Assembly (NCBI GenBank): GCA_947627425.1
Contig: CANQVZ010000002.1
Location: 1-64,000, forward strand
Source: an uncultured Clostridia bacterium
Lineage (GTDB): Bacteria > Bacillota > Clostridia > Lachnospirales > CAG-274
Direction: 5' to 3'
Length of the DNA: 64,000 nt
Shown in pieces: positions 1 to 64,000 of the stretch. A program made the position numbers and the translations under genes. The notes beneath the pieces were generated by a model. The model did not search any database. It was not told where the DNA came from and saw only the letters and a list, made by a program, of their open reading frames with translations. Each line of letters opens with the position of its first letter. Position 1 is the stretch's first letter.

Positions 1-1
1 T

Positions 2-1924
2 ATCACTATCACCTCCGCCGCTACCACCACTCAGTGGCACATCGGCGATGCGCCCATGCACAGAATAAACATCATAGATACTCCCGGCCATGTTGACTTT
101 ACAGTCGAGGTTGAGCGTTCACTCAGAGTCCTCGACGGTTCGGTTGCTGTTTTCGATGCAAAGGGCGGCGTTGAGCCTCAGTCCGAGACAGTATGGAGAC
201 AGGCTGAAAAGTATCATGTTCCCAGAATGTGCTTTGTAAACAAAATGGATATTATGGGCGCTGATTTCTACAACTGTGTAGATCAGATAAGGAACAGATT
301 GGGCGCAAATCCCATTCCCGTTCAGCTCCCCATAGGCGCCGAGGATGATTTCGTAGGTCTTATAGACCTTATGGAAATGAAGGCGTATATCTATAACGAT
401 AAGCAGGGTGTTGACATATCCGTTGAGGATATTCCCGCAGATATGGTCGACAAGGCTCAGGAATACAGAGAGTCTATGGTTGAGTCAATAGCTTCTACCG
501 ACGAGGCTCTTATGGACAAGTATTTTGAAGAGGGTGACCTTGAGATATCGGAGATGAAGGCAGCTTTAAGAAAGGCGTGTATCGCTTGTGAGGCTGTTCC
601 CGTGCTTTGCGGCTCCGCTTACAGAAACAAGGGCGTTCAGAAGATGCTTGACGCTGTACTTGAGTATATGCCCGCTCCGACGGATATACCGTCAATAAAG
701 GGTCATGAGCCGGGCGATGAGGATAAGGTCATTGAAAGACATTCATCCGATACCGAGCCTTTCTCGGCTCTCGCTTTCAAGATAATGAATGACCCCTTCG
801 TAGGAAAGCTTGCTTTCTTCAGAGTTTATTCGGGTGTGCTCGAATCAGGCTCTTATGTATATAACTCGGTAAAGGGTAAGAAGGAAAGAATAGGAAGAAT
901 ACTTCAGATGCACGCAAACAACCGTCAGGAAATAGACAAGGTTTATGCGGGCGACATTGCGGCAGCCGTTGGTCTTAAGTTTACTACAACAGGCGATACG
1001 CTCTGCGATGAAAATAACGAGGTCATTCTCGAATCCATGAACTTCCCCGATCCCGTTATATCCGTTGCTATTGAGCCTAAGACTAAGGCGGGCAGAGATA
1101 AGATGGGCATTGCACTTGCAAAGCTTGCCGAGGAGGATCCTACATTCAAGACATATACAGACCAGGAAACAGGCGATACCATTATCGCAGGTATGGGTGA
1201 GCTTCATCTTGAGATCATAGTTGACAGACTTCTGAGAGAATTCAAGGTAGAAGCAAATGTAGGCGCGCCCCAGGTGGCTTACAGAGAGGCCTTTGGTCAC
1301 GCTGTCGATCAGGAGCACAAGTACTCCAGACAGTCCGGCGGTCGTGGTCAGTATGGTCACTGTAAGGTCAAGTTTGAACCTATCGACACCAACGAAGAAA
1401 AGAACTACGAGTTCGTCAACGAGGTTGTCGGCGGCGCTATCCCCAAGGAATATATCCCTGCCGTAGACGCAGGTATACAGGAGGCAATGCAGGCAGGCGT
1501 TATTGCTGGCTATCCCGTAGTCGGCTTAAGAGCAAGGTGCTACGACGGTTCTTATCATGAGGTCGACTCATCAGAAATGGCTTTCAAGATCGCAGGTTCA
1601 ATGGCATTCAAGGAAGCTATGAAGAAGTCCGATCCCAAGCTTCTTGAGCCCATAATGAAGGTTGAGATCACCATTCCCGAGGAATATCTCGGCGATGTAA
1701 TGGGCGATGTAAGCTCAAGGAGAGGCCGTATAGAGGGTATGGACGATCAGAACGGCGCTAAGATAGTTCACTCATTCATTCCTCTTGCAGAGATGTTCGG
1801 CTATTCAACAGCTCTTCGTTCCACAACACAGGGTAGGGGTACCTACGCTATGGAGGTACATCACTACGAGGCTGTTCCCAAGTCGATACAGGAAGAGGTT
1901 GCAAACGGAAGATCCGGCAATTAA
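2..1924 (+). CDS. fusA: Elongation factor G (5'-truncated)
   Basis: GTPase that drives ribosomal translocation and, with RRF, ribosome recycling. The frame is open from base 2, so the gene starts before the window. About 640 residues are visible of a usual ~690, and the N-terminal P-loop is missing. The visible part opens in switch I (ITITSAATT), then DTPGHVD (G3), NKMD (G4) and a [10 protein letters not shown] stretch (G5 region), followed by EF-G domains II-V. The domain IV segment with SGGRGQYGH and the C-terminal domain with [10 protein letters not shown] are clear. The first internal ATG (56) is not the start because conserved switch I residues lie upstream in frame. It lies immediately before tuf, as in the str operon, although tuf has its own promoter here. 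Identification is certain. Confidence 0.98.
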
Positions 1925-1936
1925 TTAATAATTTTA

Positions 1937-1974
1937 AAATTGCAGGCATTATTGTAAAATAATGCTTGCAATTT
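1937..1974 (+). terminator. Hairpin after fusA, overlapped by the tuf promoter
   Basis: Arms 1937-1953 and 1958-1974 pair over 17 bp with one G-U and a 4-base loop (GTAA). The stem is AT-rich and followed by only three Ts, so it is a weak or partial terminator. Its right arm contains the TTGCAA taken as the -35 of the tuf promoter, so readthrough from fusA and fresh initiation at tuf may compete here. Confidence 0.5.
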
Positions 1975-1994
1975 ACCATAAAATTTACTATAAT
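1967..1994 (+). promoter_or_regulatory. Putative sigma-A promoter of tuf
   Basis: TTGCAA (1967-1972), a 16-bp spacer and TATAAT (1989-1994), about 80 bases before the tuf ATG. A strong SD (AGGAGG, 2061-2066) follows. Inference from motif match only. Confidence 0.5.
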
Positions 1995-2075
1995 AATAAT
2001 AGTGTTATAACCGAGACTATTTTTTCGGTAAAAACTAAAGGATATTTATTTTTATTTTAAAGGAGGAAACTTTAA

Positions 2076-3263
2076 ATGGCTAAGGCAAAATTTGAAAGAA
2101 CTAAGCCCCATGTTAATATCGGTACAATCGGTCACGTTGACCACGGCAAAACTACTTTAACAGCGGCTATCACAAAGACACTTTATCAGAGATATCAGTT
2201 AGGTCAGGAAGTTGCATTCGATAATATCGATAAGGCTCCCGAGGAGAGAGAAAGAGGTATCACTATCTCTACTGCTCACGTTGAGTATGAGACTCCCAAG
2301 CGTCACTACGCACATGTTGACTGCCCCGGTCATGCTGACTATGTAAAGAACATGATCACAGGTGCTGCTCAGATGGACGGCGCTATCCTCGTTGTTGCTG
2401 CAACAGACGGTCCTATGGCTCAGACAAGAGAGCACATCCTTCTTTCAAGACAGGTTGGCGTTCCTTATATCGTTGTATTCATGAACAAGTGTGATATGGT
2501 TGATGATGAGGAATTACTTGACCTTGTTGAAATGGAGATCACAGAGCTTCTTGAGGAGTACGGCTTTGAGGGTTGTCCTATCGTTAGAGGTTCAGCTTAC
2601 CAGGCTCTTCAGGATTGTACAGGCGAGTGGGGCGACAAGATCATCGAATTATTCGACGTTATTGAGGACTATATCCCCAATCCCCAGAGAGATACAGATA
2701 AGCCCTTCCTTATGCCTGTTGAGGATGTATTCTCAATCACAGGTAGAGGTACAGTTGCTACAGGTAGAGTAGAAAGAGGTACTCTTAAGCTCAATGACGA
2801 AGTTGAGATCGTTGGTCTTAACGACGAAGCAAGAAAGGTTGTTGTTACAGGTATCGAGATGTTCAGAAAGCTTCTTGACACAGCTGAGCCCGGCGACAAC
2901 ATCGGCGCACTTTTAAGAGGTGTAGCCAGAGACGAGATCGAGAGAGGTCAGGTTCTTGCAGCTCCCGGTACTATCACTCCTCACACAAAGTTCACTGCTC
3001 AGGTTTACGTTCTTAAGCAGGAGGAGGGCGGACGTCATAAGCCTTTCTTCAATAACTATCGTCCTCAGTTCTATTTCAGAACGACCGACGTTACAGGCGT
3101 TATCACTCTTCCCGAGGGTACAGAGATGTGTATGCCCGGCGATAACGTAGAAATGACTATCGAGCTTATTTCTCACATCGCTATGGAGCAGGGTCTTAGA
3201 TTCGCTATCCGTGAAGGCGGCAGAACAGTTGGTTCAGGATCTGTTGTATCTATCATCGAGTAA
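2076..3263 (+). CDS. tuf: Elongation factor Tu
   Basis: GTPase that delivers aminoacyl-tRNA to the ribosomal A site. At 395 residues it is the normal bacterial length. GHVDHGKT near residue 18 is the P-loop, followed by RGITIST (switch I), DCPGH (G3), NKCD (G4) and GSAY (G5). The C-terminal beta-barrel domains include the [13 protein letters not shown] and [21 protein letters not shown] segments. The start is the ATG seven to nine bases after AGGAGG. Codon use is visibly tuned (GGT, CTT, AAG), as expected for a very highly expressed gene. It stands downstream of fusA but has a candidate promoter of its own and ends at a good terminator. Confidence 0.99.
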
Positions 3264-3281
3264 TAAATATATATTATATCT

Positions 3282-3316
3282 AAAGACCGCAAGGCTAGGC
3301 TTTGCGGTCTTTTTAT
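3282..3316 (+). terminator. Rho-independent terminator of tuf
   Basis: Arms AAAGACCGCAA (3282-3292) and TTGCGGTCTTT (3302-3312) form an 11-bp stem, followed by a T tract. It lies 18 bases after the tuf stop. Confidence 0.93.
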
Positions 3317-3364
3317 TGCCAATATTATTTGTACACATTAAAAAAGCAGGGTATTATACCCCGC

Positions 3365-3907
3365 TTACTGTTCCATCTGTTTTCCCAAAAAGCCCGCTGC
3401 CGTTCTTGCAAGCTTGCCCTCTACTTCGCCCATGGTCTGATGGTCGCTCAGCATAACAATTGCTCCGAGCACATCACCCTCGCAAATGATGGGTGTTATA
3501 AGCTCATGATTGTAGCTTTCGCTGTCCTCCTCCAATATAGGCACAAAATTGCTGTCATTCCTGTTGGCAATGAGTGTGTTTCTGTTGTTTATGACCTCTT
3601 CAAGCTCCGAGCTTATATGCTTTTCCATAAATTCCTTCTTTGTGCCGCCCGATACGGCTATTATCTGGTCCTTATCCACTATGCAGGTTATATGTCCCGC
3701 ATTTTTGGCAAGACTTTCGGCATATTCCTTGGCAAAGGCGCCAAGCTCGCCTATGGGCGAATATTTCTTGAGTATTATCTCGCCGTTCCTGTCCGTAAAT
3801 ATTTCAAGCGGGTCGCCTTCTCTTATTCTCAGTGTTCTTCTTATTTCCTTCGGTATAACAACCCTTCCAAGATCATCAATCCTTCTTACTATGCCTGTCG
3901 CTTTCAC
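3365..3907 (-). CDS. spoVT: Stage V sporulation regulator SpoVT (AbrB family)
   Basis: DNA-binding transcription factor that tunes late forespore (sigma-G) gene expression in spore formers. Residues 1-50 form an AbrB-type swapped hairpin (KATGIVRRIDDLGRVVIPKE). The rest looks like the GAF-like C-terminal domain of SpoVT. The 180-residue length fits the family. The start chosen is GTG at 3907: GAGGAGG sits six bases before it, whereas the in-frame TTG at 3922 lies inside that SD. It is read opposite to tuf, with its 3' end facing the tuf terminator. A hairpin with T tract (3973-4005) lies upstream and separates it from the Fic cassette. Annotation as SpoVT rather than AbrB rests on the second domain. 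Confidence 0.92.
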   Translation of the reverse strand: MKATGIVRRIDDLGRVVIPKEIRRTLRIREGDPLEIFTDRNGEIILKKYSPIGELGAFAKEYAESLAKNAGHITCIVDKDQIIAVSGGTKKEFMEKHISSELEEVINNRNTLIANRNDSNFVPILEEDSESYNHELITPIICEGDVLGAIVMLSDHQTMGEVEGKLARTAAGFLGKQMEQ

Positions 3908-3972
3908 AATATTCCTCCTCAAAAAAATATTTCGCAGTTTTGTACGAATTTTCTTATTTTTTTATTTCATTA

Positions 3973-4005
3973 TTTAAAAAGTAAAAAGCCGTGAATTTCA
4001 CAGCT
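3973..4005 (-). terminator. Terminator upstream of spoVT (for the upstream minus-strand unit)
   Basis: On the minus strand AGCTGTGA (4005-3998) pairs with TCACGGCT (3994-3987) through a 3-base loop with one G-U, followed by TTTTTACTTTTT. It would end transcripts coming from the Fic cassette or, ancestrally, from the membrane-protein gene, before spoVT. Confidence 0.65.
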
Positions 4006-4020
4006 TTATTGCTTTTGCTG

Positions 4021-4091
4021 ACATAGCTATTATTTGTTTACAGCGGAATTTTATACTATATTGTAAAAGCTCAAATTTTGGAAGTTTTTAA
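4021..4091. repeat. 71-bp direct repeat, copy 1
   Basis: An exact 71-base match to 5054-5124 in the same orientation. The pair brackets 962 bases holding only the Fic toxin-antitoxin pair. On the minus strand it contains a possible promoter (TTCCAA, 17 bp, TATAGT). See the matching copy and the finding on this cassette. Confidence 0.95.
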
Positions 4092-4123
4092 AGGAAGTGT
4101 GATATGTATATCTTTTGTAAGCA

Positions 4124-4738
4124 TTATCCTTTTTCAATAGCTTCTTTTATTATTCTTATGAGATAATCATATTCCGAATAAGGTCCATCTGAGGCCTTAA
4201 CTAACGAATCCCTTACATAATTTGCTTTTTCTCGCAAGAGTTGTTTATTCATTTTAAATCCATTTGCTTCTGCAAACTGTGTTGCAAATGTCATTACAGT
4301 CCTAGTGTTCCCTTCTCTGAAAGGATGGACTTGCCACAATGCAGCGACCAATTTAGAAAATTTTTCTGCTGTTTCATTGATATCAAGTTTATCCCATCTT
4401 ACCGAGTTGATGTTATCAATTACGGCTTCAACATCATTTTCTATACATCCCGGTATCGAGTATCTAACTGTATCTCCTCCAAGAACCTTTTCTCCCTTTA
4501 CTATAGGAACAATTCTTTCACAGCCTGCCCATTCATAAATATCGCTAAATATATACTTATGAATTGCTTTTAGTCTGTCATAGTTGAATTCATTTCCATT
4601 TATCTTTTCATCAACATCCATAAGCTTTATATATGTTATATCCCTTTCGACTTTGTCCAACAGTTCTTCGTTTTTTATGTCAAAGAGATTTTTCAGAACA
4701 GGCACATCATCATATAAGTAAATATCTTTTTCTTTCAT
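4124..4738 (-). CDS. Fic-domain toxin (nucleotidyl/phosphotransferase-type)
   Basis: Fic enzymes transfer AMP or related groups from nucleotides to protein hydroxyls; small Fic proteins paired with an antitoxin act as toxins. The 204 residues carry the Fic core with HPFREGNTRTVM at 138-149. Against the canonical HxFx(D/E)GNGRxxR, the catalytic His138 and the anion-binding GN are present. The second Gly is Thr145 and the last Arg is Met149, so ATP may be bound differently or another donor used. ATG is at 4738, five bases after the antitoxin stop, so the two are co-transcribed. The module lies between exact 71-bp repeats and is AT-richer than its neighbours, suggesting acquisition. Family assignment is secure; the chemistry is not. 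Confidence 0.9.
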   Translation of the reverse strand: MKEKDIYLYDDVPVLKNLFDIKNEELLDKVERDITYIKLMDVDEKINGNEFNYDRLKAIHKYIFSDIYEWAGCERIVPIVKGEKVLGGDTVRYSIPGCIENDVEAVIDNINSVRWDKLDINETAEKFSKLVAALWQVHPFREGNTRTVMTFATQFAEANGFKMNKQLLREKANYVRDSLVKASDGPYSEYDYLIRIIKEAIEKG

Positions 4739-4743
4739 AACCG

Positions 4744-4947
4744 TTAAACACTCATAGCCTTATATCTATTTATGGTAGCTTCAAGCACATCGGAAATTTC
4801 CATATTGCCAAGAATATATTCATTGACAAGTTTTTTTGTTTCCTCCGTTGGTTCAGCTGCATCCAATGTAGATATGCCCAAAGCATCATTAGCTATCTTT
4901 TCTCTTTCAACTCTGGTTGTCTCGGACACCGAATATTTTTTCTGCAT
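4744..4947 (-). CDS. Antitoxin of the Fic pair (VbhA-like)
   Basis: A 67-residue, mostly helical protein directly upstream of the Fic toxin. VbhA-like antitoxins block the Fic ATP site with an inhibitory helix. The C-terminal half (TEETKKLVNEYILGNMEISD) matches the end of that family. A clear inhibitory (S/T)xxxE(G/N) motif is not visible, so the inhibition mode is uncertain. ATG at 4947 is preferred over GTG at 4956 because AAGAGGTG overlaps the GTG and is correctly spaced for the ATG. A strong promoter with an internal inverted repeat lies just upstream, consistent with autoregulation (inferred). Confidence 0.8.
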   Translation of the reverse strand: MQKKYSVSETTRVEREKIANDALGISTLDAAEPTEETKKLVNEYILGNMEISDVLEATINRYKAMSV

Positions 4948-4966
4948 AGTTATCACCTCTTGTTAT

Positions 4967-4996
4967 ATTATAACACATATTATACTGTGTATTCAA
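4967..4996 (-). promoter_or_regulatory. Promoter and candidate operator of the Fic antitoxin-toxin operon
   Basis: On the minus strand: TTGAAT (4996-4991), an 18-bp spacer and TATAAT (4972-4967). The spacer, ACACAGTATAATATGTGT on that strand, has ACACA/TGTGT arms around an AT centre. It is a plausible operator between -35 and -10. Confidence 0.65.
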
Positions 4997-5053
4997 CCTG
5001 ATTTTATCAAGAGTTGTTTTATGTACTCAAAATTCTGTTGACTGCCCTGATAA

Positions 5054-5124
5054 ACATAGCTATTATTTGTTTACAGCGGAATTTTATACTATATTGTAAA
5101 AGCTCAAATTTTGGAAGTTTTTAA
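5054..5124. repeat. 71-bp direct repeat, copy 2
   Basis: Identical to 4021-4091 in the same orientation. It lies 23 bases after the 3' end of the CmpB-family gene. Removing one repeat plus the cassette would restore a plain intergenic region between that gene and spoVT. Confidence 0.95.
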
Positions 5125-5147
5125 GAGTAGAATAATATATGGATATT

Positions 5148-5705
5148 TTAAATTTTCAATAGCAGCCGCACAACAAGCAATATGCAGTCTGCGGCGAAGA
5201 TTACGGTTATGGGATAAAAAATAATATTCAAGGCTTTGCCTTTTATATCATTAAAAAATTTTTCAAGCAGTGGCTGTATTATATACAAAAACAGCACTCC
5301 GCCCAGCCCGAAACGCAGAGATGTGGAAAGGGCTATCCTTGCCTGAAAGCTGTATTTATACATGGTGTAATTCCAAGGGATATAGCCTATCACAGCCTCG
5401 CAGAGGTATGATGCTATAAGCTCCACCGCTGTGGCAATTAGAGCGCAAAGCAGGAATATTACTGGAAGTAATATAATTTTTTTATTCAGAGGCTTATTTT
5501 TTATTATAAAATATACGGTAGATAAAAACAACAGTGAACCAACTCCATATATGGGACAATACGGGCCCATAAGTATGCCCCTGTCCGTAATTCCTCTGCC
5601 ATATATGAAAACCTCCAGAAATTCCTCATATAACCAGCCTATAAAGGAATAGAGCATAAAGAATATGAAATATTTTTTTATCTCGGTAATTTTTTGCCTT
5701 GTCAT
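5148..5705 (-). CDS. CmpB-family (ABC-transporter type IV) integral membrane protein
   Basis: A 185-residue protein with about five hydrophobic helices. The N-terminal signature FIGWLYEEFLEV, then RGILMGPYCPIYGVGSLLF, is typical of the family listed as putative ABC-transporter type IV (CmpB), whose biochemical role is unknown. No ATPase partner is adjacent, so transport function is not supported by context. ATG follows AGAGGTG at good spacing. The gene reads toward the repeat and the Fic cassette, which appears to have been inserted downstream of it. Confidence 0.8.
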   Translation of the reverse strand: MTRQKITEIKKYFIFFMLYSFIGWLYEEFLEVFIYGRGITDRGILMGPYCPIYGVGSLLFLSTVYFIIKNKPLNKKIILLPVIFLLCALIATAVELIASYLCEAVIGYIPWNYTMYKYSFQARIALSTSLRFGLGGVLFLYIIQPLLEKFFNDIKGKALNIIFYPITVIFAADCILLVVRLLLKI

Positions 5706-5814
5706 TATAGCACCTCTTTATGTGTGTTTGCTCTCATTCTATCATAAAGAATATTTTATTTCAACAAAATAGCATTATTAATTAAATTTTAAGTTTGACA
5801 AGGCTTGTTATATC

Positions 5815-5843
5815 TTGAAATTTTATTTTTTCTGTGCTATACT
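5815..5843 (+). promoter_or_regulatory. Promoter of the metal ABC transporter operon
   Basis: TTGAAA (5815-5820), 17 bp, TATACT (5838-5843), about 50 bases before the binding-protein ATG. An 11-bp palindrome, ACAAGGCTTGT, lies just upstream of the -35. It could be a metal-regulator site, but it matches no Zur or MntR consensus that I can identify. Confidence 0.6.
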
Positions 5844-5896
5844 ATTAAATTGAGAGTTTATATATAATTGTATGCTTAATAGGGGAGAGACGGTAT

Positions 5897-6772
5897 ATGA
5901 AAAAATATATATTCGTTTTGTGTTTTATACTTTCGGTTTTTATATTGACAGGCTGTAAAGAAGAAAAAACATCCGAGGAAAAACCTCTCATATTCACAGG
6001 TTTTTATGCTCTGTATGACTTCGCCTCGGAAATAGCGGGCGATAATGCTCAAATAATAAATATGGTGCCCGCAGGTACGGAGCCTCACGATTGGGAGCCG
6101 GGCGTAAAGGATATGGCGGGACTTAACAGTGCAGACATGGTTTTTTACAACGGTATGGGCATGGAAAGCTGGATAGATAAGGTAAGCGGCTCGCTTGAGG
6201 GAACGGACGCAAGGTTTGTAAAGGTCTCCGAAGGAGTTAAAATAAATGATGACAGCGATCCTCACATATGGCTGGATCCCGAAAATGTAAAAATAATGTG
6301 CGGCAATATACTTTCGGCCCTTTGTGAAGCCGATCCCACGCACAGAGAGGAATATACGGACAATTACAACAGCTATATGGCAGAGCTTGACGAGCTCGAC
6401 AATGCTTTTTTGTCGGAGCTTGAGCCATACAAGGGCAGCAGCATAGTGGTATCTCACAGTGCATACGGCTATCTCTGCAATGCCTATGGTCTGGTACAGG
6501 AGTCTCTTGACGGAGCCTCGGCAGACAGTGAACCGTCGCCCGAAAGGATGTCGGAGCTTGTGGATATAATAAAAAACAGTAATATAAAATATATTTTCTG
6601 CGAGGAGCTTGCTTCTCAAAAGGCGGCAAATACTCTTGCGGAAGAAACAGGAGCGCAGCTTTTGTATCTCAATGCGTTTGAGGGACTTACAGAGGAGGAA
6701 ATATCAAGAGGCGATAACTACATTACCATAATGTACTCAAATCTTGAAAATATAAAAAAGGCACTTATTTAA
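5897..6772 (+). CDS. Zn/Mn ABC transporter substrate-binding lipoprotein (ZnuA/TroA-like)
   Basis: Captures Zn2+ or Mn2+ outside the membrane and hands it to the permease. The signal peptide ends in a lipobox, LTGC, with Cys20 as the lipid anchor. Cluster A-I features are present: PAGTEPHDWEP with the first His, DPHIWLDPEN with the second, and VVSHSAYGYL with the third. The 291-residue length is normal. No His-rich loop of the kind common in Zn-specific ZnuA is seen, so Zn versus Mn cannot be decided. It is the first gene of an operon with the ATPase (10 bases downstream) and permease. Start ATG follows GGGGAGAG. Confidence 0.9.
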   Translation: MKKYIFVLCFILSVFILTGCKEEKTSEEKPLIFTGFYALYDFASEIAGDNAQIINMVPAGTEPHDWEPGVKDMAGLNSADMVFYNGMGMESWIDKVSGSLEGTDARFVKVSEGVKINDDSDPHIWLDPENVKIMCGNILSALCEADPTHREEYTDNYNSYMAELDELDNAFLSELEPYKGSSIVVSHSAYGYLCNAYGLVQESLDGASADSEPSPERMSELVDIIKNSNIKYIFCEELASQKAANTLAEETGAQLLYLNAFEGLTEEEISRGDNYITIMYSNLENIKKALI

Positions 6773-6782
6773 GGTGAATAAG

Positions 6783-7502
6783 ATGAATATACTAGAGGTC
6801 AGGGACTTATCCTTCAGCTATCCGGACAAAAGCATACTTCACAGACTTTCGTTCAATGTGGAAAAGGGCGACTTTGTGTGCGTTGTCGGCACTAATGGCA
6901 CGGGCAAATCTACCCTTTTAAAGCTTATACTCAATATATTGCAGCCTACGGAGGGCGAAATACGCCTTTTTGATAAAAGGACGGACAAATTCAGAGATTA
7001 TTCCAAGATAGCCTATGTTTCACAGAAGGCTACATCGTTCAACAGGGATTTCCCCGCAACGGTGGAGGAGATAGTTTCGCTCGGACTCTATTCGGCTAAG
7101 GGCTTTTTAAAGCCATACAGCGCTTCGGACAGAGAAAAGGTCAAGGCCGCTCTCAAAAGAGTAGGGATCTATGACTACAGAAAGAGCAGGGTAGGCAGAC
7201 TTTCGGGAGGTCAGCAGCAGAGAGTCTTTATAGCAAAGGCGCTTGTTTCATCGCCCGAAATAATTTTTTTGGATGAACCCACGGTGGGTATAGACATAAA
7301 GGCTGTAGATTCCATTTGCTGTCTTTTGGGCGAGTTAAATAAAAGCGGTATAACCATACTTATGGTAACGCACGATATTTCATCCATACTTTATCATTCA
7401 AACAAGGTGCTGGTGCTCTCCGAGGACGGTTACGGCGAGATAATGCCATCGGAGGAATTCAATTCGCACACCATTTTGAACCATGTTCATCACAAGCATT
7501 GA
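6783..7502 (+). CDS. Zn/Mn ABC transporter ATPase (ZnuC-like)
   Basis: ATP-hydrolysing subunit of the metal importer. Walker A GTNGTGKST is near residue 40, the signature LSGGQQQR near 140 and Walker B IIFLDEP near 160, followed by the H-loop MVTHD. At 239 residues it is normal for the family. The ATG at 6783 is chosen because AAGGTG lies six bases before it; the in-frame GTG at 6774 is inside that SD. The stop overlaps the leader of the permease gene, consistent with translational coupling. Confidence 0.9.
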   Translation: MNILEVRDLSFSYPDKSILHRLSFNVEKGDFVCVVGTNGTGKSTLLKLILNILQPTEGEIRLFDKRTDKFRDYSKIAYVSQKATSFNRDFPATVEEIVSLGLYSAKGFLKPYSASDREKVKAALKRVGIYDYRKSRVGRLSGGQQQRVFIAKALVSSPEIIFLDEPTVGIDIKAVDSICCLLGELNKSGITILMVTHDISSILYHSNKVLVLSEDGYGEIMPSEEFNSHTILNHVHHKH

Positions 7503-7516
7503 AAAGGAAGCATTTT

Positions 7517-8314
7517 ATGGAAATATTTACGCTTGCATTTATGCAGAGAGCTATAGTAGTAGCGATTTTCATATCCATAATTACTCCGCTGATAGGCAAT
7601 ATAATAGTGTTAAAGAGGCTCTCCGCCATAGGCGATGCTCTTTCGCACTCATGTCTTGCGGGCGTTGCGGTAGGCTTATGCTTCAGCCTAAGCCCGATAT
7701 TGACGGCTATTATATTCTCTATGCTCTCGGCAATAGTAATTGAATATATAAGGCGGGCATTCCCCAATTATTCCGAGCTTGCCACGGCTATTGTTCTTAG
7801 TTTCGGAGTGGGAGTTGCGGCGGTATTTTCGGGCTTTGTAAAGAATTCCGCCAATTTCAGCAGCTTTCTTTTCGGTTCTATTGTAGCCATTTCAAACGCC
7901 GAGCTTTATGCCGTTATAATACTCAGCGTCATAGTTACAATAACTATGCTTGTGCTCTACAGAGAGCTTTTATACATTTCATTTGATGAGGAGGGCGCCG
8001 AGCTGTCCGGAGTGAAGGTAAAAACGGTAAATCTTGTGTTTACAATGCTTACAGCCGTTGTGGTTTCCATAGCCTCAAGAACGGTTGGTTCTCTTGTTAT
8101 CTCATCTCTTATGATAATACCCGTTGCCTGCGCAATGCTCATATCAAAAAGCTATAAGCAGAACATAGTTTTATCTGTGATTTTTGCGCTTTTATTCACG
8201 GTTTCGGGACTTATATTGACAGCCTTCAAGGATCTCAAGCCGGGCGGTACGATAGTGCTCATAGGCATAGGTGTTTTCCTTGTCACGGCAGCTCTTAGCA
8301 GAAAGCAAAGGTGA
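7517..8314 (+). CDS. Zn/Mn ABC transporter permease (ZnuB-like)
   Basis: Membrane channel of the importer, about eight hydrophobic helices in 265 residues. GDALSHSCLAGVAVG early and the SRTVGSLVISSLMIIPVACAML segment are characteristic of the ABC-3 metal permease family. ATG 7517 has AAGGAAG six bases upstream. The TTG at 7499 overlaps the ATPase stop and lacks a suitable SD. The following gene starts within ten bases of its stop, so the operon continues. Confidence 0.9.
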   Translation: MEIFTLAFMQRAIVVAIFISIITPLIGNIIVLKRLSAIGDALSHSCLAGVAVGLCFSLSPILTAIIFSMLSAIVIEYIRRAFPNYSELATAIVLSFGVGVAAVFSGFVKNSANFSSFLFGSIVAISNAELYAVIILSVIVTITMLVLYRELLYISFDEEGAELSGVKVKTVNLVFTMLTAVVVSIASRTVGSLVISSLMIIPVACAMLISKSYKQNIVLSVIFALLFTVSGLILTAFKDLKPGGTIVLIGIGVFLVTAALSRKQR

Positions 8315-8319
8315 TATTT

Positions 8320-9042
8320 TTGAACAATACCGAAAGATTTCTGGATCTATACAGACAGCTTGAAAAAATAGGAAGAACAAATTATTTCCCCGAAAGTCCG
8401 GAGGGTGCGCCCATTATAACAAGGCTCACGACCATACCCTCATTGAGGGAGCTGAGGGAGGATATAGAATATTGCAGAGTGGTCAGAAATTTTCTTGTAC
8501 ACACTCCTAAGGTAAATGATGTCTATCCCGTCATACCCTCGAACGATATGATAAAGATACTTGAAAAATGCGTTGACAGAGTAAAAAGCCCAACAAAGGC
8601 AATAAGCTTTGCAATAAGGCATGAAAATATGTTTATGGCAAAGCCCGAGGACAGGGTGGCAAAAATAACGGATTATATGAATAAAAAGGGCTTTACTCAT
8701 GTGCCGGTGTTCTCAGAAAAAAAGCTTGTGGGAGTATTCAGCGACAATGTTATATATTCCTATATATGCGACAAAGGCACTGTCCATATAGACGAGAATA
8801 CAAGGCTTTCCGAGTTTATGGAATACCTCTATCTGGACAACCATATAAATGAATACTTTGCATTTATGCACGGAGATTCATCACTCTATGAGGTGTCAAA
8901 CCTATTTAATATAGACAGCAGATCCATGAAAAAGCTGGCTGTAATTTTCTTTACGGACAACGGCAGGCGCGACGGCAAGGTAATGGCAATGATGACCCCA
9001 TACAGCCTTTTAAGGGATGCGCCCGAATATATAAATCAATAA
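8320..9042 (+). CDS. HEPN-like N-domain fused to a CBS pair
   Basis: A 240-residue soluble protein. CBS pairs bind adenine nucleotides and act as regulatory modules; the segment from about 95 to 220 (PEDRVAKITDYMNKKGFTHVPVFSEKK, then GVFSDNVIYSYI) looks like one. The N-terminal ~85 residues are helical, with RNFLVH at 56-61 preceded by ELREDIEYCRVV. That R-N-x3-H arrangement is the hallmark of HEPN domains, some of which are RNases, so the HEPN label is an inference. TTG at 8320 is chosen because AAAGGTGAT is six bases upstream; GTG at 8311 lies inside that SD. It is the fourth gene of the metal-transport operon, but no direct link to metal is evident. Confidence 0.65.
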   Translation: MNNTERFLDLYRQLEKIGRTNYFPESPEGAPIITRLTTIPSLRELREDIEYCRVVRNFLVHTPKVNDVYPVIPSNDMIKILEKCVDRVKSPTKAISFAIRHENMFMAKPEDRVAKITDYMNKKGFTHVPVFSEKKLVGVFSDNVIYSYICDKGTVHIDENTRLSEFMEYLYLDNHINEYFAFMHGDSSLYEVSNLFNIDSRSMKKLAVIFFTDNGRRDGKVMAMMTPYSLLRDAPEYINQ

Positions 9043-9057
9043 ACGGAGGAATATAAC

Positions 9058-9738
9058 ATGAAAAAAACAGTTCTATTACTTATGTCTTTATTGCTTGTAT
9101 CGGCTTTAGTTGTTGGATGCGGCAAGACGGAAGGTACAGACGGAGAAAATACAAACGGCGTTAACAGAAATATAAGCTTTTCCACAAACGATCTTGCGAT
9201 ATATACAACGGAAGAAACTGATGGTATCATAATGCCGTCAAAATTCATAACAATGATTGGCGTTGATCCTTCTACCGTCGAACCCAGCGATGATGAAAAG
9301 CTTGAGCTTGTGAAGCAGTTTATTGAAACGGATGAAATGGAGATATCCGAAGGAGATATCGACAATCCCGGCGCAAAAAAAACAAGGAATGTTATAAGAT
9401 ATTTTAAGTATACAGGTAGCAGAGAGCCTATCATAAATTCAAAAAATATCACTACAACGGGTATGATGCCGGAGGATGACAATTGCAGCAGCGTTGATGA
9501 TGTAATAGAGGCGTACGGCATAGACAAAGAAAACGAGGAATATATCGAAAATAAGGATGAAAACGGCAGTTATGTTATAAAGCTCAATTTTAAGGACCTG
9601 GACACCAAAGAGGGTACGCTTGAAAGGATAATCACACCTAAGGGAAGTGAAGCCGAGGCATCCGAGGTGAGATATACTCTTCGCTTTACAATACAAAACG
9701 ACCATGTTCACGGAATAGACGCCTATATGTACTTCTGA
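9058..9738 (+). CDS. Lipoprotein of unknown function
   Basis: A 226-residue protein with a signal peptide and lipobox VVGC (Cys21). The mature part is acidic and shows no motif I recognise. ATG follows GGAGG closely after the CBS gene, and the next gene starts 12 bases after its stop, so it probably belongs to the same transcription unit. Confidence 0.75.
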   Translation: MKKTVLLLMSLLLVSALVVGCGKTEGTDGENTNGVNRNISFSTNDLAIYTTEETDGIIMPSKFITMIGVDPSTVEPSDDEKLELVKQFIETDEMEISEGDIDNPGAKKTRNVIRYFKYTGSREPIINSKNITTTGMMPEDDNCSSVDDVIEAYGIDKENEEYIENKDENGSYVIKLNFKDLDTKEGTLERIITPKGSEAEASEVRYTLRFTIQNDHVHGIDAYMYF

Positions 9739-9750
9739 TGGAGGTATATA

Positions 9751-11487
9751 ATGAATATACGCGAATATTTAAAGAGCCGTAAGCTCCTGTGTGACGGAGC
9801 CTTCGGCACATATTTCAATTCGATGGGCATGGATATGCTGCCCGAAAGAGCCAATACAGACGCGCCCGATAAGGTGTGCGCCATACATTGCGAATATATT
9901 AAAAACGGCGCTAGGCTGATAAGAACAAATACATTTGCCTCGTGCCGTAAGGTGCTTAACTGTACCGAGGATGAGCTTAAGACAAACCTGCTTTCAGCCT
10001 TTGAGTGTGCAAAAAAGGCAGCGGGAGAAGATGCCTTCGTTGCCTGTGATATAGGTCCCGACTGTTCGGAGGACTTTGTGTTCATAGCGGATACTTTTAT
10101 AGAGGCAGGCGCCGAAATAATACTTTTTGAGACCTTTGCCGATATAGAACCTATTATACCGGTGATAAAGCACATAAAGAGCATAAAAAGCGATGTATTC
10201 ATAATAGTGCAGTTCTGTGTCAATCAATACGGTTACACAGAAGACGGTATAAGTGCATCGGCTGTTATGAAAAGCTGCGGCGGTATTGCTGAAATAGATG
10301 CGGCAGGCTTCAACTGCGGCGTAGGTCCCGCTCATCTTCTGAACATACTTAAGGACACCGTTTTGCCGGAGGACAAGTTTATAACGGCATTGCCGAATGC
10401 AAGCTATCCTTCTGTGGTTCAGGACAGAACGGTATATCTTGACAATATAAATTATTTCTCCGATATTATGTCAAAGATATCCGACTATGTCGATATAGTG
10501 GGCGGCTGCTGCGGTACCAATCCAAAGCATATAAAGGCGCTCAATGAAAGGCTGGATTTTACGGCAGGGCATATGCATAGGAATGTAAATGCAAAAAAGC
10601 ATGATGCCGAGGGAGAACGCAATGACTACAGCCGCAGAGGCGCGTTTATAAACGGCGCAAAGGGCGGAAAGCTTATAGCCGTTGAACTGGATCCTCCCAA
10701 GAACGGAGATATATCCGCTCTCATGGAAACTGCAAATTACCTCAAGACCAAAAATGTGGACATAATCACATTTGCCGATTCTCCCAGTGGTAGGACAAGA
10801 GCGGATTCCGTGCTTATGAGCATAAAGGTAGCAAACGAAACGGGCATAAAGGTAATGCCTCACATATGCTGCCGTGATAAAAATGCCATAGCCATAGGTT
10901 CTCATGTATTGGGTGCTTACATAAACGGCATAAGAAATTTTCTTGTCATAACGGGCGATCCCGTGCCCAACACATCAAGAGATAATGTAAAGGGAGTTTT
11001 TAACTTTGACTCGGTAAGGCTTATGCGCTATCTCTCGGATATGAACGACGAAAGCTTTTCGGATGACAGATTATGCTACGGCGGCGCCATAAACTACGCA
11101 CGAGGTAACATTGACCTTGAGCTCGACAGAATAAGACGCAAAATAGAGGCGGGTGCGGAATTTTTCCTTACACAGCCCGTATATGACGACAAGGATATAT
11201 CTACGCTAAGATATATAAGAAAGAATATAAGCTGTCCCATGCTTGTGGGCATTATGCCTCTTGTAAGTCTTACAAACGCCAATTTTATTAAAAACGAGCT
11301 TACGGGCATAAATGTTCCGGATGATATCGTAAAAAGGTTTTCATCGGATATGTCTAAGGATGAGGCGCGTCTTGTGGGCATCAAAATAGCGGAGGAAACA
11401 ATGGCAAAGACTGATGATTTTGCAGATGGATTTTATTTTGTTATTCCGTTTAATAGACTTGCCATTGCCAAGGCGCTTATAAAATAA
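9751..11487 (+). CDS. Bifunctional homocysteine S-methyltransferase / methylenetetrahydrofolate reductase
   Basis: The N-terminal half (1 to ~285) is a homocysteine-binding barrel: LLCDGAFGTYF at the start, Cys in AGFNCGVGP and the paired Cys in VGGCCGTNPKHI supply the zinc/thiol site. The C-terminal half (from ~305) is an MTHFR barrel with VELDPPKNGD, ITFADSPSGRTRADS, MPHICCRDKN, LVITGDPVP and AEFFLTQPVYD. The order matches the YitJ-type fusion of Firmicutes, which makes 5-methyl-THF and may transfer a methyl group to homocysteine. Length 578 is normal. A separate cobalamin-type methionine synthase lies at 49234-51588, which may use the methyl-folate made here. SD GGAGGT is well placed. Confidence 0.92.
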   Translation: MNIREYLKSRKLLCDGAFGTYFNSMGMDMLPERANTDAPDKVCAIHCEYIKNGARLIRTNTFASCRKVLNCTEDELKTNLLSAFECAKKAAGEDAFVACDIGPDCSEDFVFIADTFIEAGAEIILFETFADIEPIIPVIKHIKSIKSDVFIIVQFCVNQYGYTEDGISASAVMKSCGGIAEIDAAGFNCGVGPAHLLNILKDTVLPEDKFITALPNASYPSVVQDRTVYLDNINYFSDIMSKISDYVDIVGGCCGTNPKHIKALNERLDFTAGHMHRNVNAKKHDAEGERNDYSRRGAFINGAKGGKLIAVELDPPKNGDISALMETANYLKTKNVDIITFADSPSGRTRADSVLMSIKVANETGIKVMPHICCRDKNAIAIGSHVLGAYINGIRNFLVITGDPVPNTSRDNVKGVFNFDSVRLMRYLSDMNDESFSDDRLCYGGAINYARGNIDLELDRIRRKIEAGAEFFLTQPVYDDKDISTLRYIRKNISCPMLVGIMPLVSLTNANFIKNELTGINVPDDIVKRFSSDMSKDEARLVGIKIAEETMAKTDDFADGFYFVIPFNRLAIAKALIK

Positions 11488-11505
11488 AGAAATAAGGAGC
11501 AGGAT

Positions 11506-12225
11506 ATGATAAAGAAACTGAAGGTTGCAGATGTAAACATTGAAATAGAACTCAGATATGACAAGACTATAAAGCAGTCCGAAGCGTATGAAGCCGATTT
11601 TGAAAAATGCAATGTCAGCATAAAAATACCCGATGACAGCTTTGAGGAGCTTAAGGCTGAAACACCATATTTGAGCGTGGAGGATGTGGAATATGTATAT
11701 ACGGGCGCTGCCTTCTATGAGGCGCTTTTGCACTTCAACGGCTTTATGCTGCATTCCAGCGGAGTTGTTGTGGATGGCTATGCTTATCTGTTTTCCGCCG
11801 ATCCGGGTACGGGAAAATCCACTCATACTGACCTGTGGGTAAAATTTTTCGGCAGCGACAGAGCAAAGATAATAAATGACGACAAGCCCGCCATCAGGAT
11901 GATGGATGATGAAATTTATGTATACGGCACGCCGTGGAGCGGCAAAACAGACCAAAATCTCAATATGAGAGTTCCTTTGGGCGCCATAGTGTTTCTTGAG
12001 AGATCAGAGCATAATCACATAGAGAGGATAGAGCCAAAAGAGGCTATACCTCTTATACTCCAGCAGACCATTCGCCCGAGAGAACAGGATGTCATGATAA
12101 AGCTCTTGGATATGCTGGATAAGGTTTTAAGTAATATAAAGCTGTACAGGCTCGGCTGCGATATTTCGGAAGAAGCGGTCAGAGTCAGCTACAACGGAAT
12201 AAATATGGAGGGAAAAACATTATGA
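11506..12225 (+). CDS. HPr kinase/phosphorylase-like P-loop kinase
   Basis: A 239-residue protein with a P-loop, SADPGTGKSTHTDLW, near residue 98, and a downstream INDDKPAI acidic site like that of HprK. It lacks the HprK N-terminal domain and the HPr-recognition context. Relatives occur beside PqqD-like proteins in RiPP clusters (ScmC, lasso-peptide kinases), where some phosphorylate a precursor. Here its stop overlaps the PqqD-like start by four bases (ATGA), so translation is coupled. No HPr or PTS gene is nearby. Function is inferred; substrate unknown. Confidence 0.75.
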   Translation: MIKKLKVADVNIEIELRYDKTIKQSEAYEADFEKCNVSIKIPDDSFEELKAETPYLSVEDVEYVYTGAAFYEALLHFNGFMLHSSGVVVDGYAYLFSADPGTGKSTHTDLWVKFFGSDRAKIINDDKPAIRMMDDEIYVYGTPWSGKTDQNLNMRVPLGAIVFLERSEHNHIERIEPKEAIPLILQQTIRPREQDVMIKLLDMLDKVLSNIKLYRLGCDISEEAVRVSYNGINMEGKTL

Positions 12226-12488
12226 AGATCAAAGAAGGATATCTTTTAAGACAGGTTGCAGGCAGCAATATAGTAGTGCCCGTAGGCGAGGGTTCTATAG
12301 ATTTCAGTGGAGTTATAACGCTGAACGAAGTAGGGGCTTTTATATGGCAGATACTTGAAAAGGGAGCGGACAAGCAGGAAATACTTGACAAAATGCTTGC
12401 CGAATATGATGTCCCGAAGGAAACCGCAGAAAAGGACATTGACGAATATATCGAAAAGTTAAGAGGGGCTGAGCTTATTGCAGACTAA
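12222..12488 (+). CDS. PqqD-like peptide-recognition (RRE) protein
   Basis: PqqD-family proteins bind leader peptides and present them to modifying enzymes. This 88-residue protein has the typical pattern: an N-terminal beta part with NEVGAFIWQILEKG at ~45-58, then EILDKMLAEYDV and DIDEYIEKLRGAELI. It overlaps the kinase upstream by four bases and the peptidase downstream by eleven. No radical-SAM, cyclodehydratase or asparagine-synthase-like partner is present in the window, so its peptide partner is unknown. Confidence 0.8.
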   Translation: MKIKEGYLLRQVAGSNIVVPVGEGSIDFSGVITLNEVGAFIWQILEKGADKQEILDKMLAEYDVPKETAEKDIDEYIEKLRGAELIAD

Positions 12489-12936
12489 ATCGGTAAAGCT
12501 TGCCGAGATATACGGCGTTATGAAGGAAATGCTCGATAAGGGCGGTACCGTCAATTTTAATCCTAGAGGTACAAGTATGCTGCCTACGATACATAATGAC
12601 GGCGACAGGGTAACGCTCAAAAAGTTTGACAGGCTTAAAAAATACGAACTTCCGCTGTACATAAGAGATGACGGTCAGTTTGTGCTGCATAGGGTCATGT
12701 CTGTAAATTCCGACGGCACCTATAATATGTGCGGCGATAATCAATGGCACATAGAAAAGGGTGTTCGCCCCGAGCAGATAGTCGGAACGGTCATAAAAAT
12801 ACAGCGAGGCAAAAAAGAATTTTCCGTAAAAAATATTTTTTACAGGATATATGTATTCATATGGGTCAGCATTCGTCCGCTAAGACATATTTTTATAGGC
12901 GGCGGCAGAAAAATCAAAAGAATAATTTTTAAATGA
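12478..12936 (+). CDS. S26-family signal-peptidase-like protein
   Basis: A 152-residue protein. PRGTSMLPTI holds the putative nucleophile Ser of the SxMxPT box. A later FVLHRVMS segment puts a His where the eukaryotic/archaeal-type (Ser-His) S26 enzymes have theirs, rather than the Lys of bacterial LepB. A GDNQWH segment follows, as in S26. The hydrophobic segment is near the C-terminus (VKNIFYRIYVFIWVSI), not the N-terminus. TTG 12478 follows AGAGGGG and overlaps the pqqD-like gene; ATG at 12520 is the alternative start. It may cleave or escort the product of this gene set (inferred). Confidence 0.7.
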   Translation: MQTKSVKLAEIYGVMKEMLDKGGTVNFNPRGTSMLPTIHNDGDRVTLKKFDRLKKYELPLYIRDDGQFVLHRVMSVNSDGTYNMCGDNQWHIEKGVRPEQIVGTVIKIQRGKKEFSVKNIFYRIYVFIWVSIRPLRHIFIGGGRKIKRIIFK

Positions 12937-12956
12937 GTAAAATAGGAGGGTCATAT

Positions 12957-14489
12957 ATGAAAAAGCTTTTATTAACGGTAATTTTTGTGTTTTCACTTGC
13001 TTTTGTGGTATCGGCGGAAGAAGCCATAAGTCTGGATATAGACGGAAAGGCAATACAATGTGATACGCCTCCCCGTATAATAGACGGCAGGACTATGGTA
13101 CCCGTAAGAGCTATTTTTGAAGGCGTAGGCGCTGTTGTGGACTGGAACAGCGATACAAAGGAAATAACGGGTAAGCTAGGCTCTTTAAATGTAATAATGT
13201 CCATCGACAGCAATACGGCGCTCGTGAACGGCTCGCCCGTACAGATGGATTGTGCGCCCGTTATAATAGACGGCAGAACGCTTGCGCCTGCAAGGTATGT
13301 TGCGGAATCCTTTGGCTGTAAGGTAAACTGGGACAGCGAAAAAAGAGCAGTAAGCATTTCTACACCTCTTGCGGAGAAAAATTCACCAGCGGAGAGGCCA
13401 ATGGCAGAAAAGGTTACCGAAAATTCGACCGAGGCAACCACCGCAGCCGAAACCACAACTCATCCCATGTATGCATATAAAACCTACTATAAGCCAGGCA
13501 CATATGAAGTGGGCAAGGATATGCCCGCAGGAGAATATGTAGTGTTTGCAAATCCCGACAGCATAGGCTATCTCTATAAATATGCTAAGGACGGCACCAC
13601 AACGGCAAGGAGCGGAAAGCGCTATCTTTACAGCAATTATTTCTCTTATAATGATGTTATAACTCTTTCCGACAAAAATTATCTTGACCTTTCAAGCGCC
13701 TATGCCGTACCGTCTGAGGATGTAAGTTTACTTGATCTTAGCAAAAACGGCACCTTCAGGGCAGGTAAGGATATAAGCCTGGGACATATCACCTTCAAGA
13801 AAAGTCCCGAAACACCTATTGCCTATGTGGATGCGGGTTATATCAGCGATCCCGAAGCACAGAGAACTATATCATATCTTACAGAGGACAACGGCGACTC
13901 CGTGGTTGCTAATATAAGAGGCGGTATGCTCGTAAGGACCTTCGGCTGTGATATATACAATGCCAATCTTTCGCTTATAAAGACATATGAGCCTGTAAGC
14001 TCAAACAATAAGAATACGGACAAAAGCCTTAAATTGAGCGATGTATCCCCTAGCTTCAAAAATGAAGTGGATAGCTATCTGGCAACGCTGGTCAACGATA
14101 TGAAGCCCGGCAGCCTCAACTCTGAAAAATACAGTTCGTCTTATCAGAAGCAGATAAATGCAGGCTGGACTTCTAAGGCAGCAAACTCTGCGGAGAAAAA
14201 ATATGCGGCGCTGGCAAACAACTTCTACACTCATCTCAGAGACTGTGCTCAGAACACAAAAGGCAGCCTTGCATCTTCACCCGCTGTCAGAATAAGAGGA
14301 AAAAATATATCGAGCGCTCAGTTCAAAAATCTGCTCAATTCTCAGAAGGACTATTTTGTTTCGGCTGAAAAATATTTCGTAAATGGCAAGAGCTTTGAAG
14401 ACCTTGAGGTTGCTGTGTCCAGAATGTCACAGTATAGACATGATGTTCCGCGATTCACAGGTGACCCTGCGCGTGAGGAAGACCTATAA
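12957..14489 (+). CDS. Secreted copper-amine-oxidase N-domain protein
   Basis: A 510-residue exported protein with an N-terminal signal peptide ending near VVSAEE. Two tandem stalk-domain units follow: DGRTMVPVRAIFEGVGAVVDW and DGRTLAPARYVAESFGCKVNW. In Firmicutes these are extracellular scaffolds, not oxidases. Then comes a Thr-rich linker (TEATTAAETTT) and a beta-rich stretch opening with YKPGTYEVGKDMPAGEYVVF, and finally a helical C-terminal part. ATG 12957 has AGGAGGG eight bases upstream; the ATG at 12933 overlaps the previous stop and lacks an SD. It follows the kinase/PqqD/peptidase trio directly and ends at a terminator, so all four probably form one unit. Confidence 0.75.
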   Translation: MKKLLLTVIFVFSLAFVVSAEEAISLDIDGKAIQCDTPPRIIDGRTMVPVRAIFEGVGAVVDWNSDTKEITGKLGSLNVIMSIDSNTALVNGSPVQMDCAPVIIDGRTLAPARYVAESFGCKVNWDSEKRAVSISTPLAEKNSPAERPMAEKVTENSTEATTAAETTTHPMYAYKTYYKPGTYEVGKDMPAGEYVVFANPDSIGYLYKYAKDGTTTARSGKRYLYSNYFSYNDVITLSDKNYLDLSSAYAVPSEDVSLLDLSKNGTFRAGKDISLGHITFKKSPETPIAYVDAGYISDPEAQRTISYLTEDNGDSVVANIRGGMLVRTFGCDIYNANLSLIKTYEPVSSNNKNTDKSLKLSDVSPSFKNEVDSYLATLVNDMKPGSLNSEKYSSSYQKQINAGWTSKAANSAEKKYAALANNFYTHLRDCAQNTKGSLASSPAVRIRGKNISSAQFKNLLNSQKDYFVSAEKYFVNGKSFEDLEVAVSRMSQYRHDVPRFTGDPAREEDL

Positions 14490-14511
14490 AAAGCCAATTC
14501 ATTAAAAATAG

Positions 14512-14540
14512 ATCCCACTATGTGGGATTTATTTTTTTTA
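14512..14540 (+). terminator. Terminator after the stalk-domain gene
   Basis: ATCCCAC (14512-14518) and GTGGGAT (14522-14528) pair through a 3-base loop; a run of Ts follows. Confidence 0.85.
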
Positions 14541-14581
14541 GCCGCATATAATTTTATGAGGTGATTAAATTGGAGGAAATT

Positions 14582-14983
14582 ATGACTGCCGATACTTCCC
14601 AGCTTGAAAAAATATTATCCGTGGTAAAGCTTATGAACGATATAAACGCGGGAAACAGGGTCGAAAACAACAATATAATAGAGGAAAGCTCCGCAAATAT
14701 GGACAGCAAAACGGCGCTCCGCAGAATAAAGGAGGCAGTTCCTTTTTTGGATATGCCCCACAGACGAAATATGAGCCTTATGCTGAGGCTTATGGAAATA
14801 GGAAATCTGGTATCCGATTTCAGGGCTATGTCCGTTTCCGGCGAGAATAATACGCGGGCAAAAAAACAAATGCTTATGTCTATACGCCCCGAGCTTGAGG
14901 CAAGAAAACAGAGGATGGTGGACGTATTTGTCAAGGTGATGGAAATAAATGAGCTTATGGAGGATATAGCGCATGAACAGTGA
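14582..14983 (+). CDS. Hypothetical helical protein
   Basis: A 133-residue, charged, helix-rich protein without signal peptide or membrane segment, not recognised. PFLDMPHRRNMSLMLRLMEIGNL is the most distinctive stretch. ATG 14582 has GGAGG five bases upstream; TTG 14570 (SD GAGGTG) and GTG 14561 are in-frame alternatives. It overlaps the next gene by 11 bases, so the two are probably made together. Confidence 0.6.
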   Translation: MTADTSQLEKILSVVKLMNDINAGNRVENNNIIEESSANMDSKTALRRIKEAVPFLDMPHRRNMSLMLRLMEIGNLVSDFRAMSVSGENNTRAKKQMLMSIRPELEARKQRMVDVFVKVMEINELMEDIAHEQ

Positions 14984-15236
14984 TATTTTTGACGACAGCG
15001 CATTTGATTGTCTTGACACAGAATTAAAGAATAAGCTTATGGACCTAAGCCGTAAGGCGGAAAGCATGGAGGGCGAGGGCAAGCTTATATACATATTGAA
15101 GGAGCTCGGCAATATACAGAAAACGATTAATATTACCGCATCTCAAAAAAGAGCTATGCTCAAAGCCGTTCTTTCGGATATGCCCGAAAATGAAAGAAAC
15201 AGACTTAATGTACTTTTTCGGTTTAATTTGCTTTAG
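14973..15236 (+). CDS. Hypothetical small helical protein
   Basis: An 87-residue protein translated from ATG with GGAGG nine bases upstream, inside the end of the preceding gene. Two or three helices are predicted by eye (ELKNKLMDLSRKAESMEG, LIYILKELGNIQKTI, SQKRAMLKAVLSDMP). No family is recognised. It may be the partner of the upstream protein. Confidence 0.6.
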   Translation: MNSDIFDDSAFDCLDTELKNKLMDLSRKAESMEGEGKLIYILKELGNIQKTINITASQKRAMLKAVLSDMPENERNRLNVLFRFNLL

Positions 15237-15356
15237 AAAATGAAGGTTTTTGGCGCTGATTATTCATAAAATTAGTCAGATTACATAATTTGTAATAAAA
15301 AAATAATAAATTTTGCAGCCAACAAAAAAAATTATGCAAAATATGCTTTTTTACAG

Positions 15357-15385
15357 TTGCACAATTGCTCCGAATATGTTATTAT
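15357..15385 (+). promoter_or_regulatory. Promoter of the citrate synthase-like / isocitrate dehydrogenase operon
   Basis: TTGCAC (15357-15362), 17 bp, TATTAT (15380-15385), 25 bases before the ATG. The AT-rich stretch 15237-15356 holds no gene. Confidence 0.55.
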
Positions 15386-15409
15386 ATAGTTTATGGAGGT
15401 GTTGTGCGG

Positions 15410-16786
15410 ATGTTTGTGTTCAATCCAAAGACAAATTTAATAGAAAGACGAGAATCGGTTTTTCCTCTTCAGGATGTTGAAAAGCCAAACCTCTATGATA
15501 ATCTTTACAGCTATGATGAGGTTCCGAAGATAGCGTTCAACCATAGAATCGTGCCCATGGATGTGCCCGATGAAATATGGATAACAGACACTACCTTCAG
15601 AGACGGTCAGCAGTCCAGAGAGCCATATACCGTAGAGCAGATAGAGTATATTTATACACAGCTTCACAAGCTTGGAGGTCCAAAGGGTATAATAAAGCAG
15701 AGTGAATTTTTTGTTTATTCCAAAAAAGATCAGGATGCCGTGTATAAATGCCTTGAAAAGGACTACAGATTTCCCGAAGTCACTACATGGATAAGAGCCA
15801 ACAAAAAGGACTTTGAGCTTGTCAAGTCTATCGGCGTAAAGGAAACGGGCATACTTGTAAGCTGTTCCGATTACCATATTTTCTATAAGATGAATATGAG
15901 AAGAAGTGAAATAATAGAGCATTATCTTTCCATCATTCGTCAGTGCATAGAGACGGGCATAAAGCCCAGATGTCACTTTGAGGATATCACAAGAGCCGAT
16001 TTTTACGGCTTTGTGGTGCCGTTTGCATCCGAGCTGATGAAGCTCTATGAGGAAACGGGAGTCCCCATAAAGATAAGAGCCTGTGATACCATGGGCTACG
16101 GCGTAAATATCCCCGGTACGGTTCTTCCGCGAAGTGTTCCGGGCATAATATACGGTCTTCATCACTATGCAGGCGTGCCTAATCATCTTTTGGAATGGCA
16201 TGGTCATAACGATTTTTATCGCTCGGTCACAAATGCCACGGCGGCTTGGCTTTATGGCTGCTGCGGTGTCAATACATCTCTTTTCGGTATAGGCGAGAGA
16301 ACGGGCAACACGCCTCTTGAAGCAATGGTATTTGAGTATGCCCAGATAAGAGGTACTCTTGACGGTATGGATACAACTGTCATAACCGACCTTGCCGACT
16401 ATTACCGCAATGAAATAGGCTATGATATACCGCCTATGACGCCATTTGTTGGGGATAACTTCAACCTCACCAGAGCCGGCATACACGCCGACGGTATACT
16501 TAAAAACGAGGAGATATACAATATATTCAATACCGAGCTTCTTTTAAAGAGACCTGTCAAAATTGCGGTAGGCAAGACCTCGGGTCTTGCGGGTATTGCA
16601 CATTGGGTCAACAGCTATTTCGGCTTTGAGGGTGAAAACAAGGTCGGCAAACAGCATCCCGCCATAATAAAGATGAAGGAATGGGTAGACGCGCAGTATG
16701 AAGTGGGCAGAGTTACGCAGATAAGCGATACCGAGCTTGCAAGGCTTGCCGACAAGGAAATGAAGCCTTATTTGGATAAAAAATAA
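15410..16786 (+). CDS. Probable Re-citrate synthase (isopropylmalate/homocitrate synthase family)
   Basis: A DRE-TIM metallolyase condensing acetyl-CoA with an oxo-acid. The barrel opens with ITDTTFRDGQQSREPYT (metal-binding Asp and Arg); RCHFEDITRADFYG and EWHGHNDFYRSVTNA carry the metal His pair. LFGIGERTGNTPLE is the G-x-G-E-R-x-G-N signature. About 458 residues, lacking the LeuA C-terminal regulatory domain. Clostridial proteins of this type are Re-face citrate synthases, and no conventional citrate synthase is nearby. The directly following isocitrate dehydrogenase supports citrate rather than isopropylmalate or homocitrate as product (inferred). ATG 15410 follows GGAGGTG; GTG 15404 is an alternative. 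Confidence 0.8.
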   Translation: MFVFNPKTNLIERRESVFPLQDVEKPNLYDNLYSYDEVPKIAFNHRIVPMDVPDEIWITDTTFRDGQQSREPYTVEQIEYIYTQLHKLGGPKGIIKQSEFFVYSKKDQDAVYKCLEKDYRFPEVTTWIRANKKDFELVKSIGVKETGILVSCSDYHIFYKMNMRRSEIIEHYLSIIRQCIETGIKPRCHFEDITRADFYGFVVPFASELMKLYEETGVPIKIRACDTMGYGVNIPGTVLPRSVPGIIYGLHHYAGVPNHLLEWHGHNDFYRSVTNATAAWLYGCCGVNTSLFGIGERTGNTPLEAMVFEYAQIRGTLDGMDTTVITDLADYYRNEIGYDIPPMTPFVGDNFNLTRAGIHADGILKNEEIYNIFNTELLLKRPVKIAVGKTSGLAGIAHWVNSYFGFEGENKVGKQHPAIIKMKEWVDAQYEVGRVTQISDTELARLADKEMKPYLDKK

Positions 16787-16812
16787 TTTTTTACATAAAG
16801 GAGAAACAAAAA

Positions 16813-17967
16813 ATGAATAAAATTGAAGCGGCAAAGGAAAAATTCGGCAAGCTTATAGAGGAACAGCTTGCAAGAGTTGAGAGAATGAAGGCTGATAAGG
16901 AGTTTATAGACTTTGAAAAGCTCCCTGTCATCAAAATAGGTATTTGCGGAGGCGATGGCATAGGTCCCGCAATAACCGCTCAGGCACAGAGAATACTTGA
17001 ATTTTTGCTTGCAGATGAAGTAAAATCCGGCAAGATCGAATTCAAGGTCATAGACGGTCTTACAATAGAGAACAGAATCGCGGCAGGCAAGGCTATACCC
17101 GATGATGTTCTTGCCGAGCTTAAGGAATGTCCCGTTATATTAAAGGGACCTACCACAACTCCAAGAGCGGGCGACAAGGTGAATATAGAGTCTGCAAATG
17201 TCGCTATGAGAAAGGAGCTTGATCTCTTTGCCAATGTAAGACCCGTCAGAATACCGGAGGAGGGTATTGACTGGACATTCTACAGAGAAAATACGGAAGG
17301 CAGCTATACTCTCGGTTCAAAGGGCTTTGAGGTGGACGACGATCTTGCGTTCGACTTTACCGTTGCCACAACGGACGGTACGGAGAGAATAATAAGAGCC
17401 GCATTTGAATATGCCAAGAAGAACAACAAGGGTAAGGTTACCTGCGTAACAAAGGCAAATATTATAAAGACGACGGACGGCAAGTTCCTCAATACATTCA
17501 AAAAAATTGCCGAGGAATATCCCGACATAGAAACGGACGACTGGTATATCGATATTATGACAGCCAAGCTTATTGACCCCAAGAGAAGACAGAGCTTTAA
17601 GGTAGTTGTTCTTCCCAATCTCTACGGTGATATAATCACAGACGAGGCAGCCGAGTTCCAGGGAGGCGTAGGCACGGCAGGCTCTATAAATATGGGCAAG
17701 AAATACGCCATGTTCGAGGCTATACACGGCTCCGCTCCCAGAATGGTGGAGGAGGGCAGAGATAAGTATGCAGATCCCTGTTCCATAATAAGAGCTGCAA
17801 GTATGCTGCTTTCCCACATAGAATATACGGATAAAGCCGATAAGCTTGACAAGGCGCTTGACATCTGTACTCAGCAGGAAAAGAAAATACAGATAACGGG
17901 TCATTCCGACGGCTGTACAAGCGCAGAGCTTGCCGACTACATCATGGAGACCATAAAGGGACTTTAA
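16813..17967 (+). CDS. Isocitrate/isopropylmalate-type dehydrogenase, probably isocitrate dehydrogenase
   Basis: Beta-decarboxylating dehydrogenase. ICGGDGIGPAITAQA near residue 38 starts the fold. RPVRIPEEGIDWTFYRENTEGSYTLGSKG carries the substrate-binding Arg and the ENTEG loop. VTKANIIKTTDGKF holds the catalytic Lys, and the metal site lies in NLYGDIITDEAAEFQGGVGTAGS. The 384 residues include a longer N-terminal helix than LeuB. ENTEG loop and context after a citrate synthase-like gene favour isocitrate over isopropylmalate. Product would be 2-oxoglutarate for glutamate synthesis. AAAGGAG lies before the ATG, 26 bases after the upstream stop. Cofactor (NAD or NADP) not determined. Confidence 0.85.
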   Translation: MNKIEAAKEKFGKLIEEQLARVERMKADKEFIDFEKLPVIKIGICGGDGIGPAITAQAQRILEFLLADEVKSGKIEFKVIDGLTIENRIAAGKAIPDDVLAELKECPVILKGPTTTPRAGDKVNIESANVAMRKELDLFANVRPVRIPEEGIDWTFYRENTEGSYTLGSKGFEVDDDLAFDFTVATTDGTERIIRAAFEYAKKNNKGKVTCVTKANIIKTTDGKFLNTFKKIAEEYPDIETDDWYIDIMTAKLIDPKRRQSFKVVVLPNLYGDIITDEAAEFQGGVGTAGSINMGKKYAMFEAIHGSAPRMVEEGRDKYADPCSIIRAASMLLSHIEYTDKADKLDKALDICTQQEKKIQITGHSDGCTSAELADYIMETIKGL

Positions 17968-18037
17968 ATTTTATTACATATTATTGCACACGGTATTTTG
18001 GCAAAGGTCTGAAATAGCCATATTATGTGTAACCTAT

Positions 18038-18063
18038 ACGGGCGAGCATTGCTTGCCCGTTTC
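18038..18063 (+). terminator. Hairpin after isocitrate dehydrogenase
   Basis: ACGGGCGAGC (18038-18047) and GCTTGCCCGT (18051-18060) form a 10-bp stem with one G-U and a 3-base loop. The T tract after it is short and interrupted, so termination strength is uncertain. Confidence 0.6.
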
Positions 18064-18116
18064 TGACTTTATTGTTTGACGAAAAGACTTTGTATCTTTG
18101 CTTGTGAGGTATACAG

Positions 18117-20267
18117 ATGAGAAAACTTGTTATCGCCGAAAAGCCTTCCGTTGCAAGAGATATTGCAAAGGTATTAAACTGCGGTAAAAAAGGCGAGGGC
18201 TATCTTTATAATGACGAATATATCGTAAGCTGGGCTATAGGTCACCTTGTCACTCTCTGCGATCCGGAGGAGTACGACGAGAAGTACAAGAAATGGCGCA
18301 TGGAAACCTTGCCCATCATTCCCGACGAAATAAAGATAAAGCCAATAAAAAACACATTATCACAGTATAAAATACTTGAAAAAATGCTTAAGTCAAAGGA
18401 TATCGAAAGTCTTATATGCGCAACGGACAGTGGGCGTGAAGGCGAGCTTATATTCAGATATATTTATAAGCTTTCGGGATGCAGCAAGCCCTTCAGACGC
18501 CTTTGGATATCCTCTATGACGGCTCAGGCTATTAAAGACGGCTTTGATAACCTTAAGGACGGAAGTGAATATGACGCACTTTATAATTCCGCCAAGTGCC
18601 GTTCCGAAGCCGATTGGCTTGTGGGAATTAACGCCACCAGAGCATATACTCTTAAGTATAATGCTCTTTTAAGCATAGGCAGAGTGCAGACTCCCACGCT
18701 TGCCATTATTACAGCAAGACAGAAGGAAATTGACGGTTTTGTACCCTCTGAATACTGGGAGGTGCAGGCGGATTTCGGCGATTATAAGGGCTTATGGTTC
18801 GAGCTTAAGGATAATGACGGCAAAAAAAGCGAGGAAACAAGGATAAACTCAAAGGAAAGGGCAAGCGAGATAGTTTCTAAGGTCAGGGGTAAGACGGCAT
18901 CGGTGAAAAGTATTGACCGTGAGGAAAAGAAAATGCCGCCGCCGCTCTTGTATGACCTTACGGAGCTTCAGCGCGACTGCAACAAAAAATACGGCTTTTC
19001 AGCGCAGCAGACGCTTTCAATTGTTCAGGATCTCTATGAAAAAAGGAAGATGGTGACATATCCCAGAACGGACAGTAGGTATCTTTCTGACGATATGATA
19101 CCAAAGCTCAAAATAATAGCCTCCAAGCTTAAGGCAACCGAGCAGTATTCGGCATATGCGGACTATGTTTTAAATCTTCCCAAGCTCCCCATAACAAAGA
19201 GGATAGTGGATAACTCAAAGCTGAGCGATCACCATGCCATAATACCAACGGAAATAAATCCTCGGATATCCGCGCTCAGCGAGAGAGAATTTAAGGTATA
19301 CGACCTTATAGCAAGGCGCTTTTTGCAGGTATTTTATCCATATTATGTTTACAGCACAACACGCATTGTTACGGATTGTGAGGGCGAGAGCTTTGTCACA
19401 AGGGGTACGAGCGTTATTTCAAAGGGCTGGACGGAGCTGAATATCAAGTCGGATAAGGAAAAGAAGACCGAGGATATTCTGCCTGATGTAAGCAAGGATG
19501 ATCTGTTTATGGTCAAAAGTGTGCGCTCAACCATGAAAAAAACAAAGCCGCCTCAGCCGTATAACGAAGCGGGACTTCTCTCCGCCATGGAGAATGCGGG
19601 ACGCTTTGTTGAAGATGAGGAGCTTAAGGAACAGCTCAAGGACTCGGGACTCGGCACTCCCGCAACAAGAGCATCCATAATAGAAAGGCTTATACAGGTG
19701 GGATATATCGTAAGAAAGGGAAGATCTCTTGTTCCCACAGAAAAGGGAATGAAGCTTATAGAGGTCGTTCCATCCGAGCTTAAATCGCCCGAAACAACAG
19801 GCAGATGGGAAAAGGGTCTTACATCTATATCAAAAGGTAAAATGGACACATCAAAGTTTATGGGCAGTATAAACAGATATGTCAATTATATAATAACACA
19901 GGCAAACACTACTTCAAGCAATGTAATATTTGCGGCAGAGAACCGCGGCGGCAGAAAAAGAAAAAGTATGCCTGAAATATTGGGTGTTTGTCCTCTGTGC
20001 AAGGGACATATATTTGAAAATTCAAAGGCGTATTATTGCAGCAATTGGAGACAGGGCTGCAAATTCACTATATGGAAGAACAGCCTTGAAAACTACGGTG
20101 TGGCAATAACCCCGGACTTTATAAAAAAGCTTATGGAAAATGGAAAAGTAGATGATCTTTTTGTGCATAAGCCCGACACATCGGAGGAGTGCACCTGTAC
20201 CGTGGCTCTTACGAATGATAAAAGCGGAAAGCTTGAAATAAATAATTTAAAGAGGATAGAAAAATGA
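18117..20267 (+). CDS. topB: DNA topoisomerase III
   Basis: Type IA topoisomerase that decatenates and relaxes DNA through a single-strand break. The TOPRIM domain opens with KLVIAEKPSVARDIAKVL and continues with ATDSGREGELIFRYI. The catalytic Tyr is Tyr315 in MVTYPRTDSRYL. SIGRVQTPTLAII and GLGTPATRASIIERLI are further family signatures. The C-terminal region contains a zinc-finger-like CPLCKGHIFENSKAYYCSN plus C. At 716 residues it is typical of Firmicutes TopB. Chromosomal copies are normal, and no conjugative genes are nearby. The next gene overlaps its stop by four bases. Confidence 0.95.
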   Translation: MRKLVIAEKPSVARDIAKVLNCGKKGEGYLYNDEYIVSWAIGHLVTLCDPEEYDEKYKKWRMETLPIIPDEIKIKPIKNTLSQYKILEKMLKSKDIESLICATDSGREGELIFRYIYKLSGCSKPFRRLWISSMTAQAIKDGFDNLKDGSEYDALYNSAKCRSEADWLVGINATRAYTLKYNALLSIGRVQTPTLAIITARQKEIDGFVPSEYWEVQADFGDYKGLWFELKDNDGKKSEETRINSKERASEIVSKVRGKTASVKSIDREEKKMPPPLLYDLTELQRDCNKKYGFSAQQTLSIVQDLYEKRKMVTYPRTDSRYLSDDMIPKLKIIASKLKATEQYSAYADYVLNLPKLPITKRIVDNSKLSDHHAIIPTEINPRISALSEREFKVYDLIARRFLQVFYPYYVYSTTRIVTDCEGESFVTRGTSVISKGWTELNIKSDKEKKTEDILPDVSKDDLFMVKSVRSTMKKTKPPQPYNEAGLLSAMENAGRFVEDEELKEQLKDSGLGTPATRASIIERLIQVGYIVRKGRSLVPTEKGMKLIEVVPSELKSPETTGRWEKGLTSISKGKMDTSKFMGSINRYVNYIITQANTTSSNVIFAAENRGGRKRKSMPEILGVCPLCKGHIFENSKAYYCSNWRQGCKFTIWKNSLENYGVAITPDFIKKLMENGKVDDLFVHKPDTSEECTCTVALTNDKSGKLEINNLKRIEK

Positions 20268-20626
20268 CGATAGAAGCTTTAAAAAATGATTTTTGCGTAT
20301 GCAGGTTAAAAAGCAAGGATAATGTGAGCTTAGATGAATTTACATTCCTCAGCATTACGGATGAGGAAATTTCACTTGTATGCGCGGAGAAAAATGTGCC
20401 TAATGATACGGAAACAGTCGAAAAAGGCTGGCGCGGTTTCAGAATAAAGGGCGTATTGGATTTTTCACTTATAGGTATACTCTCAAGGATATCGGATATA
20501 CTTGCTAAGGGTAACATAGGAATATTTGCCGTGTCTACATACAACACGGACTATATATTCGTAAAAAAAGAAAGCTTCGGCAGAGCGCTGGAGCTGCTGA
20601 AAGCCAATGATTATGATGTAATATAA
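20264..20626 (+). CDS. ACT-domain protein
   Basis: A 120-residue protein of the small ACT family. GWRGFRIKGVLDFSLIGILSRISDILAKGNIGIFAVSTYNTDYIFVKKESF is the ligand-binding ACT unit; a degenerate first unit precedes it. Such proteins bind amino acids as regulators, but the ligand is unknown. Start ATG overlaps the topB stop (ATGA) with AGAGGAT upstream. Confidence 0.8.
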   Translation: MTIEALKNDFCVCRLKSKDNVSLDEFTFLSITDEEISLVCAEKNVPNDTETVEKGWRGFRIKGVLDFSLIGILSRISDILAKGNIGIFAVSTYNTDYIFVKKESFGRALELLKANDYDVI

Positions 20627-20628
20627 AA

Positions 20629-20668
20629 AACAGACGGGACGCTTGAGCATAAGTCCCGTCTGTTCGTT
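20629..20668. terminator. Bidirectional terminator between the ACT gene and the NlpC/P60 gene
   Basis: AACAGACGGGAC (20629-20640) pairs perfectly with GTCCCGTCTGTT (20653-20664) over 12 bp. A-rich and T-rich flanks allow use from both converging genes. Confidence 0.9.
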
Positions 20669-20692
20669 TATTATTATATAATTGCCAATATA

Positions 20693-21892
20693 CTATTCAA
20701 GTATTCTTCTGGCTCCCACATATGTGCTTGTAGAGTAGTCGTCACTGAGGCTTGATATCGTAACGCCGTTTCCTGCGCCGTTTGTAGAATGTATGTACTT
20801 GCCTTCGCCTATGTACATACCTACATGAGATATCACCGAGTCACCGCCTGTGTTGAAAAACAGCAGGTCTCCCGGTACAAGTTCGCTTCTTCCGACTATC
20901 TTGCCCTGTGTATACATATCCCTTGATGTTCTGTTGAGAGTAATACCAAAGTTCTTATACACACTGTATACAAAGCCCGAACAATCAACACCGGATGTGA
21001 GGTCTGTTCCTCCCCATACATAGGGAGTGCCTATAAAGTTCTCGGCATATGCAACTACCTCTCTGCAATCGATATCCCCTGTATTTACATAGCCCTGTTC
21101 AAACTTATATGTATCTGCATCGTTTACGTCAAATGACGCATTCTTTGGCTTGCTGCCATTTTTGAGCTGTATATAGTCCGCTTTTACATAGCCGGTATTT
21201 CCGTTGTCATCCGACACGATAACCCAACCGTCCTTATATCCCGCAACGCTCAGATTATAACCGTTGTAGAAGGAACGCAGTATCTTTGAGTCGGTGGAAG
21301 GACTTTCTCTTAGGTTGAGTGAGTCTACCGTGACAACTGCATATATATTGTCGGCTATATTGTTTGCCAATGCCTCCGCCGTCACTTCATCCGATGCGGT
21401 AGGCGATTGAACGGAGGGAAGATATTTCAAAAGACTTCCCTGCATATATTCCGAATTGATATATCCTGTGTTGCCGTTGAAATTTATCTGATACCATTCG
21501 CCGTTTTTGCCGGATGTAACGAACACCTGACCTTTTTTTGCTGTGCCTATAGCGGCACCCGAAGCGGACGGATTTGTACGCACATTCACATTGTCGGCAA
21601 TACAAGTGGCGTCTGTCTGATAAACGGAAACAAACTGTGAACTTATAAAGCCCTGATCAAGTCCGGGTTTTTTAACCTTGAACCAACCGTTATGAGCATC
21701 GCCCGTGATGGTGAGAACATCGCCTGTATTGGCTGTGCCCACAACTCTGCCATCGGTCGAATTGTAGGAGCGTATATTAACGGATGTAGCTGTAACCTTT
21801 GCCAGATTTGATGCATAGACCGAGCTTGCCGCCAAAACGGTAAGGACACAGCCTGCAAAAATGGTCTTGGTCAATAGTCTGACTTTAATCAT
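20693..21892 (-). CDS. SH3b-NlpC/P60 peptidoglycan endopeptidase
   Basis: A secreted cell-wall hydrolase cutting the peptide stems of peptidoglycan. Signal peptide 1-27 (ending VYASN). Three bacterial SH3 repeats carry the VNIRS/VNVRT/LNLRE signatures near residues 38, 103 and 193. The NlpC/P60 domain (~275-399) has catalytic Cys in GVDCSGFVYSVY, His in SHVGMYIG and a polar third residue near YIHST. The 399-residue length is ordinary. A TGTTAC-N5-TGTTAC box overlaps its predicted transcription start, the pattern bound by WalR in Bacillus, so cell-wall-stress control is likely (inference). Confidence 0.92.
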   Translation of the reverse strand: MIKVRLLTKTIFAGCVLTVLAASSVYASNLAKVTATSVNIRSYNSTDGRVVGTANTGDVLTITGDAHNGWFKVKKPGLDQGFISSQFVSVYQTDATCIADNVNVRTNPSASGAAIGTAKKGQVFVTSGKNGEWYQINFNGNTGYINSEYMQGSLLKYLPSVQSPTASDEVTAEALANNIADNIYAVVTVDSLNLRESPSTDSKILRSFYNGYNLSVAGYKDGWVIVSDDNGNTGYVKADYIQLKNGSKPKNASFDVNDADTYKFEQGYVNTGDIDCREVVAYAENFIGTPYVWGGTDLTSGVDCSGFVYSVYKNFGITLNRTSRDMYTQGKIVGRSELVPGDLLFFNTGGDSVISHVGMYIGEGKYIHSTNGAGNGVTISSLSDDYSTSTYVGARRILE

Positions 21893-21924
21893 ATTCAGCC
21901 ATCCTTTCTTCTTAAGTAAAAAGT

Positions 21925-21941
21925 TGTTACATAAATGTTAC
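21925..21941. promoter_or_regulatory. WalR-like direct-repeat box
   Basis: TGTTAC, ATAAA, TGTTAC fits the published WalR (YycF) consensus TGTWAH-N5-TGTWAH exactly. It lies between the -10 and the start codon of the NlpC/P60 gene. Further single half sites (TGTAAC near 22001, TGTTAC near 22027) lie upstream. Confidence 0.55.
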
Positions 21942-21946
21942 AACTT

Positions 21947-21975
21947 ATTTTATAGCATTTTTATCCATTTGTCAA
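21947..21975 (-). promoter_or_regulatory. Promoter of the NlpC/P60 gene
   Basis: On the minus strand: TTGACA (21975-21970), 17 bp, TAAAAT (21952-21947), or TATAAA two bases earlier. The WalR-like box starts six bases downstream and covers +1, a position fitting repression. Confidence 0.6.
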
Positions 21976-22109
21976 GCTTTTTGGGCATAAAAATGGCATT
22001 TGTAACATAAAATAAATATTTCAAACCTGTTACAAAAACACAATAAATACTATACATCAGGAATTGAATAATACGAAAATGACATAATATATTATTTGTT
22101 TTTTATGTC

Positions 22110-22138
22110 TTGACATATACCCCGTATGGGTATATAAT
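22110..22138 (+). promoter_or_regulatory. csoR-copA promoter with CsoR operator in the spacer
   Basis: TTGACA (22110-22115), 17 bp, TATAAT (22133-22138). TATACCC (22116-22122) and GGGTATA (22128-22134) form an inverted repeat with a 5-bp centre, the GC-core/AT-flank pattern bound by CsoR repressors. It occupies the whole spacer, so apo-CsoR would block polymerase. Confidence 0.88.
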
Positions 22139-22167
22139 AAATTCAAAAGAAAGAGAGGTGTGTTCGT

Positions 22168-22464
22168 TTGGAAGAATTATGCTGTCATAAGACTAAAATT
22201 CGTACTCCCGAAGAATATAAGTCGCTTATACACAGACTCAACCGTATTGAAGGTCAGATAAGGGGTATACGCAAAATGGTTGAAACCAACGCTTACTGCA
22301 CGGATATACTTATTCAGGTATCCGCTGCGACTGCCGCGCTTAATGCCTTTAATAAGGAACTCCTTGCCAATCATATTAAAACCTGTGTTGCAGATAATAT
22401 TAAACAGGGAAACGATGAAATAATAGACGAGCTTCTGAAAGCGCTTCAGAAGCTTATGAAATAA
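22168..22464 (+). CDS. csoR: Copper-sensing repressor CsoR
   Basis: A 98-residue all-helical repressor that leaves DNA when it binds Cu(I). The Cu ligand triad is complete: Cys44 (AYCTDIL), His69 and Cys73 (NHIKTC), with the family spacing of 25 and 4. LIHRLNRIEGQIRGI is the first helix signature. Start is TTG: AGAGAGGTG lies seven bases before it and no nearby ATG is in frame. It is the first gene of an operon with copA, 12 bases downstream, under a promoter holding its own operator. Confidence 0.93.
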   Translation: MEELCCHKTKIRTPEEYKSLIHRLNRIEGQIRGIRKMVETNAYCTDILIQVSAATAALNAFNKELLANHIKTCVADNIKQGNDEIIDELLKALQKLMK

Positions 22465-22476
22465 GGAGGTATAAAT

Positions 22477-24987
22477 ATGGAGCAATATCTGGTTACAGGT
22501 ATGAGCTGTGCGGCGTGCAGCGCCAGAGTGGAAAAGGCTGTCAAAGCGGTTGAAGGGGTAAGCTCTTGTTCTGTAAGTCTTCTCACAAATTCTATGGCTG
22601 TCGAGGGCACGGCAAGCTCTGACGATATAATAAGAGCTGTGGAGGTGGCAGGCTACGGTGCGTCAAAAAAAGGCGCTGCGGAAAACACATCGTCATCCTT
22701 TGACGAAAGAATGCTTGAGGATAAGGACACACCAATATTAAAAAGGAGACTTGCTTTTTCTCTTGTCTTTCTCGTTGTGCTCATGTATTTTTCAATGGGG
22801 CATACAATGTGGGGCTGGAAGCTCCCGTCATTTTTTGACAATAACCATATTGCCGTTGGACTTGTGCAGCTCCTTCTTACAGTCGCTATCATGGCTATAA
22901 ATCAGAAGTTTTTTATAAACGGATTCAAGGGGCTTATACACAGGGCGCCCAATATGGATACACTTGTAGCTTTGGGCGCAGGCGCCTCATTCATATACAG
23001 TGTATATGCGCTTTTTGCCATGACCTCCGCGCAGGTTTCCGGCAATATGGACGGTGTAATGCACTATATGCATGAGTTCTATTTTGAATCGGCAGGCATG
23101 ATACTTACACTCATAACCGTAGGCAAAATGCTAGAAGCCATGTCAAAGGGCAGGACTACAGACGCCTTGAAGGGACTTATGAAGCTTGCACCCGACACGG
23201 CAACGGTTATAATTGACGGCAAGGAAACAACCATGCCCGTGGCACAGGTCAAAATAGGAGATATATTTGTTGTGCGTCCGGGTGAAAACATACCCGTGGA
23301 CGGTGTTGTCATAGAAGGCAGTTCAGCCGTGAACGAATCCGCGCTTACAGGTGAGAGCATACCCGCCGACAAAGTCAAGGACGACAGAGTTTCAGCCGCA
23401 ACGCTCAATCAGTCGGGATTTTTGAAATGCGAGGCTTTAAGGGTAGGCGAGGATACAACACTTTCAAAAATTATACAGATGGTGAGTGAGGCATCCGCAA
23501 CAAAGGCGCCCATTGCAAAGGTTGCCGACAAGGTTTCGGGTATATTTGTACCAACTGTCATCACAATTGCCGTTTTAACGGGCATTATATGGCTTTTGGT
23601 CGGTAGGTCGGTAGGCTTTTCGCTTGCAAGAGCCATTTCCGTACTTGTGATCAGCTGTCCCTGTGCATTGGGACTTGCGACTCCCGTCGCCATAATGGTT
23701 GGCAGCGGAGTGGGTGCAAAAAAGGGAATACTCTTCAAGACTGCTCTTTCGCTTGAGGAAACGGGCAGAGTAAACGCCGTTGCTCTTGACAAAACAGGTA
23801 CGGTCACATCGGGTGAACCTGAGGTCACGGATGTAATACCCACCGAGGGCATAAGCGCCGACGAGCTTCTTAAAACGGCATATTCTCTTGAAATAAAGAG
23901 TGAACATCCCCTTGCGGGCGCCGTAATAAAAAAGGCTGAGGAGCAGGGCATAAGGGCATATGCCGTGACCGATTTCAAGGCGGCTGCGGGCAACGGACTT
24001 CAGGCAGAAATGAACGGACAGAGCCTTGCGGGAGGCAAGCTTGATTTTATAGAAGGCTTTGCCCAAATACCCTCGGATATAAAGGAAAAATCATTAAAGC
24101 TTTCACAGGAAGGCAAAACACCGCTGTTTTTCTCAAAGGACAATAAGCTCTGCGGTATTATAGGCACAGCAGATACCATAAAATCCGACAGCCCCGAAGC
24201 AATATCCCAACTCCGCAATATGGGCATAGAGGTAGTAATGATAACGGGCGATAACGAAAAAACTGCCCAAGCTATAGGAAAGCAGGCGGGAGTTGACACC
24301 ATAATTGCAGGCGTTCTTCCCGATGGTAAGGAAAAGGAAATAAGAAAGCTAAGGCAAAACGGCAAGGTATCAATGGTAGGCGACGGCATAAACGACGCTC
24401 CTGCTCTCACAAGAGCCGACATGGGCATAGCCATAGGCGCAGGCGCGGACATAGCTATAGATGCGGCGGATGTTGTGCTTATGAAAAGTAATTTAAAGGA
24501 TGTTCCCGCGGCTATAAGGCTCAGCAGGGCAACGCTTAGGAATATACACGAAAATCTTTTCTGGGCGTTCATATATAATATAATTGGAATACCCCTTGCC
24601 GCAGGCGTTTTTATACCTATTTTCGGCTGGCAGCTCAATCCCATGTTCGGAGCGGCGGCTATGAGCCTTTCAAGCTTTTGCGTTGTTTCCAATGCTTTAA
24701 GACTCAACCTTGTGGATATATACAGCACCAAAAAGGACAAAAAAATAAAAAATAAAAATAAAAATAATTTAAAGGAGGAAACCAAAATGAAAAAAATCAA
24801 TATCGAAGGCATGATGTGTATGCACTGCGTGGCTCATGTTGAAAAGGCGCTTAAGGAGGTCGACGGTGTAGGCGAGGTAAATGTTTCTCTCGAAAACAAC
24901 TGCGCCGAGATAAGCGGAAACGCAGACGATCAGGCTATTACAAAGGCTGTCGAAGAAGCAGGCTATAAGGTAACCGGAATAGAGTAA
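22477..24987 (+). CDS. copA: Copper-exporting P1B ATPase CopA, fused in frame to a CopZ-like chaperone
   Basis: Exports Cu(I) at the expense of ATP. The N-terminal metal domain has GMSCAAC (Cys11, Cys14). The transmembrane CPC motif is in VISCPCALGLATP near 393. The phosphorylation site is DKTGT near 438, and MVGDGINDAPALTRAD lies near 635. CopA proper ends near residue 755. A lysine/asparagine linker encoded by A-runs follows, then a complete CopZ domain with MMCMHC (Cys781, Cys784). The linker contains an A7 tract (24739-24745). With one A fewer the frame would stop at TAA directly after it, and copZ would be a separate gene with its own SD. The fusion is therefore real, slippage-dependent or an assembly indel. 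Confidence 0.9.
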   Translation: MEQYLVTGMSCAACSARVEKAVKAVEGVSSCSVSLLTNSMAVEGTASSDDIIRAVEVAGYGASKKGAAENTSSSFDERMLEDKDTPILKRRLAFSLVFLVVLMYFSMGHTMWGWKLPSFFDNNHIAVGLVQLLLTVAIMAINQKFFINGFKGLIHRAPNMDTLVALGAGASFIYSVYALFAMTSAQVSGNMDGVMHYMHEFYFESAGMILTLITVGKMLEAMSKGRTTDALKGLMKLAPDTATVIIDGKETTMPVAQVKIGDIFVVRPGENIPVDGVVIEGSSAVNESALTGESIPADKVKDDRVSAATLNQSGFLKCEALRVGEDTTLSKIIQMVSEASATKAPIAKVADKVSGIFVPTVITIAVLTGIIWLLVGRSVGFSLARAISVLVISCPCALGLATPVAIMVGSGVGAKKGILFKTALSLEETGRVNAVALDKTGTVTSGEPEVTDVIPTEGISADELLKTAYSLEIKSEHPLAGAVIKKAEEQGIRAYAVTDFKAAAGNGLQAEMNGQSLAGGKLDFIEGFAQIPSDIKEKSLKLSQEGKTPLFFSKDNKLCGIIGTADTIKSDSPEAISQLRNMGIEVVMITGDNEKTAQAIGKQAGVDTIIAGVLPDGKEKEIRKLRQNGKVSMVGDGINDAPALTRADMGIAIGAGADIAIDAADVVLMKSNLKDVPAAIRLSRATLRNIHENLFWAFIYNIIGIPLAAGVFIPIFGWQLNPMFGAAAMSLSSFCVVSNALRLNLVDIYSTKKDKKIKNKNKNNLKEETKMKKINIEGMMCMHCVAHVEKALKEVDGVGEVNVSLENNCAEISGNADDQAITKAVEEAGYKVTGIE
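24787..24987 (+). CDS. copZ: CopZ-like copper chaperone (internal in-frame start within copA)
   Basis: A 66-residue heavy-metal-associated domain starting at an internal ATG of the copA frame. AAAGGAGG at 24771-24778 stands eight bases before this ATG, an ideal ribosome-binding site that would be pointless inside a simple fusion. MMCMHC binds Cu(I), and the length equals free CopZ. It is likely produced separately by internal initiation, whatever the state of the upstream A7 tract. It would deliver Cu(I) to CopA and CsoR. Confidence 0.75.
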   Translation: MKKINIEGMMCMHCVAHVEKALKEVDGVGEVNVSLENNCAEISGNADDQAITKAVEEAGYKVTGIE

Positions 24988-25004
24988 TTGTTAAAAAGAG
25001 ATGC

Positions 25005-25040
25005 ACCCTTTGCGTTTTAAGCAGAGGGTTTATTTTTTTT
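25005..25040 (+). terminator. Terminator of the copper operon
   Basis: ACCCTTTGC (25005-25013) and GCAGAGGGT (25021-25029) pair over 9 bp with one G-U, then TTTATTTTTTTT. Confidence 0.88.
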
Positions 25041-25051
25041 GAAAAAAACTG

Positions 25052-25082
25052 TTGACACTTCCCCAACGGCAGGGTTTATACT
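25052..25082 (+). promoter_or_regulatory. MerR-type promoter with 19-bp spacer
   Basis: TTGACA (25052-25057) and TATACT (25077-25082) are 19 bp apart, the over-long spacing that MerR activators correct by DNA distortion. The spacer has an imperfect dyad (CTTCCCC ... CAGGGTT). It lies just before the MerR gene, so autoregulation is likely. Confidence 0.75.
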
Positions 25083-25106
25083 TAAATTACTCCGGAGGTG
25101 ATATAA

Positions 25107-25907
25107 ATGCTTATAAGTATAGGACAGTTTTCCAAAATATGCTCTGTAAGCGTAAAAGCTCTAAGATACTATGACAAGCTTAGTCTGCTTAAACCCGTTA
25201 AGGTGGACGAATTTACATCATACCGTTACTATGATGAAAGTCAGCTTGAGACCATGCTTGTTATAAACAGGCTCAAAAGATACGGTTTTTCTCTTGCGGA
25301 AATAAAAGCATTTATAAATGAAAAAGATAAGGGTATACTCTTTTCAAAATTAAAGGAAAAAGAAGAAGGGTTAAAAAGCGACATTATGCATAAGAGCCTT
25401 ATTCTGAAGGAACTTGACAGTATCATCAAAAATTTTGAAAGGACAGGTAAAATTATGGATTATCAGAACAATTACAAAATAAGCATTACAACAACCAAAG
25501 ATATGCCTATACTGAGCAGCAGACAGAGAATGTCCGTTGAGGATTTCGGCAAGTACTACGGCATATTGTTTACAAAAATTGCAAGGGAGGCAATAACCAC
25601 AACGGGAGATGTACTTGCCATATACCACGATGACGAGTTTGACGAAAACGACAGCGACATTGAAGTGGGTATAGGCATTAAAGACGCAAGCAAGGCTTCA
25701 AGGGTAATTTCGGGCGGAAAATGTGCGGTTACCATGCACAAAGGCTCTTATGCCAATCTTACTGAAGCCTATGCAGCCGTTGTAAGATGGATAAATGAAA
25801 ACGGTTATAAAATTGCCGCTCCGCCTTATGAGATATATCGCATATCCCATGTTGACAATGTTCCCGCAGACGAATGGGAAACGGATATTTATTTCCCTGT
25901 AAAGTGA
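25107..25907 (+). CDS. MerR-family regulator with GyrI-like effector domain
   Basis: A 266-residue activator of the BmrR/BltR architecture. The N-terminal winged helix has ISIGQFSKICSVSVKALRYYDKLSLLKP and SYRYYDESQLE. A coiled dimerisation helix covers ~80-115. The C-terminal ~145 residues are a GyrI-like small-molecule-binding domain ending PYEIYRISHVDNVPADEWETDIYFPVK. Such proteins sense lipophilic cations and induce efflux pumps, but no pump is adjacent. Start ATG follows GGAGGTG. Confidence 0.88.
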   Translation: MLISIGQFSKICSVSVKALRYYDKLSLLKPVKVDEFTSYRYYDESQLETMLVINRLKRYGFSLAEIKAFINEKDKGILFSKLKEKEEGLKSDIMHKSLILKELDSIIKNFERTGKIMDYQNNYKISITTTKDMPILSSRQRMSVEDFGKYYGILFTKIAREAITTTGDVLAIYHDDEFDENDSDIEVGIGIKDASKASRVISGGKCAVTMHKGSYANLTEAYAAVVRWINENGYKIAAPPYEIYRISHVDNVPADEWETDIYFPVK

Positions 25908-25951
25908 TATAATTCTATTTGAAATTTTTTTATAAATTAACGCTTCATACG

Positions 25952-25985
25952 CCCAATAGGCTTTTCCTATCGGGTATTTTTTTTA
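25952..25985 (+). terminator. Terminator of the MerR gene
   Basis: CCCAATAGG (25952-25960) and CCTATCGGG (25966-25974) pair with one mismatch; a T run follows. Confidence 0.82.
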
Positions 25986-26014
25986 AATTATTTATAAAAA
26001 AATGTAAAGCATAC

Positions 26015-26066
26015 TTGACATTTATGATTATATATGATATATTGATATTGTAAAGTTAACTTTACA
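26015..26066 (+). promoter_or_regulatory. Promoter and perfect 18-bp palindrome before the Xre gene
   Basis: TTGACA (26015-26020), 17 bp, TATATT (26038-26043). The perfect palindrome TGTAAAGTTAACTTTACA (26049-26066) covers the start of transcription. A half site, TGTAAAG, occurs near 26003. Likely an autoregulatory operator of the Xre protein. Confidence 0.75.
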
Positions 26067-26080
26067 TAAGGAGGTGTTTT

Positions 26081-26281
26081 ATGAAAACAAGAATACAAGA
26101 GCTGAGAAAGCAAAGAGGGCTTTCTCAGGAAGGGCTGGCAGAGGCTCTTGGAGTTACAAGGCAGACGGTCATTTCACTTGAAAAGGAAAAGTATGTCGCC
26201 TCTCTGGAGCTTGCTTTTAAAATATCGAGGCTTTTTGAACTGCCCATAGAGGAAATATTTTTATACAAGGAGGAAAAATAA
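26081..26281 (+). CDS. Xre-family helix-turn-helix regulator (YgzD-like)
   Basis: A 66-residue regulator, essentially one HTH: RIQELRKQRGLSQEGLAEALGVTRQTVISLEKEKYVASLELAFKISRLF. Proteins of this minimal type usually pair with a small membrane protein, as here: its stop TAA overlaps the next ATG by one base. AGGAGGTG is well spaced. The 18-bp palindrome in the leader is the probable binding site. Confidence 0.88.
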   Translation: MKTRIQELRKQRGLSQEGLAEALGVTRQTVISLEKEKYVASLELAFKISRLFELPIEEIFLYKEEK

Positions 26282-26745
26282 TGGAAAATAACAATAACTT
26301 TGATATGGAAGGCGCAAAAAAGGAATATATGTTAAAACATATGCTGTATGCGGTATATCTTTTGGGAGGCATAATAATGATGCTGCTGAAGTTTACAAAT
26401 ATAGACTACATTGCAAAACTCGAAGGCAGGGCGCTTGTGCAGTATGAGACACTTTCGGCGGTATTTACGGTTATAGGCGCGGTCGGTATTTTGCGTATGT
26501 TAAAGCTTTTAAAGAATGAAAAGCTTTTAAAGAAGTATATCACTCGTTCAAAGGATGAAAGGAATATAATGCTAAGCAATAAGGCTATGTCTATTGCCGT
26601 TAATATTTCTTTTATTGCCGCCCTCATTCTGGATGTGTATTATCTGCCCATTAATATTACAGTAAGCAACACCATCATTTATTTTGCCTGCTTCATACTG
26701 TTTGTCTATACCGTGGTATATTTTATTTTGAACAAAATAATGTAA
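26281..26745 (+). CDS. Small membrane protein paired with the Xre regulator
   Basis: A 154-residue protein with four hydrophobic helices (about 20-37, 58-78, 106-124, 128-150). A cytoplasmic charged loop (LLKNEKLLKKYITRSKDERN) resembles the DUF2178-type membrane partners of small Xre regulators. It is translationally coupled to the regulator. Substrate or signal unknown; the family name is tentative. Confidence 0.7.
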   Translation: MENNNNFDMEGAKKEYMLKHMLYAVYLLGGIIMMLLKFTNIDYIAKLEGRALVQYETLSAVFTVIGAVGILRMLKLLKNEKLLKKYITRSKDERNIMLSNKAMSIAVNISFIAALILDVYYLPINITVSNTIIYFACFILFVYTVVYFILNKIM

Positions 26746-26752
26746 AAACAGA

Positions 26753-26781
26753 TTGACAAAGCCGTGCATTTACTATATAAT
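26753..26781 (+). promoter_or_regulatory. Promoter of the alaS T-box unit
   Basis: TTGACA (26753-26758), 17 bp, TATAAT (26776-26781): a near-consensus sigma-A promoter directly before the T-box leader. Confidence 0.85.
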
Positions 26782-26789
26782 ATTTAACA

Positions 26790-27020
26790 GCTTAAAACGG
26801 AAGGATAAGTAGTCTTATACATAAGCTCCAGAGAGAATGCGGCAGGTGAAAGCATTTGCGCTGTGTAAGGCGAAGCTCCCTTTTGATATTTATTATCCCG
26901 TGCAGACCAATACTCTGCCGTCTTATCGGCGTTAACGATAGCTATGAGATACGCTTTTTTGCGTAAATCAGGGTGGTACCGTGAAATATTTTCGCCCCTG
27001 CACTTTTGCGGGGGCTTTTT
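26790..27020 (+). promoter_or_regulatory. T-box riboswitch of alaS
   Basis: Leader RNA that senses uncharged tRNA-Ala and prevents termination. The conserved T-box core AGGGTGGTACCG lies at 26970-26981. The terminator follows: GCCCCTGCA (26994-27002) pairs with TGCGGGGGC (27007-27015), then five Ts. A GCT triplet in GCGAAGCTCCC (26875-26877) is the likely alanine specifier codon, in line with the gene controlled. The leader fills the interval between promoter and alaS. Confidence 0.92.
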
Positions 27021-27041
27021 AATTTACAGGAGGAAAACAAA

Positions 27042-29678
27042 ATGAAATTCATGGGTGTAAACGAAATCAGAGAAAAATATCTCTCATTTTTTGAGAGCAA
27101 GGGTCATCTCAGAATGGCAAGCGCCTCTTTGGTGCCTCAGAATGACAAAAGCCTTCTTCTCATCAATTCGGGCATGGCGCCTTTAAAGCCTTTCTTTACG
27201 GGTCAGCAGATACCGCCGAGGAAAAGGGTAACTACCTGTCAGAAGTGCATAAGAACAGGCGACATTGAAAATGTAGGCAAGACGGCAAGACACGGTACAT
27301 TCTTTGAGATGCTCGGCAATTTCTCATTCGGTGATTATTTCAAGCACGAGGCTATTGCATGGGCTTGGGAGTTCTTCACAAAGGTAGTGGAGCTTCCCGA
27401 GGACAGACTCTATGTTTCCGTCTATCAGGACGATGACGAAGCATATGACATCTGGAACAAGGAAATAGGTCTTGCGCCCGAAAGAATTTTCAGAATGGGC
27501 AAGGAGGACAATTTCTGGGAGCACGGCGTAGGTCCCTGTGGTCCCTGTTCGGAAATATATTATGACAAGGGCGAGGAATTCGGCTGCGGAAAGCCCGACT
27601 GTACCGTAGGCTGTGACTGTGACAGATATATGGAGATATGGAACCTCGTTTTCACACAGTTCAACAAGGAGGAGGACGGCTCTTATTCCGACCTTTCTCA
27701 TCCCAATATTGACACGGGCATGGGCCTTGAAAGAATAGCAACCGTTATGCAGGGCGTAAATTCCATATTCGATGTGGATACCGTTAAAGCCATAAGAGAT
27801 GCCGTCTGCGATATCTGCGGAGCAAAATATGGCGAGGACTACAAAAAGGATGTTTCAATAAGAGTGATCACAGACCATGTGCGTTCCGTTACATTTATGA
27901 CAGCCGATGGAGTTCTTCCCTCAAACGAGGGCAGAGGCTATGTTTTAAGACGACTTTTGAGAAGGGCAGCAAGACACGGCAAGCTTCTGGGCATAAACAG
28001 AAAATTCCTTGCGGAGCTTTGCAAGGTGGTTATAGATAATTCGGGTAAGGCATACCCCGAGCTTGTTGAAAAGCAGGATATGATACTTAAGGTGCTCACT
28101 ACGGAGGAAGAAAGATTTTATGCCACTCTTGACACGGGTATGGCAATGCTCGCCTCCAAGCTTGATGAGCTTAAAGCAGAGGGCAAAAAGGTTCTCGGCG
28201 GTGAGGATTCATTCAAGATGTATGACACCTATGGATTCCCCGTTGATCTCATGGAGGAAATTCTTGCCGATGAAGGTTTCAGTCTTGACGAAAGCGCCTT
28301 CAAGGCTGAAATGGAGAAACAGAGAACGAGGGCAAGGAACGCCAGAGCAACGGACACTTACATGGGTGCCGAGGAGACCGTATTCCATAGGCTCGATCCC
28401 GCAATGTCCACGGAGTTCTGCGGTTATGACGATCTTAAGGCAGACGGAAAGGTGCTTGCTATCGTTTCGGATGACGAAATAAAGGACAGCGCATCCGAGG
28501 GCGACAAGGTATCCGTAATAATGGACAATACACCTTTTTATGCCGAAATGGGCGGTCAGGCAGGCGACAGCGGTATTGCCTATAATGACGGCGTTAGGAT
28601 AGAAATTGAGGACTGTACAAAGTTCGGCGGAAATAAATATGTGCATACCGGCACAGTTGTTTCCGGTACCGTAAACACAGGCGATACCCTCACTTTGGAG
28701 GTAGACAGCGCAAAGCGTCTTTCAACAGCCAGAAATCACACAGCAACGCATATTCTACAGGCTGTTTTAAAGGAAGTGCTGGGAAGCCATGTGGAACAGG
28801 CAGGTTCTTTCGTAAATGATAAAAGACTCAGATTTGACTTCACTCATTTTGAAGCTATAGACAAGGAAACTCTCAATACAATAGAAAAAAAGGTCAATGA
28901 AAAGATACTTGAGGCTCTGCCCGTTGTGGTAAAGGAAATGTCTATAGACGAGGCAAAGAAGACCGGAGCAACCGCGCTTTTCGGTGAGAAATACGGTGAC
29001 ATAGTAAGAGTAGTCGATATCGGCGGATATTCAATAGAGTTCTGCGGAGGCACACACCTTACAAATTCCGCTTACTGCGGCACCTTCAAGCTCCTTTCCG
29101 AAAGCGGCGTGGCTGCAGGTGTCAGAAGAATAGAAGCCCTTACGGGTGCAGGCGCTCTTTCGTACTATGAGGAACAAGAGTTTGCGCTTAAGTCGATAGG
29201 CGATCTTCTTAAGATAACAACGGGAGATATACCCAAGAGGATAGCTCACATTGTGGATGAAAACAAGCGTCTTTCAAAGGAAATAGAAAGCCTTAAGGCA
29301 AAGATGAGCGGTTCGCTCGTGGATGATATAATAAACAGCAAGGTAAATGTAAAGGGTATAGATGTAGTAATGTCAGAGGCTAAGGGACTTGATATGAACG
29401 GCTTGAGGACTATGGGCGATCAGATCAAGGATAAGCTTGACGGTATAATAGTTCTTGCAAGCGGCGAAGGCAGCAAATGCAGCTTTGTTGTAATGTGCAG
29501 CGATTCTGCCGTTAAAGCGGGCGCAAACGCAGGAAATATCGTCAAAGCCGCGGCAACCGTCTGTGGAGGCGGCGGAGGCGGACGCCCCAATATGGCTCAG
29601 GCGGGAGGCAAGGACGCTTCAAAGATACCGCAGGCACTCGAAAGCGCAATGAAAACTGTTGAGGATAGTTTAAAATAA
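27042..29678 (+). CDS. alaS: Alanyl-tRNA synthetase
   Basis: Charges tRNA-Ala. Class II core at the N-terminus: FFESKGHLRMASASLVPQND, then TGDIENVGKTARHGTFFEMLGNFSFGDYFK. The editing domain has RNHTATHILQAVLK (HxxxH zinc) and SIEFCGGTHL with the conserved Cys and His. The C-terminal domain ends in the glycine run GGGGGGRPNMAQAGGKD. About 878 residues, full length. ATG 27042 has AGGAGG upstream; ORF extension to 27006 runs into the terminator hairpin. Controlled by the T-box before it. Its stop overlaps the rsmA start by one base. Confidence 0.97.
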   Translation: MKFMGVNEIREKYLSFFESKGHLRMASASLVPQNDKSLLLINSGMAPLKPFFTGQQIPPRKRVTTCQKCIRTGDIENVGKTARHGTFFEMLGNFSFGDYFKHEAIAWAWEFFTKVVELPEDRLYVSVYQDDDEAYDIWNKEIGLAPERIFRMGKEDNFWEHGVGPCGPCSEIYYDKGEEFGCGKPDCTVGCDCDRYMEIWNLVFTQFNKEEDGSYSDLSHPNIDTGMGLERIATVMQGVNSIFDVDTVKAIRDAVCDICGAKYGEDYKKDVSIRVITDHVRSVTFMTADGVLPSNEGRGYVLRRLLRRAARHGKLLGINRKFLAELCKVVIDNSGKAYPELVEKQDMILKVLTTEEERFYATLDTGMAMLASKLDELKAEGKKVLGGEDSFKMYDTYGFPVDLMEEILADEGFSLDESAFKAEMEKQRTRARNARATDTYMGAEETVFHRLDPAMSTEFCGYDDLKADGKVLAIVSDDEIKDSASEGDKVSVIMDNTPFYAEMGGQAGDSGIAYNDGVRIEIEDCTKFGGNKYVHTGTVVSGTVNTGDTLTLEVDSAKRLSTARNHTATHILQAVLKEVLGSHVEQAGSFVNDKRLRFDFTHFEAIDKETLNTIEKKVNEKILEALPVVVKEMSIDEAKKTGATALFGEKYGDIVRVVDIGGYSIEFCGGTHLTNSAYCGTFKLLSESGVAAGVRRIEALTGAGALSYYEEQEFALKSIGDLLKITTGDIPKRIAHIVDENKRLSKEIESLKAKMSGSLVDDIINSKVNVKGIDVVMSEAKGLDMNGLRTMGDQIKDKLDGIIVLASGEGSKCSFVVMCSDSAVKAGANAGNIVKAAATVCGGGGGGRPNMAQAGGKDASKIPQALESAMKTVEDSLK

Positions 29679-30538
29679 TGGAAAGTCTGGCTTATAAGAC
29701 AAAGCAAATAATAAAGCACTATGAATTTAATTTCAAAAAAAATTTTGGTCAGAACTTTCTCGTGGATGAGAGAGTTCTGGACAAAATAATTTCCGCTGCG
29801 GACATAGGCGAAAACGACCTGGTTATAGAGGTAGGTCCCGGAATAGGCACGCTCACACAGGCTATGGCAAAAAAGGCGGGAAAGGTGATTTCCGTAGAGA
29901 TAGACAAGACACTTGTGCCAATTTTGGAGGAGCTGCTCTCCGATTATGACAATGTGGAGATAATAAACGAGGATATACTCAAGGTGGATATAAACGATAT
30001 AATATCGTCTTATCCCGGTATGACGGTCAAAATGGTCGCTAATCTCCCGTATAATATTACAACTCCCATAATAATGAATATACTTGAAAAGCATATTCCC
30101 ATGGACAGTCTTACGGTCATGATACAAAAGGAAGTGGCATACAGGATGAATGCCTCTCCGTCAACAAAGGATTACGGTTCTCTTTCGCTTGTCACTCAGT
30201 ATTACTGCAAGCCGTATCTTGTGGCAAATGTGCCGCAGAACTGTTTTATGCCAAGACCAAATGTAGACTCCGCCGTAATAAAGCTTACCGTACTCGAAAA
30301 ACCGGAGGTCAGCGTCAAGGACGAACAGTTCATGTTTTTGTTTATAAAAGCCGCCTTTGCACAGAGAAGAAAAACGCTTGTAAATTGTATTTACAACAGC
30401 GGCATCACATCTCTTGACAAAGAAGGCATAGCCTCGGTTTTAAAAGAGCTTGGCTATGATGAAAGAGTTCGGGGTGAAAGCCTAAGCCTAAGCGACTATG
30501 CCGTGCTCAGCGATAAAATGCTTGAATTCAAAGCTTAA
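29678..30538 (+). CDS. rsmA: 16S rRNA A1518/A1519 dimethyltransferase
   Basis: RsmA/KsgA dimethylates two adjacent adenines near the 3' end of 16S rRNA. KKNFGQNFLVDERVLDKI is the family N-terminus, VIEVGPGIGTLTQAM the SAM-binding loop, and VANLPYNITTPII the NLPY catalytic motif. RPNVDSAVIKL and FAQRRKTLVNC follow. At 286 residues it is normal. TAATG coupling to alaS. Confidence 0.97.
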   Translation: MESLAYKTKQIIKHYEFNFKKNFGQNFLVDERVLDKIISAADIGENDLVIEVGPGIGTLTQAMAKKAGKVISVEIDKTLVPILEELLSDYDNVEIINEDILKVDINDIISSYPGMTVKMVANLPYNITTPIIMNILEKHIPMDSLTVMIQKEVAYRMNASPSTKDYGSLSLVTQYYCKPYLVANVPQNCFMPRPNVDSAVIKLTVLEKPEVSVKDEQFMFLFIKAAFAQRRKTLVNCIYNSGITSLDKEGIASVLKELGYDERVRGESLSLSDYAVLSDKMLEFKA

Positions 30539-30606
30539 AAATATATTCTTTATATTATCGTGAGCACATATAATTAAATAAGATCTTATGCTTTGGAGGT
30601 TCTTAT

Positions 30607-31461
30607 TTGATAATGGCATATTCAAGAGTATTTATTGCCCTTAAGCAGGGCTGCAATGATTTTACAAGGGATGCGCGCGGCGCCGTAGGCAGATGTATAA
30701 TCGAGCTTAGGAACGGTGTTGGAAGGCTGCTTCTACAGACGCAGGGCTTAAGGAACGACTGCGACTACAGAGTGTGTATGCTCACAAAAGACAGCTATAC
30801 CGAGGTGGCAAAGCCTTTTTATGTTGACATATCGGGCAAAAGCGAAATAAAGTGGGAGTTCATACCGTCAAAAACAGGTATAGAGGTATCGGATATAAAG
30901 GCTGTTGCCGTTCTTTCGGGAGATAAAGCGCCCCTTATAGGTTTTGTGGCAGGCGAATACAATTGGCAGCGCTGCCTTATGGCAAGGGCAAGAGTGCCGT
31001 CCGTAAGCGCAGCGGAGGCTGAAACACCGCATAAAGCAACAGAAACGGCTTCTGCCGAAGAAAGCAAGGAAAAGCTTATCTGCATAATAAACGAATTTGA
31101 CAAAAACATAAACGATATCAAAACAAGCATTCAAGAGGGCGAAAATGCTCTGTTTGACAGAGAGTGCGAGCAGCCGTTCGGAGACGACGGCATAAAGTGG
31201 GTAAAAGCCAATATTAAGGAGCTTTGCCTAGTAAAGGGTATGTGGAAATACATAAATAATCCCTTTGTCATCAAGAGCTGCCGTGACTATCATTATATAC
31301 TTCTGGGCAAGGATGACAATTGCTGTTATCTGGCAGTCCCCGGCGTATATGACAGAGAATACAGGCTGGAAGCTCAGGCGCAGGGATTCAAGGACATCAA
31401 GCCGCCCGTAAATGAACCTTTGGAACAGGGCAAAAGCTGTTATTATATTATGAAATGTTAG
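30607..31461 (+). CDS. Conserved-looking protein of unknown function
   Basis: A 284-residue soluble protein, not recognised with confidence. The N-terminal ~115 residues look beta-rich, with RGAVGRCIIELRNGVGRLLLQTQGL and VSDIKAVAVLSGDKAPLIGFVAGE. A linker rich in Ala and Glu follows (~125-155), then a helical stretch. The C-terminal domain runs YHYILLGKDDNCCYLAVPGVYDREYRLEAQAQGFKDIKP and ends SCYYIMKC. A similar C-terminal pattern recurs in uncharacterised clostridial proteins, from memory only. TTG 30607 fits GGAGGT spacing (6) better than ATG 30613 (12). Confidence 0.65.
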   Translation: MIMAYSRVFIALKQGCNDFTRDARGAVGRCIIELRNGVGRLLLQTQGLRNDCDYRVCMLTKDSYTEVAKPFYVDISGKSEIKWEFIPSKTGIEVSDIKAVAVLSGDKAPLIGFVAGEYNWQRCLMARARVPSVSAAEAETPHKATETASAEESKEKLICIINEFDKNINDIKTSIQEGENALFDRECEQPFGDDGIKWVKANIKELCLVKGMWKYINNPFVIKSCRDYHYILLGKDDNCCYLAVPGVYDREYRLEAQAQGFKDIKPPVNEPLEQGKSCYYIMKC

Positions 31462-31482
31462 CACTAAGGAAAGGAAACATAT

Positions 31483-32139
31483 ATGCGTATAAGAAAAAAG
31501 GCATGGGCGGATAAGGAGTTCAGCCAAAATACAACTATCATAGAGGATCCCAAAGAATATAAGGGCAAATGGCATGAGCTTTTTGGCAACGATAATCCCA
31601 TTCATATAGAAATAGGCTGCGGCAAGGGAAATTTCATAAGCGAGATGAGCTTAGCCCACCCGGATATAAACTATATAGGCATTGAAAGAGAAAATATGGT
31701 TATAGTATCGGCTCTTAGGAAAAGCCGTGAAATGGGAGTAGGGGACAATGTAAAATTTTTCTGCGAGGATGTCGCAAACTGCCTTGAAATATTTGAAAAG
31801 GGCGAGATAGACAGGATATATTCCAACTTTTCCGATCCGTGGCACAGAAGAAAAAAATGGGCTAAAAGAAGGCTTACCCACAGGAATTTCCTCAATTTAT
31901 ACGAACAGCTTTTCGGCGAAAAGGGCGGAGAGCTTTTTCTAAAGACCGACAACCGTATTTTCTTTGAATTCAGTCTTAATGAAATAGCGGATAAGGGCTG
32001 GACACTGCATAATATCACCCTTGATCTTCACCATAGCGATTACGAGGGTAATATCATGACAGAATATGAAAAGAAGTTTTCCGAACAGGGTATGCCTATA
32101 TACAGGCTCGAAGGATATTACAATAAAAAACCGCAATAA
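31483..32139 (+). CDS. trmB: tRNA (guanine-N7-)-methyltransferase
   Basis: Makes m7G46 in tRNA. IEIGCGKGNFISEM is the SAM loop, YIGIERENMVIVSAL follows, and SNFSDPWHRRKKWAKRRLTHRNF is the TrmB signature (PWPKKRH-like). LKTDNRIFFEFS and SDYEGNIMTEYEKKF end the domain. 218 residues, normal. AAAGGAAA precedes the ATG. Confidence 0.95.
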   Translation: MRIRKKAWADKEFSQNTTIIEDPKEYKGKWHELFGNDNPIHIEIGCGKGNFISEMSLAHPDINYIGIERENMVIVSALRKSREMGVGDNVKFFCEDVANCLEIFEKGEIDRIYSNFSDPWHRRKKWAKRRLTHRNFLNLYEQLFGEKGGELFLKTDNRIFFEFSLNEIADKGWTLHNITLDLHHSDYEGNIMTEYEKKFSEQGMPIYRLEGYYNKKPQ

Positions 32140-32148
32140 ATGTAAAAT

Positions 32149-32172
32149 GAGCAGGGCTTTCCCTGCTCAACT
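32149..32172. terminator. Hairpin between trmB and the superoxide reductase gene
   Basis: GAGCAGGG (32149-32156) pairs with CCCTGCTC (32161-32168). T-rich flanks are better on the minus strand, so it probably serves the superoxide reductase gene, and trmB more weakly. Confidence 0.7.
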
Positions 32173-32553
32173 TATTATATCCGTTTTCCACAGACCATGA
32201 TTGTTGCAGTAGGCATAGGCGCTCAACGGTTTTTCTCCCGCTACATTGAAAAGGAGCTCGGGCTTGTCGCCGGGCTTGAATATCTTTCTGTGTCCGCCTC
32301 TGTCGGTAAGAAGATATACCCACTGTATATAGTGATCCTCTCCCATAGGATGCATATCCGAGCCTACGCATACCCTCACGGTATCTCCCTCCACATTCAC
32401 AACCGGAAGATGCTTTTCTCCCGATGCCTCCGTGCTGTTTGCCTTAAGCTCCGTCATCTGCTGCTTGCAGCACCACATAGGCACGCCTGCGTCATGTATA
32501 AGTCCCACAAGGTTTCCGCATTTTTCGCATATAAGGAATTCGGGTTTATCCAT
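32167..32553 (-). CDS. Desulfoferrodoxin / superoxide reductase
   Basis: Reduces superoxide to peroxide without making oxygen, a defence of anaerobes. The N-terminal desulforedoxin centre has Cys9 and Cys12 (CEKC) and the adjacent pair Cys28-Cys29 (MWCC). The catalytic Fe(His4Cys) centre uses His in GEKHLPVV, DMHPMGEDHYIQW (two) and the Cys and His of YCNNHGLW. Length 128, the two-centre class. GGGAGGT lies before the ATG. No rubredoxin is adjacent; an electron donor elsewhere is assumed. Confidence 0.95.
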   Translation of the reverse strand: MDKPEFLICEKCGNLVGLIHDAGVPMWCCKQQMTELKANSTEASGEKHLPVVNVEGDTVRVCVGSDMHPMGEDHYIQWVYLLTDRGGHRKIFKPGDKPELLFNVAGEKPLSAYAYCNNHGLWKTDIIS

Positions 32554-32582
32554 AATAATGACCTCCCATTTTTTTAATAAAC

Positions 32583-32609
32583 AAGCAGTACAATCATTTC
32601 GTACTGCTT
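32583..32609. terminator. Hairpin between the GNAT and superoxide reductase genes
   Basis: AAGCAGTAC (32583-32591) and GTACTGCTT (32601-32609) pair over 9 bp. On the minus strand TGTTTATT follows; it probably ends the GNAT transcript. Confidence 0.65.
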
Positions 32610-32634
32610 ATTTTGTCATTATTATTATGTACCT

Positions 32635-33135
32635 TTATTTTTTGTTTATTCTCTTTGTCATGAATGTTATATCCACATATTCGTTATTTTTCTTTGCAAG
32701 CTCTCTCATGGTACACATTGGTACAAAGCCGCATCTGCTGTGCAGAGATATGCTTGCCGTATTGTTGTCCGTTATAACGGCTATGAGAGTGTGAAAGCGT
32801 GACGCATCTCTTTCAAGCTCGGTCACAAGCAGCGTGCCAAGTCCCTTGTGTCTGTAGTTTTTGTCCACATATACCGAGACCTCAGCCGTTGGGTTATATC
32901 CGGAATAGGCTCTGAAATGTGAAAGAGAAGCCCAGCCCTCGACCTTACCGTCCACCTCGGCAACATATATGGGATAGCCTTCAGCCATATGCTCGTCATA
33001 CCATTTATATGCATCTTCAAGCTCTCTGGGGCTTTCATTCAGATTATAATTTGTATTCATTATGGCATAATTCAATATCTTGTTTATAGCGGGCACATCA
33101 TCTCTTTGCGCCTTTCTCAGCTGTATATTTTTCAT
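32635..33135 (-). CDS. GNAT acetyltransferase (phosphinothricin acetyltransferase-like)
   Basis: Transfers acetyl from acetyl-CoA to an amine. IQLRKAQRDDVPAINKILNYAI opens the fold. EVSVYVDKNYRHKGLGTLLV is the acetyl-CoA loop (R-x2-G-x-G), and HTLIAVITDNNTASISLHSRCGFVPM matches the PAT/YncA subgroup. About 166 residues from ATG 33135, which has AGGAG eight bases upstream; the longer ORF to 33162 lacks an SD. True substrate unknown. Divergent from ttcA, sharing a symmetric promoter region. Confidence 0.88.
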   Translation of the reverse strand: MKNIQLRKAQRDDVPAINKILNYAIMNTNYNLNESPRELEDAYKWYDEHMAEGYPIYVAEVDGKVEGWASLSHFRAYSGYNPTAEVSVYVDKNYRHKGLGTLLVTELERDASRFHTLIAVITDNNTASISLHSRCGFVPMCTMRELAKKNNEYVDITFMTKRINKK

Positions 33136-33160
33136 AGGCATTTCTCCTTTTATTATCATC

Positions 33161-33232
33161 ATTATAAGATAAATTTATTGTTAAGTCAATATTTAGGTTT
33201 TTATTGACTTAATATTTTCATTGTTATATAAT
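33161..33232. promoter_or_regulatory. Divergent promoters of the GNAT gene and ttcA
   Basis: Plus: TTGACT (33204-33209), 17 bp, TATAAT (33227-33232). Minus: TTGACT (33189-33184), 17 bp, TATAAT (33166-33161). The two -35 boxes lie inside a perfect 11-bp inverted repeat (33181-33191 and 33202-33212) with a 10-bp centre. A dimeric regulator on the repeat could control both. Confidence 0.8.
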
Positions 33233-33266
33233 ATACTTGTATTTTACGAATAGTTGGAGGAATTGT

Positions 33267-33986
33267 ATGAGGATGCAGCAAATGCTCAGCCTTGTCAGGC
33301 GGGCAGTGCAGGATTATGATATGATAGAGGACGGCGACAGAATAGCCGTAGGCATATCGGGCGGCAAGGATAGCTTGGCGCTTTTGTCCGTGCTCAAAGC
33401 CATGCAGAGGTTTTATCCCAAGCACTATGAGCTGGAGGCAATAACTGTCAATGTGGGCTTTGAGGGTATGGATTTTTCATCCGTTACGGCTTTTTGCAAT
33501 AAAATAGGCGTTAATTATCATATTATAGATACGGATATAGCTCCCATAGTTTTTGAAGCCAGAGAGGAAAAAAATCCCTGCGCTCTCTGCGCCAAGATGC
33601 GAAAGGGTGCGCTCAATACCCTTGCCGACGAGCTTAAGTGCAATAAAATGGCACTCGGACATAACAGGGACGATGTTATAGAGACCTTTCTAATGGCGCT
33701 TTTATACGAAGGCAGGATACACTGCTTCAGTCCGTGTACTTATCTCAGCAGGCGCAAGATCTCATCCATAAGACCTCTTATTTATGTTCCCGAAAGGGAT
33801 GTTATAGGCTTTGCAAAGAAAGAAGCTTTGCCCGTTGTAAAAAACAAATGCCCCGTAGACGGCAAAACTACAAGAGAGGATATAAAAAATATGATAAAGG
33901 AGCTTTCTCTCAAATATGATCACTTCGAGGAAAGAACCTTCAATGCCATAAAGCGTTCGGACATAGAGGGATGGAGGATTGACTGA
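33267..33986 (+). CDS. tRNA 2-thiocytidine synthetase TtcA-like
   Basis: An ATP-dependent PP-loop sulfurtransferase. VGISGGKDSLALLSVL is the PP-loop. PCALCAKMRKGAL holds the CxxC pair, and MALGHNRDDVIETFLM is the second signature. NKCPVDGKTTREDIK supplies a further Cys; together they fit the [4Fe-4S] binding of TtcA (s2C32 in tRNA). 239 residues from ATG 33267, which has GGAGG before it. The stop overlaps the recombinase start by one base. A tRNA-thiolation role is well supported; the exact position modified is inferred. Confidence 0.88.
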   Translation: MRMQQMLSLVRRAVQDYDMIEDGDRIAVGISGGKDSLALLSVLKAMQRFYPKHYELEAITVNVGFEGMDFSSVTAFCNKIGVNYHIIDTDIAPIVFEAREEKNPCALCAKMRKGALNTLADELKCNKMALGHNRDDVIETFLMALLYEGRIHCFSPCTYLSRRKISSIRPLIYVPERDVIGFAKKEALPVVKNKCPVDGKTTREDIKNMIKELSLKYDHFEERTFNAIKRSDIEGWRID

Positions 33987-35032
33987 TGTCGGGTTATCAC
34001 GATGAAGTAAAAAATAAGCTCACATTAAAGCTGAGAGATATGCTCAAAGAGCTTCCTATTTTTTGCAGGGAGTTTTTTCTTGCCCTTGCAAACAGCAGGG
34101 AGATACGCACGAGAGTTGCCTATAGCTATGATCTGAAGGTGTTTTTTAATTTCCTTGTGGAGGAAAATCCCAAATTTGAGGGCAAAAGTGTAAAGGAACT
34201 CACACTAGACGACCTTTCAAAGGTAACTGCCACGGATCTGAACGAATTTATGAGTTACACGGAATATTACATAAATTCCGACGGCGAGGAAAAGTCCAAC
34301 CACGAAAACGGTAAGCTAAGAAAGCTTGCGGCTGTTCGCGCTCTTTTCAAATATTTCTACAGAATGGAGAAAATATCAGCCAATCCCGCAGAGCTTGTCA
34401 TCACTCCCAAAATACACGAGAAGGAAATAATAAAGCTCGAACCCAATGAAACGGCAGAGCTTCTGGATGTTATAGAAAACGGCGAAAGGCTCACCGACGG
34501 CGAAAAAAAATTCCACGATATAACATCCAAAAGAGATCTTGCAATAGTATCTCTTTTGCTTGGAACGGGAATGAGAGTTTCGGAATGTGTGGGCATAGAT
34601 ATTGACAATATAGACTTTGATATAAACGGCGTTAAAATAACGCGCAAGGGCGGAAATGAAATGGTAGTCTATTTCGGCGAGGAGGTCGAAAAAGCCCTTA
34701 AGGACTATCTGGAGGAAAGAAACAAAAAGGATCCTAAGGAGGGCAGCGAAAAGGCGCTTTTTCTCTCTATACAGAATAAGAGGATAAGCGTGCGCTCCGT
34801 TGAAAAGCTCGTCAAAAAATATGCGGGGAAGGTCACGGTATTAAAAAAGATATCGCCGCATAAGCTCAGGAGCACATACGGTACAACGCTTTATAACGAA
34901 ACAGGCGATATATATCTTGTGGCGGATGTCCTCGGACATAAGGATGTAAACACAACAAGACGGCATTATGCCCAGATGCAGGATCAAAACAGGCGAAAGG
35001 CGGCAAGAGTTGTAAAACTCAGAGAGGATTGA
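33986..35032 (+). CDS. Tyrosine recombinase (XerC/XerD-like)
   Basis: A site-specific recombinase, 348 residues. The N-terminal core-binding SAM-like domain covers ~15-125. The catalytic domain has Arg in LLGTGMRVSECVG, Lys in KITRKGGNE, the HKLR pair in ISPHKLRSTYGTT, His in VLGHKDVNTTRRHY and the Tyr nucleophile in that HYA. All six positions are present. Longer than XerC/D (~300). It is translationally coupled to ttcA and lacks adjacent excisionase or phage genes, so it is more likely a resident recombinase than an integrase. Target site not seen. Confidence 0.88.
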   Translation: MSGYHDEVKNKLTLKLRDMLKELPIFCREFFLALANSREIRTRVAYSYDLKVFFNFLVEENPKFEGKSVKELTLDDLSKVTATDLNEFMSYTEYYINSDGEEKSNHENGKLRKLAAVRALFKYFYRMEKISANPAELVITPKIHEKEIIKLEPNETAELLDVIENGERLTDGEKKFHDITSKRDLAIVSLLLGTGMRVSECVGIDIDNIDFDINGVKITRKGGNEMVVYFGEEVEKALKDYLEERNKKDPKEGSEKALFLSIQNKRISVRSVEKLVKKYAGKVTVLKKISPHKLRSTYGTTLYNETGDIYLVADVLGHKDVNTTRRHYAQMQDQNRRKAARVVKLRED

Positions 35033-35080
35033 TGTATTATATTCACAAAACAGTCAATACTTCGTTATGAGGTGATTTTT

Positions 35081-35302
35081 GTGAAAAAAATAATTTATCT
35101 ATCCCTTTTAAGCGCAGCCATACTTGCCGAAAATAAAATATGGCTCAGTATTGCCGATCTCGGCATAGACAACAGCGGCAAGCCTGTCACAAATGCGGAA
35201 ATTAAAAGCATTGAAGCTGTGGATGTCTGTTTCAGGCTGGCTGACATAGCGGAAAACATAGAAAAGGGCATTAAAAATGCATATAGTGATATCAGGAGAT
35301 AA
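35081..35302 (+). CDS. Small protein of unknown function
   Basis: 73 residues from GTG 35081 (SD GAGGTGAT); the in-frame GTG 35072 lies in that SD. The N-terminus is hydrophobic (KKIIYLSLLSAAILAENKIW), and the remainder is helical and charged. Possibly membrane-associated. It ends two bases before the peptidase start, so it is co-translated with it. Not recognised. Confidence 0.6.
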   Translation: MKKIIYLSLLSAAILAENKIWLSIADLGIDNSGKPVTNAEIKSIEAVDVCFRLADIAENIEKGIKNAYSDIRR

Positions 35303-35304
35303 CA

Positions 35305-36555
35305 ATGGAAAGCAGCTTTTATACAAATAACAGAAACAAACTTTTTTCGGCAATAGAGGATAGCTCGGCAGTGATACTTTTAAGCGGAGCTGCGCCCGTC
35401 AAAGCGGGGGATGAATTCTATCCCTTTACGCCGTCGCGAAATTTCTATTACATGACAGGTTTAGATGATGAAAACATCATACTGCTAATGTGCAAAAAAG
35501 ACGACATTACTCAAACTACGCTTTTTATTGCCCGCCCCGATCCCATAGCCGCAAAGTGGACGGGAGAAACCGTTTCTGCCGACGATGCGGAAAAAATAAG
35601 CGGTATTTCGGATATAAAATACAGAGATGATTTTGAAAGCTCTCTGTCCTCCGTTATATTCAATAAAAGACTGAAAAATGTATATTTAGATCTTGAAAAC
35701 AGGGATATATCATGCTCGACACAGGCAATAAAGCTTTCAGAACGCATAAAGTCGGGCTATCCATATGTCAATATCCTGAATGTATATGACATAATTGCAG
35801 AGTTCAGAAAGATAAAAGAGCCTTGTGAGATATCGGAGATAGAAAAGGCTATTGAGATAACAAAAAAGGGAATTTATTCAATGATGAAGAATGCCAAAGC
35901 GGGTATGGCAGAATATGAGATAGAGGCATATTTTGACTTTGAATTAAAGAAAAACGGTGTTAAGGATTTTGCTTTCAAAACAATAGCCGCAAGCGGAAAA
36001 AACGCCGCCGTCCTTCATTATAGCTCCAATGACGGCATAACGGGTGAAAACGACCTTATTCTTTGCGATTTGGGCGCTCAATGGCATTATTACAACGGAG
36101 ATATTACAAGAACCTTTCCCGTAAACGGCAGATTTACGCCCAGACAGAAGGAAATTTACAACACGGTGCTTGAAGGTCAGAAGAAGGTCATTTCCGCCAT
36201 AAGACCGGGCATTGAATTCCGCTCGCTCAATACCATACTCATAGATTATTATGAAAAAGCTCTTAAAGAGCTTGGACTTATAAAGGATAAGTCGGAGGTC
36301 GGAAAATATTATTATCACGGCGTGAGCCATAGTCTCGGACTTGAAACCCATGACGCGGGCAGACACAATGAGGGCTTGCTTGAAGCAGGCATGGTGTTTA
36401 CGGTGGAACCCGGACTTTATATAGAAGAAGAGGGAATAGGCATAAGAATAGAGGACAATGTGCTTGTGACGGATGACGGATGCAGAGTACTCTCCGACGA
36501 TATAATAAAAGAAGCCGATGATATCGAAAACTTTATGGCAGGTAAACTTAAATGA
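35305..36555 (+). CDS. pepP: Xaa-Pro aminopeptidase
   Basis: A metallopeptidase removing the N-terminal residue before proline. The N-terminal domain (1-~165) is AMP_N-like, with FYPFTPSRNFYYMTGL. The pita-bread domain holds the dinuclear metal ligands: Asp in CDLGAQW, Asp in YNGDITRTFPVNG, His in GVSHSLGLETHDAGR, Glu in TVEPGLYI and Glu in GIRIEDNVLVT. 416 residues, normal. It overlaps the next gene by four bases. Confidence 0.93.
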   Translation: MESSFYTNNRNKLFSAIEDSSAVILLSGAAPVKAGDEFYPFTPSRNFYYMTGLDDENIILLMCKKDDITQTTLFIARPDPIAAKWTGETVSADDAEKISGISDIKYRDDFESSLSSVIFNKRLKNVYLDLENRDISCSTQAIKLSERIKSGYPYVNILNVYDIIAEFRKIKEPCEISEIEKAIEITKKGIYSMMKNAKAGMAEYEIEAYFDFELKKNGVKDFAFKTIAASGKNAAVLHYSSNDGITGENDLILCDLGAQWHYYNGDITRTFPVNGRFTPRQKEIYNTVLEGQKKVISAIRPGIEFRSLNTILIDYYEKALKELGLIKDKSEVGKYYYHGVSHSLGLETHDAGRHNEGLLEAGMVFTVEPGLYIEEEGIGIRIEDNVLVTDDGCRVLSDDIIKEADDIENFMAGKLK

Positions 36556-37241
36556 TAAAAAGTGAGACAGAGCTTTATGCTCCGATTCAAAAATTTTTTG
36601 AGGGCTTGGGCTTTAAGGTGGACGCTGAGGTCAGAGACTGCGACGTTGTGGCGACGAAGGATGATATAACTGTCATATGCGAGTTGAAAAGGGGCTTTAC
36701 GATAGAGCTTATATATCAGCTTGTGAATCGCAAAAAAATGACGCCTTATGTGTATGCCGTTATTCCGAGACCCAAAAATATGCGCTCAGCAGCATTCCGC
36801 AAAAAATTGGATATTTTAAGGGCGCTTGACTGCGGGCTTATAGTAGTGCTCAATTCCACCAAGAGAGCGGATATTGTACTTGAACCGCGAGGAGAGGACA
36901 CAAGCGCAAAGAGGTCAAGACGAAAGGGCATAGAAAAAGAGGTGTCCGCCAGAAAAATGTCACTTAATCTCGGCGGACAGTCAAGGAGAAAAATAGTAAC
37001 GGCGCATAAGGAAAGCCTTATCGCGGCTTTGTGCTACATAGAGAAATACGGCAGCATAAATATGAGAGAATGCAGGGATAACATAAAAGAGGTTTTGAGC
37101 AGAAATCACTACAATTATTTTGTGCGTATTAAAAGGGGAGTATATACCGCCCGAAGGGAAGGTATGAAAACACTTGATATCAAGGACTACGCGGATATAG
37201 TAGAGTTCTACAGAAAGGAGCCTGAGCTTTGTTTAAAATAG
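36552..37241 (+). CDS. PD-(D/E)XK nuclease-like protein (DUF2161 family)
   Basis: 229 residues. The N-terminal ~90 match a restriction-endonuclease-like fold: RDCDVVATKDDITVICELKRGF gives the D ... ExK metal/catalytic pattern (Asp about 31, Glu 43, Lys 45). A basic linker (EDTSAKRSRRKGIEKEVSARK) and a C-terminal winged-helix-like part (SLIAALCYIEKYGSINMRECRDN) follow. This matches DUF2161, whose function is unknown. Coupled to pepP upstream (ATGA) and overlapping the peptidase gene downstream by 13 bases. Confidence 0.75.
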   Translation: MIKSETELYAPIQKFFEGLGFKVDAEVRDCDVVATKDDITVICELKRGFTIELIYQLVNRKKMTPYVYAVIPRPKNMRSAAFRKKLDILRALDCGLIVVLNSTKRADIVLEPRGEDTSAKRSRRKGIEKEVSARKMSLNLGGQSRRKIVTAHKESLIAALCYIEKYGSINMRECRDNIKEVLSRNHYNYFVRIKRGVYTARREGMKTLDIKDYADIVEFYRKEPELCLK

Positions 37242-38104
37242 GCAGGAATGATAAATGCTGGTGCGGCTGCGGTAAAAAATACAAGCAGTGCCACGAAAGA
37301 AGCGACGAGGAAAATCTTAAGGAATATGTCGAAAAGGGTTATCCCATACCCGACAGACATCTTATATTATCGCCCGAACAGATACAGGGCATAAAAGAGA
37401 GCGCAAAGGTGTCCATAGCCATTATGGACGCGCTTGACAAATTTATAAAAGAAGGAGTATCCACAGAGGCAATAGACAGGCTTGTGTACGAAATGACGGA
37501 GGATGCGGGAGGAATATGCGCAGACTATAAGTATGAGGACTTCCCAAAGCATTGCTGTACCTCCATAAACAATGTCGTATGCCACGGCATACCATCGGAG
37601 CGAGAAATACTCAAAAACGGAGATATTGTAAATGTGGATATAACGACCATACTTAACGGCTATTATTCGGATATGAGCCGAATGTATATGATAGGCCAGG
37701 TCCCCGACAATGCAAAAAAGCTTGTGGAAGTCACAAAAAAATGTATGCTATCGGGAATAGATGCCATAAAGCCCTACAGACCCGTTTCGGACATAGGCAA
37801 TGTAATAAATGACATTGCGGATGAAAACGGCTACGGCGTTGTGAGAGCGCTCTGCGGACACGGCGTTGGACTGAAATTTCATGAGGATCCCGTTGTAAAT
37901 CATTACAGGACTGACAGAAAAACAATGATAATGGTGCCGGGCATGGTGTTCACGGTTGAACCCATGATAAACGAGGGTACATGGGACTGTAAGGTGTCAT
38001 CCGAGGACGGCTGGACGGTAACCACGGCGGACGGAAGCCTTTCGGCACAGTGGGAGCATACAGTGCTTGTTACAGAAAGCGGATATGAAATACTCACGCT
38101 ATGA
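37229..38104 (+). CDS. map: Methionine aminopeptidase with N-terminal SEC-C zinc motif
   Basis: Removes initiator Met. Residues 1-22 hold the SEC-C type motif, KCWCGCGKKYKQCH. The type I MetAP domain follows: CTSINNVVCHGIPS (His), VNVDITTILNGYYSDMSRMY (metal Asp pair), CGHGVGLKFHEDP (His), FTVEPMIN (Glu) and QWEHTVLVT (Glu). 291 residues, as in clostridial SEC-C MetAPs. Start TTG 37229 with AAAGGAG eight bases upstream is needed to include the complete zinc motif. Confidence 0.93.
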   Translation: MFKIGRNDKCWCGCGKKYKQCHERSDEENLKEYVEKGYPIPDRHLILSPEQIQGIKESAKVSIAIMDALDKFIKEGVSTEAIDRLVYEMTEDAGGICADYKYEDFPKHCCTSINNVVCHGIPSEREILKNGDIVNVDITTILNGYYSDMSRMYMIGQVPDNAKKLVEVTKKCMLSGIDAIKPYRPVSDIGNVINDIADENGYGVVRALCGHGVGLKFHEDPVVNHYRTDRKTMIMVPGMVFTVEPMINEGTWDCKVSSEDGWTVTTADGSLSAQWEHTVLVTESGYEILTL

Positions 38105-38118
38105 TAAAGGAGAAGGCA

Positions 38119-38913
38119 ATGCTTAACATATGGATAAACAAGCCTCTTGGCGATAATGAGGCATATAACGACGGTCAGAATATAAATAAACCCGAGCTTG
38201 AAGAATTTGTTATAAACAACGGTAAAAAGCATAGCTGTGTGCTCATACTCCCCGGAGGAGGTTATGACCACCTTGCCAATCATGAAGGAGCAAATGTGGC
38301 AAAAAAGCTAAATGAAAAGGGCATAAGCGCCTTTGTGCTCTATTACAGAGTTGCACCCTATGCGCATCCCGTTCAGCTTTGGGACAGCAAAAGAGCTATG
38401 CGGTACATAAGATATAATGCCGATAAATACAATATATATGCCGACAAAATAGGCATAATGGGCTTCAGTGCAGGCGCTCATCTGGCAGGGCTTACGGCTG
38501 AATTTTATGACAAGTACGACCATGAGGCAACGGATGATATTGACGCCGTGTCTGCAAAGCCCGATGCTCTTTGTCTTTGTTATCCCGTTGTAAGCCTCAC
38601 AAAGCCCATATCTCATTTCCGTTCGGGCGATAACCTTTGCAGAGGCAGCGAGGACATTAAAATTGATTTTTCGCTTGAAAATTCAGTCAGAGAGGATATG
38701 CCTCCGACATTCATATGGCATACGGTAGGCGATAAGAGCGTCGATTGCCGAAATTCACTTGAAATGGCATCTGCGCTGAAGGAAAAGAACTGTGTATTTG
38801 AACTGCACATTTTTCCCGACGGAAAGCATGGTTCAGACCTTGCCGAGGGCATAAAGGGAACGGAACAGTGGTTCTCTCTCTATTGCAATTGGCTTGAAAG
38901 AATAGGCTTTTAA
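38119..38913 (+). CDS. Alpha/beta hydrolase (acetyl-esterase-like)
   Basis: A serine hydrolase of the BD-FAE/acetyl-xylan-esterase-like type. VLILPGGGYDHLANHEGANVAKKL gives the GGGY oxyanion region. GIMGFSAGAHLAGLTA holds the nucleophile Ser (GFSAG). The His in FPDGKHGSDLAE and an upstream Asp near WHTVGDKSVD complete a triad. 264 residues from ATG 38119, which has AAAGGAG six bases upstream; ATG 38101 overlaps the previous stop. Cytosolic, so probably acts on imported acetylated sugars (inferred). Confidence 0.85.
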   Translation: MLNIWINKPLGDNEAYNDGQNINKPELEEFVINNGKKHSCVLILPGGGYDHLANHEGANVAKKLNEKGISAFVLYYRVAPYAHPVQLWDSKRAMRYIRYNADKYNIYADKIGIMGFSAGAHLAGLTAEFYDKYDHEATDDIDAVSAKPDALCLCYPVVSLTKPISHFRSGDNLCRGSEDIKIDFSLENSVREDMPPTFIWHTVGDKSVDCRNSLEMASALKEKNCVFELHIFPDGKHGSDLAEGIKGTEQWFSLYCNWLERIGF

Positions 38914-38964
38914 ATGTTTTAGTACATTCTTTGCCCCGCATATATATTTTTTAGGGGTGATAAT

Positions 38965-39234
38965 ATGAGTGTTGTCAACACATCAAGACTTATAGACAAG
39001 GAAGTCATAAATGTGCGCGACGGCAGCAGGCTCGGCACGGTGTGTGATGTGAGCGTCGACTGCTGCGACGGAAAGATAAAGCATATCATTGTACCTGCCA
39101 TAAAAGGTATTTTCTCTTTCTTCGGTAAAAAGAAAGAATATTGCATAGACTGGTGCAATGTTGTAAAAATAGGCTCGGATATAGTTCTGGTGGATACCGA
39201 CAACGAAAAATGTCTCAGAATTTGTGAGGAATAA
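38965..39234 (+). CDS. PRC-barrel protein, YlmC/YmxH sporulation family
   Basis: 89 residues forming one PRC-barrel: SRLIDKEVINVRDGSRLGTVCDVSVDCCDGKIKHIIVPA, then CIDWCNVVKIGSDIVLVD. This family is linked to sporulation in Firmicutes (YmxH lies under sporulation sigma control in Bacillus); the molecular role is unknown. AGGGGTGAT before the ATG. It is three bases upstream of the methyltransferase reading frame. Confidence 0.85.
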   Translation: MSVVNTSRLIDKEVINVRDGSRLGTVCDVSVDCCDGKIKHIIVPAIKGIFSFFGKKKEYCIDWCNVVKIGSDIVLVDTDNEKCLRICEE

Positions 39235-39237
39235 TAA

Positions 39238-39411
39238 ATGCTTGACATTACAGAGATAAAAAATCAGCTTGAGGGCTTGATAGATAAAAATTCAATAGAA
39301 AGTATAACCATAAGCAGTCCTATCAAAAAAAGCGAAGCTGTAACCAAAATAAAGGTTTATTATGCTCAAGGACGGACTTTGCTATCAGTTTTCGGAATAC
39401 ACAAAGGATAA
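39238..39411 (+). pseudogene. N-terminal part of the methyltransferase in a shifted frame
   Basis: 57 codons from ATG 39238 (GAGGA seven bases upstream) to TAA 39411: MLDITEIKNQLEGLIDKN, then SITISSPIKKSEAVTKIKVYY. This looks like the missing N-terminal region of the following methyltransferase, whose frame is one base off. Joining the frames between 39353 and 39361 gives KVYY-MLKDGLCYQFSEY, a smooth continuation. The tail after residue ~42 (AQGRTLLSVF) is out-of-frame translation. Confidence 0.6.
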
Positions 39412-40396
39412 GGTGCTTCACGAAAATATATCTCCCGATGATGTATTCGCCGTTGTTCTGGACAAAATGCAGTTCAACTTTAAGCAGTGCGACATTAAAG
39501 CCGATAAGCTGTGTACCGTGCTTATGAATAAAAAAAGACAGTTTACCCTTACGGGCGTAAAGGATAATATAAATTTTTCGCACTCCGTAAGAAAGCACAA
39601 CAAACAGAAAAATTATATCATACCCGAGGGCGAATACACAGACTGGCTTTATAAGCTAGGTCTTATGGATAAAAGGGGCATTGTGCCTGCCCACAGACAA
39701 AAGAAATTCAGACAGATAAATAAATTCCTTGAAATGCTAAAGGATGTTGAAAAACATATCCCCGAAAATTCCGTCATTATAGACATGGGCTGCGGCAAAA
39801 GCTATCTTACATTTGCTATGTACCACTATTTCAATATTATAAATGACAAAAATATTGAAATACGGGGTTATGATCTAAAAAAAGATGTTGTGGAGTATTG
39901 TAATTCGCTTGCGGACAAATTTGGCTTCAAAAGCCTTAAATTTTACTGTGAGGATATTGCGGACATTGAGAACATGGATGACAAAATATCCATGATAATA
40001 ACTCTCCATGCCTGCGATACCGCAACCGACTATGCTATATATCACGGTATACGCTGGGGCTGCAAGGTAATGATGAATGTTCCCTGCTGTCAGCATGAGC
40101 TTTTTTCTCAGATAAAAAATGACAAAATGGATATTATGCTGGAGCACGGCATAATTAAAGAGCGCTTTTCGGCTCTCATGACTGACGCAATAAGGGCAAG
40201 ACTTATTGAGCTTATGGGATATGATGTACAGGTAATGGAATTTATAGACATGGAGCATACGCCCAAAAATATAATGATAAGGTCGGTTAAGACCGACAAA
40301 AAGCCCGACGGACATAAAAAAGCCGAGCTTGAGGCTCTTATTGAGGAATATAATTTAAAGCCTACATTATATAGACTTTTATACGAAAATAAATAA
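39362..40396 (+). CDS. SAM-dependent methyltransferase (apparently 5'-frameshifted)
   Basis: 344 residues from the first usable ATG. SAM fold: VIIDMGCGKSYLTFAMYHYF (glycine loop), IRGYDLKKDVVEYC, FYCEDIADIE, and MIITLHACDTATDYAIYHG, followed by the conserved NVPCCQHEL pattern of this family, thought to act on RNA or related substrates. The N-terminal domain is incomplete from this ATG; the remainder lies in the frame starting at 39238. The frame is open upstream only to 39353 (stop TAA 39350-39352). A weak AAAGG precedes ATG 39362, so a shorter product is possible. Confidence 0.8.
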   Translation: MLKDGLCYQFSEYTKDKVLHENISPDDVFAVVLDKMQFNFKQCDIKADKLCTVLMNKKRQFTLTGVKDNINFSHSVRKHNKQKNYIIPEGEYTDWLYKLGLMDKRGIVPAHRQKKFRQINKFLEMLKDVEKHIPENSVIIDMGCGKSYLTFAMYHYFNIINDKNIEIRGYDLKKDVVEYCNSLADKFGFKSLKFYCEDIADIENMDDKISMIITLHACDTATDYAIYHGIRWGCKVMMNVPCCQHELFSQIKNDKMDIMLEHGIIKERFSALMTDAIRARLIELMGYDVQVMEFIDMEHTPKNIMIRSVKTDKKPDGHKKAELEALIEEYNLKPTLYRLLYENK

Positions 40397-40434
40397 AAAA
40401 GACAGAACATTGTGCTCTGCCTTTTTTATTGCTC
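40397..40434. terminator. Terminator-like hairpin between the methyltransferase gene and ligA
   Basis: A-rich left arm with GACAGAAC and right arm with GCTCTGCC plus TTTTTT. The stem of about 12 bp has two mismatches. It is placed between converging stops and may serve both strands. Confidence 0.6.
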
Positions 40435-42372
40435 TCCTATCATTTCAAGGAAGTCCTCTTCGCTTATTATCGGTATTCCAAGCTCTTTGGCTTTTTTGTT
40501 CTTTGAGGATGTGGAATTAATATTGTTGTTTACAAGGTAAGTCGTTTTTGCGCTCACGCTTCCCGTCACCTTTCCGCCCAGATCCTCGATTTTTGACTGC
40601 ATTTCCTTCCTGTTTTTAAAAATATGCACATCTCCCGTTATTACAAATGTTTTTCCTTCAAGCAGTGTATTTACTTCGTCCTCGTCGCTTTGTGCAATGC
40701 GTATATACTTGAGAGCCTCGTCCAGAAGCCTGTTGTTTTGCTCTGAATCAAAATATTTGATTATGCTGTGAGCTATGACCTCGCCAAAGCCGTCTACGGC
40801 TATAAGCTCGTCAAATTCAGCCTTTCTTATTTCTTCAAGTGAATTTCTGTATTTTTTGCACAGAAGCTTGGCATTGCTTAGGCCGACATTGTTTATTCCC
40901 AGAGCAAATATAAAGTTGGGCAGGGCTATATCACGGCTTTTATCTATGGCATTCATAAGATTGGTATAGGATTTTTCGCCAAAGCCGTCCATGGCAATAA
41001 TTTCGTCTTTGTATCTTTCGAGCTTGAAAAGGTCTGTATAATTATCCAGAAATCCCTTATCTATAAATTTTTCAATGGTTGCCTCAGAGAGACCTTCTAT
41101 GTTCATGGCGTCTCTTGATACAAAGTGTTCAAGAGAGCATACTCTTTGCGCTCTGCAATTTGGATTTGTGCATTTAAGAGCTTTTCCGTCTCTTAAGCCT
41201 ATTATTTCGGTTTCCTCTCTGCATACGGGACATACGGAAGGAATTTCAAGGTCATTACTTTTAGTAAGATTTTCGGCTACCTGCGGTATTATCATATTTG
41301 CCTTATACACCGTTATTTTATCGCCTATGCCGAGTTTAAGTCCTTCAATTATGCTGAGGTTGTGAAGGGAGGCTCTTTCCACTGTCGTTCCCTCAAGCTC
41401 CACAGGCTCAAATATTGCTATGGGATTTATAAGTCCCGTTCTGGATGTACTCCATTCCACAGCCAGAAGCCTTGTCTCGGCAAGCTCGTCCGCCCATTTG
41501 AAGGCAATAGAATCCCTGGGGAATTTTGCTGTTTCACCCAACGAAAGAGAATATTCCATACTGCTGAATGTAAGCACAAGTCCATCGGTGGCAAAGGGAT
41601 TTTCGGGTATTTCCGCCTCGAAGCTCTTTACCGCATCCTCTATGTTGTCCTTATCCACTATTTTTCGCTTTACGCACTCAAAGCCCATCTTTTTAAGCCA
41701 TTCAAATCTGCTGTTCTTGTCGTCGCCAAAGTCGATATTCTCCGCGCTTACAAGAGCAAAGGCTATAAAACAGACATTTCTTTCGGCAGCTATTTCTGAA
41801 TTGAGCTGTCTGACAGTTCCGCTGCAAAGATTTCTGGGATTTTTATACTTGTCATCTGCATCCAGCTTTTCATTTATTATGTTGAAATCCTTAAATGAAA
41901 TGACTGCCTCGCCCCTGAGCACAAGCTCGCCTTCAAAGCTTATTTTAAGCGGTATATTTTTAAAAAATCTGGCATTATGTGTGATATCCTCGCCTATTTC
42001 GCCGTTGCCTCTTGTGACCGCCCGATAAAGCCTTCCGTCCCGATAGGTCAAAACCACAGTAAGACCGTCCATTTTGTAGGAAAGAATACCCTTGTGGTCG
42101 CCCAAAAAGCCTTTGAGCGCTTCAACGCTCTTTGTTTTGTCAAGCGAGAGCATACGGCTTTCGTGCCTTACCTTTTTTAGTGAACTGAGTACAACGTGAC
42201 CTACCTTCTGCGTAGGGCTTGAGGAAAGCACAACGCCGCTTTCTTTTTCCAGCGCACATAGCTCGTCATAGAGCCTGTCGTACTCAAAATCGCTCATTAT
42301 CTCTCTGTCCTCTTGATAATAAGCTTTTGAGGCGTTATTAAGTATTTCAATAAGTTCCTGCATTCTTTCCAT
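40426..42372 (-). CDS. ligA: NAD-dependent DNA ligase
   Basis: Seals nicks using NAD. The Ia domain is N-terminal (MSDFEYDRLYDEL). The adenylation motif is KMDG with Lys100; RGNGEIGEDITHNA follows. The zinc finger uses CPVC ... CTNPNC. Helix-hairpin-helix repeats come next (MNIEGLSEATIEKFIDKGF, IIAMDGFGEKSYTNL, LGINNVGLSNAKLL), then a C-terminal BRCT (LEGKTFVITGDVHIFKNRKEM). 648 residues, near normal (~665). Some OB-fold residues deviate (KANMIIPQV for KAGDVIPQV). Its own promoter lies just upstream. Confidence 0.95.
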   Translation of the reverse strand: MERMQELIEILNNASKAYYQEDREIMSDFEYDRLYDELCALEKESGVVLSSSPTQKVGHVVLSSLKKVRHESRMLSLDKTKSVEALKGFLGDHKGILSYKMDGLTVVLTYRDGRLYRAVTRGNGEIGEDITHNARFFKNIPLKISFEGELVLRGEAVISFKDFNIINEKLDADDKYKNPRNLCSGTVRQLNSEIAAERNVCFIAFALVSAENIDFGDDKNSRFEWLKKMGFECVKRKIVDKDNIEDAVKSFEAEIPENPFATDGLVLTFSSMEYSLSLGETAKFPRDSIAFKWADELAETRLLAVEWSTSRTGLINPIAIFEPVELEGTTVERASLHNLSIIEGLKLGIGDKITVYKANMIIPQVAENLTKSNDLEIPSVCPVCREETEIIGLRDGKALKCTNPNCRAQRVCSLEHFVSRDAMNIEGLSEATIEKFIDKGFLDNYTDLFKLERYKDEIIAMDGFGEKSYTNLMNAIDKSRDIALPNFIFALGINNVGLSNAKLLCKKYRNSLEEIRKAEFDELIAVDGFGEVIAHSIIKYFDSEQNNRLLDEALKYIRIAQSDEDEVNTLLEGKTFVITGDVHIFKNRKEMQSKIEDLGGKVTGSVSAKTTYLVNNNINSTSSKNKKAKELGIPIISEEDFLEMIGEQ

Positions 42373-42406
42373 AGCTATTCTCCTTGAGTTTTATTGCGTT
42401 TATATT

Positions 42407-42435
42407 AGTATAACTCAAATTGGGATAAATAGCAA
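42407..42435 (-). promoter_or_regulatory. Promoter of ligA
   Basis: On the minus strand: TTGCTA (42435-42430), 17 bp, TATACT (42412-42407); AAGGAG precedes the ligA ATG. Confidence 0.55.
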
Positions 42436-42437
42436 AT

Positions 42438-43061
42438 TTATTTATTGAATATCAATTTTGTGCAGCAGCCGTCTTTGGTATTTTCAATATGCATCTCTCC
42501 GCCGTGAGCATCCATTATAGTCTTGCATATCATTATTCCCAGTCCGCTGCCTCCCGATTTTGTCGTGAAAAAAGGTGTGCCCACATCATTTATTATATCC
42601 TCCGATATACCTCCGCCGTTATCCTCTATGTCAATTATCACCTTGTTATTTTCAAGATATAGGCTTGTCCTTATAATGCCGTTTTCATTTATTGCCTCGG
42701 CAGAATTTTTATAAATGTTAAAAAGCAGTATGGATAGCTTTTTGTAATCTCCTTTAAGCTTTATATCGCCGTCTATGTCAAATTCAAAATCTATCTCCTT
42801 TTTGTCCAGAATAACAAATTCCTCGGTCACATCATATATCAGATCCTCGGGATATATGGTTTCGTTCCTTATTTCGGGCTGCAAAATCTCCGTATAGTCA
42901 GAAATAAGGCTGTTGAGCTTATTCAATTCCTTGTTTATTATATCGAAGTATCTTTCATATCCCGTTCCCGTGCATAGCTTAAGATGATCTATATTAGCTC
43001 TTATAAGCGCTATGGGATTTTTTATCTCATGCGCAAGAGCCGCCGCAAGTTCGTTGTTCAT
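42438..43061 (-). CDS. Sensorless histidine kinase
   Basis: 207 residues consisting only of HisKA and HATPase parts. The phospho-acceptor is in ALAHEIKNPIALIRANIDHL. The N box is LFNIYKNSAEAI, G1 is DIEDNGGGIS, the F/G2 part FFTTKSGGSGLGIMICKTIMDAHGG. There is no membrane segment or input domain, and no response regulator is adjacent. It follows the MPN-like/LysM membrane protein by 17 bases on the same strand, with the SD (GGAGAG) at that gene's end, so the two are expressed together. That protein may supply the sensing part (inference). Confidence 0.88.
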   Translation of the reverse strand: MNNELAAALAHEIKNPIALIRANIDHLKLCTGTGYERYFDIINKELNKLNSLISDYTEILQPEIRNETIYPEDLIYDVTEEFVILDKKEIDFEFDIDGDIKLKGDYKKLSILLFNIYKNSAEAINENGIIRTSLYLENNKVIIDIEDNGGGISEDIINDVGTPFFTTKSGGSGLGIMICKTIMDAHGGEMHIENTKDGCCTKLIFNK

Positions 43062-43078
43062 ATATTTTATTCACTCTC

Positions 43079-44155
43079 CTAAGGCAAAAGTAATGTCTTG
43101 CCCACTATGATTTTATCGCTTTTAAGGTCGTTAAGCTCTTTTATGTCGTCAACTCTGGCAGAGCTGCCATATTTTGAATTGCTTATTTTTATGAGCGTAT
43201 CTCCTGTTTTTACCGTATATCTCACAGGCTCGGCTTCTGCCTTTTCTTGAAGCGTAGTTTCCTCGGTAGTGGTCTCGTCGGTAGTCTGTACGGTGGTTTC
43301 CTGTGTAGCCGTATATGCCGCAAATACCTCTTTGGTGTTCTCAAATTCATTTTCAAGAGATGCAAGCTGAAGCTCAAGCGAGTTTATCCTCTCGTCATTC
43401 TGCACCAATCCAACGCCCATTATAAAGCAAACCAAAAGCATAACAAAGCTCAGACTTCCCAAAAGATTTATGGTACGTGTCTGATCCGCCTGTGAATAGT
43501 GTCTGCCTTTTTTTCGCTTTTTCGCAGATGTCACGGCTCTAGCCCTTGCACCTGCGTCGGCGGTGTCGCTTTCGTGCTCTTCTTCGGGCTTGTCCTCCTT
43601 TATCTTGTTTTCAAGCATATATTCATGCATACCTTCATTTTTTTCGTAATATACTATGTAACCCTTTATTGCCTCAAAGTTTTCCTCATTGTTGTTCCAT
43701 CTGTAAAAGCCCGATATTTTTTCGGTAGGGTCGGTTATATAGAGGACCTGAAGTCCCTTTGCAATACACTGTTTCTGAAAATTACAAAGCTTTTCGCTTA
43801 TGTAGTCCTCAAAGCCGGGCTGTACATATGCCCAGCCCACAACGGTGCAATCCTTGAAATAAAGCTCCATCTGTTTTTCGGCATATTGCCAGCTTTTTTC
43901 CGTAAGCTCGGGCATACCGTTTTTTTGTATGGTATATTTACCCTGTATAACGCCGTTTATAAAGAGCACATTGTCATCATTTATCGTAAGATTTCTGCCC
44001 ACAAGAAGGGCGATTTTTTCACTTCCGTTCTGAGATGAGGCATATTGTTCGAGATATGTACCCGCGTAATCCTCAAGATATATCCTGTCATTTCCCGATA
44101 TACTGCCTATTTGTTTAACATTGTTAGGTAAGCTGTTTGCTTCGTCATTCGTCAT
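43079..44155 (-). CDS. Membrane protein with inactive JAMM/MPN-like domain and LysM
   Basis: 358 residues. Residues ~45-175 resemble a JAMM/MPN domain. VVGWAYVQPGFEDYIS (105-120) aligns with VVGWYHSHPGFGCWLS of Rpn11, and QVLYITDPTEKISGFYRW with its VxxVVDP strand. Both metal His are replaced (Tyr110, Gln112) and the Asp is lost, so it is an MPN-minus scaffold, not a peptidase. A charged, partly basic linker follows (~180-220), then one transmembrane helix (229-251). Next come a coiled stretch, a Thr-rich linker (281-303) and a C-terminal LysM (312-357). Topology is probably MPN inside, LysM outside. Domain match is from memory of Rpn11. Confidence 0.7.
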   Translation of the reverse strand: MTNDEANSLPNNVKQIGSISGNDRIYLEDYAGTYLEQYASSQNGSEKIALLVGRNLTINDDNVLFINGVIQGKYTIQKNGMPELTEKSWQYAEKQMELYFKDCTVVGWAYVQPGFEDYISEKLCNFQKQCIAKGLQVLYITDPTEKISGFYRWNNNEENFEAIKGYIVYYEKNEGMHEYMLENKIKEDKPEEEHESDTADAGARARAVTSAKKRKKGRHYSQADQTRTINLLGSLSFVMLLVCFIMGVGLVQNDERINSLELQLASLENEFENTKEVFAAYTATQETTVQTTDETTTEETTLQEKAEAEPVRYTVKTGDTLIKISNSKYGSSARVDDIKELNDLKSDKIIVGKTLLLP

Positions 44156-44332
44156 TCAAGACACCCTTTCGTTAATGATTTATGTAAAAATAATAGCAGA
44201 TGACAAAAAAGTATTATGTCAAAGTATGTTGCCCATATACTATTTTCATCCGCAAATAATTTCAAATTAGGTGCGAAATGCCAAATACATATTTAATGTG
44301 ATTTTGTTTATATTAATAAAAGAGGTGGTAAG

Positions 44333-44881
44333 GTGTACAGCGACAGGGAATATATATCGGTATCGGACACAAATTGCAGAGATATGCTCAGCAAAAGTAT
44401 AAAAAAACACATTTCAAAGCGCAAGGACAATCACAATTGTATAGTTATATTCTGCATAGGCACCGACCGCGCTACGGGCGATTCTCTGGGACCTCTTGTA
44501 GGCACAAAGCTCAGGTCTTTGGGAATGGATAATGTTATGGGAACTATAGACAAGCCCGTACACGCCATTAATATGGACGAAAAAATAAAACAGCTCTACG
44601 ACACCTACGACAAGCCAATGGTGATAGCCATAGACGCCTGTTTGGGGATATATGATCATATAGGCAGTCTCAGCATATGGGAAGGCGCTTTAAGTCCCGG
44701 CGCAGGGATATCCAAAAAGCTCTCCAAAATAGGGGATATATCCATAACAGGCATAGTGAACAAATGGAGCCTGAACGGCATAGATCAGCTTCGCAGCACA
44801 AGATTGTCCGTGGTGATGAATATGTCAGAGGTAATAGCTGACAGCATATATGACGCATTGAATAAAAGTATAAATAATTAA
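44333..44881 (+). CDS. yyaC: Spore protease YyaC family protein
   Basis: 182 residues of the DUF1256/YyaC family, related to the germination protease fold. IVIFCIGTDRATGDSLGPLVGTKL opens the fold, GTIDKPVHAINMDEKI follows, then IAIDACLGIYDHIGSLSIWEGALSPGAGISKKLSKIGDISITGIVN. Found in spore formers; its substrate is not established. Start GTG 44333, AGAGGTGG upstream. Confidence 0.92.
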   Translation: MYSDREYISVSDTNCRDMLSKSIKKHISKRKDNHNCIVIFCIGTDRATGDSLGPLVGTKLRSLGMDNVMGTIDKPVHAINMDEKIKQLYDTYDKPMVIAIDACLGIYDHIGSLSIWEGALSPGAGISKKLSKIGDISITGIVNKWSLNGIDQLRSTRLSVVMNMSEVIADSIYDALNKSINN

Positions 44882-44903
44882 TAATTAAATTTCAATTTAT
44901 CTC

Positions 44904-44932
44904 TTGACAAAAAAAGGATAATTAAATATTAT
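44904..44932 (+). promoter_or_regulatory. Promoter of the cyclophilin lipoprotein gene
   Basis: TTGACA (44904-44909), 17 bp, TATTAT (44927-44932), 52 bases before the ATG. Confidence 0.75.
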
Positions 44933-44984
44933 AGATATAAATGGATATATGATCTATAATTTAATCAGTAAAGGGGATAAGGAT

Positions 44985-45800
44985 ATGAAAAAAAAGGTAG
45001 TTGTTGTTTTGGCTCTTGCTCTTGCGCTCACAAGCTTCTGTGCCTGCGGAAAGAACGGGGATGCCGATTCAAACGGTTCGGATGAAACAGGTATAACAGG
45101 CGAAGAGGAAGAACAGTTTGATTATGTTACAATAGACGATTTTAAATCGCTCCCGCAGCTTGAGGCTCCCCAAACGGGAGATCCCGTTGCTGTGTTCCAT
45201 ACAAACCACGGCGATATAAAGGTTCGTCTTTTCCCGGAGTATGCTCCTAAGGCAGTGGAGAACTTTACAACTCACGCAAAGGAAGGCTATTATAACGGAC
45301 TTACATTCCACAGAGTTATAAATCAGTTCATGATACAGGGCGGAGACCCCAACGGCAACGGCACAGGCGGCGAGAGCATATGGGGCGACGCTTTTGAAAA
45401 TGAAGTTTCACTCGATATGAGAAATATAAGAGGCGCGCTTTGTATGGCAAATGCAGGTCCCAACACGAACGGAAGTCAGTTCTACATCGTACAGAATTCA
45501 CAGGGCGCCGAAATGCAGGATGCAATAAAGAGCTTCAATATGGATGAGGAATATATAAACGGCAACCTTAAATTCAAGAACAAGGACGGAAAAACTCTTA
45601 CAAACGGTGATGTATTCCCGCAGGAGGTAATAGACGCCTATATAAGCGGCGGATATCCTTATCTTGATCTTGGCTACACTGTATTCGGTCAGGTATATGA
45701 GGGAATAACCATAGTTGATGAGATCGCAGCTGTACCGACACAGAACGATAAGCCCATAGAGGATGTAATTATAAACAGCATAGATATAGGAACATATTGA
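44985..45800 (+). CDS. Cyclophilin-type peptidyl-prolyl isomerase lipoprotein
   Basis: Folds exported proteins at the outer face of the membrane. Signal peptide with lipobox around TSFCAC. An acidic spacer follows, and then a cyclophilin domain: VAVFHTNHGDIKVRLFPEYAPKAVENF, YYNGLTFHRVINQFMIQGGDPNGNGTGGES, GALCMANAGPNTNGSQFYIV. FHRV (Arg), QxGD and GSQF are the active-site positions. An insert (AEMQDAIKSFNMDEEYINGNLKFKNKDG) interrupts the domain before LGYTVFGQVYEG. 271 residues from ATG 44985 (AAGGGG upstream); the longer ORF to 44949 has no SD. Confidence 0.92.
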   Translation: MKKKVVVVLALALALTSFCACGKNGDADSNGSDETGITGEEEEQFDYVTIDDFKSLPQLEAPQTGDPVAVFHTNHGDIKVRLFPEYAPKAVENFTTHAKEGYYNGLTFHRVINQFMIQGGDPNGNGTGGESIWGDAFENEVSLDMRNIRGALCMANAGPNTNGSQFYIVQNSQGAEMQDAIKSFNMDEEYINGNLKFKNKDGKTLTNGDVFPQEVIDAYISGGYPYLDLGYTVFGQVYEGITIVDEIAAVPTQNDKPIEDVIINSIDIGTY

Positions 45801-45820
45801 TAAAACAGTATATAATATAT

Positions 45821-45850
45821 AAACCACCGATGCTTTGTCGGTGGTTTTAT
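45821..45850. terminator. Terminator between the cyclophilin and amidase genes
   Basis: AAACCACCGA (45821-45830) pairs perfectly with TCGGTGGTTT (45838-45847); T-rich on both outer sides, so usable from both converging genes. Confidence 0.9.
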
Positions 45851-45853
45851 ATT

Positions 45854-46384
45854 TCAGCTCGTAAACGCTATTATTCCTCTTGATATGCCTATGGCGCATT
45901 TTTGTCTGAAGCCTTCGCTGCTCAAAAGCTCCGCCTCCTCGGGATTACTTATAAAGGCAAGCTCCACGAGTATGGCAGGCATCCTTGTGAGTCTTAAAAC
46001 GGCAAAATTGGCTGAAAATATACCTAAGTCCTTTGTGTTTATCTCCTCAACGAGAGCGTTGTTTACGGTCAGTGCAAGCTCCTCTGCGACCGTACCCGTT
46101 CTGTAAAAATATGTTGATGTTCCCTTGTAAATGGGATTGACATTGGAATTGCAATGTATGCTCACAAAGTAGTCGGCACCCCATTGATTTGCGAGAGCGG
46201 CTCTTTCCGAGAGGCTTACATTAGTGTCATCCGTTCTGGAATAGTTTACCGTATAGCCTTCCGTTTGCAGCAGTCTTCCCGTTTTAAGGGCTATGTCCAG
46301 ATTTACATCGGCTTCTTCAAGCCCGTTTGCTCCCACAGCGCCGGGATTTGAGCCGCCGTGACCGGGGTCTAAAAATATTCTCAT
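45854..46384 (-). CDS. N-acetylmuramoyl-L-alanine amidase (Amidase_3)
   Basis: Cuts the lactyl amide between MurNAc and L-Ala. Zinc ligands: His in IFLDPGHGGSNPG, Glu in LEEADVNL, His in FVSIHCNSN. Catalytic Glu is in ILVELAFISNPEEA. 176 residues, one domain, with neither signal peptide nor anchor. That suggests a CwlC-like enzyme released at mother-cell lysis, or export by another route (inferred). ATG 46384 has AGGTGG five bases upstream; GTG 46393 is inside that SD. Confidence 0.9.
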   Translation of the reverse strand: MRIFLDPGHGGSNPGAVGANGLEEADVNLDIALKTGRLLQTEGYTVNYSRTDDTNVSLSERAALANQWGADYFVSIHCNSNVNPIYKGTSTYFYRTGTVAEELALTVNNALVEEINTKDLGIFSANFAVLRLTRMPAILVELAFISNPEEAELLSSEGFRQKCAIGISRGIIAFTS

Positions 46385-46528
46385 TTCTACCACCTGTAGT
46401 ATATATATTTCATTATATGCAACACATATATGTATGGTGACGGTATAATTTAATCCAATTATTAAATAGCAATTATGAATTTATTAAGCAAATATTAAAG
46501 AGGCATTAAAATTGATTAAAGGAGGCAA

Positions 46529-46582
46529 ATGTTCACAAAATATTCACACTTTTTGCTTAAAATGCTGATAAAATATTTTTGA
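46529..46582 (+). CDS. Possible 17-residue leader peptide before htrA
   Basis: ATG 46529 follows GGAGG by three bases and reads MFTKYSHFLLKMLIKYF, then TGA at 46580-46582, 23 bases before the htrA ATG. Hydrophobic and cationic. The SD is strong, but its spacing is short, so translation is uncertain. Confidence 0.3.
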   Translation: MFTKYSHFLLKMLIKYF

Positions 46583-46605
46583 AAACAGCAAAGGAGGTTT
46601 TTAAT

Positions 46606-48036
46606 ATGAATGAAGAATTTGAAAACACAAACGGAAATGAAAATGTAAATGAGTTTATTGACAATAAGCCGAATGATTCAGAAGCCGATGTGACCTCTTT
46701 TGAAAACACGGAAAGTGCGGAGACGGTCACGGGAGCATCTGAATATGATAACAGCGGCGAAAGCGAGGTTGTCTTTGCCGAGACTGCCTATAACGGCGAT
46801 ACGGAAAATACCGCAGAGGCAGAAGATAGCGGCAGGGCAGATGAACCCAAAGCTGCCGCCAAAAAATATTCATACAAAAAGAGCATAGCAATAGGTCTTG
46901 CGGGCGTGCTTTTATGCGGCGGTTCACTGGGCTATTGTCTCGGACTCGGACTTAACACATCAAAGGCGCTTACGGATGCTGTCACGGGAGGCTTCAGCTT
47001 CAACGATAATTCGGAGGATGCGGACGGAGAGGGCAATGTTGACGCTTCTCCCGCTGTCAATCTTGCGGCATCGGAGGACAGCATTGTAAAGGTGATAGAC
47101 AGCGTAAAGAACTCCGTTGTAAATATTTCCATAAAGGCGCAGTCGGCAGCCGACTGGTTCGGTCAGGTATATGAGAGCGAAGGCTCCGGCTCAGGCGTTA
47201 TATATAAGGTAGACGGAGATACCATATATATAGTCACAAATAACCACGTTGTGGAGGACGCAAACTCGGTTGCCATCTCCATAACGGGCAATGAACAGGT
47301 GAATGCAAAGCTTGTGGGTAAGGACGCTACATCCGATCTGGCTGTTATATCGGTTTCAAAGAAGGATCTTGCAGCAGCAGGTGTAAACGATGTTACCGCT
47401 GCCAAGTTCGGCAGCTCCGATAATATGGAGGTCGGCGAAAATGTAATTGCCATAGGCAATGCTCTGGGACAGGGCAAGACATCCACACTTGGCATAATAA
47501 GTGCACAGAACAAGGAAATAAATATAGACGGCAAAAAGCTTACCGTCATACAGACGGATGCAGCTATAAATCCCGGCAACAGCGGCGGCGCTCTCATCAA
47601 TACGGCAGGCGAGGTCATAGGCATAAACACAGCCAAGCTTTCAAGCAGTGCCATTGAGGGCATAGGCTATGCCATACCCATGTCGGCAGCTCAGTCCATA
47701 ATAGACACTCTTATGCAGAACGGCACGGTTGATAAGCCATATCTCGGCATTTCGGGCTATACGATAGACGATAGCTTTGAAAGGATATACGGCATAGACA
47801 TACCGGGTATATTTGTATACAGCATAGAATCGGGCTCTGCTGCAGAAAAGGCAGGACTTCAGGTGAGCGATATAATAACCGCAATAGATGGAAATAAGGT
47901 GACGGATGTTGATGCTCTTTCAAAGGCTATATCCTCGCACAAGTCGGGCGACAGCATACAGCTTACCATTGTAAGAGACGGTATGAAGGAAATGACTATA
48001 ACAGCCGTATTGCAGAATCAGAATGAACAGTTCTGA
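46606..48036 (+). CDS. HtrA/DegP-type membrane-anchored serine protease (first of a tandem pair)
   Basis: 476 residues. A long acidic cytoplasmic N-terminus (~85 residues, rich in E, N, D, S) precedes one membrane anchor (SIAIGLAGVLLCGGSLGYCLGLGL). The trypsin-like domain has His in IVTNNHVV, Asp in ATSDLAVISV and Ser in AINPGNSGGALIN. A C-terminal PDZ follows (LGISGYTIDDSFERIYGIDIPGIFVYSIESGSAAEKAGLQVSDII). Quality control of exported proteins under envelope stress. ATG 46606 with AAGGAGG upstream is preferred over TTG 46579. Confidence 0.93.
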   Translation: MNEEFENTNGNENVNEFIDNKPNDSEADVTSFENTESAETVTGASEYDNSGESEVVFAETAYNGDTENTAEAEDSGRADEPKAAAKKYSYKKSIAIGLAGVLLCGGSLGYCLGLGLNTSKALTDAVTGGFSFNDNSEDADGEGNVDASPAVNLAASEDSIVKVIDSVKNSVVNISIKAQSAADWFGQVYESEGSGSGVIYKVDGDTIYIVTNNHVVEDANSVAISITGNEQVNAKLVGKDATSDLAVISVSKKDLAAAGVNDVTAAKFGSSDNMEVGENVIAIGNALGQGKTSTLGIISAQNKEINIDGKKLTVIQTDAAINPGNSGGALINTAGEVIGINTAKLSSSAIEGIGYAIPMSAAQSIIDTLMQNGTVDKPYLGISGYTIDDSFERIYGIDIPGIFVYSIESGSAAEKAGLQVSDIITAIDGNKVTDVDALSKAISSHKSGDSIQLTIVRDGMKEMTITAVLQNQNEQF

Positions 48037-48053
48037 AAGGAGGGTAATATCAG

Positions 48054-49193
48054 ATGATGAAATATATCAAAAAAATAGCGGCAGCTGTGGTTGCCTGCGG
48101 AGTAATAGGACTTTGTGTGGGTGCAGTAATACCCGTTACCACACAGGTCATAGAGAACAGACAAAAGCCTGCCGTTTCGGATGATGTTGCGCTTCTGCCT
48201 TCCGAAAGCGATGCGGATGTAAGAACGACAATGGATGAGGCATCCCAAAATACCGTTGAGATAATAAAGAAGGTACAGCCTTCTATAGCGTGTATAACCA
48301 CCATTACGGAGGGTATAAGCTATTTCAATATGGCTTATCAGAGCAAGGGCGCAGGCTCGGGCGTTGTTTTCCATAAGGACAGCGAAAACGCTTATATCGT
48401 CACAAACAACCATGTTATTTCGGGCTCGTCAACTGTCAGCATATCGCTAAACAACTGTGACCTTGTAAATGCCAAGCTTGTGGGCAAGGATGCAAATGCC
48501 GACCTTGCGGTAATATCCGTATCATTGAGTGACCTTGCAAAAGCAGGTGTAAGTAATGTTCAGGTAGCTGAATTCGGCAACTCCGAGGAGGTCAAGGTAG
48601 GCGAGACAGTCATAGCTATAGGCAACGCATTGGGCGAGGGCAATACAGCCACAAAGGGTATATTGAGCTCACAGACAAGAGATGTCAATATTCAAGGAAC
48701 AAAGCTTACCGTTTTGCAGACAGACGCGGCTATAAACCCCGGCAACAGCGGCGGCGCGCTTGTAAACAGCAGAGGACAGGTAATAGGTATAAATACTGCA
48801 AAAATATCTATGACGACCGTTGAGGGTATAGGCTACAGTATAGCGTCCGATGTTGCAAAGCCCATCATAGAGGAGCTTATGAATAGCAAGAGCACGCCTA
48901 CTCTCGGAGTTTACATCACAAGCATATCCGCAGAGATAGCTCAGCAGAACAATCTTCCGCAGGCAGGCGTAAAGATAGAGCAGATAATACCCGGCGGAAG
49001 TGCAAGCTATGCAGATATACAGCCCGGAGATCTTGTTACCTCGTTTAACGGAACACCCGTATTCAACACAGAACAGCTCATGTCGGCTGTCAAGAAGTGC
49101 AAGATAGGACAGACTGTAAATATTACTATCGTAAGAAATGGTCAGACAAAGACAGTTTCCGTAAAAATGCGTGAAAGCGCAGATAATTTCTAA
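48054..49193 (+). CDS. HtrA/DegP-type serine protease (second of a tandem pair)
   Basis: 379 residues starting 17 bases after the first HtrA, with AAGGAGGG before the ATG (48057 is an equally possible start). Short N-terminus with one anchor or uncleaved signal (IAAAVVACGVIGLCVGAVIPV). Catalytic His in IVTNNHVISG, Asp in ANADLAVISV, Ser in AINPGNSGGALVN; C-terminal PDZ with LGVYITSISAEIAQQNNLPQAGVKIEQIIPGGSA. The protease cores are closely alike, so a tandem duplication is likely. The acidic cytoplasmic tail is missing here. Confidence 0.93.
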   Translation: MMKYIKKIAAAVVACGVIGLCVGAVIPVTTQVIENRQKPAVSDDVALLPSESDADVRTTMDEASQNTVEIIKKVQPSIACITTITEGISYFNMAYQSKGAGSGVVFHKDSENAYIVTNNHVISGSSTVSISLNNCDLVNAKLVGKDANADLAVISVSLSDLAKAGVSNVQVAEFGNSEEVKVGETVIAIGNALGEGNTATKGILSSQTRDVNIQGTKLTVLQTDAAINPGNSGGALVNSRGQVIGINTAKISMTTVEGIGYSIASDVAKPIIEELMNSKSTPTLGVYITSISAEIAQQNNLPQAGVKIEQIIPGGSASYADIQPGDLVTSFNGTPVFNTEQLMSAVKKCKIGQTVNITIVRNGQTKTVSVKMRESADNF

Positions 49194-49202
49194 AATAAAA
49201 AG

Positions 49203-49230
49203 ATCCACCCGTAAATCGGGTGGATTTTTT
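49203..49230. terminator. Terminator between htrA and methionine synthase genes
   Basis: ATCCACCCG (49203-49211) pairs with CGGGTGGAT (49217-49225), T run following; A-rich on the other side, so bidirectional. Confidence 0.92.
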
Positions 49231-49233
49231 ATT

Positions 49234-51588
49234 TTAGCCGAGAACCTCTTTAGCTATGTCTACAGACTGCTTTGCATCCTTTGAATAATAGTCGGCGCCT
49301 ATTTTCATGGCGTATTCATAAGTGAGAACAGCTCCTCCCACCATTATTTTGCAGTCGCAGTTATTCTCTCTCAAAAGCTTTATCGTTGCAGCCATAGAGC
49401 CAAGCGTTGTGGTCATGAGAGCGCTCAGCCCCACAAGGTGACAGTTGTTTTCGTTAACGGCTTTAAGGACATCCTCATACTCCACATCCTTGCCAAGATC
49501 AATGACATTGTAACCGTAGTTTTCAAGCAGTACTTTTACAATATTCTTGCCTATATCGTGTACATCACCCTTTACGGTAGCCAACACTATAGTGCCTTTT
49601 TCAACTGTGCTGTCATTTGAGGATGCTATTTTCTTTTTAAGCACCTCAAAAGCCTCCTGCGCAACACCTGCCGAGAGTATGAGCTGCGGAAGGAATATCC
49701 TTCCCGTTTCAAACTCTGTGCCCGCCTTGTCCAAAGCAGGTATTATCATATCATTTATTATTTGCATGGCGTCATGCTTTTCAAGCAGAACGGTCGTTAT
49801 TTCTTTTGCCTTTTCCTTTAGCCCTTTTTCTATGGCATATTCCAGACTATAATCAGCGTCCTTTTTTTCGGGCTTTTCCCGTACATCGGAACCGTAGTGC
49901 TCTATAAATTCACTTGAATTTTTGTCATGGCAGGCAAGCAGCCTGTAAGCCCTCACTGCCCCCGTCATTGCCTCCATATTGGGATTTATTATGGGAAGGT
50001 CAAGCCCCTTTGTGAGCGCCATTGTGAGGAAAGTGCTGTTTATAAGCCCCCTGTTGGGCAGTCCGAATGATATATTGGACACACCCAGAACGGTCTTAAG
50101 CCCCAATTCCTTCTTAACTCTTTCAAGAGCGTTAAGCGTTTCCATTACCGCTTCCTGCTCTGCTGAGGCGGTGAGCGTAAGGCAGTCTATGAATATATTC
50201 TCCTTGGATATGCCGTATTCCAGAGCCCTATTCATTATTTTTTTAGCTATTTCAAATCTTTCATCAGCTTTTTTGGGTATGCCGTTTTTATCCAATGTAA
50301 GCCCAAGAACGGCAGCTCCGTATTTTTTTATCAAAGGAAGTATTCTTTCAAGGCTTTCGTCCTCGCCGTTCACCGAGTTCACAAGCGGTTTGCCGTTATA
50401 AACTCTCAGAGCCGCCTCCAGCACCTCGGGGTCGGTGGAATCTATCTGCAAGGGCGTGTCCGCTATACCCTGAACAGCCTTTATGACCTTGACCATCATT
50501 TCCTTTTCGTCTATGTCAGGCAGTCCCACATTTATGTCAAGTATCTCTGCGCCGCCCTGTATCTGTTCCACAGCCTGACCGAGAATATACTCTATATTTT
50601 TGTTTTTAAGCGCCTCTTTGAATAGCTTTTTACCCGTGGGATTTATTCTTTCGCCTATTATTCTGGGCTGATCTATTACAACAACGGAAGTAGGCGAACA
50701 TATAGCCGCAGGAATGGTTTTTTCATTTATTGCATGCGTCAGCCCCGAAAGTATTTTTACGGTCTCCTTTATATAGTCGGGATCCGTACCGCAGCAGCCG
50801 CCTACAAGCTTTATGCCGTATTTATTCATTTCGGCTATACTCTCGGCAAATTCCCTTGCGCTTACATTGTACTCACCGGTAACGGGGTCGGGCAGACCTG
50901 CGTTTGGCTTTACAACAATTGGCAGTCTTGTCCACCTTGAAAGCTCTTCTATTATTGGTATAAGCTCCTTCGGACCCAAGGAGCAGTTTACGCCTATCGC
51001 ATCCGCTCCAAGCCCCTCCAGAGTGAGAGCCATAGACGCTATGCAGCAGCCTGTAAATGTCCTCATATTTTCTTCAAAGGTCATAGTGACTATAATAGGC
51101 TTGTCGCTGTTTTCCTTTGCCGCAAGCAATCCCGCCTTTACCTCGTAAAGGTCTGTCATTGTTTCAAGCACTATTATGTCTGCATCCTTGCCCGCAGCTA
51201 TCTGTTCCTTGAATATTTCATATGCCGCTTCAAATTTAAGCGTTCCCGTGGGCTCCAGCAGCTGACCTATAGGACCGATGTCAAGAGCTGTGAGCGCACT
51301 TGTGCCTTCACAGGCTTTTTTTGCGCACCTTACAGATGCCTTTATGACCTCGCTTACGCTGTATTCGCTTTCCTTTAGCTTGTAGCTGTTGGCTCCGAAG
51401 GTATTTGCATATATAATGTCGGAGCCCGCTTCTATATATTTCTTGTGTATGCTTATTATTTTGTCGGGGTCGGTTATGCTCAGAATTTCGGGTATGCCGC
51501 CCGGCTTGAGCCCCATTTTTTGGAGCATTGTGCCCATAGCGCCGTCTAGTATTATATAGTCCTTTTCAAGCAATTTTTTAAATTCCAC
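49234..51588 (-). CDS. metH: Cobalamin-dependent methionine synthase (lacking the activation domain)
   Basis: Methylates homocysteine from methyl-THF through cobalamin. Domain order: homocysteine domain (1-~290; DGAMGTMLQ, GVNCSLGP and GGCCGTDP zinc thiols), pterin-binding domain (~305-565; GERINPTGKKLFKEAL, DINVGLPDIDE), cap (~580-660), and cobalamin domain with DVHDIGKNIV (base-on His) and VGLSALMTTTLGSM. About 784 residues, without the ~330-residue C-terminal SAM-binding reactivation domain of E. coli MetH. That function lies in the gene directly upstream. GTG 51588 (AGAGAGG at 8) is preferred over GTG 51597. Overlaps the activation gene. Confidence 0.93.
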   Translation of the reverse strand: MEFKKLLEKDYIILDGAMGTMLQKMGLKPGGIPEILSITDPDKIISIHKKYIEAGSDIIYANTFGANSYKLKESEYSVSEVIKASVRCAKKACEGTSALTALDIGPIGQLLEPTGTLKFEAAYEIFKEQIAAGKDADIIVLETMTDLYEVKAGLLAAKENSDKPIIVTMTFEENMRTFTGCCIASMALTLEGLGADAIGVNCSLGPKELIPIIEELSRWTRLPIVVKPNAGLPDPVTGEYNVSAREFAESIAEMNKYGIKLVGGCCGTDPDYIKETVKILSGLTHAINEKTIPAAICSPTSVVVIDQPRIIGERINPTGKKLFKEALKNKNIEYILGQAVEQIQGGAEILDINVGLPDIDEKEMMVKVIKAVQGIADTPLQIDSTDPEVLEAALRVYNGKPLVNSVNGEDESLERILPLIKKYGAAVLGLTLDKNGIPKKADERFEIAKKIMNRALEYGISKENIFIDCLTLTASAEQEAVMETLNALERVKKELGLKTVLGVSNISFGLPNRGLINSTFLTMALTKGLDLPIINPNMEAMTGAVRAYRLLACHDKNSSEFIEHYGSDVREKPEKKDADYSLEYAIEKGLKEKAKEITTVLLEKHDAMQIINDMIIPALDKAGTEFETGRIFLPQLILSAGVAQEAFEVLKKKIASSNDSTVEKGTIVLATVKGDVHDIGKNIVKVLLENYGYNVIDLGKDVEYEDVLKAVNENNCHLVGLSALMTTTLGSMAATIKLLRENNCDCKIMVGGAVLTYEYAMKIGADYYSKDAKQSVDIAKEVLG

Positions 51589-52249
51589 AGTGAGCACCTC
51601 TCTTTTTGTATTGACAGCTCTTATTCATACTGCATATTGCGCAGCCTCTTTTCTGCTTTGGAAGAGGCTTATTTGATATGCCGATTATTGCCGTCACTGA
51701 CTTGCGGGGTATAAGTATATTGCTGTCGTTGACGGTCAGACCTATCTTTTTGTCAGCATTCAGCGCCTTTATAAAATTTCTCTGTATACCTATGGGCAAA
51801 TCGCCGTAGCCCGGCGAAAACCTAAAGGTAGTGTATTTTATGCCGCGTTCCTGTCTTATTTCCTCCTCGGCAATGTCGCAAAGCTGCTCGGTCATAGCGC
51901 TTGCCATAGCGTCGGTTATCAGCGCAGAAGTAACATCCGTAACATTCAGAAGATTCATAAGCTTGTCCGTCTTGTCCGAGAGCGTTGCGGCAAGCAGTAT
52001 CACGCTGTCACACTCCGCAAGATGGTCCAATATACTTTTTCCCACCAGCACAAGTCCGGTATTTTTTACCGTTATGCCGTCGGTCTTTTCTATATCGGCT
52101 ATCCTATAGCAATATCTTGGCTCGGCAGAGGAAAGAAGTCTTTTCTCGCATTCCGATATTATATCCTTGAGGTTATCTATATCTATATTGTCCTTATAGC
52201 CCATATATCTGAGCGCCTCATCTATATTTATGCTGTCGATTTTGACCAT
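51578..52249 (-). CDS. Methionine synthase activation-domain protein
   Basis: 223 residues matching the separate reactivation (SAM-binding) subunit of split MetH. FRFSPGYGDLPIGIQRNFIKAL and KIGLTVNDSNILIPRKSVTAIIGIS correspond to the Met_synt_B12 signature. The C-terminus adds a Cys cluster (CAICSMNKSCQYKKRGAHC) that could bind a metal or cluster. ATG 52249 follows GGAGG; the longer ORF lacks an SD. Its end overlaps metH by 11 bases, so both subunits are co-translated. Confidence 0.87.
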   Translation of the reverse strand: MVKIDSINIDEALRYMGYKDNIDIDNLKDIISECEKRLLSSAEPRYCYRIADIEKTDGITVKNTGLVLVGKSILDHLAECDSVILLAATLSDKTDKLMNLLNVTDVTSALITDAMASAMTEQLCDIAEEEIRQERGIKYTTFRFSPGYGDLPIGIQRNFIKALNADKKIGLTVNDSNILIPRKSVTAIIGISNKPLPKQKRGCAICSMNKSCQYKKRGAHCGI

Positions 52250-52426
52250 ATTTTGCCTCCGACACGTTCTGAAAGTCATTTTATAACATTTTAATAAGTA
52301 TATCACATTTATTTATAAAGGTAAATATTAAAAATTTATTTTGTATGCTCAAATTAAACATTGTATTACTTGTAAAATTGTGGTATTATAATATAAATCA
52401 GATCAATTTATACGGGAGAAAAATTT

Positions 52427-53263
52427 ATGAAGGTTGGTTATTTAGGCCCTGAGGGTACATTTACGGAGCAGGCTGCAAGGCTTTTAAGCCCTGCGGACAG
52501 CGTGCTTGTGCCGTATCACAGCTTCGCAGATGCCATGAAGGCTGTCGAAGCGGGCGAGACGGACGAGGCTGTAGCTGCCATAGAAAATTCAATAGAGGGT
52601 GTGGTGAATGCGGCGATAGACTGTATGACATTTGATGTGGAGCTATATATACAGCAGCTCCTAATAATGCCTATAGAGCAGTGCCTTATAGCAAAAAAGG
52701 GCACCAAAATATCGGATATCAAAAAAATAATGAGCCATTCCCACGCAATACCGCAGTGCAGGAATTTTATAAATGAAAATCTTCCCGATGCTGAAATCGA
52801 AACAACAGCATCCACGGCGGGAGCTATAAAGGCAGTCGCCGAGGGAGAGAGCAATATTGCGGGCATAGGCGCTCAATGCGCTGCCGAGCTCTACGGGCTT
52901 GATGTGCTTGCAGAGGGCATACAGGACACTAACGACAACTTCACGGAGTTCGTAAGACTGTCAAAGCAAAAAAACATAGGCTACGCAAACGGCAACAAGG
53001 CTACAATATGCTTCTCCACAGCCAATAAGCCGGGCGAGCTTCTTAAAATGCTCGATATATTCTCCATATTTGATGTGAATATGTCAAAGATATTTTCAAG
53101 ACCTATGAGGAACAGACCTCTTGAGTATGTGTTTGTCATAGATCTGGATGTGGATGGGAACTCCGACGATATAAAAGAAGCTATCAGGCTTCTGGAGCGT
53201 AAGACCACATTCTGCAAGAATTTAGGCTGTTATCCCATAATAGACAAAAGGTTGAAAAAATAA
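52427..53263 (+). CDS. pheA: Prephenate dehydratase
   Basis: Converts prephenate to phenylpyruvate for phenylalanine. VGYLGPEGTFTEQAA opens the dehydratase domain; AAIENSIEGVVNAAIDCM and MSHSHAIPQCRNFI follow. The C-terminal ACT domain begins at ICFSTANKPGELLKMLDIF. Two motifs deviate: the TRF triad reads TEF (173-175, DTNDNFTEFVRL) and the ACT ESRP reads FSRP (KIFSRPMRN). The catalytic Thr is kept. 278 residues, normal. It could be a variant with altered regulation. GGGAG before the ATG. Confidence 0.9.
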   Translation: MKVGYLGPEGTFTEQAARLLSPADSVLVPYHSFADAMKAVEAGETDEAVAAIENSIEGVVNAAIDCMTFDVELYIQQLLIMPIEQCLIAKKGTKISDIKKIMSHSHAIPQCRNFINENLPDAEIETTASTAGAIKAVAEGESNIAGIGAQCAAELYGLDVLAEGIQDTNDNFTEFVRLSKQKNIGYANGNKATICFSTANKPGELLKMLDIFSIFDVNMSKIFSRPMRNRPLEYVFVIDLDVDGNSDDIKEAIRLLERKTTFCKNLGCYPIIDKRLKK

Positions 53264-53280
53264 TAAAAATATGTTATAAT
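53252..53280 (+). promoter_or_regulatory. Promoter of the gdpP-rplI-dnaB unit
   Basis: TTGAAA (53252-53257), 17 bp, TATAAT (53275-53280). The -35 lies in the last codons of pheA. Confidence 0.7.
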
Positions 53281-53330
53281 ATTTTATTCGACAAAAAACA
53301 GATCATATGTACTAAGAGGAGATGTTATTA

Positions 53331-55049
53331 ATGAACGAGCGTATTGCTGTTCCTTTCCCTTATGTAGGGCTTGATACGGCGCTTAACATAGTTGAGTACA
53401 ATTCTGTCTACAAAAAGTGGGTGGAGGGCTTTAAGGATATAAAGACCATATTTGACCTTATGCCCGAATTTGATGCGGACAAAGCCGAGCAGAGAGCGCT
53501 TATAGGTGAAAAATACTATGACCTTTATACTATGGCTGACGGAGAGGGCATAAATGTTATATTCATTGAAAATCCGTATATAAACAGTAAGGGTATGCTC
53601 TGTACCAATATACTCATAGGTATGGTCATAATAGACAACAGCATAGAAATACAGGAAACTATGGACGAAATAAGGTATCCCCATTTCTGTGCCATAATCG
53701 AGAGAAAAATAAACGATTATTTCAACAATCTCGGCGGCTTTGTAAGAAAGTACGAAAGCGGAAAATATCTCTTTGTGCTTAACAAGGACACATTGGCTCA
53801 GCTCAAGGAGGATAAATTTTCACTTGTCGAGACTATAGGCAAGCTCGACATGGGAAACGATGTCCCCGCCACGCTCAGCATAGGCATAGGCATGAACGGA
53901 AATACCGTCAACGAGAGTATGGCATATGCAAGGGGCGCGCTTGACCTTGCTCTCGGCAGAGGCGGCAATCAGATAGTTATAAAGGAATCCGAGGACAGCT
54001 ATCAGTTCTTCGGCGGCGATGGAAAAGAGGTCAACAAAAATTCCAGAGTAAGAGCCAGAGTAAAGGCTCAGGGACTTGTAGAGCTTATGCTTTCTGCAAG
54101 AGATGTCATAGTTATGGGACATAAAAATCCCGATCTTGACAGTCTTGGCGCAGCTGCCGGAATATCCGCAATAGCCAAATTCTATGACAAAAAGTGTTAT
54201 ATAGTGCTCAACAAAATAACGAGCAGTATAAAGGCTCTGTACGAAAGGCTCTCGGATGACGGCAGATATGAAGACACATTCATAAATAACGAAGAGGCTC
54301 AAAAGCTTATAAAGCGGAATACTCTGCTTATAGTCGTAGATACGCACAGACCGTTCCTTACGGAATGTCCCGAGCTGTTGGATAGGGCAAAGAGTATAGT
54401 TATGCTCGACCATCACAGAAAGGCTACCGAGGCTATAGAAAACTGTGCTTTAATATATCATGAGGCATATGCTTCGTCCACCTGCGAGCTTGTTACCGAA
54501 ATGCTCATGCATATAAAGGGAATAAGGCTCACAAGAACGGAGGTAGACGGACTTCTTGCGGGCATTACCGTGGACACCAAGAACTTTGCATTTAAAACGG
54601 GTATAAAGACATTTGAGGCAGCCGCTTATCTCAAAAAGAACGGTGCGGATACGGTTTCTGTCAGAAGACTTTTCAAAAACTCGTTTGACGAATATATGGC
54701 GCGCTCAAGTGTTATAAGAAATGCCGTTATAATATACGAGGATATGGCGCTCTCGGTGCTTGACAGCAAGGCGGAGCTTGACAATCCCGTTTTACTCATT
54801 GCTCAGGCGGCAGACGAGCTTTTGAATATACTTGGCATAGAGGCAAGCTTCGTACTCTGTGAATTTGAAGGCTCCGTAAATATAAGCGCCAGAAGCCTTG
54901 GCAAGATAAATGTGCAGAAGCTTATGGAAAAGCTGGGCGGCGGCGGTCATCAGGCAGGCGCAGCTGCGCAGCTTGAGGGCGTTACCATAGATGAAGCAAT
55001 AGAAATGCTCAAGCAAAAAATAGAAGAATATCTGGAGGAGAAAAATTAA
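53331..55049 (+). CDS. gdpP: Cyclic-di-AMP phosphodiesterase GdpP-like, without membrane helices
   Basis: Hydrolyses c-di-AMP. Starts directly with a PAS-like part (FPYVGLDTALNIVEYNSVYKKWVEGF). A degenerate GGDEF follows, ending ARGALDLALGRGGNQIVIK. Then the DHH domain: VMGHKNPDLDSLGAA, LIVVDTHRP, MLDHHRKAT. The DHHA1 domain ends GGGGHQAGAAAQL. 572 residues against ~650 for GdpP, because the usual two N-terminal membrane helices are absent, so it should be cytosolic. ATG 53331 fits AAGAGGAG spacing; ATG 53322 is too close. It precedes rplI and dnaB in the usual Firmicutes order. Confidence 0.92.
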   Translation: MNERIAVPFPYVGLDTALNIVEYNSVYKKWVEGFKDIKTIFDLMPEFDADKAEQRALIGEKYYDLYTMADGEGINVIFIENPYINSKGMLCTNILIGMVIIDNSIEIQETMDEIRYPHFCAIIERKINDYFNNLGGFVRKYESGKYLFVLNKDTLAQLKEDKFSLVETIGKLDMGNDVPATLSIGIGMNGNTVNESMAYARGALDLALGRGGNQIVIKESEDSYQFFGGDGKEVNKNSRVRARVKAQGLVELMLSARDVIVMGHKNPDLDSLGAAAGISAIAKFYDKKCYIVLNKITSSIKALYERLSDDGRYEDTFINNEEAQKLIKRNTLLIVVDTHRPFLTECPELLDRAKSIVMLDHHRKATEAIENCALIYHEAYASSTCELVTEMLMHIKGIRLTRTEVDGLLAGITVDTKNFAFKTGIKTFEAAAYLKKNGADTVSVRRLFKNSFDEYMARSSVIRNAVIIYEDMALSVLDSKAELDNPVLLIAQAADELLNILGIEASFVLCEFEGSVNISARSLGKINVQKLMEKLGGGGHQAGAAAQLEGVTIDEAIEMLKQKIEEYLEEKN

Positions 55050-55050
55050 T

Positions 55051-55494
55051 ATGAAAGTAATTCTTTTGGAAGATGTCAAGAATGTCGGCAAAAAAGACCA
55101 GACAATAAACGCAAGCGACGGCTATGCAAAGAACTATCTTATACCCAAAAAGCTGGCTGTGGAGGCTACGGACGCCAACATAAAAAAGCTTGACAGAAAA
55201 AAGGCGGACGAGGCGGCAAAGGCAGCGGAGGAGCTTGAAAAGGCAAAAAAGCTCTGTTCCGAAATAGAAGCCAAAACAGTTGATATAAAGGTAAAGGTCG
55301 GAGGAAACGGCAAGCTTTTCGGAGCTGTCACAAATAAGGAGGTCTCCGCGGCTTTGAAGGAACAGTTTGACCTTGACATAGATAAGAAAAAGATAACCGT
55401 AGAGCCTATAAAGACAGTAGGCGATTCGGAGGCTTCTATAAAGCTCCATCCTCAGGTGAGCGCTAAGCTCAAGATATCGGTATCGGAGCAGTAA
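55051..55494 (+). CDS. rplI: 50S ribosomal protein L9
   Basis: 147 residues: N-terminal rRNA-binding lobe MKVILLEDVKNVGKKDQTINASDGYAKNYLIPKKLA, long connecting helix (60-75) and C-terminal lobe with GKLFGAVTNKEVSAAL. Starts two bases after the gdpP stop with GGAGGAG upstream. Confidence 0.98.
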   Translation: MKVILLEDVKNVGKKDQTINASDGYAKNYLIPKKLAVEATDANIKKLDRKKADEAAKAAEELEKAKKLCSEIEAKTVDIKVKVGGNGKLFGAVTNKEVSAALKEQFDLDIDKKKITVEPIKTVGDSEASIKLHPQVSAKLKISVSEQ

Positions 55495-55515
55495 TATACT
55501 TAAGGAGGCAGTATC

Positions 55516-56904
55516 ATGCCCGATAACAGCAATGAAAATTCATATATCAACAGAATACCGCCTCATGACAACGAAGCCGAACAGATGGTGCTTGGCTGTA
55601 TGCTCTATCCCGATGACGAGGGCGTCAGAATTGCAGCCGAAAATCTTTCGGCAGACGATTTCTACAGTCCTGCGCACAGGCTCATATTCAATGCCTTTCT
55701 GGATCTTTATAACAGCAATAAGCCCGTTGACTTTGTTATGGCTAAGGATAAGCTCGAAGCATTGGGCTATATGGAGCAGGTGGGCGGAATAGAATATCTC
55801 GTTAATCTTAGCAATCTTGCGCCCACAACTGCCAAAACAAAGTTTTATACGGACATAGTAAAGGAAAAGTCTATATTGAGAAGGCTCATAAAGGCAGGGG
55901 ACGGCATTTCATCCGCGGCATATGACGGCAGCGAAAGCTCGGACACTCTCATAGTGAAGGCAGAGCAGAGCATACTCGATATCTCACGCAATATAAACAG
56001 GGAAGACTTTGTATCAATGGATAAGATAATGGCTCAGGTCATAGAAAACATTGACAAGGTGACCCGTTCGGGTAGTCGCATAACCGGCATAGAAACAGGA
56101 TTTAAGGACTTTGACAGACTCACCGCTGGACTTCAGAATGCAGACCTCATACTTATTGCGGGCAGACCGTCTATGGGCAAGACGGCTTTCGGACTTAATA
56201 TCGCACAGTATGTTGCGGTCGAAAAGAAAATACCCGTAGCTATTTTTTCACTTGAAATGTCCATGCTTCAGCTCGGAAACAGAATGTTATCCTCACAGGC
56301 GCTTGTGGATTCGAGCAAGCTCAGAGTGGGAAATCTGTCTCCGCAGGAATGCGACAGCATAGCTATGGCAATGGGTACGCTTTCTGCCGCGCCCATAGAG
56401 ATATATGACACCCCCGGCATAAATCCCATGAGCTTGAGAGAAAAGTGCAGAAAATTGAAGCTTGAAAAGGGACTTGGTCTTATAGTGATAGACTATCTCC
56501 AGCTTATGGAGGGCTCGGGCAGCAGAAACGAATCAGATCAGCAAAGGGTATCCTTTATATCCCGTTCACTAAAGAATATAGCAAGAGAGCTTAATGTGCC
56601 TGTAGTAGCGCTTTCTCAGCTTTCAAGAGGTCCGGAGAGCAGGACAGACCACAGACCTATGATGTCGGATCTGCGCGAATCGGGTGCCATTGAGCAGGAC
56701 GCCGATGTGGTATGTCTGCTTTTCAGAGAGGAATACTACAAAAAAGACGATCCCGATGTCAAGAATAAGGGCGAGGTCATAGTCGCAAAGAACAGAAACG
56801 GCTCCACAGATACCATAAATCTTACATGGAAAGGGCAGTATACCAGGTTTTTCGATACGCTTGAAGAAGAAATACCCTATGACATACCTCCCGATATGCA
56901 ATGA
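55516..56904 (+). CDS. dnaB: Replicative DNA helicase
   Basis: Hexameric 5'-3' helicase at the fork. N-terminal dimerisation domain with PPHDNEAEQMVLGCML. RecA-like domain with Walker A AGRPSMGKTAFGLNIA, FSLEMSMLQLGNRML, Walker B LIVIDYLQLM, and LSQLSRGPESR and GAIEQDADVV. 462 residues, normal. AAGGAGG before the ATG, 21 bases after rplI. Confidence 0.98.
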   Translation: MPDNSNENSYINRIPPHDNEAEQMVLGCMLYPDDEGVRIAAENLSADDFYSPAHRLIFNAFLDLYNSNKPVDFVMAKDKLEALGYMEQVGGIEYLVNLSNLAPTTAKTKFYTDIVKEKSILRRLIKAGDGISSAAYDGSESSDTLIVKAEQSILDISRNINREDFVSMDKIMAQVIENIDKVTRSGSRITGIETGFKDFDRLTAGLQNADLILIAGRPSMGKTAFGLNIAQYVAVEKKIPVAIFSLEMSMLQLGNRMLSSQALVDSSKLRVGNLSPQECDSIAMAMGTLSAAPIEIYDTPGINPMSLREKCRKLKLEKGLGLIVIDYLQLMEGSGSRNESDQQRVSFISRSLKNIARELNVPVVALSQLSRGPESRTDHRPMMSDLRESGAIEQDADVVCLLFREEYYKKDDPDVKNKGEVIVAKNRNGSTDTINLTWKGQYTRFFDTLEEEIPYDIPPDMQ

Positions 56905-56913
56905 CAACATAAA

Positions 56914-56946
56914 AAACGGTACAGATATTTTCTGTACCGTTTGTTT
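56914..56946. terminator. Bidirectional terminator between dnaB and the DAHP synthase gene
   Basis: AAACGGTACAGA (56914-56925) pairs perfectly with TCTGTACCGTTT (56931-56942); A- and T-rich flanks on both strands. Confidence 0.92.
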
Positions 56947-56956
56947 TTTATATTAA

Positions 56957-57991
56957 TCAAAGTATCTGATACATTTCCAGTAAAAGCTTCTTTGTGTCCT
57001 CAAAGCTTAAGCAGGGATCTGTTATGGATTTTCCGTATATATGACCCTTTATGTCATTGCCTTGATTTCCGCCCATAATATAGCTCTCTATCATAACGCC
57101 CTTAACAAGCTTTTTGAGCCTGTCACTGCATGAGCGTGAATGAAGTATATCCTTGACTATTCTGGGCTGCTCCGTATGTATTTTCTTTGAGTTGGAGTGG
57201 TTGGCGTCCACTATAACAGCGGGATTTGCATACTTTCCGGCATCATACATATCGGCGGCAAGTATAAGATCCTCATAGTGATAGTTTTGTATATGCACGC
57301 CTCGTCTGTTTACCGAGCCTCTCATTATGGCATGGGCAAGGGGATTTCCGCTGGACTTCACCTCATCATCACCGTATATGAAATCATGGCTCTGCTGAGC
57401 AGCTCTTATGGAATTAAACATAACGCTCAGATCGCCGCTCATGGGATTTTTCATGCCCACAGGCACATCGATACCGCTGGATGTGAGCCTATGCTGCTGA
57501 TTTTCAACACTTCTTGCGCCTATGGCTATATATGAAAGAATATCGTCAACATACGGAAGATTTGAGGGATAGAGCATTTCATCGGCAATGGGAAGACCTG
57601 TTTCCCTTATAACTCTTAAGTACATATTTCTTATAGCCTTTATACCCTCTGCCATGTTCGGCTCTCCGTTGGGGTCGGGCTGATGCATCATTCCCTTATA
57701 GCCTTCGCCCGTTGTTCTGGGCTTTCCCGTGTATACCCTCACAATAGTGAATATTTTGTCGCTTATAAGCTTGCTGACCTCCGAAAGCCTGCGTGCGTAA
57801 TCACACACGGATTCCTCCTCATCAGCCGAGCAAGGACCTACTATAACTATAAATCTGTTGTCTCTGCCTTCAAAAATATCTCTGAGGGCTTTGTCGTTTT
57901 CGTCCTTTATCTGCTTCAGATCGGGAGTAAGAGGAGTCATTTCCTTTATCTCCGCAGCCGGACGCATTTTTCTGACTTTTGTAAAACTCAT
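56957..57991 (-). CDS. 3-deoxy-7-phosphoheptulonate synthase (class I)
   Basis: First step of the shikimate pathway: PEP plus erythrose-4-P to DAHP. AroFGH type: VGPCSADEEESV, VRVYTGKPRTTGEGYKGMMHQPD, YIAIGARSVENQQHR, VGMKNPMSGDLSVMFNSIRAAQQSH, VDANHSNSKK and ESYIMGGNQ. The E. coli GARTTESQ reads GARSVENQ here. No regulatory ACT or chorismate mutase domain is fused. 344 residues from ATG 57991 (AAGGAG upstream); the ORF extension to 58054 has no SD. With pheA at 52427 it serves aromatic amino-acid synthesis. Confidence 0.94.
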   Translation of the reverse strand: MSFTKVRKMRPAAEIKEMTPLTPDLKQIKDENDKALRDIFEGRDNRFIVIVGPCSADEEESVCDYARRLSEVSKLISDKIFTIVRVYTGKPRTTGEGYKGMMHQPDPNGEPNMAEGIKAIRNMYLRVIRETGLPIADEMLYPSNLPYVDDILSYIAIGARSVENQQHRLTSSGIDVPVGMKNPMSGDLSVMFNSIRAAQQSHDFIYGDDEVKSSGNPLAHAIMRGSVNRRGVHIQNYHYEDLILAADMYDAGKYANPAVIVDANHSNSKKIHTEQPRIVKDILHSRSCSDRLKKLVKGVMIESYIMGGNQGNDIKGHIYGKSITDPCLSFEDTKKLLLEMYQIL

Positions 57992-58130
57992 ATCATTACA
58001 CTCCTTAGTTTTTGCTTTACTTAATAATATATATTCTTTTTGTCTATAAGTCAAGTATTTATATTATTTTTTTGAAACAAAAAATAATATGTTATGAATG
58101 CGATATATTAATAAATATTTCAAATAACTA

Positions 58131-58159
58131 TTGTAATTAAAGCCAATAAATGGTATAAT
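58131..58159 (+). promoter_or_regulatory. Promoter of the phosphofructokinase gene
   Basis: TTGTAA (58131-58136), 17 bp, TATAAT (58154-58159); AAAGGAGA follows before the ATG. Confidence 0.65.
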
Positions 58160-58196
58160 AAATTAAAATATATACAAAAGGAAAGGAGATATTTTT

Positions 58197-59423
58197 ATGA
58201 AGTTAGGCAACATTATTGTAGGTCAGTCGGGAGGTCCCACGTCAGTTATCAACTCCAGCCTTGCGGGAGTATTTCAGGCTGCAAAGGAGCTTGGCGCACC
58301 AAAGATCTACGGCATGAAAAACGGTATAGAGGGTCTTTTGAATGAGCAGTATATAGATATGAGAGAATATCTTAAGGGCGACATGGAGGTCGAGATCCTC
58401 AAGAGAACTCCCTCGGCATTTTTGGGTTCATGCCGTTTTAAGCTCCCCACAGTTGATAAAAGCCCCGAAACCTATGACAGAATAATCGAAGTCTTAAGAA
58501 AGCTTGACATCAAGCATTTCTTCTACATCGGCGGCAACGACTCCATGGACACCATTAAGCAGCTCAGCGAGTATGCTGCGGCAAAGAACATAACGGATAT
58601 CACATTCATGGGCGTACCCAAGACTATCGATAACGACCTTGCCGTTACCGACCATACTCCGGGCTACGGTTCTGCGGCAAAGTATATAGGCACTACTATA
58701 AAGGAGCTTTCAAGAGACGCTGTGGTTCAGCTCATAGATATCGTTACAATAGTTGAGATCATGGGCAGAAACGCAGGCTGGCTTGCAGCTGCAGCAGCTC
58801 TTGCAAAGGGAGAGGACTGCGAGGGCGCAGATCTTATTTATCTTCCCGAAACAGTATTCGATATCGACAAGTTCCTTGCAAAGGTAGAGGATATCCACAA
58901 GACAAAGAAGCAGGTGCTCGTTGCCGTATCAGAGGGCATCAAGGTTGCTGACGGCAGCTATGTATGCGAGGCAGCAGCCGCAAATAAGGCTGTTGACAGC
59001 TTCGGACACAAGACTCTCGGCGGTACCGCTTCAACACTTGCCGGTATAATTGCCGATAAGTTCGGATGGAAGACAAGACCCATAGAGTTCAGCACAATAC
59101 AGAGATGTGCAAGCCATATCGGTTCTCTTACCGATGTAAATGAAGCCTTCCTTGTAGGCGGTCAGGTTGTTAAGGCTGCGGCAGAGGGCGAAACGGGCAA
59201 GGTTGGTATCTATGTAAGAGTATCCAACAAGCCTTATATGATGAATACGGATATATATGATGTAAATGCAATAGCAAATGTAGAGAAGACTGTTCCCAAG
59301 GAATGGATAATAAACGACGGCACATACCTTTCACAGGAGGCTATCGACTATATGAGCCCGCTTATCCAGGGCGAGGTATGTCCTTACATGGTAAACGGTC
59401 TGCCTAAGCACATCAAGCTTTGA
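58197..59423 (+). CDS. pfp: 6-phosphofructokinase, probably pyrophosphate-dependent
   Basis: Phosphorylates fructose-6-P. IIVGQSGGPTSVINSSLAG is the N-terminal loop. IGGNDSMDT replaces the GGDGS of ATP enzymes, giving Asp at the E. coli position 104. PKTIDNDLAVTDHTPGYGSAAKYI has Lys at position 124. Asp104 plus Lys124 mark PPi use in this superfamily; the preceding Asp is Asn here. MGRNAGWLAAA follows. 408 residues. Codon use suggests high expression. A PPi enzyme would make the step reversible and save ATP, common in anaerobes. Confidence 0.9.
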   Translation: MKLGNIIVGQSGGPTSVINSSLAGVFQAAKELGAPKIYGMKNGIEGLLNEQYIDMREYLKGDMEVEILKRTPSAFLGSCRFKLPTVDKSPETYDRIIEVLRKLDIKHFFYIGGNDSMDTIKQLSEYAAAKNITDITFMGVPKTIDNDLAVTDHTPGYGSAAKYIGTTIKELSRDAVVQLIDIVTIVEIMGRNAGWLAAAAALAKGEDCEGADLIYLPETVFDIDKFLAKVEDIHKTKKQVLVAVSEGIKVADGSYVCEAAAANKAVDSFGHKTLGGTASTLAGIIADKFGWKTRPIEFSTIQRCASHIGSLTDVNEAFLVGGQVVKAAAEGETGKVGIYVRVSNKPYMMNTDIYDVNAIANVEKTVPKEWIINDGTYLSQEAIDYMSPLIQGEVCPYMVNGLPKHIKL

Positions 59424-59467
59424 TGTCTGAGGCAATACACTTATGTTTTACCTTTGATCGTTATAAT

Positions 59468-59496
59468 AGCCACAGTTTTTATCTGTGGCTTTTATA
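59468..59496 (+). terminator. Terminator of pfp
   Basis: AGCCACAG (59468-59475) pairs with CTGTGGCT (59483-59490), followed by TTTTAT. Confidence 0.82.
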
Positions 59497-59521
59497 CTGA
59501 AAAGCTTAAGGAGTATGTAAA

Positions 59522-60391
59522 ATGCTGCTGAAATTATTTTTGTTTATGTGCGAGGTCAAGAACAGAGTAATTAAAAACGACCTCATGACCTACGCCAATT
59601 CGCTTACATTCAGACTAATATTGGCAATCTTCCCGTTCCTCATTGCACTTTTGACGCTGCTGGGCTTTTTAAATCTGCCCGTGGACAGAATAACAAATAC
59701 CGTAGTTGAGGATATGCCGAAGGAAATGGCAGATATGATAAGCTTTTTTATAAGCGATGTACTGAGAGAAAAACGCCTCAGCCTGCTTTCATCGAGTATA
59801 ATAATTGCCGTGTACAGTGCCTCGGCGGGCATACACACAATGGTAAAGGGCGTCTGCGCGACATTTGAAACTCATGAGGACAGAAATTTCTTCAAGACAA
59901 GATTTATAAGCATAATACTTATGCTCGTTTTTGTTGTTATAATAGTGGCGACATTGTATATAACCATTTTTGGCGACACCATAAACAGCTTCTTGGAAAG
60001 CAGAAATATAGTACGCCATATACCCGATGTTGTAACAGGCTCGCTTATGCATATAATAATCGCAGTCATAATAGCTATTTTCCTTGTACTCTTGTACAAA
60101 TTCTCGGTCAATATGCGTATAGGGCTCAAATATCTTTTGCCGGGCATAGTGTTTACTATGGCAAGCTGGTTCATAGTTTCAAAGCTTTTCAATATATATA
60201 TTTCAAACTTTTCCAGATATTCCGTCATTTACGGAAGTATAGGCGCCATATTTGTGTTTGCGCTTTGGCTTCTGCTGCTTTCGGTGCTCATACTCGTAGG
60301 CTCGCAGATAAATGCGGTGCTGTATGATAAGGATTTTATGGGCAAGCTGAACAGACATTTCAATGGCGGTATAGACAAGGGCATATATTAA
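59522..60391 (+). CDS. YihY/BrkB-family integral membrane protein
   Basis: 289 residues, about six hydrophobic helices. TYANSLTFRLILAIFPFLIALLTLLG is the family start (A-x-S-x-T-F/Y-x-x-x-x-x-F-P). SIIIAVYSASAGIHTMVKGV and SRYSVIYGSIGAIFVFALWLLLLSVLILVGSQINAVL are the conserved later helices. Once mis-annotated as RNase BN; the real function is unknown. AAGGAG upstream. Confidence 0.9.
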   Translation: MLLKLFLFMCEVKNRVIKNDLMTYANSLTFRLILAIFPFLIALLTLLGFLNLPVDRITNTVVEDMPKEMADMISFFISDVLREKRLSLLSSSIIIAVYSASAGIHTMVKGVCATFETHEDRNFFKTRFISIILMLVFVVIIVATLYITIFGDTINSFLESRNIVRHIPDVVTGSLMHIIIAVIIAIFLVLLYKFSVNMRIGLKYLLPGIVFTMASWFIVSKLFNIYISNFSRYSVIYGSIGAIFVFALWLLLLSVLILVGSQINAVLYDKDFMGKLNRHFNGGIDKGIY

Positions 60392-60421
60392 ATAAATATT
60401 CTTCTCTAAATACGGAGATAT

Positions 60422-60454
60422 AAAAAAGAACCCGATATATTCGGGTCCTTTTTA
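60422..60454. terminator. Bidirectional terminator between yihY and the ferredoxin gene
   Basis: Stem AAGAACCCGA/TCGGGTCCTT (one mismatch) with a 5-base loop; T runs on both strands outward. Confidence 0.82.
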
Positions 60455-60475
60455 TTTTAAATTAACAGTTATGTA

Positions 60476-60643
60476 TCAATTATGGGGAGCGCCAACAGGA
60501 CAATTTCCTGCACAAGCTCCGCAGTCGATACAAGAATCTGCGTCGATAACATACTTACCGTCGCCCTCGCTTATAGCGCCAACAGGACAATCTGCTGCAC
60601 AAGCGCCACAGCTGATACAATCATCACCAATAGTATATGCCAT
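60476..60643 (-). CDS. 2x[4Fe-4S] ferredoxin
   Basis: 55-residue clostridial-type ferredoxin, a low-potential electron carrier for fermentation and H2 metabolism. Two cluster motifs: CISCGACAADCP (Cys 9, 12, 15, 19) and CIDCGACAGNCP (Cys 38, 41, 44, 48), each CxxCxxCxxxCP. ATG 60643 has AAGGAGGTG upstream. It reads opposite to the preceding yihY gene and towards it; a dyad operator and a sigma-A promoter lie upstream. Confidence 0.96.
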   Translation of the reverse strand: MAYTIGDDCISCGACAADCPVGAISEGDGKYVIDADSCIDCGACAGNCPVGAPHN

Positions 60644-60666
60644 AATGAAGCACCTCCTTAAATATT

Positions 60667-60719
60667 AGTAAGTTTAACTTACTTAACTATATAATATAAC
60701 ATATTGAATAAAATTTCAA
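60667..60719 (-). promoter_or_regulatory. Promoter and dyad of the ferredoxin gene
   Basis: On the minus strand: TTGAAA (60719-60714), 17 bp, TATTAT (60696-60691). A dyad AGTAAGT/ACTTACT (60667-60673 and 60677-60683, 3-bp centre) covers the expected transcription start. Confidence 0.65.
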
Positions 60720-60796
60720 GTATATTTGTGTAAATTTTATAAAAAATATTACATTTTATTCCTTACTATATTAATAACATAATAAACAACAAATAT

Positions 60797-60830
60797 AAAG
60801 AACAGCCTCAAATCAAAGGCTGTTCTTTTA
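60797..60830 (-). terminator. Terminator of leuS
   Basis: AAAGAACAGCCT (60797-60808) pairs perfectly with AGGCTGTTCTTT (60817-60828), seven bases after the leuS stop. Confidence 0.88.
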
Positions 60831-60834
60831 AATA

Positions 60835-63243
60835 TTATTTTGCAACTATATTGCATATCCTTCCGGGGACATAAATTTCTTTTATTACGGTTCCCGTAAG
60901 CTTATTGCCAAGTGCTTCCTTTGCCGCTGCAAGCACTGTGTCCTTGTCGGCATCGGCAGCAACCGTAATGTTGGCTTTTACTCTGCCGTTTAACTGAACG
61001 GCAATGTTTACAGTGTCCTCTTTGAGCTTTGACTCATCATAGCTCGGCCATACGGAACGGAATACCGATTCCTTGTGTCCGAGTATTTCCCATATCTCCT
61101 CTGCAATGTGCGGAGCGAAGGGCGAAAGGAGAACAGTAAGGCTTTCAAGCGAAGCCATATCCACGCCGCCTGCCTCTTTGGCAACGGCTATGAGCTTATT
61201 TGTAAACTCCATAAAGCCCGAAACAACCGTGTTAAGCGTAAGAGCTTCAAGTCTGTTTGTTATCTCATATATCATCTTGTGCCTTGCTCTTTCAAGCTCA
61301 GGCGTAGTGTCAATGATCTTGTCCTTGTATTCGTCAACAAATTTCCAGAGCTTATTGAGATATCTGTATACGCCGTCTATACCGTTGTCATCCCATTCGG
61401 AGTCAAGCTCGGGAGGTCCTATGAATAGCTCATACATTCTCAGAGAATCGCAGCCGTAAGAATCAACCATTTCATCGGGCGAAACCACATTGCCCTTGTT
61501 CTTGCTCATCTTGGCGCCGTCTTTTGTTATCATACCCTGATTGAAAAGCTTTTTGAACGGCTCATCAAAATCCACAACACCTATGTCATATAAGAACTTG
61601 GTGTAAAATCTTGCATAGAGAAGATGCAAAACAGCGTGCTCTATACCGCCGACATACATATCAACGGGCATCCATTCCTTAAGAGCCTCTTTGCTTGCAA
61701 GCTCCTTGTCATTATGGTTGTCACAGTATCTAAGAAAATACCATGAGGAGCCTGCCCACTGGGGCATGGTATTGGTTTCTCTCTTTGCGGGACCTCCGCA
61801 GCAGGGACACTTTACATTTACCCACTCGTCAATTGCCGCAAGCGGAGATTCGCCCGTGTCGGTTGGCTTATAGCTTTCTACATTGGGAAGTATAACGGGC
61901 AGCTCCTCCTCGGGTACGGGAACGATACCGCACTTCTCGCAGTGGATAAGCGGAATAGGCTCGCCCCAGTATCTCTGCCTTGAGAATACCCAGTCACGGA
62001 GCTTATAGTTTATAGTCTTTTTACCGAAGCCCTTTTCCTCCATATAGTCGGGAACCTTTGCCTTTGCCTCCTCGGAGGGCATACCGTTGAATTCGCCCGA
62101 ATTGATCATTATACCGGGCTCTGTATACGCCTCCTTTAGGTCATTATCTTCCTTGCCGTCCTTGCTTATTACCTGTATTATAGGCAGGTCAAACTTCTTT
62201 GCAAACTCAAAGTCTCTGTCATCATGTGCGGGAACACACATTATAGCACCCGTACCATAGTCGGCAAGAACATAGTCCGATACCCATATGGGCGTCTTTG
62301 CTCCGTTTAGGGGATTGATACCGTAAGCGCCCGTAAATACGCCCGTTTTTTCCTTGTCGGTCATTCTGGACACATTTGACTTTGTGCTGGCGTCAAAAAC
62401 ATATTTATCTATAGCGTCCTTATATTCGGGCGTTGTTATTTCCTTTACAATGCTGTGCTCCGGAGCAAGCACCATGAATGTGGCGCCGTAGAGAGTATCC
62501 GGTCTTGTGGTATATACCTTTATTGCCTTGTCCGTGCCGTCAACGGGGAAGTCTATCTCTGCGCCGTAGCTCTTGCCTATCCAGTCTGACTGCATTTTCT
62601 TTACCTTTGCAGGCCAGTCGAGCTTGTCAAGGTCGTTGAGCAGTCTCTCTGCATAGTGAGTTATCTTTAACATCCACTGTCTGAGGTTTTTCTTTGTAAC
62701 CTGAGAGCCGCAGCGCTCGCATACGCCGTTGGTGGCTTCTTCGTTTGCAAGTACACACTTACAGTTGGGGCACCAGTTAAGGGGCATTTCCTTCTCATAA
62801 GCAAGTCCGTTTTTGAACATCTGCACAAATATCCACTGTGTCCACTTGTAATATGCGGGGTCTGTAGTGTTTATCTCTCTGTCCCAGTCATATATAGCGG
62901 CAATGTCGTTCACCTGTCTTTTGAAGTTTGCAATACTCTCCTGTGTTGCGACCGATGGATGAGTTCCCGTCTTTATAGCATAGTTCTCGGCAGGCAGACC
63001 AAAGGCATCCCAGCCCATGGGATGAAGTATCTCATAACCCTGAAGTATTTTGTATCTGCTCACAACATCGGAGAGAACATAGCCTCTCCAGTGACCTACA
63101 TGAAGTCCGTTGCCCGAGGGATACGGGAACATATCGAGGCAGTAATATTTTGGCTTATCGGTATGAGTAGGATTAACGGGATCCTTTTCCCATCTTTCGC
63201 GCCATTTCTTTTCAATTTCCTTGTAATTGTATTTTGTGCTCAT
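60835..63243 (-). CDS. leuS: Leucyl-tRNA synthetase
   Basis: Class I synthetase, 802 residues. HIGH box as LHVGHWRGYV in MFPYPSGNGLHVGHWRGYVLSDVV. A zinc-like CPNCKCVLANEEATNGVCERCGS follows. CP1 editing domain with the conserved TTRPDTLYGATFMVLAPEH. KMSKS box as AKMSKNKGNVVSPDEMV. DGAK precedes it. C-terminal anticodon-binding and VKANITVAADADKD part. GGAGG before the ATG. No T-box leader: only 88 bases separate it from the next upstream gene. Confidence 0.97.
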   Translation of the reverse strand: MSTKYNYKEIEKKWRERWEKDPVNPTHTDKPKYYCLDMFPYPSGNGLHVGHWRGYVLSDVVSRYKILQGYEILHPMGWDAFGLPAENYAIKTGTHPSVATQESIANFKRQVNDIAAIYDWDREINTTDPAYYKWTQWIFVQMFKNGLAYEKEMPLNWCPNCKCVLANEEATNGVCERCGSQVTKKNLRQWMLKITHYAERLLNDLDKLDWPAKVKKMQSDWIGKSYGAEIDFPVDGTDKAIKVYTTRPDTLYGATFMVLAPEHSIVKEITTPEYKDAIDKYVFDASTKSNVSRMTDKEKTGVFTGAYGINPLNGAKTPIWVSDYVLADYGTGAIMCVPAHDDRDFEFAKKFDLPIIQVISKDGKEDNDLKEAYTEPGIMINSGEFNGMPSEEAKAKVPDYMEEKGFGKKTINYKLRDWVFSRQRYWGEPIPLIHCEKCGIVPVPEEELPVILPNVESYKPTDTGESPLAAIDEWVNVKCPCCGGPAKRETNTMPQWAGSSWYFLRYCDNHNDKELASKEALKEWMPVDMYVGGIEHAVLHLLYARFYTKFLYDIGVVDFDEPFKKLFNQGMITKDGAKMSKNKGNVVSPDEMVDSYGCDSLRMYELFIGPPELDSEWDDNGIDGVYRYLNKLWKFVDEYKDKIIDTTPELERARHKMIYEITNRLEALTLNTVVSGFMEFTNKLIAVAKEAGGVDMASLESLTVLLSPFAPHIAEEIWEILGHKESVFRSVWPSYDESKLKEDTVNIAVQLNGRVKANITVAADADKDTVLAAAKEALGNKLTGTVIKEIYVPGRICNIVAK

Positions 63244-63331
63244 TTAATATTTCCTCCATAGTAATATTAATTTTATATTATACACCCTAAAGGAATAAAT
63301 TTCAAGTATATATTATATCGGTATATTTCTT

Positions 63332-63976
63332 TTATTCAACAAATTTTCTGAAAACATTGATAGTATTTTCTTTTGTTTCCTCCGGCATGGGCACAAAGGA
63401 TATATAACACTCTCTGCCCTCATAAAGCCCGTATTTCTTTAGCATTTTGGAATCCTTTATATTAAGCGCCATAGGCATGACCTTGCCGGAATAGGGGTCT
63501 GTGGCGTAGAGCACAAGTCCTTTTGCGTCATATTGTGCTATTTCCTCCGCTGAAAGATAGTCGCTCAGCGGCGCTACATAGGTAGACTCTATAAATGTAT
63601 TTGTGTCCTCCTCTGTGCCGAAAAGCAGATTGAACTGCGAGGCAAATATATAGGTGTTGAATTTTTCATTTAACTGCGCCTCGACCATAACGTCGGTGCC
63701 GTCCGCATAGAAGCTCTGCACATCTACCGTATATTCGTCCGTGTTAAGATCAAACATTGTGTTAAGCTCATTTGTCATTGTCTCTATATCTGCCATTGAA
63801 ATGAACTGGTCATACATGGCAAGTCCGCAGTATGTCTGCGGATGAGGCTTTATAAATATGGTGTATATAAGAGATATACCGGCTATAACACAGAATGTTA
63901 TCATAAATATCCTCAGCCTGTAATATTCCCATATATGCTCTATCTTTCCTCTTGTGTCAAGCTCCTTGAATGTCAT
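63332..63976 (-). CDS. Membrane-anchored protein of unknown function
   Basis: 214 residues with one N-terminal membrane helix (~22-42, RIFMITFCVIAGISLIYTIFI) after a short charged cytoplasmic start, the rest extracytoplasmic. ETMTNELNTMFDLNTDEYTVDVQSFY and YSGKVMPMALNIKDSKMLKKYGLYEGRECYISFVP show a mixed alpha/beta fold; no family recognised. GAGGA lies before the ATG. The remaining 24 bases of the window end in possible in-frame stops, consistent with an upstream gene of the same operon ending just before it. Confidence 0.75.
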   Translation of the reverse strand: MTFKELDTRGKIEHIWEYYRLRIFMITFCVIAGISLIYTIFIKPHPQTYCGLAMYDQFISMADIETMTNELNTMFDLNTDEYTVDVQSFYADGTDVMVEAQLNEKFNTYIFASQFNLLFGTEEDTNTFIESTYVAPLSDYLSAEEIAQYDAKGLVLYATDPYSGKVMPMALNIKDSKMLKKYGLYEGRECYISFVPMPEETKENTINVFRKFVE

Positions 63977-64000
63977 TTTCAGTCCTCAACTTTCTGCGAT

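Follow-up and report, generated by a model that had tools for sequence, protein, structure and literature searches.

Linear polyphosphorylated peptides (LPP) have been described in Bacillota as the products of a pathway in which the kinase LppK phosphorylates Ser3 of the core repeatedly, the RRE protein LppB binds the YxxP leader, and LppS cuts after Thr-1, a step for which LppB is required (Popov et al., Nat Commun 2026, PMC13381572). In LppB, the residues N33, Y60, and D70 hold the leader Tyr and Pro, YxxP being the established ligand motif of such RREs; LppD and LppN are, respectively, the exporter and the NTP transferase of the pathway (PMC13381572). The published clusters contain their own one to three precursors, the exporter, and the NTP transferase, and are patchily distributed in Bacilli (PMC13381572). 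Two other systems show a partial likeness to the genes analysed here: the paeninodin-like phosphorylated lasso peptides (kinase, B1, B2, C, and NTP transferase), which are alike in the kinase, the PqqD-type B1, the NTP transferase, and the logic of a [Y/W]xxP leader, and SynChlorMet, whose ScmC and ScmD are HprK-related and PqqD-related proteins.

The kinase, adaptor, and peptidase genes

The window, i.e., the whole stretch of 64,000 nucleotides that was analysed, harbors three overlapping genes and a fourth one lying just behind them:

11506–12225, forward strand: LppK-like kinase (HprK/PEPCK fold), with the Walker A sequence GTGKST at residues 101–106 and NDDKP at residues 124–128
12222–12488, forward strand: LppB-like discrete RRE, predicted to be a PqqD-type leader-binding adaptor (PF05402, 68.7 bits)
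12478–12936, forward strand: LppS-like Ser-His peptidase of the S26 signal-peptidase fold, with a TTG start
12957–14489, forward strand: secreted stalk-domain protein (PF07833, 122 bits), a neighbour outside the system

The original prediction had described this overlapping trio with a stalk-domain gene downstream, and both coordinates and overlaps were reproduced from the open reading frames: kinase and adaptor overlap by the ATGA at 12222–12225, adaptor and peptidase by 11 bases at 12478–12488. As for the three protein assignments, that of the adaptor is upheld by PF05402, whose score exceeds the cut-off; the adaptor profile also matches the solved RRE structures TbiB1 (5v1u, E 7e-11), PbaB1 (9x90, E 7e-8), and LppB (9x8z, E 1e-6). 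Its residues N35, Y62, and D72, invariant in 18 sequences, correspond to N33, Y60, and D70 of LppB, so that the leader pocket of the LppB type is present. When the kinase and peptidase profiles were searched against the sequences of solved structures, nothing significant was obtained, and the two folds were therefore modelled and compared. The kinase has no Pfam match, and its best NCBIfam match, ScmC (TIGR04249), is weak (33 bits, with a cut-off of 125); nevertheless, its AlphaFold2 model (pLDDT 93) resembles HprK/P (1kkl, Foldseek E 7.8e-6) and PEPCK (VIA-align Z 13.5, rmsd 3.9, 218 aligned residues), which supports the HprK-like assignment. The residues of Walker A and NDDKP are invariant or nearly so overall, with G101, G103, K104, S105, T106, N124, D126, K127, and P128 invariant in the alignment A1 of 24 sequences. 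The peptidase is weakly recognized by sequence (Peptidase_S24, 14.8 bits, under the cut-off), but its model (pLDDT 83.5) has the signal-peptidase fold (VIA-align Z 10.3 with both SipA 4n31 and LepB 3s04, rmsd 2.0–2.5). Ser33 (GxSMxP), His71 (VLHR), Gly86, and Asp87 are invariant in 18 sequences; the catalytic Ser and His of an LPP-type peptidase are thus found as S33 and H71, in agreement with the predicted S26 peptidase, and D87 is probably the counterpart of LppS D93.

The arrangement of the trio is not due to chance, the kinase being present in 30 of the 48 genomes of the window's family and the order kinase-RRE-S26 recurring in six genera in the survey of related loci. In the genus g6 the order is instead GH105-like gene, S26, ABC exporter, kinase, RRE, and in 80 contigs carrying kinase relatives the RRE, S26, ABC exporter, and NTP_transf_5 genes are often located 3' of the kinase. 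The genes lying upstream of the trio, i.e., a fused homocysteine S-methyltransferase and methylenetetrahydrofolate reductase (window 9751–11487) and a short lipoprotein conserved along with it (9058–9738), were discarded as partners, since they are found beside the trio in two genera only. Clusters of kinase and RRE adjoin capsule-type genes (CpsB/CapC, Wzz-like, CpsD-like) at five loci (L070, L075, L080, L108, and L130); LPP clusters in Bacilli have likewise been reported near capsule-type genes (PMC13381572). Second kinase copies occur at L058 (G022:C102) and L060 (G020:C310), where they adjoin the gene for a large secreted protein as well as S26-exporter ORFs; the former locus also carries an NTP_transf_5 protein, and the kinase copy of the latter contains an in-frame TAA.

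The trio does have a known counterpart. It matches LppK-LppB-LppS, and by this analogy it very probably works as they do. The likeness comprises the HprK-like kinase, the discrete PqqD-type RRE, and the signal-peptidase-like Ser-His leader peptidase encoded by adjacent genes, together with an MsbA-type exporter, NTP_transf_5, a YxxP leader, the lack of an evident cyclase, and glycan loci near some components. The other routes fit less well. The lasso B2 protein (Transglut_core3) was not found above the cut-off in any of the 48 family genomes, and a lasso peptide pathway was rejected on this account; the two full-length Asn_synthase matches of the window's genome lie on other contigs and both start with MCG, as in ordinary AsnB. 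Routes based on YcaO and radical SAM enzymes were rejected as well, since YcaO was not found in the genome and the window's contig gave no match to radical SAM, so that the predicted absence of the latter is borne out there. SynChlorMet differs in the same missing radical SAM match and in its scores (ScmC 33 bits versus a cut-off of 125, ScmD 21 versus 100).

Candidate precursors and their distribution

In other Clostridia, relatives of the kinase gene adjoin genes for peptides of 31–54 amino acids with a YxxP leader, and the short ORFs at several of these loci share the N-terminus MKKxYxxPExEVxxFxxEDIIT. A regular expression yielded many chance matches and, in the family, no precursors close to the trio; hence, a profile (A4) was used, built from 15 of the peptides adjoining kinase relatives in other Clostridia, none of which came from the window's genome. 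The search of this genome with A4 returned 11 matches (best E 7.7e-5, eight below 0.01), all of them short ORFs of 43–52 residues, such as MKMYTKPEIQVVSCKTETIMLSGITSIQGDTTGATISEYTVNFN. In 10 of the 11 a GGAGG-type site precedes the ATG, the eleventh (C1:125165) being displayed from an earlier ATG, and a twelfth peptide, on contig C34, was matched with a wider profile. All of these peptides lie outside the window, within whose 64 kb no YxxP precursor was found. Hence, the claim that no precursor is present holds for the window and fails for the genome, and the alternative offered by the original prediction, that the substrate is encoded elsewhere, is the one that the search for small ORFs with a shared leader bears out. 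In 63 aligned peptides, Tyr0 and Pro3 are invariant, while 54 of them have Ser at Y+19 and 48 have Thr at Y+17 (consensus YxxPx[IM]x[IV]xxFxxEDIITxS[GA]). NCBIfam contains no model for these peptides. Short ORFs (e.g., PPLKGEARVGWESSASRRPFGGAGTRRVTEG) occurring in similar intergenic stretches at L155, L158, L161, and L163 look like a dispersed intergenic repeat.

The presence of the peptides was compared with that of the kinase across the 48 genomes of the family. With the wider profile A6, which included the peptides of the window's own genome, they were detected in 30/30 genomes with the kinase and in 2/18 without it (Fisher 7e-11; this and the following statistics count genomes, not independent gains or losses), the two being the incomplete assemblies G033 (70% complete) and G045 (71% complete). 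The number of A6 peptides per kinase-bearing genome ranges from 1 to 21, with several in nearly all. In the genus g6, kinase and peptides are jointly missing from two genomes whose sister genomes have both. Across the whole order (196 genomes, E ≤ 1e-3), peptides were found in 22 genomes, every one of which belongs to the window's family and carries the kinase; no match was obtained at this threshold in the 164 genomes lacking the kinase or in the ten kinase-bearing genomes of other families.

The genes for precursors, exporter, and NTP transferase are all unlinked to the trio, the latter two being found at other loci. An orthologue of the ABC exporter is present in 29/30 genomes with the kinase versus 1/18 without it (Fisher 7e-11), the lone exception at comparable strength being again G033. 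In g6 this exporter shares one cluster with S26, kinase, and RRE, and outside g6 the identity to the g6 copy is 49–57% (54% for the window genome's own MsbA-like, LppD-type copy, G000:C9:255-1874). In many relatives (L249–L259) of this exporter locus (L248), a GH105-like gene precedes the exporter, as it precedes the S26-ABC-kinase-RRE genes in g6, a pairing possibly linked to polysaccharide use. NTP_transf_5 was found in 19/30 genomes with the kinase and in 0/18 without it (p 7e-6), in many relatives among glycan-synthesis genes; in the window's genome it corresponds to the LppN-type (PF14907) protein G000:C51:488-1201 (136.6 bits). Since it is missing from 11/30 kinase-bearing genomes, it is either not essential or located in assembly gaps.

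Proposed mode of action and alternative explanations

On these grounds, the trio most likely serves an LPP-type RiPP system as a maturation unit that is shared by, and acts in trans on, YxxP precursors encoded elsewhere in the genome. The PqqD-type RRE would grip, judging from its analogy with LppB, the YxxP leader of short precursors from at least 12 other loci; the HprK-like kinase would phosphorylate the peptide, most likely at the conserved Ser Y+19 within [ED][DN]IITxS[GA], and the S26-type peptidase would then take off the leader near the same motif. The phosphorylation at Ser Y+19 and the nearby cleavage are suggested because the RRE matches LppB and because Tyr0, Pro3, Thr Y+17, and Ser Y+19 are conserved. 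Thr Y+17 and Ser Y+19 are compatible, in sequence terms, with the polyphosphorylated core Ser of LPP and the cut after Thr-1; the cut might fall either after the Thr or after the next small residue. The unlinked LppD-like exporter (G000:C9:255-1874) would export the product, NTP_transf_5 proteins (G000:C51:488-1201) may add a sugar to the phosphate, and the product might have a role at the cell surface. The helper roles originally ascribed to the trio (phosphorylation, leader binding, and leader removal) thus gain support, as putative roles, from the at least 12 YxxP peptides. In prochlorosin-type systems a single set of enzymes likewise processes, in trans, many precursors whose genes are scattered across the genome, as proposed here; their enzymes (lanthionine synthetase) and leaders are unrelated to those of the trio system.

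The original prediction had also envisaged that the trio modifies a protein, perhaps the exported stalk-domain protein of the adjacent gene. This gene does lie immediately downstream, in the same orientation and 20 bases past the peptidase gene; however, outside the window it lies 3' of the trio in only five surveyed loci, i.e., in part of the window's genus (L032–L035) and in one other genome (L049), whereas other genes sit downstream of the trio elsewhere among the surveyed relatives. Since this neighbour is not conserved, its role as substrate is unsupported; moreover, the protein starts with a signal peptide that lacks a YxxP motif, and the strong co-distribution of the peptides speaks against it, so that this explanation appears extremely unlikely. 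It might also be supposed that the trio is the remnant of a formerly clustered LPP or lasso pathway retained for a housekeeping use only, and the unlinked position of precursors, exporter, and NTP transferase would agree with such an origin. Catalytic residues and gene order are, however, maintained over several genera, nearly all kinase-bearing genomes encode several peptides, and lasso B2 above the cut-off is found in 0/48 genomes, making a mere remnant highly improbable.

A different objection concerns the correlation itself, which would arise by common descent if the YxxP peptides were small proteins sharing a clade with the trio without being its substrates. Presences and absences do mostly follow genera, but the joint absence of kinase and peptides from the two g6 genomes whose sister genomes have both, the fact that such peptides are encoded right next to the kinase gene in other Clostridia, and the conservation of the groove residues in an RRE of a type for which YxxP is the established ligand motif (PMC13381572) render this explanation very unlikely. 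The maturation of dispersed YxxP precursors by the trio is thus the preferred reading.

This system differs in several respects from the published LPP clusters. Here, no other component accompanies kinase, RRE, and peptidase: exporter and NTP transferase are encoded at other places, and at least 12 precursors are dispersed, nearly all of them behind another gene. YxxP is kept, whereas the remainder of the leader is different from the LPP consensus YxxPxVLxHQxIxFETxxS; the conserved Ser is at Y+18 in LPP versus Y+19 here, with two residues after the Thr in LPP versus one here. Since a linked precursor is absent and the leader consensus differs, the trio is best called a dispersed LPP variant. 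The novelty lies in the layout: the maturation operon stands by itself, the exporter is unlinked, and the precursors are dispersed, almost all of them behind another gene, usually one for a secreted protein; a literature search on a dispersed LPP layout found nothing.

Tandem placement of the peptides

According to the ORF tables of the window's genome, 10 of the 11 peptides matched by A4 sit −4 to +22 nt behind a gene on the same strand, the eleventh (L161) being located 12 nt before the gene for a 963-residue secreted GH88 protein. By the signal-peptide rule described below, a signal peptide is present in nine of the ten upstream partners, all nine with the gene start in view; the tenth (L155) has BspA-type repeats and its gene runs off the stretch, leaving the N-terminus outside it. 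When all 63 distinct peptides are considered, an ORF on the same strand ends −4 to +56 nt before the peptide in 61 cases, the distance being ≤33 nt in 60 of these; the two remaining peptides are situated close to the end of the available DNA (within ~330 nt). The start is visible for 25 of the 61 upstream genes and outside the fetched DNA for the remaining 36. The signal-peptide rule, a home-made hydrophobicity test on any early Met, was passed by 21 of these 25, against a background of 132/434 genes (30%) of ≥150 residues in neighbouring loci (binomial p 4.5e-8); the four failures include L161, where the secreted protein is encoded 3' of the peptide. By these counts, nearly every peptide stands in tandem with another gene, and in the cases open to judgement the partner is usually secreted. 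One partner, of 2073 residues (L157:1697-7918), contains M60 peptidase, fn3, and F5/8C domains.

The similarity of the peptide cores tracks that of the partner C-termini (r 0.81, with a permutation maximum of 0.22), a correlation which is explained by inheritance of the gene pair without physical contact. It is a tentative and rather doubtful idea that every mature phosphopeptide acts together with the protein, usually a secreted one, whose gene immediately precedes its own.

Dispersed precursors of this kind escape RiPP searches that cover nothing but the surroundings of the enzymes, and the dozen precursors per maturation unit represents a large natural substrate set for kinase, RRE, and peptidase. 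As far as the function of LPP is concerned, the partner proteins offer a concrete place to look. If the partnership were real, for instance with the peptide as a phosphate- or glycan-linked surface partner, one kinase-RRE-peptidase unit and one exporter would equip many extracellular proteins with dedicated modified peptides.
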